NCBI GenBank assembly: GCA_030295235.1
Contig: AP026148.1
Span: forward strand, 558,001 to 622,000
Reading direction: 5' to 3'
Origin: Fistulifera solaris
Taxonomy: Eukaryota > Bacillariophyta > Bacillariophyceae > Naviculales > Stauroneidaceae
DNA length: 64,000 nt
Notes under the pieces: model-generated
Seen by the model: only the letters and a program-made list of their open reading frames with translations
The model's database searches: none
Told to the model about the DNA's origin: nothing
Translations under genes and position numbers: made by a program
Shown here: positions 1 through 64,000 of the stretch, piece after piece
How the letters are laid out: each line of letters begins with the position of its first letter
Position numbering within the stretch: position 1 is the first letter of the stretch

Positions 1-65
1 CAATCACTTGTCACCAAGTCGCTCTGGGAGCATGAAAGATAGTCTCGTTTGGTAGAAAGTCGCAT
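1..65 (-). CDS. HPAHW family C protein, 5' fragment (C0)
   Basis: Only the first 21 codons are inside the window; the gene continues left of base 1. The residues from MRLSTKRDYLSCSQSD onward match C1 (3642-4427) and C2 (7776-8555) exactly, and the start codon is the complement of 63-65. It shows that at least one more array unit lies outside the window. Confidence 0.85.
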   Translation of the reverse strand, partial: MRLSTKRDYLSCSQSDLVTSD

Positions 66-681
66 TTTGATTCAAAATAGATGAAACAACAAGGATTTTG
101 GTAATTGGGGTTGTTTTTGTGCGCTTTGCTGCTGCGCTGCTGCGGACCGATGGGCGGATGGACGGACGTATACGTGTACCACTAAGATATTGTAGTGGGA
201 TGCACGTCATTTGTTGGGTAGCGCTCCGATTTATTATGTACACTGTCTTGCAGAGTTAGTTAGTTAAAAGGAAGAAAAAAATACGCCGCACCGCAAATAA
301 TAATACACTCCCCAGCTAGACTAGGTCTAGACTAGTTGATGGGTACCTGTTAACGTTCCATTAAGAATGTCAATCTTGATATCGACATTTGCATTGTCAG
401 CAGCTTCGAAGTGCGAATGAATAGTTTCTAGCTTCTAAGGTAGTTTGTAGTCGAATGAATAGTCCGTTCACCGGAATGCCACTTGACCAATCCTATAGAG
501 TAAACGCAATGAATATACTATAGACTAATATTTTCAAAACAATTTCTAATTACTTGATATGATGTGGATGAAATTTAATGTCTTAAATGGATCGCAATGA
601 AAACGACAACGCAAATAACTACGACGATAACGATTGATTACAAAACACAACGCAGAGAGCAAACACAACGACTCCAGCTCG
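66..681 (-). promoter_or_regulatory. C0 upstream region and A1 downstream region
   Basis: Spacer between the divergent 5' end of C0 and the 3' end of A1. Bases 66-124 are the leader cassette: on the minus strand it reads GCGCACAAAAACAACCCC, then a TTACCAAAATCC block, then the palindrome ATTTTGAATCAAAAT (64-78) that runs into the ATG. A GC-rich CTG/CGG patch (125-165) follows. A short imperfect palindrome, CTAGACTAGGTCTAGACTAG, lies at 316-335. I see no gene in the rest. Confidence 0.6.
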
Positions 682-1449
682 TCACACTTCAACAGGATCA
701 TCTTGGATCAGTTCTTCGGCAATGGATGTATTGTATTTACGCGCATAAAATTCCAGGACGCCGTAATATTCTTCAAAGGACACGAAACCAGGTACCTTCA
801 TGTCGCGAGGAAGGGTTGGAAGGATTTCACGCACAAACGAACGAAAATGGGCTGGATGGACCAACTTGCCCTCGTGATTTGGATAGAACATCTCTTCCTC
901 TAGTGCATTTTCAATGCAGTGCTTGCTGTCTTCATACTGCTGCTCCTTTAGGCTCTTCTCCTTCTTGGTACTCTTGACGCCATACAAGGAACGCTTCTCG
1001 TCTTCCGTCAACGACTGATGGCTTTGAATGGGTACAACAGTCACATGCTGTGCGAAAGTGACACGACGAGTGGGAGGACTGAAAAAGTCGTCAAGAGCGG
1101 CGTCATAATCACAAGCGAAACACAACGCTTGTCGACCGGGGACCGCAGCAACGCCAGGGCAACCTTCCGCTGCCAGATAGTCATATTCCGGTGCTTCGGA
1201 CAGCAGCTCCTCACCACAAGGACGAGAATTATCAATATCCCAGACAATGATACGATTAGGATTGCGAGGGACACTTTCCGGAGCAGCAGCTTCACGGTCA
1301 AACGCTACGACATCATCTCCGGCGTCGTGGCGAGAACGGAATGCAGCCAACAGCTTGCGGAAAGGACGAATCGTTTGTCGACGCTTTTCCATTGTCTTCT
1401 GATGACTTTTGTTACGTCGAAGGTAGTTAAAACGGCAAGAAACTTTCAT
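682..1449 (-). CDS. HPAHW family A protein (A1)
   Basis: Intact 255-aa protein of unknown function. The N-terminus is very basic (residues 1-40, with RR, KRR and RKLL clusters) and could act in nuclear localisation or nucleic-acid binding. A Trp-Asp-Ile-Asp stretch sits near 70-73. The family core follows: RRVTF at 128-132, SLTEDEKRSLYG at 146-157, a basic/acidic helical stretch at 160-187, KLVHPAHF at 195-202, and a Tyr-rich tail (EEYYGVLEFYARKY) at 226-239. It has no signal peptide or membrane segment. The RRVTF motif resembles the RVxF docking site for protein phosphatase 1; that is inference. The family is known to me only as a diatom-style uncharacterised protein. The other-strand ORFs here are shadows. 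Confidence 0.85.
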   Translation of the reverse strand: MKVSCRFNYLRRNKSHQKTMEKRRQTIRPFRKLLAAFRSRHDAGDDVVAFDREAAAPESVPRNPNRIIVWDIDNSRPCGEELLSEAPEYDYLAAEGCPGVAAVPGRQALCFACDYDAALDDFFSPPTRRVTFAQHVTVVPIQSHQSLTEDEKRSLYGVKSTKKEKSLKEQQYEDSKHCIENALEEEMFYPNHEGKLVHPAHFRSFVREILPTLPRDMKVPGFVSFEEYYGVLEFYARKYNTSIAEELIQDDPVEV

Positions 1450-1808
1450 GTTTAGTTCAGAATTGATAAATCAATAAAGATATCGGTAAAATGGGGTGTT
1501 TTTTTTTTTGTGTGATTGAGAATAATAAGCATACGTTGCTGCTGCGGGCTGCGGAGTGTGGACTATGTCTTAGCGGTAACGATACTGAGAGATTATGTAT
1601 ACCAAGTCGAATGCAACAGGTTACGCTTTACCTGGTACAATAGCGCTACCTGGTATGTTCACACCAGAAAATAGGCAGTAATACGGAGTTCAATCAGCTT
1701 CTATTACTAGGCAAATAATAGGAAACAGAAACAAGCTGCAATAAGATGTCGCTTTGTAGCTATAACTGTTTTTAAGCTTGCTCTCACCAAGTTATACCAA
1801 GAATTTTT

Positions 1809-1952
1809 AAGCTTGCATTACCGTCGTTCTCAACGTACTTTTTAGATAAGGAGCGTGCGCCTACGTTTTCAAGACAACGTCGCCCACGCACAGCTACACA
1901 CTAGACAAGCTAAGAAGTCTCTCTTTACAAAATATCATCTACGATTACATCA
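1809..1952. repeat. Nested 145-bp direct repeat, copy 1
   Basis: Starts at AAGCTTGCATTACCGTCG and ends near CGATTACATCA. A nearly identical copy lies at 2047-2191, separated by 94 bp. Unit 2 has only one copy (about 6170-6313), so this is a local duplication specific to unit 1. Confidence 0.9.
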
Positions 1953-2046
1953 AAGCGAAATCAACTTTACAGCTTCAGTTCCTGGCTGATTGATAGACGA
2001 GCAGAAAGAAGCTGCATTTCAGTGCTTTGCGGCTATAAATGTCTCA

Positions 2047-2191
2047 AAGCTTGCATTTACCGTCGTCCTCAACGTACTTTTTAGATAAGGAGCGTGCGCC
2101 TACGTTTTCAAGACAACGTCGCCCACGCACAGCTACACACTAGACAAGCTAAGAAGTCTCTCTTTACAAAATATCATCTACGATTACATCA
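2047..2191. repeat. Nested 145-bp direct repeat, copy 2
   Basis: Second copy of the 1809-1952 repeat, followed by the same ATTATTTCTCATAAC sequence that follows the single copy in unit 2. Copy 2 is therefore in the ancestral position relative to the B gene, and the extra DNA is the stretch before it. Confidence 0.88.
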
Positions 2192-2295
2192 TTATTTCTC
2201 ATAACATCTAAAAAAGAGCAATTGAATCATCACAACACATAGAACGACGAACACTAGAGTAATACTATATGCAACAACAAAGCAACGCTTCTCTT

Positions 2296-3057
2296 TCATC
2301 GACCGGATGATACAAACGCACGATTTGGAAGGACATGATCATAGAAACGCTCGTATTTGAACAAATACTTCTTGTAAGCTTCTACCGACGAGAAACCAGG
2401 TGGTATGGATGTCGGGTCGACGTCAAGGCTGTCAACGATCTCATCCGTGAAAGCACTCCAGTGGGCTGGATGAACCAATTCGCCACAACGATTCCAAAAA
2501 TAGGCGTCTTCTTCCAACACAGTCTCGAGGCATTCATCGCCATACAGACTGCGTTCAAATTCAATCTCCTGACAAATGACATCGCACTCCGCTTGCAAGG
2601 TCTCGAGGTCACGATATAACGAACGCTTTTGCTCGGCTGTAAACAAACAATGATGGGGAATCTCTTTCACCGTCGCAAGATCCGAAGCAAATTGAACACG
2701 ACGAGGCACAGGATGACTGGACGGAGCAATCTTGAGCGAAGAGTGTAACGTCACCGAAGGAGTGCTCGTCTTTAATACTCCCTTTTGAGTCTTGTTCACC
2801 GTCAACAGCGGTTCTTCACGCAATACGGTAAGGGACAGAAGGAAAGAAGAGATTTCATCATCATTGTCGACATCGAAATCACGTGGAAGCAACGATTCCG
2901 CGACACCCGCGTCGCAATCAGAGAGACAGGGAACATCGTCAACATTTTCGGCTTGCAACGACCACAGACGGCTTGTCGGCCGCTGTCGCGTGTCGAAAAT
3001 TGTCTCCAAGGGACTCTTGGAGCATGAAAGGCGGTTTTGTTTGCTGTAAACTTGCAT
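2296..3057 (-). CDS. HPAHW family B protein (B1)
   Basis: Intact 253-aa protein of unknown function. Residues 1-118 are low-complexity, Ser- and Asp-rich, with an acidic patch DVDNDDE (62-68). The family core is RRVQF (119-123), KEIPHHCLFTAEQKRSLYRD (131-150), an amphipathic helix with two EIEFER-type turns (151-170), ELVHPAHW (193-200) and a Tyr-rich KKYLFKYERFYD tail. It begins with ATG directly after the TTTTGAATCAAAATG palindrome. Its first half matches B' (24187-24948), while its second half matches B2, indicating recombination between copies. Confidence 0.85.
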   Translation of the reverse strand: MQVYSKQNRLSCSKSPLETIFDTRQRPTSRLWSLQAENVDDVPCLSDCDAGVAESLLPRDFDVDNDDEISSFLLSLTVLREEPLLTVNKTQKGVLKTSTPSVTLHSSLKIAPSSHPVPRRVQFASDLATVKEIPHHCLFTAEQKRSLYRDLETLQAECDVICQEIEFERSLYGDECLETVLEEDAYFWNRCGELVHPAHWSAFTDEIVDSLDVDPTSIPPGFSSVEAYKKYLFKYERFYDHVLPNRAFVSSGR

Positions 3058-3641
3058 TTTGATTCAAAATAGATGAAACAATGAGGAATTTGGTAAAACG
3101 GGGTTGTTTTGTGCGCTAGAGTGAATACAGTAAAAGGCTTGCTGCGGACTGATCGACGGCTGACGGACCGACTAATTTTCTACGACTGCCCTGGTACAAA
3201 ATCGTGTAAGTAGCTCTCACGTAGAGCTTGTAGACTAACGTTTACTCACGAAGAAACGAGAGCGAGGAGCGAGGACGGATTAAAGCTTTGAAGAGCCTGA
3301 TTTCTTTTTGAAAGATCTCTGATAATTACGAAGTGATTTGAAAGCACAACGCGTATTGTGTGAAAAGTCACCTTGCGCTGCAAGCTTCAACAAAAGACGA
3401 CGATACAATACGATACAATACGGTACGATACACAACAACAAAGACGACGTTACCAAAAAAAACTAAGGAGAGGCAGTTCATAGCTATAAAACTGAATACG
3501 GAGTATTTTTTTTAAGAATCATCTACAATAATCACTACTTAACACTTGACATATAACAAGAGCGGTTGAATCATTTCAAATCGCTACTACGGGGAGCACA
3601 ATACAGGGAAAACGAGACAAAATACGCAGTCGAGAAAACGC
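3058..3641 (-). promoter_or_regulatory. B1 upstream / C1 downstream spacer
   Basis: The leader cassette is at 3058-3116 and the palindrome at 3056-3070. A simple repeat of CGATACAATA-type decamers lies at 3401-3432 and varies between copies of the unit. The 9-mer TACGGAGTA is at 3497-3505. No gene is seen. Confidence 0.55.
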
Positions 3642-4427
3642 TTACGAATCAAGGGATCGAGGATGGAAGACTCTTTTCCGCATGGCGTTGTCAAAGTATT
3701 GCTCATACTTGGACAACTCATCACTTTGCTTGTACTCGTTCAGTGAGGAAAAGCCAACGACGGGAGTATCGAGGGGAAGACTTGGAAGAATTTCATTCAC
3801 ATACACGAGCCAGTGTGCTGGATGGACTAACTCTCCAAGATGGTTGCGGAAGAAACACCCTTCTTCCAGCGCATCAGCGGCGCCGCAAAGACGTAAACGA
3901 CGCTCAAACCTGATCACCAGGCAAATTTCATCCTTCTCTGCCTGCAACGCACGCTTGTCGCGATACAACGAACGCTTTTCCTCGGCCGTCAACGAATTAT
4001 GATGGGGAATCTCCTTGACAGTGTAGAAACCGGGCACAAATTGTACACGGCGAGACGCACGATGATTTTCAAGAAAAGAACTGCTTGAAGAGCCACGAGA
4101 CGAAGTGACATTCAACGAAAGCAGCGCCTGAACAGTGCTCTGTGCCCACGCGGCGTTCTCGTTCTCGCAAATCCACGACTGCATCTCTTCACGCGATTCC
4201 GCAAACGAAAGAATGAACGACATCTCGTTATCAGGAATCAATTCACAAGGAACGGAATCGGAGAGGAAGGGGACATCATCATCATTGTCGTCTCGAAAGT
4301 CGACAGGTGATCGAAGAGAAGCGAACAACGACTGAACAGGGCCTTCCGTGCGCTGCCGCTTGCAATCACTTGTCACCAAGTCGCTCTGGGAGCATGAAAG
4401 ATAGTCTCGTTTGGTAGAAAGTCGCAT
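3642..4427 (-). CDS. HPAHW family C protein (C1)
   Basis: Intact 261-aa protein of unknown function. It has a Ser/Asp-rich N-terminal half with an acidic DDNDDD run (46-51), a Ser-rich patch RGSSSSSF (111-118), then the core RRVQF (126-130), SLTAEEKRSLYRD (145-157), a charged helix to about 178, GELVHPAHW (198-206) and a Tyr-rich tail. The C-terminus ends HPRSLDS. In C2 and C' one extra G near the 3' end changes the last residues to HPSIP, so the tail is not under tight constraint. Confidence 0.85.
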   Translation of the reverse strand: MRLSTKRDYLSCSQSDLVTSDCKRQRTEGPVQSLFASLRSPVDFRDDNDDDVPFLSDSVPCELIPDNEMSFILSFAESREEMQSWICENENAAWAQSTVQALLSLNVTSSRGSSSSSFLENHRASRRVQFVPGFYTVKEIPHHNSLTAEEKRSLYRDKRALQAEKDEICLVIRFERRLRLCGAADALEEGCFFRNHLGELVHPAHWLVYVNEILPSLPLDTPVVGFSSLNEYKQSDELSKYEQYFDNAMRKRVFHPRSLDS

Positions 4428-5042
4428 TTTGATTCAAAATAGATGAAACAACAAGGATTTTGGTAATTGGGGTTGTTTTTGTGCGCTTTGCTGCTGCGCT
4501 GCTGCGGACCGATGGGCGGATGGACGGACGTATACGTGTACCACTAAGATATTGTAGTGGGATGCACGTCATTTGTTGGGTAGCGCTCCGATTTATTATG
4601 TACACTGTCTTGCAGAGTTAGTTAGTTAAAAGGAAGAAAAAATACGCCGCACCGCAAATAATAATACACTCCCCAGCTAGACTAGGTCTAGACTAGTTGA
4701 TGGGTACCTGTTAACGTTCCATTAAGAATGTCAATCTTGATATCGACATTTGCATTGTCAGCAGCTTCGAAGTGCGAATGAATAGTTTCTAGCTTCTAAG
4801 GTAGTTTGTAGTCGAATGAATAGTCCGTTCACCGGAATGCCACTTGACCAATCCTATAGAGTAAACGCAATGAATATACTATAGACTAATATTTTCAAAA
4901 CAATTTCTAATTACTTGATATGATGTGGATGAAATTTAATGTCTTAAATGGATCGCAATGAAAACGACAACGCAAATAACTACGACGATAACGATTGATT
5001 ACAAAACACAACGCAGAGAGCAAACACAACGACTCCAGCTCG
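4428..5042 (-). promoter_or_regulatory. C1 upstream / A2 downstream spacer
   Basis: Second copy of the 66-681 spacer, with the leader cassette at 4428-4486 and the palindrome at 4426-4440. It carries the same CTG-rich patch and CTAGACTAG-type palindrome. No gene is seen. Confidence 0.55.
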
Positions 5043-5810
5043 TCACACTTCAACAGGATCATCTTGGATCAGTTCTTCGGCAATGGATGTATTGTATTTA
5101 CGCGCATAAAATTCCAGGACGCCGTAATATTCTTCAAAGGACACGAAACCAGGTACCTTCATGTCGCGAGGAAGGGTTGGAAGGACTTCACGCACAAACG
5201 AACGAAAATGGGCTGGATGGACCAACTTGCCCTCGTGATTTGGATAGAACATCTCTTCCTCTAGTGCATTTTCAATGCAGTGCTTGCTGTCTTCATATTG
5301 CTGCTCCTTTAGGCTCTTCTCCTTCTTGGTACTCTTGACGCCATACAAGGAACGCTTCTCGTCTTCCGTCAACGACTGATGGCTTTGAATGGGTACAACA
5401 GTCACATGCTGTGCGAAAGTGACACGACGAGTGGGAGGACTGAAAAAGTCGTCAAGAGCGGCGTCATAATCACAAGCGAAACACAACGCTTGTCGACCGG
5501 GGACCGCAGCAACGCCAGGGCAACCTTCCGCTGCCAGATAGTCATATTCCGGTGCTTCGGACAGCAGCTCCCCACCACGAGGACGAGAATTATCAATATC
5601 CCAGACAATGATACGATAAGGATTGCGAGGGACACTTTCCGGAGCAGCAGCTTCACGGTCAAACGATACAACATCATCTCCGGCGTCGTGGCGAGAACGG
5701 AATGCAGCCAACAGCTTGCGGAAAGGACGAATCGTTTGTCGACGCTTTTCCATTGTCTTCTGATGACTTTTGGGACGTCGAAGGTAGTTAAAACGGCAAG
5801 AAACTTTCAT
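5043..5810 (-). CDS. HPAHW family A protein (A2)
   Basis: Intact 255-aa copy of A1. The frame is open upstream to 5915, but the ATG at 5810 is used because it sits at the same position after the leader cassette as in A1 and A3. Differences include RRPKSHQ (N to P), VVSFDRE, RNPYRI, SRPRGGE and REVLPT. The Tyr in RNPYRI is shared with the inverted A' copy and not with A1 or A3. The core motifs RRVTF, LTEDEKRSLYG and LVHPAHF are unchanged. Confidence 0.85.
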   Translation of the reverse strand: MKVSCRFNYLRRPKSHQKTMEKRRQTIRPFRKLLAAFRSRHDAGDDVVSFDREAAAPESVPRNPYRIIVWDIDNSRPRGGELLSEAPEYDYLAAEGCPGVAAVPGRQALCFACDYDAALDDFFSPPTRRVTFAQHVTVVPIQSHQSLTEDEKRSLYGVKSTKKEKSLKEQQYEDSKHCIENALEEEMFYPNHEGKLVHPAHFRSFVREVLPTLPRDMKVPGFVSFEEYYGVLEFYARKYNTSIAEELIQDDPVEV

Positions 5811-6418
5811 GATTGGTGCAGAATTGATGAAACAATAAAGATATCGGTAAAATGGGGTGTTTTTTTGTGTGAGAATAATAAAGCATACCAGGTACGTTGC
5901 TGCTGCGGGCTGCAAAGTGTGGACTATGTCTTAGTGGTAACGATACTGAGAGATTATGTATACCAAGTCGAATGCAACAGGTTACGCTTTACCTGGTACA
6001 ATAGCGCTACCTGGTATGTTCACACCAGAAAATAGGCAGTAATACGGAGTTCAATCAGCTTCTATTACTAGGCAAATAATAGGAAACAGAAACAAGCTGC
6101 AATAAGATGTTGCTTTGTAGCTATAACTGTTTTTAAGCTTGCTCTCACCAAGTTATACCAAGAATTTTTAAGCTTGCATTACCGTCGTCCTCAACGTACT
6201 TTTTTAGATAAGGAGCGTGCGCCTACGTTTTCAAGACAACGTCGCCCACGCACAGCTACACACTAGACAAGCTAAGAAGTCTCTCTTTACAAAATATCAT
6301 CTACGATTACATCATTATTTCTCATAACATCTAAAAAAGAGCAATTGAATCATCACAACACATAGAACGACGAACACTAGAGTAATACTATATGCAACAA
6401 CAAAGCAACGCTTCTCTT
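5811..6418 (-). promoter_or_regulatory. A2 upstream / B2 downstream spacer
   Basis: A-type leader cassette at 5811-5872. TACCWGGTA palindromes occur at 5886-5894, 5990-5998 and 6008-6016; the first of these is absent from unit 1. One copy of the 145-bp element lies at about 6170-6313. No gene is seen. Confidence 0.55.
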
Positions 6419-7180
6419 TCATCGACCGGATGATACAAACGCACGATTTGGAAGGACATGATCATAGAAACGCTCGTATTTGAACAAATACTTCTTGTAA
6501 GCTTCTACCGACGAGAAACCAGGTGGTATGGATGTCGGGTCGACGTCAAGGCTGTCAACGATCTCATCCGTGAAAGCACTCCAGTGGGCTGGATGAACCA
6601 ATTCGCCACAACGATTCCAAAAATAGGCGTCTTCTTCCAACACAGTCTCGAGGCATTCATCGCCATACAGACTGCGTTCAAATTCAATCTCCTGACAAAT
6701 GACATCGCACTCCGCTTGCAAGGTCTCGAGGTCACGATATAACGAACGCTTTTGCTCGGCTGTAAACAAACAATGATGGGGAATCTCTTTCACCGTCGTA
6801 AGATCCGAAGCAAATCGAACACGACGAGGCACAGGATGACTGGATGGAGCAATCTTGCGCGAAGAGTGTAACGTCACCGAAGGAGTGCTCGTCTTTAATA
6901 CTCCCTTTTGAGTCTTGTTCACCGTCAACAGCGGTTCTTCACGCAATACGGTAAGGGACAGAAGGAAAGAAGAGATTTCATCATCATTGTCGACATCGAA
7001 ATCACGTGGAAGCAACGATTCCGCGACACCCGCGTCGCAATCAGTGAGACAGGGAACATCGTCAACATTTTCGGCTTGCAACGACCACAGAGGGCTTGTC
7101 AGTCGCTGTAGCGTGTCGAAAATCGTCTCCGAGGGACTCTTGGAGCATGAAAGGTGGTTTTGTTTGCTGTAAACTTGCAT
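6419..7180 (-). CDS. HPAHW family B protein (B2)
   Basis: Intact 253-aa copy of B. The N-terminal segment (NHLSC, SPSETIFDTLQRLTSPLW) matches the dispersed B'' at 51567-52328, whereas from about residue 128 onward (TVKEIPHHCLF, AECDVI, AYFWNRC) it is the same as B1. Core motifs are RRVRF (119-123), TAEQKRSLYRD and GELVHPAHW. The mosaic fits gene conversion with another locus. Confidence 0.85.
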   Translation of the reverse strand: MQVYSKQNHLSCSKSPSETIFDTLQRLTSPLWSLQAENVDDVPCLTDCDAGVAESLLPRDFDVDNDDEISSFLLSLTVLREEPLLTVNKTQKGVLKTSTPSVTLHSSRKIAPSSHPVPRRVRFASDLTTVKEIPHHCLFTAEQKRSLYRDLETLQAECDVICQEIEFERSLYGDECLETVLEEDAYFWNRCGELVHPAHWSAFTDEIVDSLDVDPTSIPPGFSSVEAYKKYLFKYERFYDHVLPNRAFVSSGR

Positions 7181-7775
7181 TTTGATTCAAAATAGATGAA
7201 ACAATGAGGAATTTGGTAAAACGGGGTTGTTTTGTGCGCTAGAGTGAATACAGTAAAAGGCTTGCTGCGGACTGATCGACGGCTGACGGACCGACTAATT
7301 TTCTACGACTGCCCTGGTACAAAATCGTGTAAGTAGCTCTCACGTAGAGCTTGTAGACTAACGTTTACTCACGAAGAAACGAGAGCGAGGAGCGAGGACG
7401 GATTAAAGCTTTGAAGAGCCTGATTTCTTTTTGAAAGATCTCTGATAATTACGAAGTGATTTGAAAGCACAACGCGTATTGTGTGAAAAGTCACCTTGCG
7501 CTGCAAGCTTCAACAAAAGACGACGATACAATACGATACGATACCATACCTTACGATACACAACAACAAAGACGACGTTACCAAGAAAACTAAGGAGAGG
7601 CAGTTCATAGCTATAAAACTGAATACGGAGTATTTTTTTTAAGAATCATCTACAATAATCACTACTTAAAACTTGACATATAACAAGAGCGGTTGAATCG
7701 TTTCAAATCGCTACTACGGGGAGCACAATACAGGGAAAACGAGACAAAATACGCAGTCGAGAAAACGCTTACGAA
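7181..7775 (-). promoter_or_regulatory. B2 upstream / C2 downstream spacer
   Basis: Leader cassette at 7181-7239, a CGATACAATA/CGATACCATA simple repeat near 7523-7556 that differs in sequence from unit 1, and TACGGAGTA at 7624-7632. No gene is seen. Confidence 0.55.
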
Positions 7776-8555
7776 TCAAGGGATCGAGGGATGGAAGACT
7801 CTTTTCCGCATGGCGTTGTCAAAGTATTGCTCATACTTGGACAACTCATCACTTTGCTTGTACTCGTTCAGTGAGGAAAAGCCAACGACGGGAGTATCGA
7901 GGGGAAGACTTGGAAGAATTTCATTCACATACACGAGCCAGTGTGCTGGATGGACTAACTCTCCAAGATGGTTGCGGAAGAAACACCCTTCTTCCAGCGC
8001 ATCAGCGGCGCCGCAAAGACGTAAACGACGCTCAAACCTGATCTCCAGGCAGATCTCATCCTTCTCTGCCTGCAACGCACGCTTGTCGCGATACAACGAA
8101 CGCTTTTCCTCGGCCGTCAACGAATTATGATGGGGAATCTCCTTGACAGTGTAGAAACCGGGCACAAATTGTACACGGCGAGACGCACGATGATTTTCAA
8201 GAAAAGAACTGCTTGAAGAGCCACGAGACGAAGTGACATTCAACGAAAGCAGCGCCTGAACAGTGCTCTGTGCCCACGCGGCGTTCTCGTTCTCGCAAAT
8301 CCACGACTGCATCTCTTCACGCGATTCCGCAAACGAAAGAATGAACGACATCTCGTTATCAGGAATCAATTCACAAGGAACGGAATCGGAGAGGAAGGGG
8401 ACATCATCATCATTGTCGTCTCGAAAGTCGACAGGTGATCGAAGAGAAGCGAACAACGACTGAACAGGGCCTTCCGTGCGCTGCCGCTTGCAATCACTTG
8501 TCACCAAGTCGCTCTGGGAGCATGAAAGATAGTCTCGTTTGGTAGAAAGTCGCAT
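7776..8555 (-). CDS. HPAHW family C protein (C2)
   Basis: Intact 259-aa copy of C1. It has EIRFERR where C1 has VIRFERR, and ends HPSIP because of one additional G close to the stop. The same ending occurs in the inverted C' copy. All core motifs are kept. Confidence 0.85.
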   Translation of the reverse strand: MRLSTKRDYLSCSQSDLVTSDCKRQRTEGPVQSLFASLRSPVDFRDDNDDDVPFLSDSVPCELIPDNEMSFILSFAESREEMQSWICENENAAWAQSTVQALLSLNVTSSRGSSSSSFLENHRASRRVQFVPGFYTVKEIPHHNSLTAEEKRSLYRDKRALQAEKDEICLEIRFERRLRLCGAADALEEGCFFRNHLGELVHPAHWLVYVNEILPSLPLDTPVVGFSSLNEYKQSDELSKYEQYFDNAMRKRVFHPSIP

Positions 8556-9173
8556 TTTGATTCAAAATAGATGAAACAACAAGGATTTTGGTAATTGGGG
8601 TTGTTTTTGTGCGCTTTGCTGCTGCGCTGCTGCGGACCGATGGGCGGATGGACGGACGTATACGTGTACCACTAAGATATTGTAGTGGGATGCACGTCAT
8701 TTGTTGGGTAGCGCTCCGATTTATTATGTACACTGTCTTGCAGAGTTAGTTAGTTAAAAGGAAGAAAAAAATACGCCGCACCGCAAATAATAATACACTC
8801 CCCAGCTAGACTAGGTCTCTAGACTAGTTGATGGGTCCCTGTTAACGTTCCATTAAGAATGTCAATCTTGATATCGACATTTGCATTGTCAGCAGCTTCG
8901 AAGTGCGAATGAATAGTTTCTAGCTTCTAAGGTAGTTTGTAGTCGAATGAATAGTCCGTTCACCGGAATGCCACTTGACCAATCCTATAGAGTAAACGCA
9001 ATGAATATACTATAGACTAATATTTTCAAAACAATTTCTAATTACTTGATATGATGTGGATGAAATTTAATGTCTTAAATGGATCGCAATGAAAACGACA
9101 ACGCAAATAACTACGACGATAACGATTGATTACAAAACACAACGCAGAGAGCAAACACAACGACTCCAGCTCG
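8556..9173 (-). promoter_or_regulatory. C2 upstream / A3 downstream spacer
   Basis: Third copy of this spacer; leader cassette at 8556-8614 and palindrome at 8554-8568. The CTAGACTAG-type palindrome near 8807-8830 has a 2-bp CT insertion compared with units 1 and 2. No gene is seen. Confidence 0.55.
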
Positions 9174-9941
9174 TCACACTTCAACGGGATCATCTTGGAT
9201 CAGTTCTTCGGCAATGGATGTATTGTATTTACGCGCATAAAATTCCAGGACGCCGTAATATTCTTCAAAGGACACGTAACCAGGTACCTTCATGTCGCGA
9301 GGAAGGGTTGGAAGGACTTCACGCACAAACGAACGAAAATGGGCTGGATGGACCAACTTGCCCTCGTGATTTGGATAGAACATCTCTTCCTCTAGTGCAT
9401 TTTCAATGCAGTGCTTGCTGTCTTCATACTGCTGCTCCTTTAGGCTCTTCTCCTTCTTGGTACTCTTGACGCCATACAAGGAACGCTTCTCGTCTTCCGT
9501 CAACGACTGATGGCTTTGAATGGGTACAACAGTCACATGCTGTGCGAAAGTGACACGACGAGTGGGAGGACTGAAAAAGTCGTCAAGAGCGGCGTCATAA
9601 TCACAAGCGAAACACAACGCTTGTCGACCGGGGACCGCAGCAACGCCAGGGCAACCTTCCGCTGCCAGATAGTCATATTCCGGTGCTTCGGACAGCAGCT
9701 CCTCACCACAAGGACGAGAATTATCAATATCCCAGACAATGATACGATTAGGATTGCGAGGGACACTTTCCGGAGCAGCAGCTTCACGGTCAAACGCTAC
9801 GACATCATCTCCGGCGTCGTGGCGAGAACGGAATGCAGCCAACAGCTTGCGGAAAGGACGAATCGTTTGTCGACGCTTTTCCATTGTCTTCTGATGACTT
9901 TTGGGACGTCGAAGATAGCTAAAACGGCAAGAAACTTTCAT
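9174..9941 (-). CDS. HPAHW family A protein (A3)
   Basis: Intact 255-aa copy, the first transcribed member of the array. It has RFSYLRRPKSHQ, RNPNRI, SRPCGEE, REVLPT and GYVSFEEYYG; otherwise it is like A1 and A2. Its upstream side faces the transporter gene at 10265, so the 323 bp between them must carry divergent promoters. Confidence 0.85.
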   Translation of the reverse strand: MKVSCRFSYLRRPKSHQKTMEKRRQTIRPFRKLLAAFRSRHDAGDDVVAFDREAAAPESVPRNPNRIIVWDIDNSRPCGEELLSEAPEYDYLAAEGCPGVAAVPGRQALCFACDYDAALDDFFSPPTRRVTFAQHVTVVPIQSHQSLTEDEKRSLYGVKSTKKEKSLKEQQYEDSKHCIENALEEEMFYPNHEGKLVHPAHFRSFVREVLPTLPRDMKVPGYVSFEEYYGVLEFYARKYNTSIAEELIQDDPVEV

Positions 9942-10264
9942 GTTTGGTTCAGAATTGATGAATCAATAAAGATATCGGTAAATTGGGGTGTTTTTGTGCG
10001 AGAGTGCGGAAATCGAGGCGCTACTGCGGATTGCGGATGGACTGACGGTCGACGTCGCATTCGTAACTCAATTGAGTCAGTCACTTTTTTCGGATTTAGT
10101 CTTTATAGGAAGAGTAGGACGAAGCAACGCGAACTCCAGACATACACGGTTCTCCGAGCGTGCGAAGAAACAACAAACAGCAACAATTCTCATTTTTGAC
10201 ATTCTTTCTTTCCTTCTTTCGCCTTCATCGGCCACAATTGAGACAATTCATAGCAAATTCAACA
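9942..10264. promoter_or_regulatory. Divergent promoter region A3 / transporter
   Basis: The A-type leader cassette occupies 9942-10000 (minus strand). From about 10003 the sequence is unlike the other A upstream regions and marks the array edge. The last 60 bases before 10265 are pyrimidine-rich, then AACAATG around the transporter start. No other gene is seen. Confidence 0.5.
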
Positions 10265-11241
10265 ATGACCGACACGACATCGTCCCATCCGGATTTAGAA
10301 GCCGGCGAATCATCCACATTACCGCCCAAACGCAGCGACAGTCGTCTCTTGAATGGTCTTCAACGACCCGGCACAAAAGCCCCGAAAGATGCCTTGAAGG
10401 CCGTCTATGCCGCGGGTGTCTACAAGGCGAATTTACCTCTCGATATACTGCTGGTACAAACCTTCATGGCCGGTTTTTATATCGCCATGGCGGGACAATT
10501 CTTTCTCAGTGTCGGTGGTGATTTTTTAGGAGCCGCCATGTTTCCTGTCGGGTTGGTGGCCGTCGTTTTAACAAGTGGGGAATTGTTTACCGGAGATGCG
10601 TTAGTCTTTATTACCGCATGGTTGGGACAAAAGTCACCTCCAAGCAGTTAGCGCGCAACTGGACTGTTGCGTGGCTCGGCAATTTCCTGGGCGCATTGAC
10701 TTGGGCCTCCTTATTGAGTTACGCGTCGGATGCTCTGCACGACAAAGGACAAGTGGAATTAGCGATTCATATCGCGCAAAAGAAAGCCTTGCAACCATGG
10801 TTTCATATCTTTTTGAAAGGCATTGGGGCGAATGTCATGGTGTGTTTGGGAATATGGATGGCCACGTGTTCCGAAGAAGTGGCGGGCAAAATATTGGCCA
10901 TTTGGTTCCCTACCACAGGCTTTGTGATCATGGGATTCGAACATTCCATTGCCAATCAATACTTTTTACCCCTCGGAATGATGTTGATGGCACAACATCC
11001 CGAAATTGAAGGTCCTCGCATCACGGTACAACACCTCCTTTTTAAGGCATTGTTGCCAGCGACCTTGGGAAATTTGGTCGGTGGCGGTATCTTCATTGGT
11101 GCCATTTATTGGTACGCCTTTGATTCGATGGAATCGATGAATCGCGTTAGAGAACGAATTGGGCGGGCGTGGTCGTCACGGCCGCATTATCATCACAAAA
11201 AGCAGGATCAACACGAACAGGCTTCTCAAGATAGTGCCTGA
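10265..11241 (+). CDS. Formate/nitrite transporter family protein, one-base frameshift
   Basis: FNT channel of about 325 aa; the family moves formate, nitrite or similar small anions across membranes as pentamers. The N-terminal tail (about 45 aa) has no targeting signal I can see. Family features are LPLDILLVQTFMAGFYIAMAG, the SGELFTGDALV turn, the basic KQLARNW followed by WLGNFLGALTWA, the GIGANVMVCLGIWMA segment, the GFEHSIANQYFLPLGM half-helix and GNLVGGGIF, giving six membrane helices. The frame breaks near 10615: GELFTGDALVFITA is in one frame and MVGTKVTSKQLARNW in the next, and one missing base (GC for GCC) restores it. Plastid nitrite import is a possible role, but no transit peptide supports it. 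Confidence 0.82.
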
Positions 11242-11368
11242 GATCCTATACGATGAATGACGTGAGACGTTGGCGAAGAAACTAACTTGTCAACAAAAAC
11301 ATCTCTAGTGTAACGTTTGTATCTATCATAGTAACCATCCCCTTTCATACAGCATGTGATTCTTCTAT

Positions 11369-14122
11369 TCATTCAAATGCACCTTCACCATCACTGAAAC
11401 CATCATTGTCACTACTAAACTGACAATATCCGGGTGTGACAAGTTCGCGGAATTCGTGGGACTTGTACAGTTTGGGCCAATCCAACAACATCAGATGCAA
11501 ACGGACTAGATTCCATTCTTCTTGACCTTCGGCTTTGTTGGAAGTGGGCAACGATACAACACGACAGCGACCGCAACACAAAAGGCCGCTTTCCCCACAC
11601 GTACAAACAGTGAAACAAGCGTGGGACTATCCGCATCTTGCGTTGACAGCAATTTCTGGGCCATGGGCGTCGTTCCCGATCGCCATTGATTCTGTCGAAT
11701 AAACCACGTCAAAATTTGTCCATCTTCCAGCCATTCGTTGGGAAAACTGCGGGGTTGACCACGACCGGGTGTTTGTGGCATATTCACAAACAGAAAAAAG
11801 GCATTCTCCATTTCAATCAATCCGGAACGTTGCTGAAAATCGAGTTTTCCTCCCTCCGGTATAGGCAGGAACGGCATGACACAGCGATCTTTGGATTTGC
11901 CAACGTAAGCTCCCAGCAGCGAATCCATTCTCTTATGGAAGGTCGGTACATCGATCGAAATCATGTGTGATGGATATCGAACGATACCTTCTCGATCCGT
12001 GTAAGGCCGGTCACCTTCCATGTCCGATGGTCCCGATGGATAACGCGGCGGATCATCTCCTGTCGACCAGTCTATCATTATAGATTCGATTTGTGAGTCC
12101 TACGTCCACGCATCATTCATTATCATCACGTTTGCGACTTACGTTGATTCACCACAAAATGGTCACCAACCACTCGCTTAGCATTTAACTTTCGAATCAC
12201 TTGAGCGTCGGTATCACTATCCAGAAAGAGAAAACGCCACGACACGAGCGTATTGAGAAACAATCGATCGTCTTTCCACCGTCCCACTTGAGGGTGATGA
12301 AAAAATCCGCATGGACCGCTTTCAGAAGGAGTTCCGTGATCACGGGTGTCACCGCCGCATCCAACGACGCGTACTCGATTTGTTCCATCGTAAGAGGACG
12401 TGCGGACCAATTGGAGCACTGTTCCTCTTTCTGTAGAGCCTTGCCTAAGAATGTTTCGCACAACCGACTAAGCGATGACGTCGCGGTTCGTGCATTCCGT
12501 TGTTTGTTGATGTGCATCACTCGTTTCGCCAGCACCGACGATTCCAAGACCGAATGAATGGTCTGCAGTGCCGTTATGTGGGGATAACTCGCCGCGAGCT
12601 GACGCAAATCGTGTACGACTTGGAATCCCGTTTTAATGAGACGTTGTGAAGTCAAGAGATCTGCCAACACTTGCGCCACAGCCATTTCTAGAAAATTCAT
12701 GGGAGTACTCGTCATTTGCAAAGGCCGCAACAGGGCTTGCAAGTCAAGCAAATACACTTTTCGTAAGGGGTGCAACGAAATTTGCAAAAGCAACACCGGC
12801 TGTGGTTCCTGCCGTGATGTCGTGTAAAAACTCGGCAGCCATTCACAATCCAAACCCACCAGTCCTGTCGCAAAGCTATCGTCGGCCGTTTGTGTCGTCA
12901 ATTGCAACAACATTTGGGACAAATCGTTCGAAAAGTGTTGTACCGTTTCCATCGTATCGACCACCAAAATATGCTTCTTGTAGTATTCTTCGACACGCTG
13001 CCCCGGCTCCGGCTCGTAAAGATCCTGCAGTTGCAAGTAAAGGGTTTCGTCTTCGGGAACCGATGTAACAATGACGGGACGTGGTCGAATCCCCAACACG
13101 CTGGATGCTTGTTTGGACCACAGTGATTTGGTGATTATCCCTTCCGCCGGATCATCCAATGTACTCAATATTTGGTACGAGTACACGACCAAATCCAAAG
13201 TCTGATTCAAAACCCAATTCCGTAATGAATCGTGACTTTGGACGTTGGTGCGGGCTTCGATGAGCAATAATTGTCCCGGTTTGAGCCGTCGAATGACGTG
13301 CGCCCCTTCTTCCGTGTTCAAGTCCATGTGTCGCATCAATGTTTTCCCCGCGATAATTTGCACCGCCATGTCTTGACCCGTTCCGGGACATCTCCAGGGA
13401 TACAAAAGAGAATCATTCTCTATAGTCGGCGGCCCGAGATCCCCAAAGACGAGACACCGGGCCATTTTCCGAACACTGGTCAAACGTCCCACAATCGTCA
13501 CATCCACATTCTGCAACGGATTCTCCACATCCGGATGACGATTCAAAATTTGTTTCACGACATCTACATTCGGTGGTTCGACCGAAAAGAAGGGTTTATA
13601 GTGGGGTTTTTCAGGAGGTTCATCATTATTGAAAGCCGCAATCGGCGCCGTCCGAACATGGGGTTGTTGCAAAAGATATTCCAAGGGCAGAACACACGAG
13701 AGTTCCGGATGTCCTCCGCCACCATATAGTAAGTGATGGTCGAGGAGGGAAGCATCCATCACGGTCATTACCGGCCATGGCTGTAAACCCAGCAAGGGAG
13801 GCACCGTTCCGGGAGCGAAACCGCACAATGGACACAATCGATCCGCAGGACAGAGTTTCAAAACCAGACCGGTCACGTGTTGCAATTGTGTGACGTCCAC
13901 ACGGTGTGTCGCGGGTAAAATGGCTAAAACATACGTCCCGTCGTCGGCTTCAAAGACAATGGAATTGACATGAATGGCTTCCGACGGAATGTCGCGATCG
14001 TGAACCAACGCGGCGTTCGGTGTGGCTTCGACCAGACGCGACAATCGTACGAAGGAATCATTCTCGATGGCCGTAAAGGATGTATTGTTGTTGTAATGAG
14101 AGTCTCCGTTCAGTGAATTCAT
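11369..14122 (-). CDS. YbaK-like plus 3'-5' exonuclease fusion protein, intron and two one-base breaks
   Basis: A gene of about 894 aa. Residues about 20-170 look like a YbaK/ProRS-type tRNA-deacylase fold (HVNSIVFEADDGTYVLAILP, GTVPPLLGL, LLYGGGGHPELSCVLPLEYLL). A middle region (VDVTIVGRLTSVRK, LKPGQLLLIEARTN) looks OB-like. A DEDDy exonuclease follows: GLDCEW, a TGFQVVHDLRQL motif, and EQIEYASLDAAVTP, closest to Mut-7/EXD2 proteins. One base is missing in the A6 run near 12296-12301; correcting it yields WRFLFLDSD and VVGDHFVVNQ. An intron then spans 12072-12142 (GTAAGT to ATAG), joined in phase. The second exon (11369-12071) is unrecognised and needs one T near 11585. The start is the first ATG (14122). 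Confidence 0.7.
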
Positions 14123-14550
14123 TTGAAGGAACTTTTTTTGTCTTCTCGTATTAGCAATGAGAAACGACTCGGTCAAAATGCGACACGAAAGAAAAAAGCC
14201 CGAGAAGAAGACTATACAACATTGCGGAAGACGATCATGCAGTCACCCCGTCGTCGAACAGTAAATTATCGAATCATATACAAAGAAAGAGAGAACAAAA
14301 CTGCCAAAAGGAATAGTCTTTGGTTGCGGCTCGAAGATAATAATGCATGCAATAAAGAAGAAAAAAGAACAGCCGGCGCGAATCTTGTCTTATAGCAAAA
14401 GCGAAAAATGCGCTGGAGGAGGGAGAACGCAAACACATTTTGTTCTGAGTTAGTTAGGTACCGCTTTTATATTATTAGGTATCGGCCATAAAAACCAACG
14501 GAAATGGGCAGCCTTGAGCTATAGGTCATTCACGGCATTTGAGACATGAA
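14123..14550. other. Intergenic, no gene seen
   Basis: AT-rich spacer between divergent and convergent neighbours. A short open frame on the plus strand (14123-14395) is basic, has no recognisable feature and mostly overlaps the 5' flank of the exonuclease gene. The stop of the unknown gene on the minus strand is at 14551. Confidence 0.4.
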
Positions 14551-15986
14551 TTAACAACCAATTAATTTTTTATTATTCATTTGACATACCAGTACACTAC
14601 GCCGAATATTGCGGCACAACAGATAATACATGCGATCCGGCATGTAATGACAAGTCCTTAGTGCCATAACTAGCAAATGCGAACGGATTCTCAGGTCGCT
14701 CGCACATAGCATCGTCTCCATTTGAGTCGTAAAAACAGAAAAGACGGCATTCTTCCACTTTTCCAGGTGAGGCTGCTTTTCAATTTCGCCATAGTCTTTA
14801 AATTGAATGTCGATGGAAAAATTGTTCTGCAGCCACGTTCGAAAGGGTCTCCCTATTTCGGGTGGACGGGTCGTCGGAGGATAGAAGGAGATCTTCCGAA
14901 GATACGAATGTTGGGATGCCGCATTCAGAATCTTCATCGTCGGGAACTCCAACGGCGAAACGTTGCTATAGATGCCCAAGACTTCCAAGCTATGGTTGTT
15001 CCGTAGCACGGTCAGTAACGACTGTTCCAAGTCGCGGGCGATGCTTCTCATCGAGATTTGCTTCAGATGGAGTTCTCTCAAGTTACAGTACGGTGAAGCT
15101 ATCGCATTCAGCAATTGACCCATAAACTGACCGATGGTACGAGCTTCGTCACGGTCCCAATCGTAAAACCGGGAGATTTCCAGAGTTTCTGGACGGAAGG
15201 TTCCGTTCCGAAGAGCCTCCAGGACGGATGATCTCCCAGCTCTGTCAAACACAAAGAAGCGAACATCCACCACCAGGGCCCGAACGTTAGCTTTCGAAGT
15301 CAAAAGAGAGAGTTGTGGTGCGACTTCGGGTCCACAAAGATACAGTCGTTCAAAAACGGGATGCTTCGCACGGCTCAAAAATGCAATCAGTTTTGTGACA
15401 CAATTGCAATGTGGAAAATAGGTCGAAGGAAAGATTTCTTTCCCATTTTGACTTTCTAGCCAGTCCACGATAGCTTGGCCTTTGTCCTCAAAATGACACG
15501 CGTGCATGTCAATTTCAAACTTTCGATGAGACACCAACTCAACAGATTGTTCGGCGCTGATGGAAAGCCAGCAGAAACTGTACTTGCGCAGAGAATAGTT
15601 GCATATTATGTGTCGCAACTGCTCCGGTGTAAGAATCAAGGCGTCTTTCGTGAATGCTGAGTTTCCCTGGATTTCCAGCTGTTGAGGATCTGTATCGTGC
15701 AGACAAAGAACACGGAATGCTACGGAGCGTAACGACGCAATATCATCCACTTTACCCACAAACTGTAACTCCGTGGCAAAGTCCCCGTTGCGGCGGCAGC
15801 TTAAGCCGACCAGTTCTCCTTCGAATATTTTGGTTTTTGAAGGTGCAACATAAACACCCGTATCTTCGATGTAAAGACGCTCAACTTTGTTCGCTTCCGC
15901 CCAAAAGACGTCAAGACTTTCGACGTCGTCTAAACAACTCAGGCAAAGTGACCTTCCTCTCGGAGACGCTTAATTGAGTACTTCAT
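14551..15986 (-). CDS. Unknown 478-aa family, copy 1, one-base frameshift
   Basis: First and best preserved of three neighbouring paralogues. It begins M-K-Y-S-I-K-R-L-R-E-E-G-H-F at 15986. One T is missing near 15946 (TTTGCC versus TTTTGC in copy 3); with it the frame continues through DDVESLDVFW, KVERLYIEDTGVYVAP, EQLRHIICNYSLRKYSF, SVELVSHRKFEID, FEDKGQAIVDWL, a Leu-rich region (LRELHLKQISM, SLEVLGIYSNV), and ends near RMYYLLCRN. The Leu-rich middle resembles degenerate leucine-rich repeats, but I do not recognise the family. There is no signal peptide or transmembrane span. Confidence 0.65.
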
Positions 15987-16406
15987 GGTGCTTTGTGTTG
16001 ATTGCGATGATTGAAGTGGGGAATGATTGGTAATGGTGCGTTTTCGCTTGCGTTTTTCGTGCATCTCGTTATACGTTCTTGGTGCATCTCATTTCTTTTG
16101 TCATTACGGGTGCGCGCGGCCGCATAGTCTATCGTTTACTGTACAAACAGAACGTGTCGCAACAGCACATAATACTACGGACTACGGACATTGATGATTA
16201 TTATTATTATTTATTCTTTCTCGTGGTGTGCTCTCTATAGACTCTAAACCTCAGCTCAAACAATAGACCTTTTTTAAAAAGTTATACGTAAGGCTAAGGC
16301 GAATAAATGGTAAAGGCACTGAGGCGTCGATTGCCTAAATGAACTAGCTATAGCTAACTCCGCTCGACATGCTTTCGTCTGGACGCTTTCAAGAGGCACA
16401 AACACC
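15987..16406. other. Intergenic, no gene seen
   Basis: Upstream of copy 1 and downstream of copy 2. AT-rich, with a TTATTATTATTATTTATT run near 16198-16215. No cassette or gene recognised. Confidence 0.4.
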
Positions 16407-17818
16407 TCAGGTTCCTCTGGCGAATACATCTTGATTTCCGCATAACAGATAATACATGCGATCCGGCATTTGGTGACAGGTCGCCAATGCCATAACCAGT
16501 AAATAGGAGCGAGTTTTCTCGTCTTGAATTTGTTTCAGAGAGTTAAACTCTTTCGTAGCGATTGCAAAGACGGCTTTCAGCCACTTGGAAAGGTGCGCCT
16601 TCTTTGCCGACTCATTGAAATCCTTGAATTGAATATCGATTGAACGGTTTTTCTTCATCCATAATTGGAAAGGCTCGGCTAGTTTGGTTCCTGGCGGATC
16701 AATCGGCGGGTAGAAACAAATCGTTCGCAGACGCGGGTGTTTGGCTGCCGCACTGAGAATTGCCATTGGCGGAAACTGCAATTGACCCACGTCGCTATAA
16801 ATACCCAGCACTCGCAGGCTTTTGTTCTTCTGTAGCATGTCCAGCAAGTATCGTTCCAAGTCACTGGCGATTTCTATCATAGTAAATTGTTTCATATGTA
16901 GCTCCTTCAATGCGCATTCACGTGACGATAATGCAGTAAGCAGTTTACTCAAGAATCGACCGACTAGAGGAGTTTCGTCGTGATTAAAGTTGTAAAATTG
17001 GGAGAGTTCGAGACTTTGTGGACGGAATGTTCCATCCCGGAGAGCTTCGATAAGCGGTGCTCTCCAACTTCCATCACATAAGAAGGAACGGACATCGGAA
17101 ACTAAAGCATGGGCATTTGCTGACGCAACCAAAGTAGAAAGTTTGGGGGTACTTCGGTTCCACTAAGATAGAGCCTTTTCAAAACGGGATGCATAGCACG
17201 GCTCAAAAACACGAGAAACTTCGCCATACAATCGCAACCAGGAAAATAGGCTGAATGCATAACTTCTCTCCCATTCCTCGTCTCTAGCCAGTCAACAATC
17301 GCTTGACCTTTGTCTTCAAACTAACAATCAAATACATCAATTTCGAATTTTCGATGGGATACAATCTCAATCGATTGTTCGGCAATGATAGACAGATTAC
17401 CGAAGCTGTATTTGCGCGATGGAAAAGTGCAAATGAGATTCCGCAATTGTGTGGGTGTAAAGATTAAGGGGCGCTTCTTCATTATGAAAAACTTTCCTTC
17501 GATCTGCAACTTTTGGGAACTTGGATCCGGAAGACAAAGGACACGGTATGTCACCGAGCGCAATGTCACAGTATCATCATGTATACCGACGAACGATAAG
17601 CCTGTTGAGTGATCCTCGTTACGGCAACATTTTAAGCCAACAAAATCTCCTACTGGTATGTTTATTCCGAGCGGTGCAACGTACACATTCGTATCTTCAA
17701 TGTAAAGCCGCGCAACCTTTTTGACTTCCGCCCAAAAGACGTCAACACTTTCGACGGCATCCAAATTACCCAAGCGGAAGTGCCCTTCCTCACGAAGGCG
17801 CTTAATCGAATAGGTCAT
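16407..17818 (-). pseudogene. Unknown 470-aa family, copy 2, with stop and frameshift
   Basis: Starts MTYSIKRLREEGHF at 17818. It is colinear with copy 1: DAVESVDVFWAEVKKVARLYIED, QLRNLICTFPSRKYSF, SIEIVSHRKFEIDV. An in-frame TAG at 17321-17323 falls where copy 3 has CAG (VHMCQFDDKGQ), so one C-to-T change explains it. After this stop the frame continues as FEDKGQAIVDWLETRNG. One C is missing in the run near 17150 (EVPPKLSTL expected). The last half from 17132 is intact and ends NQDVFARGT. The stop makes it a probable pseudogene, while the frameshift alone could be a consensus error. Confidence 0.7.
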
Positions 17819-18122
17819 TTTGCCGATGAAGACTAGCGAGAAGATTAAGCACGGATCATCAAACGAGCAGTGACAACGAGCACATCTCGTTCGGATGACA
17901 TATTTTTTCTCGTTTCGTTTCGTTACAAAATAAAGCGCGACGATTATGAAGCGGGATCCGGAACCTGTTTTGTGCAAAAATAAACTGATCGCTACGGTAC
18001 TCAACATTGTATGAAAGACCTAAGGTCGTTATTAGCTCTCTTTAAAGTGAAGTCGAGATTATAAACAATTAAACCGGGAACCTCAAAGTAAATATTAAGA
18101 TCTCACGGTCCAAGAAAGTTGA
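17819..18122. other. Intergenic, no gene seen
   Basis: A 304-bp spacer between copies 2 and 3. An open frame extends upstream of the copy 2 start (to 18007) but has no similarity to copies 1 or 3 beyond the ATG, so I treat it as leader. Confidence 0.4.
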
Positions 18123-19595
18123 TCAGATCGATCTAAAGAGAGGGCAACCATATCCTGCGTAAACATCCTGATTTGCGGTCAATAGATAGTAAACCCGATC
18201 CGGCATCTTGCAAAAAGTAGCTAGTGTCGTTACAAGCAAATGCGAACGAATCCTTTCGTCTTCCACTAATTTCAGCGCATCAAACTCCCGCGAAAACACA
18301 GAAAAGACGGCTTTCTGCCACTTCGAGAGATGGGGTATCTTCTCCTCATGACCGAAATCTTTGAACTTTACGCTGTGCAAGCGATTTTTCTTAGCCCATA
18401 CCTGGAACTGCTCCTCTTTTGTTGGATCTGGTGGGTCGTAAGATGTGGGAGGATAAGAACAAATCTTCCGCAAACGCGGATGCTTTGTTGCAGCATTCAT
18501 TATTCTCATTTACGGAAATTCCAGAGGAGCAACAGTGCTAAACACACCGAATACACGGAGACTCTTATTTCGCCGTAGCATATAGAGCAAGTAGTTATTC
18601 AACCCACGTGATATTTCCGCGAATTCAAAATGTTTCAGATGAAGCTCTTTCAACGAGCACTCGGGAGACGATATTGCATCGAGTAACTGGAATAAAACCT
18701 GCCGAATAATGGAACGTCACTCTCCCCGCATTCAAAAAAGCCCTCGGACACACAACTGATTTCAAGGCTTCGTGGACGAAACGTTCCGTCACGAAGAGAT
18801 TGAAGTAGCGGTGCTCTCCATCCCTCGTTACAAAGAAAGAACTTGATATCCACCATCAGAGTATTGACGCTAGCTGCCGCAATTAAATGAGATAGTGGAG
18901 CCTTCGACCCGACATCGCTTCCCGTAAAATAAAGCTAATCGAACACTGGATACAAAGATCGACTCAAAACCTTGAGAAGCTTTTTGACGCAATCGCATTC
19001 GGGGAAATAGCAAGAATACATGGTTTTCGTCTCATTCTTATCTTTCAGCCAATCAACGATCGCTTGGCCTTTGTCATCGAACTGACACATGTGTACTTCA
19101 AACTCAAACTTTCGATGCGATACAATTTCCACGGATTGTGCTTCGGTGAGAAACAAGCGACGGAAAGTGTACTGTCGCGATGGATGCGTGCATATAATAT
19201 GCCGCAATTGCTCTACCGTTAAAATTAACCGATCGTATTTGTCTCCGGGTTTGCTTGACAAGAATTTGCTTCCTTCGATCTCCAACGTTTGAGGACTTGC
19301 ATCTGGAAGACACAAAACACGGAATGCCACCGAGCGCCATGAAAACAATATCAACATTTTTACCAACGAAGATCAAGCACGTTGGACGATTACTCTCACG
19401 ACGATATTTCAAGCCGACAAACTCGCCTTCGAATGTCTTGGTGTTTCTCGGAGCAACATAAACACCCGTATCCTCGATATAAAGACGCTCAACCTTTCTA
19501 GCCTTCCTCCAGAAGACGTCAATACTTTCGACGTCATCCAAATTACTCAAGCAAAAGTGCCCTTCCTCTCGAAGGCGTTTGATCGTATAAGTCAT
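18123..19595 (-). pseudogene. Unknown family, copy 3, heavily degraded
   Basis: Five colinear pieces in different frames. MTYTIKRLREEGHFCLSNLDDVES starts at 19595; the frame shifts near 19350; SVAFRVLCLPDASPQTLEIEG to RSLYPVFD ends in a TAG at 18935; KFFLCNEGWRAPLLQSLRDG and RPRSLEISC run to about 18690; a TAA interrupts LEFP-MRIMNAATKHP near 18510; and the tail from 18509 is intact (HLSKWQKAVFSVF, PDRVYYLLTANQDVYAG). Several stops and shifts make this a real pseudogene and not a sequencing artefact. Confidence 0.85.
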
Positions 19596-19980
19596 GCTAT
19601 GTCAAGAAGGAGGAGAACAGGATTGAATCATTGCATTTTATAGACTAGTATGCGATGCTTGTTGTGTCATCTCTGATATCTTCGCGAAATAAAATCGAGC
19701 AATGACAATACTAAAAGGAAATATCTTAAGGTTAACGTTCAATTTTCTACATGCACCGCCCGTCGACCTTTTTGTATTTTTATACTACTCCGTACTTTTT
19801 ATACTCCGTATAAAATTGCCCGCCAAAACCTAAAAGATTATCGTCGAAACCGATAGAAAAGCAGAAAGGCAGTGCATAAAAGGGGGCCTTTATTAGCTTT
19901 CCCTTTACAATGTGCTAGTTTAATGAGTGCTTGGCGACGATGCGTCGAACTCGCCAGAGTCACGGAGCCAGCTAGCTAGC
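19596..19980. other. Intergenic, no gene seen
   Basis: Contains two TACTCCGTA 9-mers at 19786-19794 and 19802-19810 within a T-rich stretch. A CTAGCTAGCCTAG palindrome lies at about 19971-19983, at the end of the cyclophilin-like gene. Confidence 0.4.
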
Positions 19981-21093
19981 CTAGGTGGATTTCGGTCCTA
20001 CCCGAGATATTTCCGTGTCCCGTACTACGACCTTTAACAACGGTGGACCCGATGTTTGGCCCGGTATTACACCTCGGATGCCCCTTTTGGTGGGCAAAGT
20101 CGCGAGTCGTTCCAGAAAGGCCATAGACGAAGCATCCAAAACTTGTCCAATCACACGACGGTTCTTATCCAGCGACGGCACAGGCCCCGCAGTAATTAAA
20201 AATGTACTTTCATACGCTTCATCCACTTGCTCGAAACCGGTTCCACCGTGTCCCAAACCTTTGCGCGGGACCGACACGAGACCTGCAACGTTGTGTGGGC
20301 GTATGGTTTCGGCGTCGTTTACCACCATCGTCGGGTCTGCTCGATTTTGCGGCACAAAGTTGTCAATGCGTGAGAGGTTGCGGGATCGTCCATATGCCAC
20401 CGATTGACTTGGGACACCGAAACTAACGGTAGTGCCCGGCACAATAGAATCGATGACACCTCCACGTTTCAACGAAACGGGCGCGGTGACACTGCCGATG
20501 GGTTCGTTACTGGAGGGAACAGAAAAACCTTCACTGGACAAAAACTCCAACAATTGCTGTACACTGGTCGGTGCATCATTTCCGTACAATCCCAATCGCA
20601 AAATTCCTACTTCCCCACGACCAATTTCAATTTGCAGGGCGGCCACATAAGTAATGTCGGAAGCTGGCGTCGGCACCGGTTGTCCTCGCAGCGGTTCGTC
20701 CCGTAATTTTCCGTCCGTACCACACAAAGGATCCGACGGATCGCATCGGTCTTTGCCGCCCCAATTCCATCCAACCGCACCGTCCCATTCGCCCACTTCC
20801 AAACAATTTCCAGCCTTGCGACAGGTGGATTCACTGCTGCCGACGGCTTGCACGACAGCGGCGTTAGCCAATTGCGATGGTACAAGGACGGAGACGACTG
20901 TTGAAGTGATTAGTTGTTGCATTGCCTGTCGGCGAGACGTGATTTCATTCATTTTAGTATCATCGTCTTGTGCATGCCGACGAGTCTGAAACAGAAAATG
21001 TCGAGTGAGCAATCGAGCCGATTGGTTTATCCATGCGTGACACGATGTTATTGAAGAGAAAAGAACAAGAGCAACTTTAACAAATCTTCTCAT
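19981..21093 (-). CDS. Thylakoid-lumen cyclophilin-type peptidyl-prolyl isomerase-like protein
   Basis: Intact 370-aa protein. Residues 1-20 are a signal peptide ending SCHA, followed by W, the aromatic at the +1 site used by diatom plastid pre-proteins. A transit-type stretch follows. A twin-arginine lumenal signal (SRRQAMQQ at 53-60, hydrophobic to ANA at 76-78) predicts Tat export to the thylakoid lumen. The domain from about 147 to 360 looks cyclophilin-like (EIGRGEVGILRLGLYGNDAP, GPVPSLDKNRRVIGQVLD), with a Cys-rich N-terminal segment (CRKAGNC, CDPSDPLC). I do not see the canonical active-site FHR motif, so it may be a non-catalytic assembly factor of the photosynthetic complexes. Confidence 0.75.
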   Translation of the reverse strand: MRRFVKVALVLFSSITSCHAWINQSARLLTRHFLFQTRRHAQDDDTKMNEITSRRQAMQQLITSTVVSVLVPSQLANAAVVQAVGSSESTCRKAGNCLEVGEWDGAVGWNWGGKDRCDPSDPLCGTDGKLRDEPLRGQPVPTPASDITYVAALQIEIGRGEVGILRLGLYGNDAPTSVQQLLEFLSSEGFSVPSSNEPIGSVTAPVSLKRGGVIDSIVPGTTVSFGVPSQSVAYGRSRNLSRIDNFVPQNRADPTMVVNDAETIRPHNVAGLVSVPRKGLGHGGTGFEQVDEAYESTFLITAGPVPSLDKNRRVIGQVLDASSMAFLERLATLPTKRGIRGVIPGQTSGPPLLKVVVRDTEISRVGPKST

Positions 21094-21416
21094 TTTCGGG
21101 ATATATCAGTGGTCAAGCTAGTTTATTTTGTCGATTTTAGAATGATTTTGACAACAAGCGTTATCATATTACTTTGTATTGTTGCTCATGGAGTTGAGGT
21201 TTTGCCGATCTTGCACATGAGTGAAGTTTTGTACCAGGTTTTACGCATACTACAGTATGTACGTACAGGACAAAAGCTGACAGTACCGTTGCGAGACATT
21301 TCCAGCACTCCTTAGTCCCTGTCCGCTGTCCGCAGTCCGCAGCAGCATTTGTTTTCTCGCACAAAAACACCCCATTTTACCGAAATCTTTATTGATTCAT
21401 CAATTCTGAACTAAAC
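21094..21416 (+). promoter_or_regulatory. Upstream region of inverted A'
   Basis: Divergent from the cyclophilin-like gene. The A-type leader cassette lies at 21358-21416, preceded by a GTCCGC-GTCCGCAGTCCGCAGCAGC block at about 21319-21344. Similarity to the array A upstream regions covers roughly this last 100 bp only. Confidence 0.5.
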
Positions 21417-22183
21417 ATGAAAGTTTCTTGCCGTTTTAACTACCTTCGACGTAACAAAAGTCATCAGAAGACAATGGAAAAGCGTCGACAAACGATTCGT
21501 CCTTTCCGCAAGCTGTTGGCTGCATTCCGTTCTCGCCACGACGCCGAAGATGATGTCGTAGCGTTTGACCGTGAAGCTGCTGCTCCGGAAAGTGTCCCTC
21601 GCAATCCTTATCGTATCATTGTCTGGGATATTGATAATTCTCGTCCTTGTGGTGAGGAGCTGCTGTCCGAAGCACCGGAATATGACTATCTGGCAGCGGA
21701 AGGTTGCCCTGGCGTTGCTGCGGTCCCCGGTCGACAAGCGTTGTGTTTCGCTTGTGATTATGACGCCGCTCTTGACGACTTTTTCAGTCCTCCCACTCGT
21801 CGTGTCACTTTCGCACAGCATGTGACTGTTGTACCCATTCAAAGCCATCAGTCGTTGACGGAAGACGAGAAGCGTTTTTGTATGGCGTCAAGAGTACCAA
21901 GAAGGAGAAGAGCCTAAAGGAGCAGCAGTATGAAGACAGCAAGCACTGCATTGAAAATGCACTAGAGGAAGAGATGTTCTATCCAAATCACGAGGGCAAG
22001 TTGGTCCATCCAGCCCATTTTCGTTCGTTTGTGCGTGAAATCCTTCCAACCCTTCCTCGCGACATGAAGGTACCTGGTTTCTTGTCCTTTGAAGAATATT
22101 ACGGCGTCCTGGAATTTTATGCGCGTAAATACAATACATCCATTGCCGAAGAACTGATCCAAGATGATCCTGTTGAAGTGTGA
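21417..22183 (+). pseudogene. HPAHW family A protein, frameshifted copy (A')
   Basis: Copy of the 255-aa A protein broken near 21875. The array copies have CGTTCCTTGTATGG here and A' has CGTTTTTGTATGG, a one-base loss with an additional substitution. This moves SLYGVKSTKKEKS out of frame and gives a 166-aa product that keeps RRVTF but loses LVHPAHF. The remaining reading frame (21878-22183) is otherwise intact to the normal end. It shares RRNKSHQ and REILPT with A1 but RNPYRI with A2. A recent lesion or a consensus error both fit; the extra substitution slightly favours a real lesion. Confidence 0.65.
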
Positions 22184-22798
22184 CGAGCTGGAGTCGTTGT
22201 GTTTGCTCTCTGCGTTGTGTTTTGTAATCAATCGTTATCGTCGTAGTTATTTGCGTTGTCGTTTTCATTGCGATCCATTTAAGACATTGGATTTCATCCA
22301 CATCATATCAAGTAATTAGAAATTGTTTTGAAAATATTAGTCTATAGTATATTCATTGCGTTTACTCTATAGGATTGGTCAAGTGGCATTCCGATGAACG
22401 GACTGTTCATTCCACTACAAACTACCTTAGAACCTGGAAACCATTCATTCGCACTCAGAAGCTGCTGACAATGCAAATGTCGATATCAAGAGTGACATTC
22501 TTAATGGAACGTTAACAGGTACCATCAACTAGTCTAGACCTAGTCTAGCTAGGGAGTGCATTTGCGGTGCGGCGTGCGTCGTTTTTTTTCTTCCTTTTAA
22601 CTAACTGACTCTGCAAGACAGTGTACATGATATATCGGAGCGCTACCCAACAAATGACATGCATCCCACTACAATATTTTAGTGGTACACGTATACGTCC
22701 GTCCATCCGCCCGTCAGTCCGCAGCAGCGCAGCAGCAAAGCGCACAAAAACAACCCCAATTACCAAAATCCTTGTTGTTTCATCTATTTTGAATCAAA
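22184..22798 (+). promoter_or_regulatory. A' downstream / C' upstream spacer
   Basis: Inverted counterpart of 66-681, with small indels. The leader cassette is at 22740-22798 and the palindrome ATTTTGAATCAAAAT runs into the C' ATG at 22799. No gene is seen. Confidence 0.55.
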
Positions 22799-23578
22799 AT
22801 GCGACTTTCTACCAAACGAGACTATCTTTCATGCTCCCAGAGCGACTTGGTGACAAGTGATTGCAAGCGGCAGCGCACGGAAGGCCCTGTTCAGTCGTTG
22901 TTCGCTTCTCTTCGATCACCTGTCGACTTTCGAGACGACAATGATGATGATGTCCCCTTCCTCTCCGATTCCGTTCCTTGTGAATCGATTCCTGATAACG
23001 AGATGTCGTTCATTCTTTCGTTTGCGGAATCGCGTGAAGAGATGCAGTCGTGGATTTGCGAGAACGAGAACGCCGCGTGGGCACAGAGCACTGTTCAGGC
23101 GCTGCTTTCGTTGAATGTCACTTCGTCTCGTGGCTCTTCAAGCAGTTCTTTTCTTGAAAATCATCGTGCGTCTCGCCGTGTACAATTTGTGCCTGGTTTC
23201 TACACTGTCAAGGAGATTCCCCATCATAATTCGTTGACGGCCGAGGAAAAGCGTTCGTTGTATCGCGACAAGCGTGCGTTGCAGGCAGAGAAGGATGAGA
23301 TCTGCCTGGAGATCAGGTTTGAGCGTCGTTTACGTCTTTGCGGCGCCGCTGATGCGCTGGAAGAAGGGTGTTTCTTCCGCAACCATCTTGGAGAGTTGGT
23401 CCATCCAGCACACTGGCTCGTGTATGTGAATGAAATTCTTCCAAGTCTTCCCCTCGATACTCCCGTCGTTGGCTTTTCCTCACTGAACGAGTACAAACAA
23501 AGTGATGAGTTGTCCAAGTATGAGCAATACTTTGACAACGCCATGCGGAAAAGAGTCTTCCATCCCTCGATCCCTTGA
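22799..23578 (+). CDS. HPAHW family C protein, inverted copy (C')
   Basis: Intact 259-aa protein. It differs from C2 mainly at SVPCESIPDNE (Leu to Ser). RRVQF, SLTAEEKRSLYRD and GELVHPAHW are kept and it ends HPSIP. Like C1 and C2 it lacks the roughly 9-residue block present in C'' at 52917-53726. Confidence 0.85.
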   Translation: MRLSTKRDYLSCSQSDLVTSDCKRQRTEGPVQSLFASLRSPVDFRDDNDDDVPFLSDSVPCESIPDNEMSFILSFAESREEMQSWICENENAAWAQSTVQALLSLNVTSSRGSSSSSFLENHRASRRVQFVPGFYTVKEIPHHNSLTAEEKRSLYRDKRALQAEKDEICLEIRFERRLRLCGAADALEEGCFFRNHLGELVHPAHWLVYVNEILPSLPLDTPVVGFSSLNEYKQSDELSKYEQYFDNAMRKRVFHPSIP

Positions 23579-24186
23579 TTCGTGGCGTTTTCTCGACTGC
23601 GTATTTTGTCTCGTTTTCCCTGTATTGTGCTCCCCGTAGTGGCGATTTGAAACGATTCAACCGCTCTTGTTATATGTCAAGTGTTAAGTAGTGATTATTG
23701 TAGATGATTCTTTAAAAAAATACTCCGTATTCAGTTTTATAGCTATGAACTGCCTCCCCTTGGTTTTCTTGGTAACGTCGTCTTTGTTGTTGTGTATCGT
23801 ACCGTATTGTATCGTATTGTATCGTCGTCTTTTGTTGCAGCTTGCAGCGTAAGGTGACTTTTCACACAATACGCGTTGTGCTTTCAAATCACTTCGTAAT
23901 TATCAGAGATCTTTCGAAAGAAATCAAGCTCTTCAAAGCTTTATTCCGTTTACTCTCGTCGAAACTCGTCCTCGCTCCTCGCTCTCGTTTCTTCATGAGT
24001 AAACGTTAGTCCACCAGCTCTACGTGAGAGCTACTTACACGATTTTGTACCAGGGCAGTCGTAGAAAATTAGTCGGTCCGTCAGCCGTCGATCAGTCCGC
24101 AGCAAGCCTTTTACTGTATTCACTCTAGCGCACAAAACAACCCCGTTTTACCAAATTCCTCATTGTTTCATCTATTTTGAATCAAA
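23579..24186 (+). promoter_or_regulatory. C' downstream / B' upstream spacer
   Basis: Leader cassette at 24128-24186. It includes TACTCCGTA at 23721-23729 and a TATCGTATTG-type simple repeat near 23795-23825, the inverted counterpart of 3401-3432. No gene is seen. Confidence 0.55.
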
Positions 24187-24948
24187 ATGCTAGTTTCCAG
24201 CAAACAAAACCGCCTTTCATGCTCCAAGAGTCCCTTGGAGACGATTTTCGACACGCGACAGCGGCCGACAAGCCGTCTGTGGTCGTTGCAAGCCGAAAAT
24301 GTTGACGATGTTCCCTGTCTCTCTGATTGCGACGCGGGTGTCGCGGAATCGTTGCTTCCACGTGATTTCGATGTCGACAATGATGATGAAATCTCTTCTT
24401 TCCTTCTGTCCCTTACCGTATTGCGTGAAGAACCGCTGTTGACGGTGAACAAGACTCAAAAGGGAGTATTAAAGACGAGCACTCCTTCGGTGACGTTACA
24501 CTCTTCGCTCAAGATTGCTCCGTCCAGTCATCCTGTGCCTCGTCGTGTTCAATTTGCTTCGGATCTTGCGAAGATTAAAGAGATTCCCCATCATTGTTCG
24601 TTCACAGCCGAGCAAAAGCGTTCGTTATATCGTGACCTCGAGACCTTGCAAGCCGAGAGCGATGTCATTTGTCAGGAGATTGAATTTGAGCGCAGTCTGT
24701 ATGGCGATGAATGCCTCGAGACTGTGTTGGAAGAAGACGCCTATTTCCGGAATCGTTGTGGTGAATTGGTTCATCCAGCCCACTGGAGTGCTTTCGCGGA
24801 TGAGATCGTTGACAGCCTTGACGTCGACCCTGCATCCGTACCACCTGGTTTCTCGTCGGTAGAAGCCTACAAGAAGTATTTGTTCAAATACGAGCGTTTC
24901 TATGATCATGTCCTTCCGAATCGTGCGTTTGTATCATCCAGTCGGTGA
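24187..24948 (+). CDS. HPAHW family B protein, inverted copy (B')
   Basis: Intact 253-aa protein beginning MLVSSKQNRLSC. The N-terminal half is the same type as B1 (DTRQRPTSRLW), while the C-terminal half is the B'' type (KIKEIPHHCSF, AESDVI, AYFRNRC, SSSR). With B1 and B2 it gives a clear mosaic. The acidic DVDNDDE patch, RRVQF, TAEQKRSLYRD and GELVHPAHW are all present. Confidence 0.85.
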   Translation: MLVSSKQNRLSCSKSPLETIFDTRQRPTSRLWSLQAENVDDVPCLSDCDAGVAESLLPRDFDVDNDDEISSFLLSLTVLREEPLLTVNKTQKGVLKTSTPSVTLHSSLKIAPSSHPVPRRVQFASDLAKIKEIPHHCSFTAEQKRSLYRDLETLQAESDVICQEIEFERSLYGDECLETVLEEDAYFRNRCGELVHPAHWSAFADEIVDSLDVDPASVPPGFSSVEAYKKYLFKYERFYDHVLPNRAFVSSSR

Positions 24949-25366
24949 AAGAGAGGTGTTGCTTTGTCGTTGCCTTTCGTACTTTTTGTGTTTGTCATTT
25001 TCCGTCGTTCTAGCAGCAAGACCACTTTGTTATTACCCTTTCTTTATTCGATAGTAGTAGTTGATGTTTTTTTGAAAATAAGAAGTAGTTACCCTATTCG
25101 CTTCAATAAAAGTAGATGATTTAGTTACGGTCGTGAATTAGTTTTGGTCCGTTCGTCTGTAAGGAAGGCGTAACACGAACGCTGATGATGTGCTTTTGAA
25201 AGAGAAGCAACGAAACGATGCAACAATGACAATAGGAAAATCCTTAAAATAAGCATGCCTATAGCTCAAGAACTTAACTTTACAATCAATCGAAACGAAA
25301 AGCTCAACACAAGACTGCACAGTATCTTTTAGGGAAGAGGAACAGCGAGCATTGAAAGAGACGAAG
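24949..25366. other. Intergenic, end of inverted unit
   Basis: The first 60 or so bases after B' resemble those after B''. The rest is unique, AT-rich, and holds no gene I can support before the ATG at 25367. Confidence 0.4.
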
Positions 25367-26993
25367 ATGAATAACAAGCGAAATGTACAGCAACGATCGC
25401 TGACTTCGTTCTTCCAGCCTCATCCGAAAAGACCAGCCACTGTTTCTCCAGTTACTGAGCTAGCAATCGAATTCCAGCAACAAAAGAGGAGCAATCTTTT
25501 CAGTCTTCGGTGTCGCTTACGGTTAATAGCAATAACATCAACAATGACAGCAACAAAGAAAATGAAGCCATCGAAGAATCAAAGCCGCCCAGCTTTCACA
25601 AAGTACGCCATCGCCGTAGAATGACTACTTCGAAGAATATCATTCATCAATTGCATCAACAATCCACCTACGGAAGAATTGTGATTGACGCTCGAACTAT
25701 TCCTTGGACGGCGCCATCGTGGTTGCCCTTGCCGGCCGGAAAGGTGATAGATTTGGCCTTTGATGTTACGGGCGTCTTGTTGGCTGTAGCTACAGTATTG
25801 CCGCAGGGTCGATCGGCTATTCGTGTCTACGATTGGGACATGTTGGAAGCGGCGGATCTGCAGTATCGTCGTCGATGCGAGGGGGAGACAGCGATCTTGT
25901 CTCCCGTCATTGATTTGGCTCTATCATCGATTGCTTTTTTGAAATGGAATCCCTTTCAACCCGATGTCTTGGCTGTCGGAATACGGTACGTCATAATTGC
26001 AACTTGATACGATAAGCCCGTGTCACTCTCAACTTCTATTTATTTAGAAATACAGGAACGGTTCGATTGTACGATATGGGCATTGTGGCGGAATGGGGCG
26101 ATCGTCGGGGTCATATTCCTTTCGTCGAACTCAAAACCAATTTAGTTGCACCGACGGACTTCTCGGTTTGTTTTGTTACCGGAACACAAATGATCTTGGC
26201 CGCGAATCAGTTTCTTTCGTGTTGGGATATACATTCCAACCGTGCCATACGGAAATGGACATGTGATCTGCGTCGTCGGGTAACGAGTCTTGTGGCGTTT
26301 AACGACCAGGGTCGCATGGCCGTGGGGACTATCAATGGTATGATCGCTATACTGGATTGCAACCGACTCTCAAAACAACCCTTTTCCAGGGAACTGACTC
26401 CCACTGTGTTAAAAGAATTCAATACGTTGCGTGAGATAGATTCCTCACCGAGTCCGCAGTATATGGGCATTCGGGGATTGTCGGTGGATCGACTCGGACC
26501 TCCGGGATGGCTTCAATTGCGATGGGTGACTTCGTGTGGATGGCATTTGTCGGCCCAATTCGATGGGAATCGCTTAAAGATGGAACCCACCTGCATCCAT
26601 TACACTACCGCGCGAATGCAATGTGAAAATGCTCGAGGCGTCTTGTTACCGGAACTGCCGAATGCGTGGAGTATGCCCGGCCACCCCAAAGTGTGTGTAG
26701 GACAGTTACCGCAGGCCTTGTTTTGGGAGAATGTACCCGCCGTTACCCAGATCTTGCCGGGTCATGACTCGCGTGCCGAAGGTGACGACGTGTGTCGTTA
26801 CGTACGATCGGATTACAAGCGCTTCTTGTTGTGGAGAAAGCACGACGATCCCAAAGTGCGACGAATCCCCTTGTCGAAATCCAAAGGAAGTCCCGTATGT
26901 TTTGCTATTCATCCAGGATTGGAATGGATTGTGGTGGCGACAGAACAAGATCAACTTTATCTGATCAACTCTCGAGCTAAAATGACAGTGTAA
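25367..26993 (+). CDS. PIP-box protein with WD-repeat-like domain, intron and one-base break
   Basis: About 521 aa. The N-terminus (MNNKRNVQQRSLTSFFQPH) carries QRSLTSFF, a textbook PCNA-interacting peptide (Q-x-x-hydrophobic-x-x-aromatic-aromatic). A disordered Asn/Ser-rich linker follows, then beta-propeller-like blades (AGKVIDLAFDVTGVLLAVAT, LAVGIRNTGTVRLYDMG, ANQFLSCWDIHSNRAIRKW, VTSLVAFNDQGRMAVGTING, VCFAIHPGLEWIVVATEQDQ). One A is missing near 25483, joining FQQQ to EEQSFQSS. The intron is 25986-26047 (62 bp, GTACGT to TTTAG) and joins in phase. After repair the coding length is divisible by three. It probably works with PCNA in replication or repair; I cannot name an orthologue. Confidence 0.7.
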
Positions 26994-27102
26994 AAATGTA
27001 GTCAGTTGTTAAAAGAATTGCGTGGTTGGCTCACGATTAGACTAAAATGAATTATTGGAGAAATGGAAACATTTGGTGTTGTGGGATACTTGCGTGTAAA
27101 GT

Positions 27103-28314
27103 TTACGAACACACCGATGTGGGCGGTGAGCTGCGATTCAATTCAAGCAACAAGTCAGCATCGTTCATCATATCCGACATTCGCTGTCGGGTTTCGGTCA
27201 CTACTTCTTCGTGATCCGATGACGATGTACTGTTGCGACGACCCTGGGGAATCGAAACGGTTCGAGGTGGTCGCATGCGCTTCAATGTCGAATTCCAACG
27301 ATTTTTGATGGCATTGTCCGTTCGACCGGGTAAGCGCTTCGCAATTTCGGCCCAGCGATTGCCGAGTTCTTCGTGGGCCATGATCAATGTCTGATCTTCT
27401 TGTTCGGTCCACTCGCTCTTGTTAATGTTGGGATCCAAATGATTGTACCAGCGTTCTCGACATTGCTTTCCCAGACGCCCGTTCAATTGTCGTGCAATTT
27501 GGCTCCATTTCTTGGTTCCGTGCAAATGCACCAGACGAGCCACAGTCTCATCTTCTTCGGTCGTCCAGGGTCCCTTGACAAGTCCAGGTCGCAGTACTTT
27601 TTGCCAACGGTGCAAACATTGAACGTCCGATCTTCCGGGTAAACAACCGGCAATCTTCTTCCAGTTCTTTCCACCGTGTTCTCGTACAGCTCGACGCAAC
27701 AGATCGTCTTCTTCTTCCGTCCATTTTCCCATGGAAGCACGGCGTTTATGGAGCATGTCGTTGCGGGGCACATCGTCGTTACTGACCATGCGAGCCTCCA
27801 GCGCCGCCGGTGCGGGCGATGGAGTCACTCCGGGTGAAACCACCTTCGTCCGCGGATTATTTCGATGGCTGTAGGGCTCGGAGGGATACGAGTAAGGAGG
27901 AATGGTGTGTGGGTAGGGATATCCACCCCAATAGGAAGGCGGGTGATGATACGGGGGATGCGGATGATATCCGTAAATAGGATACGGAGGAGCTCTCATG
28001 TAATGATCCATAGTGTGGGGCGGTGGAACTGCGGATCGTTCGGGTGGCTGTGGATCTACCACCGAAGGCTTGGAGGATGATGTCTTCCTTGGGTCTTTGG
28101 GAGACTCGCGCAAAGGCTCCGCTTTCAAATTGGGAGTCGTCACGTTCGAGTCAACTGTGGTGGCATCAGAATCAGCCAGAGCAGCCGAAGCCAGTGCCCC
28201 TAAACGGCAAGCCACCATTTTCTTGGAATCACTGGAGGGCGAAGATGATTCGGCTTCCAGCGATGTTGGGTCGGCGGCAATCAAAGAAGGCATCTGCTGG
28301 CGTATCATGTGCAT
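27103..28314 (-). CDS. R1R2R3 MYB transcription factor
   Basis: Intact protein of about 403 aa. The frame is open upstream to 28617, but the first credible ATG is at 28314 ([10 protein letters not shown]). A Pro/Tyr/His-rich segment lies near 105-150. Three MYB repeats follow at about 190-341: [36 protein letters not shown] and [20 protein letters not shown], each with the regularly spaced Trp residues and ending in QKVL, YNHL and [17 protein letters not shown] is typical of animal- and plant-type 3R-MYB factors that control cell-cycle genes. A basic, Ser-rich tail follows. It would bind DNA in the nucleus. Confidence 0.88.
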
Positions 28315-29033
28315 GCGAGATTGTGAGATAATGATACGAATTGAACTGAAGTATTCGTTATATATGTGTAAAGATCGATCTTTTGTTGTACCGGTCACTT
28401 TTTGTGGCCCGTTTACCGGACAAATAAGCTGGACGAGGATGGACGAATTTGTGACGGGCAGAAGAAAAAGGAACCAAACGAGTCTTTTTCCCACCGTGGC
28501 ATGCGTTATTGTATTCCGATTACTGTACGTGGACTTAGGAGCGCGCCAATGAAATGTGGACTTTTTGGTCCGTGAAAAATCATTTCGTTTTAAGTAATGA
28601 AGCCGGCTCGCGCGCATAAGTGTACACTAACGACTGCATCAGTCACAGGGGAATAGCTGTCGTTAGAAGTTTGAAGGACTTTTTGCGAACGGTTGGAACC
28701 TTTCTTTGGGGAGCGAGCAACTGATTCTTTCAAAAAGTGAAGGCACGGATGAAGAAGCTCGGAGTGGGAGTTTGTTGCAAAGGCCTGTGCTCATTCCTAC
28801 AAACGAAACGGATTCCTTTTACAAAGCCGTTGACGTGTTTTGCGTCCGTTCGAAGGTACGGGAACGTTATCAGAAAATATCCTTGTTCTTATGAACGAGT
28901 GTATTTAATTCTTCGTCGTGTTCTAATTTATATATTGTATTACGTCTCTCTATTGTATTCTTTTCTTTCTTTTCTTCCTCTCCTTCTATCATGCATTCTC
29001 ATAGCATTCTATATAAAAATACATCGCATCCCC
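28315..29033. other. Intergenic, no gene seen
   Basis: Upstream region of the MYB gene and the 3' side of the carrier gene. It contains a T- and C-rich stretch (28920-28995). Plus-strand open frames here show no conserved feature and run antisense into the carrier gene. Confidence 0.4.
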
Positions 29034-29931
29034 TTACACACTCGGTTGCATCCAACGATACAATACATTGGAAACACCAAACATCCACGCCATATGATAG
29101 GAATTATCAATGACACGGAGCGCCCATCCTCGCGTAAACGCTCGTACTCCATGTTCACGGTACATGCGCGCCGCTACGGAGAAAAAGTCCCGAGCGGCAC
29201 CCTCATGGAGCGGTTTCTGACTGTGCGTAATGATATTGTCAATGGGATGCGTCAAACTACCCACGGCACCACCAATGAGTCCACACACGACGAGTTCGGC
29301 CGTGTTGAGTTCCGAAGTGTCACCAGAGATTCTCTTTTGATGGATACGCCAATTTTTGGCTTCGGTCGATAAACCAAAGCGAACGCCCCAATCGAGCGAA
29401 CGACGCACCATGGTCGGAACAATCCCATCGTAGAGCGCCAGAACTCCGCGTTCCCGCACCACAATTTGCAACGCTTGCGAAGGAGTCATTTGCACCATAT
29501 CTTGTCGGGCCACCGCAAAGAGTTTCATTTTTGAAAGGGCGTAATGAAAAACGCCTGAGACAATCCCCCGACAAATCCGGACGCTTTCTCGGCGGCATCC
29601 TGTGCGACACCCATTTGTTGAAAGACTTGCATCGATTCGTGTTGCACAAAGAGGACCGGAACACCCTTCGTACATTGACACAATCCCCACGGCATGAATC
29701 CCCGAAAAAGGCCCGATGCGCGTAGCCTCCGGCTTCTTGCATCAATTTACGGTGCACATTCCAGTAGGATGAATCGGTGACGAGTTGTTTTTTGAGTTGT
29801 AAGACATCCAAATAATGTCCTCCGGTGACCATTTCACCAAAGACCATGCAAGGTCCGATGATGAGTTGTTCAAAGGCGGGTCGTCGTGTGCGGGGTTCGC
29901 GGATGGCGACGTGTTTGTGGAGCATGGCCAT
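29034..29931 (-). CDS. Mitochondrial carrier family protein, two one-base breaks
   Basis: About 299 aa after repair, the usual carrier length. Three repeat signatures are visible: a first HYLDVLQLKKQ helix end, a second ITPFQKMKLFAVARQDM, and a third LTHPIDNIITHSQK. There is also a GFMPWGL turn and SFARLG/RSLDWGVRFGL-type helices. One base is missing near 29720 (before SGLFRGFMPWG) and one A near 29530 (QKMKLF). The middle piece GFMPWGLCQCTKGVPVLFVQ is in a third frame between these points. It lies in the inner mitochondrial membrane. The PxDxxK motifs are weak, so the substrate cannot be inferred. Confidence 0.75.
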
Positions 29932-30620
29932 TTTAAAGACTCTATTATTTTAGTTGTTGATGAAATGATTGTATTCTATCTATTCGAATTCGATGATGAT
30001 GATGATTCGAAACAACATTGCAACCCATCAAGAAATGCTAGCTTATCTATCTGATTCTATGCGGTGATATCGTTTCTTCATGGTGGGGGATGAAAGTGCA
30101 AAACGAATGCATGTCACTACATACTCCTGTCATAGAATCGCAAGGATTCGATTCGTTGTTTCAATCGTGATGTCAGATTGATGATGCAATTGCAACGATC
30201 CGTTGACACGATGCGATCTCGCGTTTTCGAGTGTGTGCTTCTTGATAACCAATACCAGTACCAGTACACCAGGTGTAGCATAGAGAGCAGTAGCAACCCG
30301 AAGGCGAGATTCGTGGTTCGGGTTTCTACTTTTACAATCCTTACCGTAGTGTCACAACGTGTACGAATGTGACGAAAGAACATACGTGTCATAAAACAGT
30401 CACCAGTTGTGAGTCAAGAGTCGTGGAATACTCCCGCGCTCCAAAATTATTTGAAAATGACTACTACTTAATATTTTTTTCTGTTCTTCCATTTGCCAAA
30501 GATGAACAAGCAACAAAACTTTCATCATTGAAGATGATGAAGTCTTCACACAGTTTTACTACAAGTTGGATCATTTTATCTTGTCTTCTTTTTTCTTGCA
30601 ACGAACGCATCCCGTTGGAA
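29932..30620. other. Intergenic, no gene seen
   Basis: Contains a GATGATGATGATGATTCG run at 29991-30008 and an ACCAGTACCAGTACACCAGG direct repeat near 30254-30270. Short open frames show no recognisable feature. Confidence 0.4.
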
Positions 30621-31158
30621 ATGTTCCGTCGTATTGCGGCATCGACATTACGAACTCGCGTTTTGGCGTTTCCGTTACTCGCGGCAATCCTCAATCGCCA
30701 AGTGGTTTCGCTTTCGCCACTATACTCCCTACAGTCTCACCGCGCAGTGTCAAAGCGACTGGAATAAATTATGGGGCAAATCACGGTGTGGGAATCATCA
30801 TCATGATGATAGTGATCGTTTCGTTTGGCGGACCACGACAGATGGCAACATTCAATTGGCGGCATATGCCTACGATCAGGGCCAGAAACCTTTTCAAAAC
30901 GAAGGTACTTTGTTAAAGACTTTTACAACAACGATCTCGCCGCAACAGAAAATGGGATCAAAAATCGACTGGTTTCCAGATCGGACCGAGTATTCTCTCT
31001 ACGATGAAAATGGAACGCAATTGGAAATGGTAACGATTGAACATGACAACACTTGTCCCCACTATAATCGCGGTTACATGTTGGGTTTGTATTTTGGTGG
31101 GAATTGTCGGACCCCGGATCGGGTTACCGTGTGTTTTCAAGAAACGTCAAATTTGTAA
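30621..31158 (+). CDS. Unknown small protein with mitochondrial-type N-terminus, one-base break
   Basis: About 178 aa if one surplus base near 30760 is removed. The start MFRRIAASTLRTRVLAF is Arg-rich and lacks acidic residues, as in mitochondrial presequences. The body, from QSDWNKLWGKSRC, contains DRFVWRTTTDGNIQLAAYAY, WFPDRTEYSLYDENG and YMLGLYFGGNCRTPDRVTVC. The last stretch looks like the end of a compact beta-rich domain. I do not recognise the family. It is convergent with, and 23 bp from, the gene at 31181. Confidence 0.5.
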
Positions 31159-31180
31159 TAAAAACGTTTTGCTGCACTCT

Positions 31181-32331
31181 CTAGTTTTCGACAAGTTGCT
31201 GTCCTCTTTGCAATTGCAACCGCGTTAGCTTTTGCGGAATATAGTGACACTTTCCCGTCCGAGTACTGTGTACTTGCAAGAGAGTGGGGAATTGCGCGAA
31301 GCGGTTGTAAAAAATACTAAATCCTTCCACAATGTACATTTCGTTGCCGATTTTGACCACATCCCCTTCCTTGGCCAACCGCCGTACGACGTGTTTCGAG
31401 TGTTTCGCACGTTGGATCCATCGTTCCGCCAAAGCACGCCGTTTTTTGACAAATGTTTGGCTGATGGTGCTTTCCATGTCCGCAGGCAGGCGCTGTCCGG
31501 GTTGTGGATTTAACGTGATCGTATCTTCGCGAACATATTGACGATCCTTGTTGCCGTAACAGTGATGTTTGACTTCGACTAAATCCGCAAAACGGCGGAA
31601 GCGATTGTAGAAGGAAGTAAACCCCGTGACAATGTACAGTTCGTCACTGCCGGCTGGTTGCAAGACATCATCAAGGGCCACGGGACGTTGTTCGTCCAAA
31701 ACTTTGTTTTCTTGTGCTGTTTTGACATGGACTCGACTCCAAAGATTGTTCGGGCTAGATGAAGATACTTCGATATTTGATGCGGATGGCTGCATACTAG
31801 TGGGGAGATCCGGAGCGGCTTCGTCTTCTATGGATTCTGCCCCCTTGATTTCTTTTGTTTCTTTTTCATCCTCGGATTCTTCTTTTTCACCGTTGTAGTG
31901 GTTGTCGTCTTCCTTTTCTTCTTTTTCTTCTGTGTCTTCTCCTTCGAATCCTTCACAGTATGAGGCTCTTCCTCGTCGTCTTCTTCTTGCTTGACTTTTC
32001 TCATTGCAGGTTGGGGAGATGATTTCTTCGGGAGACTCGAACTTTCGAGTCGAGGACGACGTCGTCCCAAGTCGGTTTGAATCCGATCGGCTTCGATGTA
32101 TTCTTGATAGTTATGCATTTGCCATTGTACACAATGATGGATAACACCTTCTATAGTCTTTGGCGGCTCAGAGGTAACTCGAAACGCAGGATGATCGATT
32201 TTACCGAATTTTACGTAAACGAGTTCGCCTGTGAAAAAACGAAAAAGAATTGAGATTTTCGTAAATCTTTTTGCATTTGAAACAAACTAACAAAGAGAGA
32301 GCAACTCACCCAACGTAGTCTTGTCAGACAT
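31181..32331 (-). CDS. Unknown protein with duplicated FYNRF module, intron and one-base break
   Basis: About 356 aa. Exon 1 is 22 bp (MSDKTTLG), followed by an 81-bp intron (32229-32309, GTGAGT to CACAG) that joins in phase to ELVYVKFGKIDHPAF. This N-terminal part, with VQWQMHNYQEYIEADRI, resembles a Tudor- or PWWP-like reader fold, but only weakly. A Lys-rich low-complexity stretch follows. One A is missing near 31907, after which the reading becomes acidic (EDDNHYNGEKEESED). Two C-terminal modules are homologous: DELYIVTGFTSFYNRFRRF and NEMYIVEGFSIFYNRFAQF, each followed by a basic L-x-V-K/H segment and T-L/R-L. Likely nuclear, from the charge. Confidence 0.6.
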
Positions 32332-32736
32332 GTTGTTGTATTTGTGAAGCGTAAGCCAACAATTGACTTTTACGGAGCATTAAAAATGTTCCCTTTCCCT
32401 TGTTTCTTGGTTTGTTTACAAAGTAATTGTTGTTGTTGCGAAATGAATGTCGCACAATCTTCCTTTGGAATGCGATGCGACATTAAAATCTACATTATTT
32501 CCTAGAGAGAAGAACGAGTTTGTACTTAAAATCCGAACTAAGTAGACTGGAGCCTCCATTCGTTCTGTTCTCTTGCAATGAACCTGAACGCTCAGCTACC
32601 AGTATTGTTCCGCGACTGCGCTGTGATGCAACCAAACGGAAAAGAAGAAAAAAATGAAACGAAGCTTCCATCCATCTCCAATCTTTCTATTATTGAGCTA
32701 ATACATACTTTGCCTAAAGGGAAGTTGTAGTGAAGT
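32332..32736. promoter_or_regulatory. Divergent promoter region
   Basis: Lies between the 5' ends of the FYNRF-module gene (minus) and the BRAP2-type gene (plus). It is AT-rich and holds nothing I recognise beyond that position. Confidence 0.4.
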
Positions 32737-34092
32737 ATGATTCAAGCGCACCCCGTTTCATTTGGTAATCCAGCGCTCGGTGTTTATCACGGTACCGTTT
32801 ATACTTCGGATAACAACAATCAAGACGAATCCTCCTCCTCTTCACATGAAACAATCAACATGGTCGCCATGATTCATGTGCCTCCAGAACAAGTCCCCGA
32901 AGGAGTTTTAAATATCACACGAGCACATCGTCCATGGATGCGGCGCGTTCGCATTGTCATTTCGCAAGACGATGAAGAACGAACGTATCTCGTATTGTTG
33001 GAACTCTCGAATCAGGAAGCTGTACAAAGCATGGTCCAGGAATTGCATCACACGCCGTATACTTGTCTCGATGAAGCCCAAGTCTGTCACGTCTATCCCG
33101 TTGTTAGTGTACAAGGGCACGAAGGTGTCTCGCTCGTGTCACCCTTTTTCGCACCTGGACGTTCGGACGACTATCATTGTGCCGTGTGTCTAGAACACAT
33201 GGACGAAACAACCGACATTTTCACGACCGTCTGCAACCATTCCTTTCATATCGATTGTTTGATTCAATGGCAAGATTCTCCCTGCCCGGTGTGTCGGTAT
33301 GATCATGCAGGTCTCAAAGAAGCCCTCTCGCAATGCCATCAATGTGGAACGACCGATCACAATTATGTCTGTCTCATTTGTGGCATCGTGGCGTGTGGAG
33401 GCGTTGCTTCGACGAGTACAGCTGGTTGTCCGACACAAGAACCGACACCTCGTACAACATCTCACGCTCAACAGCACTACGACCAAACACTCCATGCGTA
33501 CGCCCTCGATACCATCACACAACACGTGTGGGATTTTGCCGGTCAAGGATACGTGCATCGCCTGCTGCAAAATAAAGAAGACGGGAAGCTGGTCGAAATC
33601 AGCGATCCCAACAATATTTCTTCGCGAGAACGATCGATTCATCCTACCGCCATGAGCGATGCGCAAGAAGGAGAAATGGTGCATCGCAAATTGGAAGGAT
33701 ACGCGAGTCAGTATTATACCTTGTTGAAATCGCAACTCGAACAACAACGCATCTTTTATCAAGGTCGGTTGGAAGAATTGCGACACGAATTTCGTCCCCA
33801 GCCGCAGGCGCACGATGTTATTTTGGCATTGAAACAGGAACGGCAACAGCTTGCGCAGCGACTGCAGAGTGTGCAGGCCCGGTACCAAAAAGTGCACGAC
33901 AATATTCAATTTTTACGGAATATGAACGAAAGTTTGGAAGCCAATCAAAAGGCGTTGGAACAAGAAATGAAACAGGCACGACGCGAGCAAATAGAAGTAC
34001 GTCAAAAGTTGGAATCCGTGTTACCGCCGTTGCAGGAACAGGTGACGCGTCTGATGCTGCAACTGGAACGGGAATGTGATACTGCGTCGTAG
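32737..34092 (+). CDS. BRAP2/ETP1-type RING and UBP zinc-finger protein
   Basis: Intact 451-aa protein. Order of parts: a BRAP2-type RRM-like domain at about 40-135 (MVAMIHVPPEQVPEGVLNI, RTYLVLLELSNQEAVQSM); a RING finger at 148-186 (CAVCLEHM, VCNHSFHIDCL, CPVC); a UBP-type zinc finger from about 200 (CHQCGTTDHNYVCLICGIVAC, ending HVWDFAGQGYVHRL); and a Gln/Glu/Arg-rich coiled coil at about 335-447. The family is an E3 ubiquitin ligase that, in animals, tunes Ras/MAPK signalling and cytoplasmic retention. The UBP finger has an insert (ASTSTAGCPTQEPTPRTT) between the Cys and His ligands. No frameshift is needed. Confidence 0.9.
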   Translation: MIQAHPVSFGNPALGVYHGTVYTSDNNNQDESSSSSHETINMVAMIHVPPEQVPEGVLNITRAHRPWMRRVRIVISQDDEERTYLVLLELSNQEAVQSMVQELHHTPYTCLDEAQVCHVYPVVSVQGHEGVSLVSPFFAPGRSDDYHCAVCLEHMDETTDIFTTVCNHSFHIDCLIQWQDSPCPVCRYDHAGLKEALSQCHQCGTTDHNYVCLICGIVACGGVASTSTAGCPTQEPTPRTTSHAQQHYDQTLHAYALDTITQHVWDFAGQGYVHRLLQNKEDGKLVEISDPNNISSRERSIHPTAMSDAQEGEMVHRKLEGYASQYYTLLKSQLEQQRIFYQGRLEELRHEFRPQPQAHDVILALKQERQQLAQRLQSVQARYQKVHDNIQFLRNMNESLEANQKALEQEMKQARREQIEVRQKLESVLPPLQEQVTRLMLQLERECDTAS

Positions 34093-34283
34093 TCGCTGGT
34101 GGAATTTAGCAACGACGGATCCGCAACGTTCGATCCGCAACGTTAGGGGTGCGAGCCTCACTTTCCGGAAAGTTTCGGTGTTCATGGAACCACGGCAGGC
34201 GGTGACAGTCTGGAGACGCACTAGGGAGGAGCAGAGCTTTGTTCATTATGCTTTAAATAGTTTGTTCATTTTGTCTATTTCTT

Positions 34284-37200
34284 TTATACGTAAGCGTGGG
34301 GTGCTCCACTGTCACTATTATCCTCAAAAGACTTATTCAAGTGAGCTCCATTGTTCTCAAGGTCTCCTGCGAAACGAAATGCTAGCATTGGAGAAGGATC
34401 TCTACCTTCGTTGGCTTTCACCCACCCTATTTTGGGAGGTACGTGTACGCAGTCTTCCTGCACGGGAGCCGTGTAGAAGTCGATATCCGAGCTCGTGCCC
34501 GGATTTCCTCCGTACGGCACAATGGAAATGTACCAGTGTCGAGTGTTGTTACTCACTGGGCATTGGAAAATGTAAAACTTGTAGTCTGTGTCCTTCCATC
34601 GCCCATGCTTTGTATACCTGCATGCATTTGAAAAGAATCCGTCTTGAGAGTACACACCGTCCACTGCTGGGTTGCCAGCTCCTTGTACAAAAACTTGAAA
34701 GGGGCCATCGTTCGCAACGGGGGCGCAGTGACCCTCCGCAGTATCATAATGGGAGTCCTCATCGTCTTCAGAATCATTCATACCAGCCACATCGGAGTCC
34801 GAGTTTATGTTGTGGTCAAGGGGAGCAACATGGCCAACCTCCCTCTGCGAATAATCAGATCGATCTTGTTGATGCATTCGCGACCGCGGGTCAAGCAAAT
34901 CTCGTTCTATAAAAGCCCAAAGCGGTCGATTTTCACTCATCCAATGATAGACGGGAAGAAGCTTATACAAACTTCGAAGGATCTCCATATACCTAGCAAG
35001 ATGAAGGTAGACTTCGTTGTTGTAATGAGCTGCGCGAGTCATCGACTCGAGGGCTTTAGTGACTTCCAAAAGTCCACAACCAAAGTTGACTGCCCGTGCT
35101 GGCTTAGCAACACTTCGCATAATATTGGCGATATTGATCTGTTGATGTTCACCAGGAGTGCTCGCGATTGTTTGTAAAACTGAAACAGCCGGACCAATTC
35201 TCTCATTTCCAGACCAGTCGTTTGGTGTCTGATAAATTATTTGCAGGGTGCGGACAATAAGAGGTTCTGCATCTTTCCTATACACAGACAACGCAGCAAG
35301 GTATTGCATTAAAGGTTCAGAAACACTATATGCCATTGTGAAAATGGACGGAGTCATCAGAAGAACGGCGGTGGTCAAATTTCCAACGTCAAAATGATTC
35401 TCCCGGTAAAGGGCAGAAACATCTAGAGCAACACTTTCAAACGGTTCTCGTAAGCTTTCCCTGCCGCCGTGAGTAATAACTCGAGATTCTTTCGTACGCC
35501 TGGAAAGATCAGGGCGAAATCCAAAAACATGCAAGTCATTCCTTAAACGCGCGTCGTTACTTTGCACGCAGTCACGGTAGTAGGCGAGAAAGCCTTCCAA
35601 ATTCAATACCATCTCTCCTTTTGATCCTGTGCCCTCGGCTGCTGGCTGATATTTGAGCATGATGTCATTTGTTTTTTGCTGTGCAACAGCTCTTTGGTTG
35701 GGTTCAACTATACACAAGTAGTCTTCTAGCTCCTTTTTCTCAAGCCAGGACTCCCGGCTTCACAAAATTCTTCGAAAATAGTTTGAAGGGCCTTGCTAGC
35801 TTTTTCGGATATATGCGGGCGCAATCGGCTGCGGCCGAATTCGTCGGAATTATGAAGGAGCGGTACATGGTCAGCACTCGACATTCCACCAACGCAGATT
35901 AGAGCTTCCAACATTGACAAATAGTCAGTAGGAAGGGGGCCTCTTTGAGAGTTCAGGTCATTGGAGTTCAACATCGTGTTGTTCGTCATCGGAATGGCAT
36001 GCATAGAGGAGCCTGACTCAGCTTTGGCCTGGATATTTGCTACTTCATGTGACATCGTCGCCCCAGGAAAGGCCAACCTGACAGAATTCGGGGATCTTTC
36101 GCGGCCTAAAAGCGCTGCAAGTCGTGCACTTAGCAGAGCGTTCACCATCGGTCGTTGAAAAACAGGTTTTCCTTCAAATGACAACTTGGCTAAATTCTTG
36201 ATGAATAGGCAGGCTTCAGTCGCGAAGCGCCAGCTTCTTGGAATCGATTCAAGCAAAACATTCATGTGAGAAAGGATAATGCCAATGCTAGATGCCGTTC
36301 CGTTAACCATTTGGTCGACATCTTCATGCAAGCTCCACCTTCCTTCCAAGCGAGTTGGCATAGGTGATGAGATGGTGTTCCCTGAACTCCTTTCTATCTC
36401 AGCGACTTGTTCTTTCCACGCCCTTGACCAATTTTGGAAGGGCAAAAACTCATCAAAAACAGCAGAGATAGTAGCCACGCTAAAAATGCGGGCTGCTGCT
36501 ACTCGAATGCTCTTTTGCGGACACTCTAAAAGAAAAGTGCGCAACCAGTTTTCGCTAACAGTGAGCGTTTTCCTCGCTAGATTCCGCACAAAAAACACAG
36601 CACTTTCCCTGTCTGACGAGAGCAATTCTTCCAGTTTGCTGACCCAATCATTTAGCGTTCCTAGCTCGGACGAGTAAAATAGCACATCGAAGACGTATGA
36701 AATCAGCATCGATATAGCTGGTGCGAACCATGTTTGCCTTTTGGTATCTAGTGCGCGACTGGGGCCAGTGGTGGGAATTCGGCAATACCCAAGAAGATCT
36801 TGTAAGAAGGATTGAAACTCGCCATTGAAAAGAAAAGATTGCCAGCGATGCGCCGCGGTCGATGTCCTGACGTCGGGAACGTACACATCATATCCAGTCG
36901 AAACGTCATATTTCGGCGTAGATGTAGCATCTCTTTTCTCCTTCTCAGGAACCTCTGTAGGCTTGACTTTCTCATAAAAAAGCATCAGCGCATTGGCAAA
37001 TTGCTCTTGTTCAACGGTGTGTAGCTGGCCGTTTGGCCATTTAGTTTCTTTTCTTACCCTACCTCCAAAACATTCACTTTCGATCATTGCCGGATCAAAA
37101 GGTGTCACATCTTCATCATCGAAACGGTACCATTTATCTGCATTTGTACCTGGACCACGCTCTTTGATGAAGCTATAGTAATGCCCTCCTTGAGCTACTC

Positions 37201-40200
37201 CTGCGTGCACAAGTACTCCGACTAGACGGTATTCGTAATCTTCATCTGGGAGAACATGAAGAGCTTCCTTTCCGGTTTCACCTGTATCCATCGGGGAATT
37301 GCCCGCACTAGCGTCTTGCTCAGATGACTCGAGACCTTCGAGCGTGTACGGCTTCAGATTCAATGTTTCGCCAAATGCACAACGGCTATTCAGCTTTACC
37401 GTTTCAAATGTAGTGAAGTCAAGATCGAAACGCTTCAGCGAAAGAATCAGGATATTTGGAAGGGTCGAAATAGCAGTACGAAGGATTGTGTCCGTGTTCT
37501 TCTTGCAATTGTCACAGAATACTTTATTGCTTCCTTCCATAATTTCTACCTCAGTCATTGCGCCGAGGGCTTCATGGATATCGCTTTTCCCGCGAATCTG
37601 ACAATCGATATTTAGAAGCTTCTCTTCTCTGTTTGTTTTCAATCCGCATTCCTTGCATATTTTTTGCTTTGTCTGTTTGATACCGAGAGCATGATCCATA
37701 TAATCAAATTGCTCAGGAGCCCACTTTTTTAGGGTGATTTCTAAGCGATCCAAAAATTTTGTAGCAAACTCTGACGCGTCGTTCTGTTGCCATACGTCGA
37801 ATTCCAGCTTTAAGCATGCGCAGGCTTCAACAAGTGCCCTTGGATCGAAGCATCGGCCTTTTGGCCCCTCTTTTAAATGAATGAATGTTCGCTGTACTTC
37901 TTCAAAAAGATGACGTGACATTGCTTCGTCCACAGATTCCTTTAAGTTGTCATTAGAAGTATTTTCCGCAACCATAAAATTAGCATCTGCTTCAGTTGAG
38001 CCTCCTACCAGCTCAAAAATGCCAGTTTCCTTTCCGGGTCTTCCGTTGATCAAAACAAATTCATCAGGAAGAGCAGGTGGTATTGGCGGTACTTCTTCAT
38101 GCTGAGAATGATGAGTGGTTCTGGGCGTTGCAAGTTGAATAGGCAAATATCGAATGGTGTGTGCTCCCGTCGATTGATTGTAAGATTCCACGATAGCGTC
38201 GTATGAAACACCCGAGTTCCACTGTAGCGAGATCTTTTTCCCACAAGTTCTTCGCCTTCTGGAGTCGCTGGTGTTGAAGAGGAGCGCAATGCAGTCGGAA
38301 GAGGCGCAGCACACATGGAGTCGAGGATATCTGGCATCATGAAGAGCTGCTGAAGCACTGAATTCATGTAGCAAGTACAGCCTTGGTTCCGAAGACCAGA
38401 GTATTTCGACGAGCTCCTATTCCTGCCACGATTCTCGCTTCCACTTCCAAATTGTCCCCAACGGTGTCGAAGGCTAGGCGCCGTGCACGATATGAGTTGC
38501 TCTATCTTGGAAACCAGTATGTCATATCCTATGTCGGATTCGCATAATCTTGCAGCTGCGGTAACAACCTCAAAACCTTTTCGACGAGATTCTCTATCGA
38601 AGCATATGGAAACACCCGTCGATGCATTAGGCGCTAGAAACCCATCAAAAATTGCACCCATAAGATCAACCAAAGCGGCGTCGTCTGCTGGTGATCGAGA
38701 GCTAAACGAATTCGCGACTATCGCTAGCATCCCACGAGCAGGGGGGCGCAACGTCGACCATCGTTCCTCAGCGTTAACATCGCCGGAGAAGAAGATAGGC
38801 GTCGAATCCTTAAAAATTGCGCCGCCTCCCTTTTCGATCAGCGCTCTAAGCAACTTCAAACAACCGCAAAGGACCCCCGTCGACTGCTCGTTGGCATCTG
38901 TTTCATTAGCTGGTTTAGGACATGCTGCCAGTTTTTGACACAAAGCGGTCGCAAGACTACGCAAGGCATCATCAGATACCGAGCGCGAACTCGAACTGTA
39001 CGAGTTACTATCGACAAGTTTTTCTAAAACGTCAAAGAACTCCGCAGCGCTTTCCAGGGACGAGTCAATGTTACTGACAGCGTTAATGAGCCACGGAAGA
39101 GCCGAGTCTACCAAAAGAGGAACTTTTAGGATTAGGTCGTGTGCGGATTTCCGAACTTGCATAGCAGCACTAATTGAAGAGCTTGTCTTGACTGCATCAG
39201 ATCCACCGTCCCAAAGCAGTAATGTAACTAAAAAATTTTCGGCATTGGTTAAGGCGACAAAGCATTCGGCAGCTTTGGGTGACTGGAATAGGAGAGAGAG
39301 AAATCTCAACACATCTGAAACGGTGGAAGATGATATTCCATCGTCATCAACAACCATGGAAGTCAGACTCGTTAACAAACCATTCACATCGGACAAGGAT
39401 TGTAGCAGCTTGATTCCAGCCTCATCAGCCGTCGTTGCGTTAGCGTCTCCCTCATCACCGAACAAACAAGACTTGAGGACTCGAAGAGCTACTGCGTTAC
39501 CGCGACGAATTTTATCTTGCCCTGTGCTTCCACCGTATGAAGCCGAAAAAATTGAACGACTGCTGAAAAACCACCCCCGTCAATGAAAGCGCGACGAAAA
39601 GCACCTGAGTTTTCTATGTATTTCACACCGTGCGCCGTTCGTTGATCGTGGGGCAGAAGTGATAAAGCCTCGGGGGCTGGTTGCAAGAATGAATCAATTG
39701 TCATAAGGGTGTATACAGTTGAGTCAAATGTGCGAACATCGATGAGCTGAGACCAAGCGTCTCCTGAAGAATCAACTTCCATCGGATCCGACACACTGTC
39801 ACCTCCAGAAACATTATGAATTGACATAACCTTGTTTGCTACAACACTATCTGTAGGCATGGCAAGTAATAAGTCCCAAACAAGCTTCTGAGTAAAAGGC
39901 GAAACCGAGGCCACACCAGCTCCGCGCCCATCAAAAGGAGGTGTGACTAAGAGTGATAGAAGAATCCCGTGAAGCTTTTCCGCAAAGCAACCATCATCAA
40001 AGAAAACGGAGCTTAAATTGCTTGGAAAAGCTCCTCGACTGGCTTGTGCAGGGGGGCACTGGCGTGTCAACTGTGGAGATCCTCTCGGATACGGTAAAAA
40101 CAAACTCGCATCCGTGGACGACACCGAGTTCGTCCATAGTGATGTCATCGGCTGCGATATTCGCACTCACGGGTACTGGGTCGGCCGGTTGGTACCGTAA

Positions 40201-43200
40201 GCCGACGCCGACACCTCGCCCATTGATTTGTACGAGTTTGACCGAGGCTAAGGGACATTTGCTTTTGAACGCGATTTTGCCCTTCAAACTACCAAGCGTC
40301 TCGAGTGGATGCACCTCAAGAGAGAACTTAATTGTTGATAAGGGTCGTTGACTTGGTCCCTTTGCAATCACCTCAATCCGACGACAACAAGCCCGTCCCC
40401 GCATTTTGTGAGGTAAGCAACGCATAGCAGCATCAAAATTAGAGTCCGGGCTCAGTTGCAAAAGTCTTGAAATCGTAGACATTGTCGAAGAGGCGTCTTG
40501 AGAAGTTTCTCCGATGGCAGCTTTCAAAATTCTGAGGCATCGCTGTATTGAAAGGTCAGTTAGCGAGGATGGGCCACTCAATTCGCCCACCAGTTTTAAC
40601 AAGCACTCAGAAATTCGACTTTCAAAATTATCGTCATTTTCGTCAATAGCCATTGTATCGGTGCCATTTTCATCGCCATTGGGCGACAGCTGGGGGACAC
40701 GTAAGGATATATACATAGCCAATAAATCGTTCATTGCCCTTTCTGCAACCAAGTCGCTCTCAACAGACAAGCATATCCTCCACAGAGCGTCAAGCGCTGA
40801 TCGTTTTAGAGCAGTATTCGCAAATGACACACGAACTTGACTGAACAGCTCTTGAAAACTGCCATATCCATTGGGTCCTAGACCGTTATAGTTCATTTTT
40901 GGAGAGCAAAACAAATCCAAGAATACACTTGTGCATACTTCCTCTGATATTGCGGCAGAAACCAGATTGTCTGGTCCGTCACCACTCAATTTGCCGTTCT
41001 GGGATGCATCTGATATGAATACCATGACAGCCTCTCGATCCAGCGTATTGTCACAGCGATTCCAGAGATCTTTCAACGAATCTGCACTCAAGGGATCCAT
41101 TGCGAGACCGAAGATGTGCCTGATTATTTTGAGTCTTTCTATCAAAGCATGCTCATGAACTTTATCCTCCAACGAAGTTCCTTTATTGTTCATCTTCCTA
41201 CGATCCAGATACGCGGTTAGCTCGTGCAATATCAAGGAGGGAAGACTGCCATTATCCCGAGCGGTAAGCTTTTCTGCTTGCGGTTTGGGACAGGCACGGA
41301 AAACGAAATCGAAAAGCTTGACCGTTCTCAGCGCTTGTGCTTCATCGACTGGTGCCGAGCGTATTCTTTCATTCTGTGTCAAAACCGTGACGCATGACTG
41401 CAAAAATCGCTCACGGTGTTCACTTCCTTTAGGTTCAACTTTCAATTCATAAGTAACGTACTGCTTCAAACTATCGTAAGGCTTCAATGAAGACGCCTCT
41501 GGGTGCGTAAGCACAGACCAGAGGAGATTCAAAACTTCTTCGCGCACCTCATCAGAGAGATTCGACTTCAACGGGTCCTTGCTATCCATGACTATTCCAC
41601 TGGCAAGGGCCGAACAGAACTCTGATACTTCAAACAAATAATCTCTTTTTCACTATCATCCCTCAAAGATGCTTGGATAGCTTGCAGTAATGGAAGCGCC
41701 AGGGAAATTGGGCAAAGCGGCAAGATAGATACAAGGAGTTGGTAGACTTGTAGTGATACCGCTGCATCAGCTTTTCGAGTGCAAGTCTTCCAAGCAAACA
41801 AGAGATGGGAAGCCTGCAGACAGTACTTGCTTCCTGACGGAGGGACACGTGCACACATGGCGGCGAGAAATTTTATCAAACCAGTAGATCGAGACACAAC
41901 TTCACGATGGATAGTCGTGTCTCCGAGAACCTGTTCTACAATTTCATTTTCGATAGCCCATTTCGCAAGGTGGTGCTCGAGCGTCTCAAATTCAGCACCA
42001 GGAGGTACAAGCAAACCTTGTGCTTTAAGACTAGGGGGCGGCTCTACCCCAGAATTTTTACAAGCAACCCATCCCTGCTCCGGTGGATAAGGGTCTTCAT
42101 AGTCTTTTGCTCTATGTTGGTAGTAATCAATATCTCTATCGGTTCCGGGCTGTTCTTCATCGGCTTCCGACAAGAACCACCATTTTTGCTGCGACCGCAT
42201 TGTGCATCTAAATAAAGTGAGCTTTTTGATGTACCATTTGGGTCGTCAGAGGGAATCTCTAGAACGTAGCTAAACTCCGTCCCTTGCCTCGCGTAACCAT
42301 CAGGGGTAATCTCTCCATTGAACGTGTAGACTCCATTTGCAAAACTATTTCCGGCATTTGCGACCAAATATTCGCGAGGAGGGGGTCTATGACTCTCGCA
42401 CGCTCGAATAAGATCAGCGACTTGTTCCCAACCGAATAGCTTCAAAGGCAGAGATTGCGAACGAATCAGTCGCAGCACCAGATCTCTCCAAAAGGCATAA
42501 AACATATTCGTACTAGAACGCCGCGTCGCAACTAAACGATCGAAAATGCGCTGAAGATCGCTCTGAATCACTTTCAGATCCTCGGTCGGAATTTTCTTCA
42601 ATTCTTCATCCGTGCAGGCGGAAATAAATTGTATGATATCATTTGAAATGAGGATAGCGTCTTCTTCAACGTCCTGATCTGTTTCCGAAGTAGCTCGTGC
42701 AGGAATACCATCATAAATCGCGCAAAGAATTTCATGTACCCACGGGAAAACCGGAAACGTAGTTTTCTTTACGAGTCGCATTTGAAGATAATCATGCAAA
42801 CGTCGGAAGCCATCCTCCGCACGAAACACCTCCATCGTACGCAAACGAACTTCGGGCATGCCCACCATATGATGATGCTGATTTGTATTCCACGATCCAC
42901 CTTTACTACCTTTATAAAATGCTTTCTTTTTATTCAAAGCATGCGAAAGGGTCAGAAGTAACGCACTGGTTCCACGGCGCCGTACCTGAATGGCCAGATC
43001 TTCCGCCACGATCCGCACCGCCAACATCAACGAGTCTTGCACGCAATTCCGTTCGTGAATTCCAATTTTCGACGGCTGTTGCTCGACCAGAATACTGATG
43101 ATCGAGGACATGTACCCTTCCACAAAGGTCCGCGCACGCGGCTCGTGTCGTAGATACTTGAGCGCATGATCTAATGACTCGACGGCGCTCTTCCATACCA

Positions 43201-43471
43201 CTAATTATCCAAATGGTGCGATTCAGTTAGACTCAAAATTCAACAAGCACAAGAATAATTAAACACACACGGAAGGCGCCGTTTTCGACGAGAGCTAGAT
43301 CGATGCGAAGGTTACAAATGTGCTGCAAATGACAATGAGGGGACACGTACCTGTTTGATTCTTGTCCAGACCGTTGCCGACCTCGATCCAGAGCTGAATG
43401 ACCTCCGGAGGTGCTACAACGCTGCTATCGTATTGATAGCTAGCATCCGATGTTTCATTTTCCGCAGTCAT
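34284..43471 (-). CDS. Giant ubiquitin-specific protease (USP9X/USP34 type), intron and six one-base breaks
   Basis: About 3013 aa. Exon 1 is 43351-43471 (MTAENETSDASYQYDS); a 150-bp intron (43201-43350) joins NQT to VVWKSAVES in phase. Long helical-repeat arms flank the catalytic domain. The Cys box is SGLRNQGCTCYMNSVLQQLF with the nucleophile codon at 38371-38373, the zinc-finger cysteines are CKECG and CDNCKK, and the His box is GGHYYSFIKERG with its codon at 37181-37183, followed by KWYRFDDEDVTPFD. Breaks lie near 42185, 41655, 40028 (surplus T), 39505, 38245 and 35735; their sum restores a length divisible by three. Two related modules (NGVYTFNGEI.. and DGVYSQDGFF..) sit in the N- and C-terminal parts. 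It deubiquitinates proteins in cytoplasm or nucleus. Confidence 0.85.
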
Positions 43472-44395
43472 GGTCGTTTGATTCCTTTGTTTATTCTCCG
43501 TAATGCCCAACCTCGGTTATTGCTGCTGAAATGCTGGCGGTTCACAAGGCAGCTGCGCTGCGGTCATATTATGCAAGAAGATCGTCTCTTTCTACACAAT
43601 ACGTCATACAAATCAAAGACCGGTACTAAAGTGACCTTTGAATTTTGTCTATAATCTGACCATGCTGTCGTTGAAATCACCGAGGCGACGTGAAGCCGTT
43701 TTACACTACTGAAAAGACATGGACGGAGTTGATACGTAATACGGAGTACGTAGTAACAGTGAGAACTGACAGTTCGAAGTTCGAAGTGAGAACTCTCCCG
43801 AACAGCGCTATGTGTCACGAGGACTGAGTCATGAGGACTGAGTAAACTGGAAAGAAACTAGGGTTCTTTAAGATTTCGAGATCTAGCCAAGCTATAAAAA
43901 TACTGTCCGAGTCGCATCATCTATCATCTCACAAGAGACAACAAAGAAAAGCAAGCGTTGCATCTCCGAAAGTCTAGGAATATGTAGTATGTCTCCTCTC
44001 AAAAGCTTGATTGCTACTGCGTAAATTGCTATATCTCTGCCACTAAAGTTCAGCTTTTCATTCGATCGACTAGTCTGAGTTTTAGATGTCACTCATGACG
44101 GTCCTGAGTTATTACCACGCCCATTTGGGAAACGTGGTTGCCTTTTCCCAAAGCAGAGTTTGCCATAATGCACACGAGGAGCGCCCATAGTGTGGGACAA
44201 GTGAACTCACCAAATGGAATACGCTTTCATTTCTCTTCTATTCATGTTTGGTTCAAATTGATTCTACTCTATTTTATCTCTATTTGTATGGCGTCAAAGA
44301 AAGCCTAACGGCCTTTTCCACGTAGCCGTCTATCTTTTATCGATTCTTTCTTGCTGCAGGTATGCGTACTGTAATCTAGCTTCACAGATCTCTCT
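43472..44395. other. Intergenic, no gene seen
   Basis: A 924-bp spacer. It contains TACGGAGTA at 43740-43748, a CGAAGTTCGAAGT repeat near 43776, and a direct repeat of (C/T)ACGAGGACTGAGT / CATGAGGACTGAGT near 43816-43844. Short open frames show no conserved features. Confidence 0.4.
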
Positions 44396-44728
44396 TTACT
44401 CCTCTTTGAAAATCCAGTGAGACCTCAAGTCGGGGGCGCCGCTGTTGATCGATGGGCCAGCAATACGGCGAATGTCCATGTGATCCAATTCCCACGAGGG
44501 GATCGGACCAGCATAAGATCGGCCCTCAATGCGCCGGATGTTCATATGATCCAGTTCCCGAGACGGAAGAGGAACCGAGTACTTGTCTCGAATATCGGGG
44601 GTGCGTGATTGCATATTGTGCATAGTTCCCAAACTGCTCAAAGTCGCTGGACTAGCTCTGCTACGGCTCAGCGTCGTTCGTGTAGACGTGATGACTCCTT
44701 TTCCGACGCGGGTCATTGCTTTTCTCAT
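44396..44728 (-). CDS. Possible small protein with two internal 23-24-residue repeats
   Basis: 110-aa open frame. The first 40 residues are Arg/Ser/Thr-rich. It then contains PLPSRELDHMNIRRIEG and PIPSWELDHMDIRRIAG, two copies of one unit about 23 residues apart. The repeat also exists in the DNA, so the open frame could be a by-product of a small DNA duplication. No other support for expression or family. Confidence 0.3.
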   Translation of the reverse strand: MRKAMTRVGKGVITSTRTTLSRSRASPATLSSLGTMHNMQSRTPDIRDKYSVPLPSRELDHMNIRRIEGRSYAGPIPSWELDHMDIRRIAGPSINSGAPDLRSHWIFKEE

Positions 44729-45357
44729 TGTATATATAATAGTGTATTCTATTGTTGCTTTTGGTGTAAAATGAATTTTATGAAATTATAATGAAACATA
44801 ACATCATGATTACCAGGTACCATCGGTCTTTCTTTTGACACAACGTTGTCATGTCGGTTCATCATGGAACAACCGCGATTAAAGCACCGTACTCACATGC
44901 GGTACTCAAATGATGACGAAGATGTTCGCCAGTCGCCAACCACCAACCACCAACCATTCAAAACACGCGAGCAACATGAGCCTCATTTTTGAAGAAAAGC
45001 CTTTTTTGACGTCTTTGCAAATCGTGACGGACGACGGTCGGGTATCCATTCGTGACTTGTCAAAGGGAAATCAGTCACGAGAGGATACCTAACCATAAAG
45101 GGAGTATCGGTACCTGGTACAGGTACCCGGTACCGTACCAACTTGTACAGCTGTACTCTCTGTTCCAGGTATAAACCGAGCTAGTCCCTATAAATCTATT
45201 TGAAAGAATCTACACGGAGTAATGCAACATGAGAAAAGCCGTTTGAAGGTATACAATCTCATTTCTAAGGTCCAGGTCAACCAGGAAAAAAAGGTTGCCC
45301 ACCGTCTCCCCTTCAGCAGTTCATATATATAGCCAAAGTCTCGCGCCAGTACATGTT
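44729..45357. other. Intergenic, KpnI-like and TACCWGGTA-rich
   Basis: TACCAGGTA at 44811-44819 and TACCTGGTA at 45111-45119 followed by GGTACCCGGTACCGTACC to about 45138, an unusually palindromic stretch. No gene is supported. Confidence 0.4.
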
Positions 45358-46011
45358 CTATTTTGCCCAAACGGGCACACCCGCCAGTATCGATGCCAGA
45401 AAAATCCCTAAACACATGAACGAGATCGTGCCCACGACATTGGCGAGGATGACCGTGATGGTGACGGCCAACGGTTTCCCCACCTGCAACTTGTCCTGGA
45501 CGCGTTTTACAAAGGCATCAAATTTGGGACTGACACCAACTGCTACCGCCAATCGGAGAGGACGGACGATATTGTTAAAGACAAAGAATCCGGCATAGAC
45601 CGCTAAGAAACCTTTCCATTGCCCCGGAGCCAAAGGTGATTTTCCTGTCTGCACAACGAGAATGAAATCTAGCCGATCGGAATAAACGATAAATATTCAC
45701 CGAACGCACGCACGCACCTGTTTGGAAAAGATGAACCACGCCAAGGAAACAGAGACACAATAACTCATATTCGAGACCCATCCGTACGACAAAACCGCCG
45801 CCAATCCAAGCTTTCCGAGGCGTTCACGGAACGTCAAACCATCATCGACGGGCTTAAAGTAGGACTTAATGTTATTGACGAACTTCTTTTCGGCCATGAA
45901 TGTGGTAGTGGATGGTCGCAAGAATTTGGGTAATAATACTCGGTGAGGAGCGACGGGAACGAACGCGTGAGCGCCTTGCAGAAAGAACAGGAGGAGTAAT
46001 ATCACTCGCAT
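45358..46011 (-). CDS. DUF1279-like plastid membrane protein
   Basis: 194 aa from two exons (45718-46011 and 45358-45648; the 69-bp intron 45649-45717 reads GTGCGT to GCAG and joins SKQ to TGKSPLAPGQWK in phase). A signal peptide (MRVILLLLFFLQGAHA) is followed by FVPVAPHRV, matching the diatom A-F plastid motif, then a basic transit region. The mature part has LTFRERLGKLGLAAVLSYGW, a membrane helix, a GQWKGFLAVYAGFFVFNNIVRPLR motif typical of DUF1279/FAM210 proteins, and a C-terminal hydrophobic helix (FMCLGIFLASILAGVPVW). Predicted in a plastid membrane; molecular role unknown. Confidence 0.75.
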
Positions 46012-46365
46012 AGCTACAACTGAAAACAAAGGTAAATTGTCGGATGGGTCACAAATGATCAGGTAAGGCAGCACTAAGCATGATATTTGTCTTCCGTTAT
46101 TGCGATCGTCGGCTTATTATTATACTCCAGTAGCCGGAATACTGACGCTGTCGAAATACGTCGCACCATCCATAGAAACATAAAAAGTAGAGGACAACTG
46201 TTTTTGCTTTATAATGGCGATGAAAGCGGAAAGACAATAAAACGTGACTAATGTAGAAGCGTGACTGCACAGCACCTGAAGCCGCAAAAAAAAAAAAACA
46301 CAACAAATGCGAGACCTGAGCTCGACTAGACCTATATTGCAGATAAGCAACAATTTTCACATATT
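46012..46365. promoter_or_regulatory. Divergent promoter region of DUF1279-like and TEL2 genes
   Basis: Has a 12-base A run near 46288-46299. No gene is supported, though two minus-strand open frames with hydrophobic residues run through it. Confidence 0.4.
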
Positions 46366-48989
46366 ATGCAACAAGAAAAGAGACCCGGCAATACATTGGA
46401 TGGAGCGTTTCGATCATGCGGAGGATTATCAAACAGCCTGCAACCCTTTTATGAGGCAACATCTTCGGCCGCTCGTGTCGAAATATTGCAGGAACTTGCG
46501 ATCAAAATCCAGGATCTTCCGACGAATCAAGAAAGAGAGTACGTGTTATGCTCTCTTCTACGCGACACGCCGCCGTTGATCCCAGACACGCCGGAAGAAA
46601 CCGCCGCGTTAGACTGTCTGCAAGCGGGAGGACCCTCCGTCTCGATCACTGCCGCCCTTCGCATTCTGCAAGAAATCCCGCAGTCTCTCACCACTTTGGA
46701 ACTGTCGTTGACACTCTTGAAGCAAGTACTGAGCAGACGACCCACAAACAACACCTGGCTGTCTATGATAGGAAGTGATTTGCAGAACATTGAAAGGTGG
46801 GTGAATTTACTGGTCCGTGTACCGAATTTGGTAGCGAATGCCTGTCACGCGCTAAAAGTTCCCTTTCCGGCATGGACGGCACAAGGAAAGTATTTTCCAA
46901 AAATGGTCGACCATGCGATTCAATGGTGTCTACTGGCAGAGAAACGGCCAACACGTCCAGTCGGTCAAATGTATCTTCTCTCGCTAATCAAACATATGTT
47001 GCGACGAGGAGGCGAAGAAATCACCAAGGGATTGTATCATTCCTACGAACGGGGCAATTCGCTTCCTGAATTGTATATACTTGTTGTCAATACGTTGAAC
47101 GATTTATCACCGCGCGAGTTTGCCATTCTGAGCCGATCCATGATGCTACATATCCTTTCCATGTGCCCTCCGCCGCCAGAAGGCAGGTATGTGCATCCCT
47201 GGATGGATGAGACAGTGAGGAAAGTCGTCATGAAGTCAACGTTGCATGCCGATGCGTTGGTGGAACTGCTACTCTTTCCACCGTTCCCCATCACGACGTG
47301 GCGTACATTATCGCCAGCGTGCTCGCCAATAATACGGAATCGCACGAGGATGATGATTCGTCTTCGGTCGACACCAACGAGTCATCTTCCGAGGATACTT
47401 TATTACGCCGTCACTTGAGTGCTGTCGCCGATCGCTGGTCTCGTCCCAGTTATGTCTTGGAGACGCCCACTCGTCAACAAGCTCACGTGACAGCCTTTCT
47501 TCGATTCGGCATGAATTTACTTTGCGCACCCAAAGAAGACGCGGCGTCCGAGCTGGTGGCATCGGTATTGGAAGGAGTCACGTGTCGGTTGTCGAGTACG
47601 GATCCAGATATACGGAGGGATGGAATGCAAGTCGCCGTTCTTCTGGCAAAGCGGTTGGGAGAAACGTTGGAATTTGACGAATTGAAGGAGTCGGATAACT
47701 TGAGCGAATCGGCAACAAGCATTACAGAAGAGCAAAAACCATGCAATGTGGCAGAAAAGGTAGTCCAGAAATCTCGTCGTCGTTTTCTCAATGCCGATCC
47801 AGACGCGCTCTATATCAGCGACGGCGACGAAAGTACCCAAGCATCCGACGATAGTTGGGTGGATGAGGAAGAAGATTCACCATATGATTTAGAGGATGAC
47901 GAGGAAGATCTCGCGGACACGGCAAAACCCCACTTCCTGTCGGACTGTCTAGATCTCTTGCGAACTCCGGAAACGGACGATTATGCGTCCAGTCGTCACG
48001 AGACGGCTTTAGCGGAGTTGTCCCAGCTAGTGCGCTCGCGACCGATGGATCTTCCTGACATTGCTGCCACAATTGCATTCGAGCTTGTCCATATGGAAAA
48101 CAAATTCGACATTAAGGGTTTTGCTGACTTGGTATCGTCTTCATTACGGTCTCTTGCAGTGGAAGAGCCGCTTCTAGTGGGCGAAACCTTAGTTAAGGAA
48201 GTCTTTCAAGATATTAGTTTGTCGGATAGAATTTGTGCTTTGCGTGCACTGAGCGAGGCAGCATATGAAATGGCTGGGCTATTGGGTATGGAGCAACACA
48301 ACTTATCTCCAAAACAGATCTCGTAAGTTAACGAGGATACCTGCGATCATGTACTATTTTTTGAGATGTATCGCTAACAAATCAAACACCTGTCTCATCA
48401 AACGTATAAATGCAGTGACAAAAGCGCCTCAACAACCTCAAGAGATGTAGTGGATCCAACACTCCGCATAGTTGGTCTTCGCGAAGTCCGTACTCGTCGA
48501 TGGGGACACCGGAAAGCATCGTTGATTCGAAACTCGTTCACACAAGTTGCTCCGATCTGGTTCTACTCATTAGTGAGAACTTTTCTGGAACGAAAAGAAG
48601 ACGACCGACTTTGGAAAGGAAGCATTGGAGCGACTTTCCTTGCTACCATCTTTCAGACATTGGCCGCCTTTGTTGATTGCAGTCGGTACGGTCCATCGGT
48701 GTTGGCCAAAGATTTAATCCGATTGGTGTGGGGTTTCCATCAGGCTGATGTTGGAGAAGTTCGAACCGCTGTCCTGCTGGCCGTCACCGTATCGTTCACT
48801 CATTTGGGTACGGAGGATGCCTTGACGTTACTGCTGGATGCCAATATTCCCCAAAGTCTTTCGCGAATAGCGGCCAAGGATCCCGACGAAAAATGCCGTG
48901 AGCTCGCGGTTGGCTTGATGTCGAATATTACTCAAACCATCGATTCTATGAGTATTCGTCCTACTCTCACGGAAAATAATAAACTGTAA
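46366..48989 (+). CDS. TEL2: TEL2/TELO2-like PIKK chaperone subunit, intron and one-base break
   Basis: About 843 aa. TEL2 works with TTI1 and TTI2 to stabilise PI3K-like kinases (TOR, ATM, ATR) with HSP90. The alpha-helical arm covers the first part (ERWVNLLVRVPNLVANACHAL). The conserved TEL2 segment appears as DPDIRRDGMQVAVLLAKRLG, then an acidic linker and DSWVDEEEDSPYDLEDDEED, then PHFLSDCLDLLRTPE and AIAFELVHMENKFDIKGFAD. One T is missing near 47283 (LLLF joining STVPHHDVAYIIASVL). An intron at 48323-48415 (93 bp, GTAAGT to TGCAG) leads to TRRWGHRKASLI, a typical TEL2 C-terminal motif. The repaired length is divisible by three. The acidic linker is where CK2 acts in yeast and animals; that is knowledge of the family, not seen here. 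Confidence 0.8.
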
Positions 48990-49547
48990 ATGCTATAATC
49001 GGGTTAGTGACAAAGAAAGGTGGAGATTTTTGAATTGCGTTCGGCGTCATTCTTTCCAATAATCCGAAAGGTGTGTTTGACTGATTGTACGTAGTAGCGA
49101 CTACCTTTGAATTAGTACCCATGGAGAAACGAGATAGTTGTCATTTCTGAGCGCAATAAGTTTTCACCCGCAAAAAATGAACAGGTGCTTTCTAGAATGG
49201 AAGATACTCAGTACTCAGTCATAGAGAAAAATGATTGAATGTACATGACGCATCTCGTTTTCTATTACGTAATAGTACTGAAGACTGTGTCTTCGTAGAA
49301 TTCTCATTCTACGTTGGATCGAGGTGCAATTCCGATTAGTGGAAACCAAGCTCTCGCTCTTTCCGGTGAACTTGGAACTGCTTCTTCTCGATTTTTGGTT
49401 GGAGGAATGCAAACGACACAGCGGATAAAAGATCGAACACGCCATTCGTTTGACCATTCATTTGATAACTCAGCTAGGTCTTTACTCGTAGTTGTGCCAT
49501 TATTTATTGTTTACGAAAGCACGCAAGCCCTCTGCTAAATCATCGAC
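48990..49547. other. Intergenic, no gene seen
   Basis: AT-rich spacer between two plus-strand genes. It holds a GTAGAATTCTCATTCTAC near-palindrome at 49296-49313 that could form a hairpin after transcription of TEL2. No gene. Confidence 0.4.
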
Positions 49548-50159
49548 ATGACAGAAGCAATCTCACCCATGATGGTCCTTCCGAATACCTTCGAAGCCTG
49601 GGCCATGCAATCTTCGACTGCCGAAACAATCGACAAAGCCGCGGTTATATCGTGGTCCGATCTACCATGCCAAGGCGACTTTCTCATCGACTTTGACCAA
49701 CTGCACTTTTCTCCAATCGATCAAACGACCGCATCGATGGACCAAAAGCACGGTTCTCCTCCGCCATCCCCCCGATCCCTCTCCGAAGAACTCCTCTGCC
49801 ATTGCACTCTACCATCACACGCCCCCCATCTCAAAAAGAAAACCGTCCGCTTTGCAGAAATCGCACAGATCCGTACGTATGACGTCATTTTAGGAGATCA
49901 TCCCTCCTGTCACGGTGGAATGGCCTTGCAATTGGATTGGACCCACCAAGGCACCGAATTCGTCCATTTGGACGTGTACGACACGGCCAGTCGTCACCGG
50001 AATATGGCGCAATTGCATCTCACTTTCTTTCAACGCCGCGAACGTCTGCGACAATTGACGGGCATGTCCGGGTGTGAGTTGTTGCGGGCCGAATTCGATC
50101 TACTATCTCATCAAGAAATGTCTCCGGCGATTTTGCGACGAACGGCCAGCTTTTTGTAA
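49548..50159 (+). CDS. Unknown VRF-motif, GDHPSC protein
   Basis: Intact 203-aa protein. A Ser/Pro-rich N-terminus precedes LKKKTVRFAE (95-103), an RVxF-like element, then IRTYDVILGDHPSC (108-121), GMALQLDW (124-131) and a helical basic tail (FFQRRERLRQLTG). I know similar V-x-F...R-x-Y...G-D-H-P...L-x-W proteins as a widespread uncharacterised diatom group. The motif order resembles the RRVxF part of the HPAHW family but the rest differs. Function unknown; PP1 docking is speculative. The stop is 85 bp before the convergent NOSIP gene. Confidence 0.75.
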   Translation: MTEAISPMMVLPNTFEAWAMQSSTAETIDKAAVISWSDLPCQGDFLIDFDQLHFSPIDQTTASMDQKHGSPPPSPRSLSEELLCHCTLPSHAPHLKKKTVRFAEIAQIRTYDVILGDHPSCHGGMALQLDWTHQGTEFVHLDVYDTASRHRNMAQLHLTFFQRRERLRQLTGMSGCELLRAEFDLLSHQEMSPAILRRTASFL

Positions 50160-50244
50160 GATGCGGGGGCAACCATTGTATAGGAAGCGTTTTGTATAAA
50201 GCTTTTAATTTTCATTTTGCACTTCAATCTGTTTATCTCATGAG

Positions 50245-51048
50245 CTACGTTATAGTTGGACGATACTTTTTCACTTGCACGCCTTGACTCGACGATGCAA
50301 AACTCGATCCACTCTGCTGTAAAGGTCGCGTGAACTTGATCTTTTGGCTCGTGATCGGGCAAATCTGACTTTTTCGTATGAGTTGATCGTAAACACTGGT
50401 CAAAACCACTTTTCCTGGTTTCTTCTTGTCGACCCAATATGCCGTGGCCGGTTGATATTGGATGGTCTTGTCGGAGACTTCACATACAATATTTTTGTCA
50501 TCCCATTTCAACCCTACGGGCCAGATGTCTTTCCGACGCAACGGTTCTTGCGAATGGGGTGACAACGGTCGTTCGGGTGGTAACGGAATGACTGCTTCGA
50601 CGGTCTCGGGTTGGGCTTCCGCCAACCAGTAACTGGATTTCAAGACAGCCTGTTTCGCCGTTTCCTTCTCATCGACAACTTTTCGTTTCCGTATCACTTG
50701 TTGCGTTTCTTCAAATTGTTGTTGGATTTGTCTTTGTTTCTCGTCGTCCCCCTGCCGACTGGCTTGTTGACGTTCGTAAGCAGCCCGTTGCTCTTTCAAT
50801 TCTTGCGTTTGCGTCAACAAATATTCCACAATGGCATCCTGTGCATACAAATAACCCGACGGTGTACAACCTACTGCATCATCAGCATTCAATTTCGTCA
50901 AGGAAATGCCACAATCCCCCAACTGATATTGACTGTGACCCGCCAAGCGCTGGGCTGTCGTGCCGTATTCGCTTGAAGCAAACTTTTTGGTCCGTTCGTG
51001 TTGGGTCAGAGGGAAATTACCTCCTGGTTGTTTGCTTTTGCGGGCCAT
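50245..51048 (-). CDS. NOSIP-like U-box E3 ubiquitin ligase
   Basis: Intact 267 aa from the ATG at 51048 (MARKSKQPGGNFPLTQHER); the open frame upstream is untranslated leader. The N-terminal part matches NOSIP: SSEYGTTAQRLAG, then a partial U-box-like motif in which GYLYAQDAIVEYLL follows the usual DPV/TPDG position, a coiled coil rich in Gln/Arg/Glu at about 95-135, and a C-terminal U-box-like half with WPVGLKWDDKNIVCEVSDK, CPITSQKIKF. Family members are nuclear/cytoplasmic E3 ligases, also found in spliceosome-associated complexes. The expected first Cys pair of the N-terminal box is not obvious here. Confidence 0.8.
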   Translation of the reverse strand: MARKSKQPGGNFPLTQHERTKKFASSEYGTTAQRLAGHSQYQLGDCGISLTKLNADDAVGCTPSGYLYAQDAIVEYLLTQTQELKEQRAAYERQQASRQGDDEKQRQIQQQFEETQQVIRKRKVVDEKETAKQAVLKSSYWLAEAQPETVEAVIPLPPERPLSPHSQEPLRRKDIWPVGLKWDDKNIVCEVSDKTIQYQPATAYWVDKKKPGKVVLTSVYDQLIRKSQICPITSQKIKFTRPLQQSGSSFASSSQGVQVKKYRPTIT

Positions 51049-51566
51049 TGATCGTCGTCTTATAGTCAAGTTGCTGTTAATTAGGAGATTGAATGCAATG
51101 CAATGCAATGACAATACTGTTGTTCTTTCTTTTTTTCGTTTCGCAAGTCGCTGGATCGCCAAAAAACCACGGAAGATGACAAACGGTCTCGGTCGCTTTT
51201 GGACGAGCAATGGGAAACGCGGGGGGATCTTGTCTATAAGTGATAGAAACAGAAACAAGCTGCATAACAATTTTGACTTGTTATTGAAGCTGTCCAAGCG
51301 TGCTTGGAACGGTTCTACATGTACTCGAAGAGAACAGTTGCTCATGCAACCGCTTCCGATACATAAACCCCGTCGCTCGCGTGTACGTTCACGCAATTAC
51401 GAAAACTAAAGATATGTATACAACATACTACATTAATTTGTTTTAAAGCATCATTTAGACAACGTAATATTTACTAAACAAGTCTCGAATCACCGTTACG
51501 AGAAGCACAACACACACAACGACAAACAAGGAGTACGAAAGGCAACGACAAAGGAGCTCTTCTCTT
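51049..51566. other. Intergenic, end of dispersed B''
   Basis: The first 300 bases are the NOSIP leader and upstream region with a GAATGCAATGCAATGCAATG tract (51091-51110). From about 51500 the sequence resembles the 3' flank of B'. No gene. Confidence 0.4.
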
Positions 51567-52328
51567 TCACCGACTGGATGATTCAGAAGCACGATTCGGA
51601 AGGACATGATCATAGAAACGCTCGTACTGGAACAAGTACTTCTTGTAGGCTTCTACCGACGAGAAACCAGGTGGTACGGATGTTGGGTCGACGTCAATGC
51701 TGTCAACGATCTCGTCCGTAAAAGCACTCCAGTGAGCTGGATGAACGAGTTCCCCACAACGATTCCGAAAGTACGCGTCTTCTTCCAACACATTCTCAAT
51801 GCATTCATCCCCATACAGACTGCGCTCAAATTCAATCTCCTGACAGATGACATCGCTCTCGGCTTGCAAGGTCTCAAGGTCACGATATAACAAACGCTTT
51901 TGCTCGGCTGTGAACGAACAATGATGGGGAATCTCTTTAATCTTCGCAAGATCCGAAGCAAATCGAACACGACGAGGCGCAGGATGACTGGATGGAGCAA
52001 TCTTGAGCGAAGAGTGTAACGTCACCGAAGGAGTGCTCGTCTTTAATACTCCCTTTTGAGTCTTGTTCACCGTCAACAGCGGTTCTTCATGCGATATTGT
52101 AAGGGACAGAAGGAAAGAAGAGATCTTGTCATCATTGTCGACATCGAAATCACGTGGAAGCAACGATTCCGCGACACCCGCGTCGCAATCAGAGAGACAG
52201 GGAACATCGTGAACGTCTTCGGCTTGCAACGACCACAGAGGGCTTGTCAGTCGCTGTAGCGTGTCGAAAATCGTCTCCGAGGGACTCTTGGAGCATGAAA
52301 GGTGGTTTTGTTTGCTGTAAACTTGCAT
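51567..52328 (-). CDS. HPAHW family B protein, dispersed copy (B'')
   Basis: Intact 253 aa. N-terminal type is NHLSC with DTLQRLTSPLW as in B2; it has unique changes EDVHDVP, DNDDKISSF, ISHEEPLL, HPAPRRVRF, KRLLYRD, IENVLEED and VDSIDVD, and ends ASESSSR. The C-terminal half (KIKEIPHHCSF, ESDVI, AYFRNRC) is the B' type. More private substitutions than in the array copies suggest it escapes the homogenisation acting on them. Confidence 0.85.
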   Translation of the reverse strand: MQVYSKQNHLSCSKSPSETIFDTLQRLTSPLWSLQAEDVHDVPCLSDCDAGVAESLLPRDFDVDNDDKISSFLLSLTISHEEPLLTVNKTQKGVLKTSTPSVTLHSSLKIAPSSHPAPRRVRFASDLAKIKEIPHHCSFTAEQKRLLYRDLETLQAESDVICQEIEFERSLYGDECIENVLEEDAYFRNRCGELVHPAHWSAFTDEIVDSIDVDPTSVPPGFSSVEAYKKYLFQYERFYDHVLPNRASESSSR

Positions 52329-52916
52329 TTTGATTCAAAATAGATGAAACAATGAGGAATTTGGTAAAACGGGGTTGTTTTGTGCGCTAGAGTGAATACA
52401 GTAAAAGGCTTGCTGCGGACTGATCGACGGCTGACGGACCGACTAATTTTCTACGACTGCCCTGGTACAAAATCGTGTAAGTAGCTCTCACGTAGAGCTT
52501 GTAGACTAACGTTTACTCACGAAGAAACGAGAGCGAGGAGCGAGGACGGATTAAAGCTTTGAAGAGCCTGATTTCTTTTCGAAAGATCTCTAATAATTAC
52601 GAAGTGATTTGAAAGCACAACGCGCATTGTGTGAAAAGTCACCTTACGCTGCAAGCTTCAACAAAACACGACGATACAATACGATACGATACCATACGGT
52701 ACGATACACAACAACAAAGACGACGTTACCAAGAAAACTAAGGGGAGGCAGTTCATAGCTATAAAACTGAATACGGAGTATTTTTTTAAAGAATCATCTA
52801 CAATAATCACTACTTAACACTTGACATAGAACAAGAGCGGCTGAATCGTTTCAAATCGCCACTACGGGGAGCACAATACAGGGAAAACGAGACAAAATAC
52901 GCAGTCGAGAAAACGC
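52329..52916 (-). promoter_or_regulatory. B'' upstream / C'' downstream spacer
   Basis: Leader cassette at 52329-52387, the CGATACAATA-type simple repeat near 52672-52705 and TACGGAGTA at 52772-52780. It is closely similar to 3058-3641. No gene. Confidence 0.55.
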
Positions 52917-53726
52917 TTACGAATCAAGGGATCGAGGATGGAAGACTCTTTTCCGCATGGCGTTGTCAAAGTATTGCTCATACTTGGACAACTCATCACT
53001 TTGTTTGTACTCGTTCAGTGAGGAAAAGCCAACGACGGGAGTATCGAGGGGAAGACTTGGAAGAATTTCATTCACATACACAGGCCAGTGTGCTGGATGG
53101 ACCAACTCTCCAAGATGGTTGCGGAAGAAACACCCTTCTTCCAGCGCATCAGCGGCGCCGCAAAGACGTAAACGACGCTCAAACCTGATCTCCAGGCAAA
53201 TTTCATCCTTCTCTGCCTGCAACGTACGCTTGTTACGATACAACGAACGCTTTTCATCGGCCGTCAACGAATTATGATGGGGAATCTCCTTGACAGTGTA
53301 GAAACCGGGCACAAATTGTACACGGCGAGACACACGATGATTTTCAAGAAAAGACCTGCTTGAAGAGCCACGAGACGCAGTGACATTCAACGAAAGGAGC
53401 GCCTGAACAGTGCTTTGGGCCCATGCGGCGTTCTTGTTCTCGCAAATCCACGACTGCATCTCTTCACGCGATTCCGCAAACGAAAGAATGAAAGACACAT
53501 CGTCATCAGGAATCGATTCACAAGGAACGGAAGATTCCGCAACACCAGCTTCGCAATTGGAGAGGACGCGGAGATCATCATCATTGTCGTCTCGAAAGTC
53601 GACAGGTGATCGAAGAGAAGCGAACAACGACTGAACAGGGCTTTCCGTGCGCTGTCGCTTGCAATCATCTGTCGCCAAATCACTCTGGGAGCTTGAAAGA
53701 TAGTCTCGTTTGGTAGAAAGTCGCAT
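52917..53726 (-). CDS. HPAHW family C protein, dispersed copy (C'')
   Basis: Intact 269 aa and the longest C copy. It has an extra block around residues 53-64 (LRVLSNCEAGVAES) that corresponds to LSDCDAGVAES in B proteins and is missing from C1, C2 and C'. Other changes are SRSFLENHRVSRRVQF, LTADEKRSLYRNKRTLQ and HWPVYVNEI. It ends HPRSLDS like C1. The shared block indicates that C'' is closer to the common ancestor of B and C and that the other C copies lost about 27 bp. Confidence 0.85.
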   Translation of the reverse strand: MRLSTKRDYLSSSQSDLATDDCKRQRTESPVQSLFASLRSPVDFRDDNDDDLRVLSNCEAGVAESSVPCESIPDDDVSFILSFAESREEMQSWICENKNAAWAQSTVQALLSLNVTASRGSSSRSFLENHRVSRRVQFVPGFYTVKEIPHHNSLTADEKRSLYRNKRTLQAEKDEICLEIRFERRLRLCGAADALEEGCFFRNHLGELVHPAHWPVYVNEILPSLPLDTPVVGFSSLNEYKQSDELSKYEQYFDNAMRKRVFHPRSLDS

Positions 53727-54127
53727 TTTGGTTCAAAATAGATGAAACAATAAGGATTTTGGTAATTGGGGTTGTTTTTGTGCGTAAAAGTGCTTCTGCT
53801 GCTGCGCTGCTGCGGACACGGAAGGAAGGTCAGACGGCCAAGATCCAGGTAACATAACGTTGGTACGTACGGAGTAGTATAGTTCGTCGCATGTAGCTTT
53901 CACGTGAAGTTTGTACTGGAGAATTTGACCATAGCAACAAGATGCCGGTACCGTAGTAACAACACAGCAAAAAAATCAACCACAATTTTGTTGTTGTCCT
54001 TGTTGTTCCCTAATTGTTGTAGAAGCCTATAATTTCCAAACTTGAAGAAACAAAACGACTTTAACCTTACCTCGCTCGTCGCAAAAGTCCGCGCACTTCA
54101 TATTCCGCCGCACCACGCATAAGCAAA
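53727..54127. promoter_or_regulatory. Divergent region C'' / ATP-grasp gene
   Basis: Leader cassette at 53727-53784, with one base of the start palindrome changed (TTTTGGTTCAAAAT). TACGGAGTA at 53868-53876. From about 53790 the sequence is unique. No gene. Confidence 0.5.
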
Positions 54128-55607
54128 ATGGGACAAGTTCTTTCTCTTCCTTTTCGTCTTCTCAATACGACGCTCACGTTCTATCGTGGCTTTTTTCATT
54201 ATTGGTGCGGAGCCGGACGACATCAACCCTACCAGAGGGAAGGATCATTTGCTCCGTTAAGAGAAACGGAACAAGACGACGACACGACCAAGGAGTTCAA
54301 GCAACACGCACGCATTCATCTCTTCAGTTTGGCTTCGAACTTTTATCTTTACCACAAACCACATTACCGCAAGAGTTCCTACAAAATAGATCTCGTTGAC
54401 AATCTACGAAATGTCGCCGTCCCGGGCACGGGTGTACCATTGTCTCTCTTTGCGTGGAACCGCTGGGTGGGACTGGGTTACCTCTTTTGTGTGTATCCGA
54501 AGATTTGTGGTATTGCCGCTGTGCACGCCTGGTGGAAATCCAGAGGCCAGACGAGTCTTCATCAAGAATACGCCACCCGTCTTCTCGCACCGGACGATTG
54601 GTTCAGTTATTGGCGCTTGAATTGCAACGTCGTGGGCTTGCATGCGTTACTGCACGACATGCCGGACGATTATGACATGGAAAACAAGTGGACTTTTCTG
54701 CAACAAGGTGTGGCGCGCGGTGTACCGGTGTCACCGTTCTTGTCGTCTCCGGCCATTGTCGTCAAGCATCGCAATGAAGAGGGAGGGATGGGTATCTTTT
54801 TCTACAAGAATGCGTTGGAAGGAGGTGACTGGATCATTCAAGAACGCATCCAAAACAGGTAAATATGTGTTTGAATGTTTGACATCAGGGATACCTTCTG
54901 CGTTGTTTCGGCTCTCATTCTGAAACCGGAATGGATCATTTCTTTTGCAGTGACTGGGTATCGAAACATTTGCCTCCCAATGCCCCACTGTCAACGTTCC
55001 GTGTGATCACATGCAGTCGGGCTTCAATTGGCAGCGGAGAGATGAGTCCAAAACAGGTAGTCGCGTTATCGTGTGTCTTTCGCGCTGGGCGAGCAGGAGC
55101 TGCGACAGATCATGATTCCATCCTCTTTGACGTGGACGTTCAAACAGGAAAGATACGTGGAGGGACGACGAATGCGCACTGGTACCAATTGGGATTATCC
55201 GCGCTGTGGTCGTGTCCCTGGCGGTCGTCCCACAGCTACGAGTCGCATCCAGATGGGAATATTCCGGTGGCGGGCTCCATAGTGCCGAATATCACTGAAA
55301 TGTTGCGATTGGTGGAAGAGAGTCATTACAAAATGTGTCCACGAGTTCCGTTTGCGGGTTGGGATGTGGTTCTGTCGGTGGACCCAGCGTTACCCGTGTG
55401 TTTGTTGGAAGTGAATTTGAGTTGCAATTTCTTTCGCGGCTCATTTGACAAAAAGGTTCGTTCAACATTCCACACTTATATTTCTGCTAGATTCTCGGGG
55501 TCTCATGTTTCATTTTCGTTGCACAATTCCAGGTTTATCTCGACTTTATTGATGACTCGTTTGCTGATCTGCAGATCAGGAGGCTTGAAGCCGATCAGAA
55601 GCATTAG
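54128..55607 (+). CDS. ATP-grasp, sugar-transfer-associated type
   Basis: 436 aa from three exons with no frameshift: 54128-54858, 54951-55455 and 55533-55607; introns of 92 bp (GTAAAT to TTGCAG) and 77 bp (GTTCGT to TTCCAG) join in phase. The N-terminus has a possible membrane anchor (MGQVLSLPFRLLNTTLTFYR). Late motifs are GWDVVLSVDPALPVCLLEVNL and SCNFFRG, where the GWD...LLEVN pattern is the nucleotide/metal-binding end of ATP-grasp proteins of the sugar-transfer-associated group. Upstream parts SPAIVVKHRNEEGG and WIIQERIQN would be the ATP-grasp lid and core. Substrate unknown. It could form amide or ester bonds on a cell-surface glycan, but nothing in the sequence proves that. Confidence 0.65.
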
Positions 55608-56672
55608 TTCGATTTGTGCCTACCGGGACTTCAAAGTTGATACTCGCCAATCGAAACGAACACATCGTAAACATTATAACCATTTACATAGAAACCTGCA
55701 TGTATGCATACGTTCACTGCACAGAGTTCTGCTGCTGCAATAAACATACCTAAGATAATGAGGAAAATGATCGACGACAAGCGAACCATTTTACAGACAA
55801 CACCGATTAGTTGCTGGTCTTCGAGATGATTCGAGATGATGAAGTCGTTCTCTCCGATCCGATACATTCATAGTTGCGGAACCAGTGGATGCTAACAGAA
55901 ACTAGAAACATGGTAGATGAATAGAGCAACAACAATGGTCTGGACAAGACATAGACGAAGAGGCAACAATCGGCTAGCGAATGCCATTCGACTTTTTCCA
56001 TAGCCTGTGCCTACTGCAACTGATGAGCAGCAGCCTCGACCTGATGTGCGAGTCGACCCGTGCTTTGTATGAAACTAGACTAAACATCGCGCTAATCCAC
56101 CTATTAAGATGTGACTCAAATATCCAGCAACTCATGGTTTTGGTTGAAAGCATGTTCTTTGTGCAAAGGTGCGGTGAAAAAGTGGATGTTTGCTACACCT
56201 AAAAGTCGTAGTTGGGAAAGGTGACCGAGACAAGTCGTGTTTTCATACACGGATCCCTGTTCTCCTTCGCAGTCATCCTCATAATGACACATAGACACAT
56301 AGACGTACCTGGTATCACCATGGACAAATACATTTCTGTTTTTCTTCAACGATATCAGGGAAATCCTTTCGATTTCAAAACATAGGCTTGAACTCAATCG
56401 TCGGCTAACAAAGGAGCTCTAGCATCGAGGTAATAGGCGAGGCAAGGAGAAGTTAACAAATCTGTGGAATAGCGATGGTATTTCATGGCCTACAGATAGC
56501 AACCTTGTACGTCCTACGAGATCCAATACACTTCCGACGAGGCCGCCAGCCAATATTTTTCTGCCAACTTCACAGACAGTAGTCTACAGAGAGCAACCTC
56601 CGACAAGAATAGAGCAGTTACAAGTGCTCTTGAACTCGGGTCTCTCCATCGCCTTTTTTAAAATCGATCTCT
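55608..56672. other. Intergenic, no gene seen
   Basis: A 1065-bp stretch with TACCTGGTA at 56306-56314. Short open frames on both strands have no recognisable features. Confidence 0.4.
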
Positions 56673-57517
56673 TTGTTCTCACAATCATCTCGGCAAACTT
56701 CCTTAAATATCAATCGTTCGCGACGTCTTTCTCAAATTGTGAACCGACAAAACTCTGAGCCTGCGACAACGCAAAGTACACTACTTCCCATCATCCTGCA
56801 GATTCTCCTTCAGCAAAGTCAAATGCGACCGATGCTTATCGAAGCCGCCCCTGTAGCAAGAATCCCATATCCCAAGAAAGTTTGAATCTGTTAATGTCGC
56901 CTAGTCCGTTGGCGTGCTACAGTTGCTAGGGATGGTTTTGAGAGTAATGGACAGATAGCAGACCTACGGTCTAGCAAGCACAACCAACAAATACACAGCA
57001 CGCATATCAGAATCCATCCGACAATCCTGTCCATACCGTAACTCGCACCGAACCATCCCTTCCGGCACCAACTTGCATTTCTATGTTCAGGAGCTGCGAC
57101 GACCAAAAGCGTTTGTCGCATCAATGCCTGTTTTGAAAACAAATCGAGCTGTCTGCCGCGGGCGAAGAAGACACTTTTACTGTCGGACAAGCACGCAACC
57201 GGTGTGTACAACTCGGTCAAGTTGAAGTCCGCTGCAAACATCATCGTCACAACCCGCAACCGGCGAAAACCAAAGGTACCGTGTGTTTTCCTTTTAAGAT
57301 GGAGAGAACGTTTATCAAGCCTGTTAGAACATGGCTGCCGTGCAACTGTGCGATAACTGCCCCAGTATCCCAGTCAGTATTCGATCCGAGTCGCAGCAGC
57401 TTGCAAAAGAATCCAAGTCGACCGCAGGAGGAGGCAAAAGGAACTGGTCAGAAGGCGTTCCGGAAGGCCATCTCCGATTTCGCGATGAGTAAAGCTAGCT
57501 CAACTCTGATGAAATAG
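56673..57517 (+). pseudogene. Degenerate copy of the 58838 gene
   Basis: From about 56690 (QSTLLPIILQILLQQ, compare QSSLLPLLQMLRGH) to 57517 it is colinear with 58838-60009. Best matches are SAAGEEDTFTVGQARNR, CVQLGQVEVRCKHHRH, TKGTVCFPF and the out-of-frame LCDNCPSIPVSIR and GGGKRNWSEGV. Several frame changes and a broken Cys/His pattern (CKHCRH to CKHHRH) show that it is a pseudogene. The large N-terminal half of the active copy is mostly missing. Confidence 0.7.
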
Positions 57518-58837
57518 AGCATGGTGTAGATTTGATCAATCTTTGTCACGACTTCAATCGGTGTCAGCGGCTTGTTTCACAAGTTGTCGGCATAGATGTT
57601 CTCATTTAGATGATGAGACGCAGCAACTTCAACCACGTCCTGGTCTTTCTGTCAAGATGGTTTGCATCAACGAAGCCGTTCCTGGACGAAGAGCAGCGAC
57701 GACTTATTGCGAAATCACGAAAAAGATGAGCTGGAGATAAATCAGGCAATTGTAATTGAAAAGAGCGAATGAGCAAAGGCAGCATGGCTCTAACGACTTC
57801 GGCTTCGTACAAAGCTTTCGTCATCAGCGCAAACTAAATTTTTCAGAACGCGACCTGTCAAGTCGAAGCCGATGACGTGCCCAGATGAGGGGTTCACCTT
57901 TCACCTGATCATCTTGGCAGGCATAATCAGAAATCGATGTCTTAATCTCTAGCTCTCTCTAGAGCTAGGTAGTACATGCGGTTCACAGATGAAGAAACCC
58001 AGCTCCAGTATACAAATGATACAGTTACAAATTCGTCTATTCTAATGAACTTCCGATGGAAAAACAAGAAAACCGGTACTGATTGACTCTGTTTTCCGTA
58101 GAAAATCATCCCCTCTAGCCTTGTATCTCAGCTTTCATTGTTAGTCAGCAAGCGTTTTAGATCATCACAATGTATTTGCCTTCTGCAAGAGGCATTTATT
58201 GATAAGATTTGTCACCGGGGTAAAATCCTATTTCAAGTCGTGCCATTCATTCACCCGATACATTCCCCCCTTAAATCAATAATCATTCGTTACAATAGGA
58301 TAGATGATGGACTTCTTGTTTCGCCAACTAATTTATTTGAATGAAAAGTTTATGTTCTTTGTCCGTCTTGATAGGTCTTGCGGGGAACGTAGGGCGTAGA
58401 AGTATCTATTTAATACATATTCCGCGCCTACAATGATCTAAATGATAAGTATCAATATCTAGAACCCTCACGATCTCACGAATTAAAAAGCAGGTATCAA
58501 TATGCGTTGGTACCAGTAACACCTAAAGGTTAAGTGACAATGAATAATGCAATAACGTCGTAGTCGAGTGGCGCTGCGATAGTACACTATAAGAGAGTTA
58601 TTACTCGCCACTCGCCAGCAGTACACTCGTCACATGCAAGACACGAACAGGGGGAACTCCTTTTCCTACTTGCGGAAGGCGGAGCACAGCTCTGTGTGCT
58701 AACTTTTATGGAGTACTAGATATTTTCCCACAGGCATCGATTGCCTTCTCTTGCATATGAATTGCCTTCCGATTGCTATCCTCTTTGTCCAGGAACATAG
58801 TAGTACACCTTTCTAACCAAAGCTAGCTTGTCTGGGT
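57518..58837. other. Intergenic, no gene seen
   Basis: A 1320-bp stretch between pseudogene and active paralogue. It contains a CTCTAGCTCTCTCTAGAGCTAGG palindromic run at about 57947-57969. Short open frames only. Confidence 0.4.
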
Positions 58838-60009
58838 ATGTCACGGAAGCGGAAAGCAGACAATGTACCCAACCAGGGACGTCCCAATCCCTTTGACCAT
58901 GACGAAGACTCTTTGCACACAATTCATCATTCGGAGCCCGCACGTCATCCCACACCGAGCCGAGTAGATGGCTTGGGAAGCGACTCGAGTAGTCAGGTTG
59001 CGAGCTCCTTCGCAGCACGACTGATGCGGTCCGATCAAATGAACACGACGCAATTGCAGTCGATTCTCAACCAGCTTCTCGCTACTCATAATGTGAACGT
59101 CAGGAGCGATCTCAACCATTCTCATGTTCGTCATCAAGATAGAAATTGGCTTTCTTCCATTCAAAACCATGCTCTGCTCCCGGTCACGACAACCACCATG
59201 CAAAGTTCTTTGCTTCCACTGTTACAGATGCTACGGGGGCACGCCGGTCAGAGACCGGGGTCTGGACTGATAGGGACACCGAGTCCACAAGCACCATTCC
59301 CTGTTGCCACTTTTAATAACATCGATCCCGCAAATATACTAAGCACTTTGCAATTCCTCGACCGATTACTGAATTTGGGGCACCCCACTAGTACCGTGCC
59401 GAGTCTTTTCACCCACAACTTGCCGCAACTGACTTCCTCTGCCACAACCCTTGCTAGCAATCCTACGCCAAACACAAACCGACAACCCGTACTAGCCAGC
59501 AGCAGACCGGACGAAGAAGTCAGACAAAATTCAGTCACTGCAACATCCCCCCAGACACAGACCTTTATCACCATGTATATGAGCTGTGATGACCAAATGC
59601 TATCGGCATATCAGTGTCTGATTCGGAAACAAATTGAGCTATTTGCAGCGGGTGAAGAAGACACCTGCACCATCGGTCAAGGTCGGAATCGACGAGTGCA
59701 ACTCGGTCAAGTCGGAGTCCGCTGCAAACATTGTCGTCACGTCCCGCAACTGGCGAAAACCAAGGGCGCTGTGTACTTTCCATTTAAAAAGATAATGTGT
59801 ACCAGGCCTGTCAGAACATGGCCGTGGTCCATCTGTGCGATAATTGTCCCAATATCCCTACCAGCATTCGAGCCGAGCTGCAACGACTCGCGAAAGAACC
59901 CAAATCGACAACAGGAGGCGGTAAACGATATTGGTCGGAAGGCGTCCGTGTATCCGGCATCGTTGAGGATGCGGAAGGCCGTCTTCAATTTGGTAGAAGA
60001 ACTTCGTAG
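58838..60009 (+). CDS. Unknown CKHC-motif protein, one-base break
   Basis: About 390 aa. The first 250 residues are low-complexity Ser/Thr/Gln/Asn-rich (a likely disordered region). A conserved C-terminal domain follows: RKQIELFAAGEEDT, RRVQLGQVGVRCKHCRHVPQ, KTKGAVYFPF, then one missing A near 59790 joining FKK to DNVYQACQNMAVVHLCDNC, and TTGGGKRYWSEGVRVSGIVE. The pattern C-x-x-C-x-H ... H-L-C-D-x-C suggests a metal-binding module. I know such GVRC.HC..LP...HLC..C proteins as a multi-copy uncharacterised diatom family. Likely nuclear (early KRKADN). A transcriptional role is a guess. Confidence 0.7.
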
Positions 60010-60887
60010 AAGTTTAGTTGTTAGTAATGGTAGTAATATGCTCCTATCTCACCTAGATGGTTTGTGACGGAATGAACTGCGTACGACCTAATGTTTCGGC
60101 CATGACGATCAAACGACGAGGTCGAAGATTATTTAGAGAAAGCATATTTTGCGGAGCTACGCTTCGGCTGAACGTATTCTACAGTGTGATTACAAAGATT
60201 CAGACGATGAACGAGTTTCATTCGATGCAGCCAAATTTCTGCTTTGTTTTGATCTTTAGAAAGAAGCAAGGTCAACTCGTAATTGAAGGTACTTCGGCTG
60301 TTATCGGCGATGAACGTGAAGCGATGCTGACAGATTGACGATGCACAGTGCAGGTGATGGAAAAGGAAGCAATCCAGTTTGCTATTATTGCGTTTGAAAG
60401 CTAGGTACTTTCGGCGATGGACCGTTTGAGCCTTAATCAAAATAGCTACCAAGTACTTTCGCCCATGTTGCGGTCTGCATTTTGGGGAATATCTGGTAGT
60501 CAACATCAACAAAAAATGGAAAGACGTACGCACCAATGGTTTCAGGCGGGAGACGGGCCTACCAGGTATCGGTACTTTGTACTGACCAGCAGCAACAGTT
60601 GAAGAAAACGCTATACAATCGATACCAACAGGTCGGCTGAGGTGTCTCATTTGGGGTGTTGGGTGTCTGAAAGATTGTTGTCTTGTCCCCGACGCTATAA
60701 AGAATCCCACCGTTCCCCAAATTCCGTTTCGAAAAAGCCCCCATCCCGACGCGCGTCCGGCTACCCATCGGGTCGTCGTAGGTCATAGATTTTCGTATCT
60801 TGACGTCATCCGCTTCGTATTCCATTCTCTTCCGCATCACTACATTTTTTAAGAGCCTTCTCTATTTTCACTTTTGCCAAACCATCC
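60010..60887. other. Intergenic, no gene seen
   Basis: Contains TACCAGGTA at 60560-60568. A minus-strand open frame (60129-60710) has no conserved feature and I do not count it as a gene. Confidence 0.4.
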
Positions 60888-61600
60888 ATGTCAATCAATG
60901 GTTCGTCACTTCGATCCTGTTGCTGGAAAGCGTCGAATGCGAAAGCAATTAGAGTCTATTTGTCGATCACAGTCCGTCGCGAAACCGTTCCGTATGGGGC
61001 CTTGGCTTGCAAAGCTGACGGCAGCATGGATGAGTGTATCTTCACCACCAGGAACCACTTCTTTATCGACTCTAGACTCCATGTCTTGGGTGACCTTGGC
61101 CTTTGATGATGTACACTCATGTACGCATTCGTCTCTAATTCTCGATTTCTCTTATTCAGCGGCCCGCATCGTATCACGGTAAGTCAAAACTGGCTCTGTC
61201 GAACTCTCGTGTCACCTACACTTCACTTCTACTTCACGAATCTGGCGACTGATACTGCGACTGATCCATTCCACACCTTGATGCATCGTTTTGAGATTTC
61301 AGGCGTTCGGTGAATTGTCGTTCTACCTGCGACACAGCGGTGTTTGCAAAACAGCGATTGATGGTCGTGTCTCTTTTCCACCAGATTTACCATTGCGGCA
61401 TTCAGGATCCGGGTCGACCCGAGACCACTTCATCTTTCGTCACTGTGCCCTCCCATTGTTTGCTGGAATTATATGGGAACCTTTGGCTACTAAACATTGC
61501 GAAGGTTCGATTTGTGAACCTATCCTTGACTGGAAGGTGAGAGTATGGCGGAACGTTGGTTTGTTGAGATTTCGACAAAAACGCACTGAGATGAGTTAAG
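60888..61600 (+). other. Doubtful multi-exon locus
   Basis: A coding-like stretch, VRRETVPYGALACKADGSM, ECIFTTRNHFFIDSRLHVLG, lies at about 60970-61095. A GTAAGT donor (61180) and a TTTCAG acceptor (about 61304) precede FGELSFYLRHSGVCKTAIDG and RDHFIFRHCALPLFAGIIWE. In the same frame as the first piece, TGA TGA intervenes, so one more intron or decay would be needed. I cannot name a family or fix a start, so this is listed only as a candidate. Confidence 0.25.
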
Positions 61601-62563
61601 CAGCGGGACGTTTAGCTAGAGACAGTATTCATATCACGCACAGAGAACAATGGGAACCCCAAAAATGTCCCGTGATCGAAAATGATCCGCATTTCTTCTT
61701 CCTGGAAAATACTTGAATGGATCTCAAATCTGAATACACGGTGATACGGCTTTGCTTGCAAGCATTGACTATCAAATATGGTATATCAATGTGAACGGAA
61801 AATTAGGAGTCTCTGCCAGCTCTCATGGTTTTCAACTGCAGATGGCAGCCAATTAATGAGGCAGAATCTTAGGAAGTATGCTTGGGCTGCTGCAAAGGGA
61901 GGCAATGGAAACGGCACTAGACGCCGACGAGAATCGAGCGATTGTGTGAGTTGTTGATTTGATGATTCGCATCTCCTTCGTTCTCGCGTTGCCGTTGACA
62001 AGATCCTCGCCGGCGTTTAGTAAACAAATTGCACGTAGCGGCACACAGTACTGCCGTGAAAAGAACGCAATAATGAAACCTGCAACAAACCAAAGGACGT
62101 TTTGATTCTTTCTCTGTGAATGGTTGACTATAATGCGCCGCAACACGAGAAAAACTGGAAGCGAAGTCGTTTTCGTTCCGCTCTGTCCTTGATCCGGCAG
62201 TTGTAGGCCAACTCGTGACTACCAAATACTTGCGATGATTATTATTTATTCTTTCATACTTCATACACGTTTGCCGGGTGACGAAAACACGGAAAGCTAT
62301 TGAGATAGACAGATTTTGGACCATAAAGTTTCCTAGATTTCGGTAACAAAAAGCGACAGACTCCTGAGGGAAAGTGCTTTGAAATAAACAGGTCTAAAAC
62401 TATAGTTCCGAGAGAAATCAAACGTTCATCACATCAGAAAATTAGTTGGCGCGCTACGGTTCCCTGCGTAACGAATTTCGCAATCATTAAGCTGCCAAAT
62501 CATGAGACTTTGGTAGCTGTTTTTCTAAAGACATTTAAACGAAATGAAAAAATTCCCGCGATG
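61601..62563. other. Intergenic, no gene seen
   Basis: Two overlapping minus-strand open frames (61853-62324) show no recognisable domain. Nothing else is supported. Confidence 0.4.
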
Positions 62564-63792
62564 TCAATTGAGCTTGCATGTAAACAGCACATGTATCTCA
62601 TCATTCGGAACATGCATGTAGGGCGTACGCTCGCACACTAACGAGACGGAATTCACCAAAATCGACGACGGAAACATGGTGGAAAGATTTGAAACCACAT
62701 CACGCCGAAACCGTTCTTGCACTTGATCACAGTTGGTGTTGGGAACTTTGGTGAATCGACAAAACGTCGAATGATTGATTTGAGGCATGGTAAATGTGCT
62801 CGTCATTGATGAAGCTTCTTCCGGGAATTCCTCCATGAAGTCGTCAAAAGCTTTCTCGATACAGTTCCGAATCGATTGCATGCCGCCCGTCGTCTCCTTC
62901 CACAGCAAAATGCCTGCTTTCGAACCCAGTTGTGCCGAATCAATTTCCAAGCGCAAAGGCTTTTGGGGAAACCGATCGTTGCGAATGGCTCGTTCCATGA
63001 TCTGCCTCGCATTCCGTATTATGACATCCTTTTGTGCTTCCGATAGGACTCCCTCGAACGTAAAGGACGAAATGTCGCCACCGTGGTATGTAGTGCGGCA
63101 AACGGATAAAAATACACGGCGGGGCGAGGAGTCGTCTTGTCTAAAAACGACTCTGTCACATCGGCTTCATCAAAACACAATTGCACAGCCGCACAAAATT
63201 GCGCATAGTTTGACAACCACTGTTCTCGTGAAGGAGGCCATCCGGCGACGACGACTAAACCGAAACATGTGTCTGCGGCTGTTGTTGGGTTCTCAATGAG
63301 AGAGACTACCCACGGATCGGGGTGGAATTCTTTCGCGGGTCCATCCCTCGGTGCAATGGCGGTCGTTGTTGTGGGCGGGTCTTTTGCTTTCGATTCAAAC
63401 GTGACTATGTGTCCTTGTTGTTGTAACACCGCAACCGCGGCGGTGGCTTGATCGACGGACACGAGAATATAATCGGTATCGTACGTACTCAGGGCAAAGA
63501 TCGAAATACCGGCATCACTCAGTGGCTTGGCCAAAGACGCCAAAATCCCCGTCCACGAAAAATCCAGGGGTCCTTGAATTTTCAAACAAGTCCAATTGTT
63601 CTGTGTGTCGGGTGTTCCGGGCGGCACGTGGGGACAAACAATGGACAACTCGTCACGGGTGCGCGTCACCGAACAAAAGGAAGCGGATGGCTTTGTCGCC
63701 CAATCAGGTACGGCGGCGTCCGGAGGCAATTTACAAACGGCAAACGAGTCGCTTAAAATAACCAGATTGAGATGCTTGGGCTGGTTTGACAT
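62564..63792 (-). CDS. ACT-domain plus 2H-phosphoesterase-like protein, one-base break
   Basis: About 409 aa, from ATG at 63792 (MSNQPKHLNLVILSDSFAV). Residues 8-130 match the ACT_7 type amino-acid-binding domain (CSVTRTRDELSIVCP, FSWTGILASLAKPLSDAGIS, STYDTDYILVSVDQATAAV). The second half has two H-x-(S/T) signatures, ALHTTVATF and INHSTFCRF, about 200 residues apart, as in 2H phosphoesterases, with a YFYPF/LVNSVSL beta framework. One T is missing near 63077, joining VATF to SFTFEGVLSEAQKD. A binding domain for an amino acid fused to an RNA- or nucleotide-processing domain is suggested by analogy only. Confidence 0.65.
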
Positions 63793-64000
63793 TGTATTAG
63801 AAACAAAGATCAAAGCAAAAATAAAAAATGGATGCGGAAAAAATCGAAAAAAATAAAATAATGCGCTCGACAAGTGCCTGCGGGACTGCAACGAAGTTCA
63901 GTCGCGGAGAAGAGCATTATTTCACCTGAACCCTATCGCGGATCCATTTCCTTTTCCCACCACACACTCGAGTATAATTTTCCTTTCTTTTTATATTCAA
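63793..64000. other. Window end, upstream of ACT gene
   Basis: Leader and upstream DNA of the minus-strand ACT gene, with an A-rich GAAAAAAATCGAAAAAAAT-type stretch. No gene is seen. Confidence 0.4.

Follow-up and report, generated by a model that had tools for sequence, protein, structure and literature searches.

A tandemly amplified three-gene unit facing a decaying homoeologous locus in Fistulifera solaris, and a possible family of PP1-docking proteins

Three related genes, here called A, B and C, repeat head to tail at the start of a stretch of DNA from Fistulifera solaris, a diatom with a genome size near 50 Mb, raising the question of what these small proteins do and how the set came to be multiplied. 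The window, the whole 64,000-nt stretch that was analysed, lies on a contig that we call C26; its partner contig is C25, and positions of loci prefixed "C26:" are contig coordinates. Using the ORF list and tblastn, we identified three full A-C-B units that begin at C26:555.6k, a little to the left of the window, and end near window position 10,000, with 9/9 genes open, all on the minus strand, and a repeat spacing of 4.1-4.4 kb. The genes encode 255 aa (A), 253 aa (B) and 261 or 259 aa (C), in the fixed order that a sequence-only reading of the window had described. That reading also proposed at least two full units flanked by partial units on both sides; the tandem repeat stands, and there are exactly three full units because the leftmost C continues past the window edge and is followed there by a further B. 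The left "partial" unit is thus the window edge, and the right end of the array is a gene A. ORFs of 106-229 aa on the opposite strand over the array genes were taken as mirror ORFs, and scans of the window found neither a tRNA nor, at the gathering score, an Rfam match. The array features are as follows.

1..65, minus strand: N-terminal end of gene C, leftmost unit; the remainder of C, plus B, falls to the left of the window at C26:555.9-558.0k
98..121, minus strand: shared 5' leader before C, 1 mismatch to the pattern
682..1449, minus strand: gene A, leftmost unit, 255 aa (ORF)
1054..1068, minus strand: RRVTF codons in the leftmost A, the proposed PP1-docking motif (computed from residue 128)
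1483..1506, minus strand: shared 5' leader before A, 3 mismatches
2296..3057, minus strand: gene B, middle unit, 253 aa (ORF)
3642..4427, minus strand: gene C, middle unit, 261 aa (ORF)
4460..4483, minus strand: shared 5' leader before C, 1 mismatch
5043..5810, minus strand: gene A, middle unit, 255 aa (ORF)
5844..5867, minus strand: shared 5' leader before A, 2 mismatches
6419..7180, minus strand: gene B, right unit, 253 aa (ORF)
7776..8555, minus strand: gene C, right unit, 259 aa (ORF)
8588..8611, minus strand: shared 5' leader before C, 1 mismatch
9174..9941, minus strand: gene A, right unit and right array end, 255 aa (ORF and DNA comparison)
9975..9998, minus strand: shared 5' leader before A, 0 mismatches

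A, B and C are ancient paralogues, as first proposed: A is 29-34% identical in protein sequence to B and C, and B and C are ~43% identical to each other. Of the motifs proposed as shared, RRVxF and LVHPAH are invariant in 7 aligned proteins, and T-x-E-K-R-S-L-Y is better written T-x-x-K-R-S-L-Y because B reads TAEQKRSLY. The three genes are related as described; the family in the genome is wider, and these three form rapidly changing branches within it. At least 75 places match at E<=10 with B as query and at least 59 with a distant member as query, B among them, both counts being lower bounds since only the best candidates were scored. The wider members align over a common core with the same order of motifs, namely an RVxF-type motif, a hydrophobic V..IP stretch, a K/R..[YW] helix, an acidic EE(D) and G...HP[AV]H. 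A, B, C and nine wider members all fell under the curated cut-offs of Pfam. Sequence searches of the PDB gave no PP1-partner match (one returned four matches at E 0.94-1.2, judged to be chance, and another none), and Foldseek with a poor first model returned 8 matches, the best at E 2.7 and none useful. No relatives were confirmed in 39 stretches of viral contigs or in 79 stretches of prokaryote genomes.

The first motif of the core resembles a site through which regulators hold protein phosphatase 1 (PP1). Using the RVxF consensus as given in PMC4794898 and PMC10731240, we found that 22 of 26 representatives, picked by hand, carry [RK]x0-1[VI]{P}[FW] at the homologous position, and that 23 do when L is allowed. 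In the three that lack even this widest form, the motif is lost (C18_208) or reads PHVRF (the C5_220/C6_192 pair). Among A/B/C frames the motif is present in 28/29, the remaining frame starting beyond it, with RRVTF, RRVQF and RRVRF in A, B and C and RRVSF in the C11/C12 members. In 14 subfamily rows, also hand-chosen and without C18_208, F is invariant and R stands two before V/I in 12; past the motif come a V (V or F in these rows) and an invariant I, at varying distance from F. Additionally, of six STPPase_N places in the genome, the two that were read are PP1-like genes ending in LMCSF, a stretch that we take to be part of the PP1 groove. Our best guess from these sequences is that the A/B/C family are PP1-docking proteins with a variable N-terminus. 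Since the members are homologous, a conserved site adds no independent support for docking, and it also fits a structural strand; the loose consensus reportedly occurs by chance in ~25% of proteins (PMC4794898). Literature searches found no paper joining diatom, RVxF and protein phosphatase 1, and none joining diatom and HPAHW. Among the matches listed by a looser search, only a yessotoxin review mentions diatoms.

A structural role for the RVxF segment is about as likely as PP1 docking. The region from RVxF to HPAH may well be one small lineage-specific domain, with RVxF an internal strand and a partner other than PP1 (a nuclear or chromatin protein, for instance), an alternative to which we would give somewhat less than an even chance. 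Columns are equally conserved across the whole core (the I of IP, G, H and P besides F), as a folded domain would show, helices are predicted directly after the motif, and the C5/C6:192-220k pair has kept the rest of the core while lacking RVxF. However, in the 14 rows V is replaced by I only (11 V, 3 I) and x is unconstrained, fitting a docking motif, and the segment was modelled as coil with pLDDT <50 in both AlphaFold models. These were built from an 11-row alignment and are poor (mean pLDDT 47.9 and 55.4), so they do not establish disorder around RVxF.

Whether the family is kept by selection can be read from its copies elsewhere. We observe five A/B/C loci on C26, and each is matched by a collinear locus on C25. 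The non-family flanks are collinear between the contigs on one side at locus 1 and on both sides at loci 2-5, and they are 82-90% identical; C25 and C26 behave as homoeologs. Locus 2 is the array, with three intact units on C26 and one unit with two broken genes on C25. Locus 1 has the opposite pattern, with three C-A pairs without B on C25 and one unit with two broken genes on C26. The proposal that A, B and C are amplified as a set holds for the C26 array and fails on C25; the set is not always amplified whole because the unit amplified there has no B. In the window we also observed members at ~21.4-24.9 kb and 51.6-53.7 kb that the sequence-only reading had not listed:

21417..22180, plus strand: locus 3, A copy, frameshifted, with the same lesion as the locus 1 A copy at C26:511.6k (tblastn)
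22799..23578, plus strand: locus 3, gene C, 259 aa (tblastn, open frame)
24187..24948, plus strand: locus 3, gene B, 253 aa (tblastn, open frame)
51567..52328, minus strand: locus 4, gene B, 253 aa (tblastn, open frame)
52917..53726, minus strand: locus 4, gene C, 269 aa (tblastn, open frame)

Altogether, tblastn with A, B and C gave 36 places (17 on C25 and 19 on C26; counted by hand with split rows joined) over parts of the two contigs, where C25 is in pieces and copies between pieces may be missed unless they are among the matches of the wider-family searches. Full-length open frames were found at 26 of the 36; the 10 broken copies all lie outside the array, and one C copy on C25 is split by a 6 kb insertion. 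The intact ORFs of the array had been taken to imply selection, but they say little about it because the copies are too young (dS 0.006-0.029, with dN/dS 0.2-1.0). Selection is visible in the older C25-C26 pairs, where dN/dS is 0.23-0.55, well below the value near 1 that the sequence-only reading had named as counting against it. The proposed variable N-terminus and conserved C-terminal part are also borne out: with all C25-by-C26 pairs pooled, dN/dS for A/B/C is 0.81/0.55/0.40 in the N-terminal half vs 0.17/0.33/0.21 in the core, and with one pair per gene this contrast is significant only for the three genes pooled (p = 0.011; A 0.08, B 0.45, C 0.25). Drift alone, in a decaying family that duplicates and converts by chance with little function remaining, would account for the broken copies, the 6 kb insertion and array dN/dS values of up to 1.0; it is improbable given the constraint in the older pairs and in the core (0.17-0.33), and the open frames of most copies, the nine of the array included.

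Copies on one contig resemble each other closely. The three array units are pairwise 98.8-99.1% identical, as an assembly artefact would be, but such an artefact is very improbable since the units are distinguished by substitutions and a 239-base internal duplication at ~window 1.8-2.2 kb and the unique DNA flanking the array on both sides is collinear with C25. By DNA comparison, C26 loci are 91-97% identical to each other vs ~81-90% to C25 among the matches listed, which included no locus 5 pair. The dS of gene C is likewise 0.017-0.047 between C26 loci 2 and 3 vs 0.206-0.238 for syntenic pairs at loci 2-5. Paralogues on one chromosome thus resemble one another more than they do their syntenic counterparts, the pattern of concerted evolution. 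The identical A frameshift occurs at C26 loci 1 and 3, 68 kb apart, which makes homogenisation of copies within the chromosome probable. The A genes of the C25 array bear a B-type upstream region, suggesting that B was probably lost there by recombination at the shared leader. Frames are broken at the EKRS codon in A (C26 loci 1 and 3) and in C (C26 locus 1), for which reason a programmed frameshift was considered; we set this aside, given that A has lost a base whereas C has gained one and that the frame is open in most copies.

We assign a probability of about 0.4 to the whole explanation that joins array formation, conversion and opposite decay with the PP1 adaptor reading. The C26 array would have arisen by recent tandem duplication through unequal exchange, gene conversion would homogenise copies on the same chromosome, and at loci 1 and 2 amplification on one homoeolog would accompany decay on the other. 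The proteins may be adaptors that bind PP1 by way of RVxF. The hydrophobic stretch that follows would then extend the contact, family specificity would come from the C-terminal half, and the fast-changing N-terminal half would carry the target or input; adaptor dose would be set by gene copy number. It is possible, if rather unlikely, that these form a class of diatom PP1 regulatory subunits in which the docking core from RVxF to HPAH is constant and the N-terminal tails evolve fast, whose dosage after the genome merger is rebalanced by opposite array amplification and decay while conversion spreads both working and broken copies. If the docking guess is true, a family that lacks a Pfam model acquires a concrete biochemical role, as PP1 adaptors, and its cluster can serve as a natural experiment on adaptor dosage. 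If PP1 is not involved, opposite amplification and decay at matching loci, together with the common lesion and the upstream swap, still offer a clear case in which to study the sorting of duplicated gene sets once two parental genomes occupy one nucleus.

To our knowledge, the HPAH part has no counterpart among RVxF-type PP1 regulators. The closest likeness is to Leishmania PNUTS, an RVxF-type PP1 regulator that is also small (264 aa vs 253-269 aa here), with a central RVxF and no recognised domain; the likeness lies in size and layout, with no sequence relation evident, and PP1 binding was measured there, whereas the motif here is read from sequence (PMC10731240). In Plasmodium, candidates from a motif screen with the same consensus were tested by ELISA or two-hybrid, and the motif found here is similar to an RRVSFA peptide, cited in that work, that has been crystallised (PMC4794898). 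Seminavis robusta likewise has diatom families expanded in tandem, largely species-specific and with less constrained duplicates, whereas in our case a set of three paralogues moves together, at loci common to two homoeologs (PMC7335047). Fistulifera solaris itself has been described as an allopolyploid in a paper whose topic, expression bias of gene pairs, differs from ours, and the genome of homoeologous pairs described there matches what we observe for C25 and C26 (PMC5935921).

Seven complete minus-strand genes occupy the window's first 10 kb, reading A C B A C B A in the direction of transcription; next, at the window edge, come the first 65 bases of a further C gene. The DNA to the left holds the remainder of this C gene and one additional B, and the array ends about 2.4 kb outside the window. 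Along the plus strand it reads B-C-A three times, from 555,592 to about 568,000 on contig C26. The sequence-only reading had proposed a tandem A/C/B array, and this is confirmed with three full units and 9/9 open genes. The units are mutually 98.8-99.1% identical, one being lengthened by a 239-base internal duplication, and the first gene to the right of the array encodes a formate/nitrite transporter. A second repeated gene family adjoins the array at C26:545.4-551.6k, with ORFs of 377 and 480 aa and repeats 73-79% identical; a Pfam search with the 480-aa protein gave nothing at E≤0.001. The array itself is ordinary in kind, a tandem duplication with conversion; its setting is unusual in combining opposite fates on homoeologs, an upstream swap and a shared lesion.

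We ran tblastn against parts of C25 and C26 with A, B and C as queries and, after merging split rows by hand, counted 36 A/B/C places, 17 of them on C25 and 19 on C26. Full-length open copies account for 26 (11 on C25, 15 on C26), and 10 are frameshifted, insertion-split, truncated or lack an in-frame start. The places group into five loci with equal order and orientation on both contigs.

Loci and related features, in contig coordinates
Locus 1: C26:508.7-512.5k and C25:574-588k; a match on one flank, with an insertion on the opposite side in C25
Locus 2, the array: C26:555.6-568k and C25:649-652.7k; both flanks match
Locus 3: C26:579.4-583k and C25:667.9-677.5k; both flanks match
Locus 4: C26:609.5-611.8k and C25:704.6-706.3k; both flanks match
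Locus 5: C26:623.2-625.4k and C25:720.7-722.7k; both flanks match
Direct repeats around a C-gene insertion: C25:574143-574362 and C25:580283-580500; 220 bases, 98% identical
Frameshifts at the EKRS codon: in A at C26:512.06k and C26:579.88k, in C at C26:509.29k
Longer family members: C18:816.5k, 820.8k and 825.0k; C35:724.7k; also on C21, C22 and C7

Non-family DNA beside every locus matches between the contigs at 82-90%; the flank comparison comprises ten rows, nine collinear at 81.5-89.6% and a tenth in which loci 4 and 5 cross-match. With five loci in matching order and orientation and matching flanks, C25 and C26 therefore behave as homoeologs, and because the loci are collinear they should be older than the split of the homoeologs.

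At loci 1 and 2, amplification and decay are opposite on the two contigs. The three units of C26 at locus 2 are all intact, whereas the single C25 unit keeps an open C beside frameshifted copies of B and A. At locus 1, the three C-A pairs of C25 lack B (A open in 3/3, C in 2/3), and the one C26 unit has an open B but frameshifts in C and A. Counted as full-length open copies, C26 versus C25 has 3 vs 4 of A, 6 vs 1 of B and 6 vs 6 of C. An insertion of about 6 kb, bounded by the 220-base direct repeats, splits a C gene on C25 near codon 41 and resembles an LTR retrotransposon.

When 17 upstream regions are aligned, A, B and C have a leader of about 60 bases in common ahead of the ATG; one C25 B retains just its final part. 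Searching the whole genome with the leader pattern CRCAAAAACAMCCCMATTTACCRA, allowing up to three mismatches, gave 16 places: 15 precede A or C genes of the C25/C26 cluster and one is on C17. B genes are too divergent for the pattern, and the reversed control gave zero genome places. B's upstream region is present before the C25 array A genes. For the first of these, the match to the region upstream of C26 B is 83% over 1,189 columns and stops about 15 bases before the ATG; for the third, it comes in blocks, one of 858 columns at 89% and one of 195 columns at 84%. Against C26 A upstream DNA, the match covers only the final 55-60 bases and coding DNA, plus one 71% stretch of 167 columns. The simplest reading is that a deletion running from the B leader to the A leader of one unit would have joined them, and that the resulting two-gene C-A unit would then have been amplified on C25. 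Since they carry B's upstream region, the C25 array A copies may be under B-type control.

The C26 loci are mutually 91-97% alike, against about 81-90% to C25 among the syntenic-partner matches in the 80 rows listed, which include no locus 5 pair. For gene C, dS is 0.017-0.047 between C26 loci 2 and 3 and 0.206-0.238 for syntenic C25-C26 pairs of loci 2 to 5; among C25 loci it is 0.13-0.31, so homogenisation is weaker on C25 than on C26. The A genes at C26 loci 1 and 3 lie 68 kb from each other and have an identical one-base loss and substitution at the EKRS codon. Neither the three array A copies lying between them nor the A copies at C25 loci 2 and 3 show this lesion; at C25 locus 1 the A copy is open and was unmatched by the search string of the comparison. 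Conversion is the likeliest means by which the broken A stretch was copied between C26 loci 1 and 3. The EKRS codon is hit by frameshifts in both A (a base lost) and C (a base gained), a coincidence probably due to chance.

The sequence-only reading, whose interpretation is supported in part, took open array ORFs to suggest selection; this argument is not supported, since array copies (dS 0.006-0.029, dN/dS 0.2-1.0) are too young for judging selection. For C25-C26 pairs, dN/dS is 0.23-0.55. Pooled over all C25-by-C26 pairs, which are non-independent, dN/dS for A/B/C is 0.17/0.33/0.21 in the core (the RVxF-type motif through HPAH), 0.81/0.55/0.40 in the N-terminal half and 0.58/0.47/0.17 in the C-terminal part. 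With one pair per gene (C25 locus 3 with C26 locus 2 for A, syntenic pairs for B and C), the core and the N-terminus differ significantly only with the genes combined (p = 0.011, against 0.08 for A, 0.45 for B and 0.25 for C).

The best mechanism we can offer is that the A/B/C proteins are candidate adaptors of protein phosphatase 1 (PP1), in which the RVxF core would sit on PP1, the variable N-terminus would serve a target or input, and copy number would set adaptor dose. The RVxF consensus of PP1 partners, drawn from extracts of PMC4794898 and PMC10731240, occurs at the homologous site in 22/26 representatives of the wider family, or 23/26 with L allowed; the misses are C18_208, where the segment is gone, and the members C5_220 and C6_192, with PHVRF. 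Across 14 rows, V changes only to I and x is free, as expected for docking. In the extracts, one consensus rests on an RRVSFA peptide crystallised with PP1 (PMC4794898), and a protein of 264 aa in which no domain is recognised binds PP1 by way of a central RVxF (PMC10731240). A structural role for the segment is about as likely as docking. The loose consensus is said to arise by chance in about 25% of proteins (PMC4794898, in extract). STPPase_N has six places in the genome; two of these were read, and both are PP1-like and carry LMCSF. We infer PP1 binding; the predicted structures are poor. As candidate PP1 adaptors, the products of the array belong to a family that lacks a Pfam model and has a testable proposed role.

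Sequences resembling this family are common in diatoms. In the 51.7 Mb genome searched, at least 75 places match B at E≤10 and at least 59, including B, match a distant member; Pfam gave no fitting family for A/B/C or nine wider members, and no relatives were confirmed in viral contigs or prokaryote genomes. The 26 representatives compared, 6/26 being A, B or C, share the motif order RVxF, V..IP, K/R..[YW], EE, G...HP[AV]H with single-position exceptions, and 14 subfamily rows show no variation at the F of RVxF, at the I of the IP segment or at G, H and P. In a 47-row tree, A adjoins a pair on C11/C12, and B joins C (94/90), a join flagged as possibly false by the tree tool. C25 and C26 copies separate within A and within B; the C25 copies of C do not all form one group. 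Longer members (about 310-640 aa) have hydrophobic N-terminal stretches ahead of RRVRF...HPAHW, and those on C18 are three very similar tandem copies spaced by about 4.2 kb. Dense zones of short, often interrupted members lie at C17:234-292k and C18:164-217k, an apparent contig pair. Further members occur on the apparent pairs C1/C2, C5/C6, C11/C12, C17/C18 and C23/C24. This pairing recalls the genome of Fistulifera solaris as an extract of PMC5935921 describes it, that of an allopolyploid diatom.
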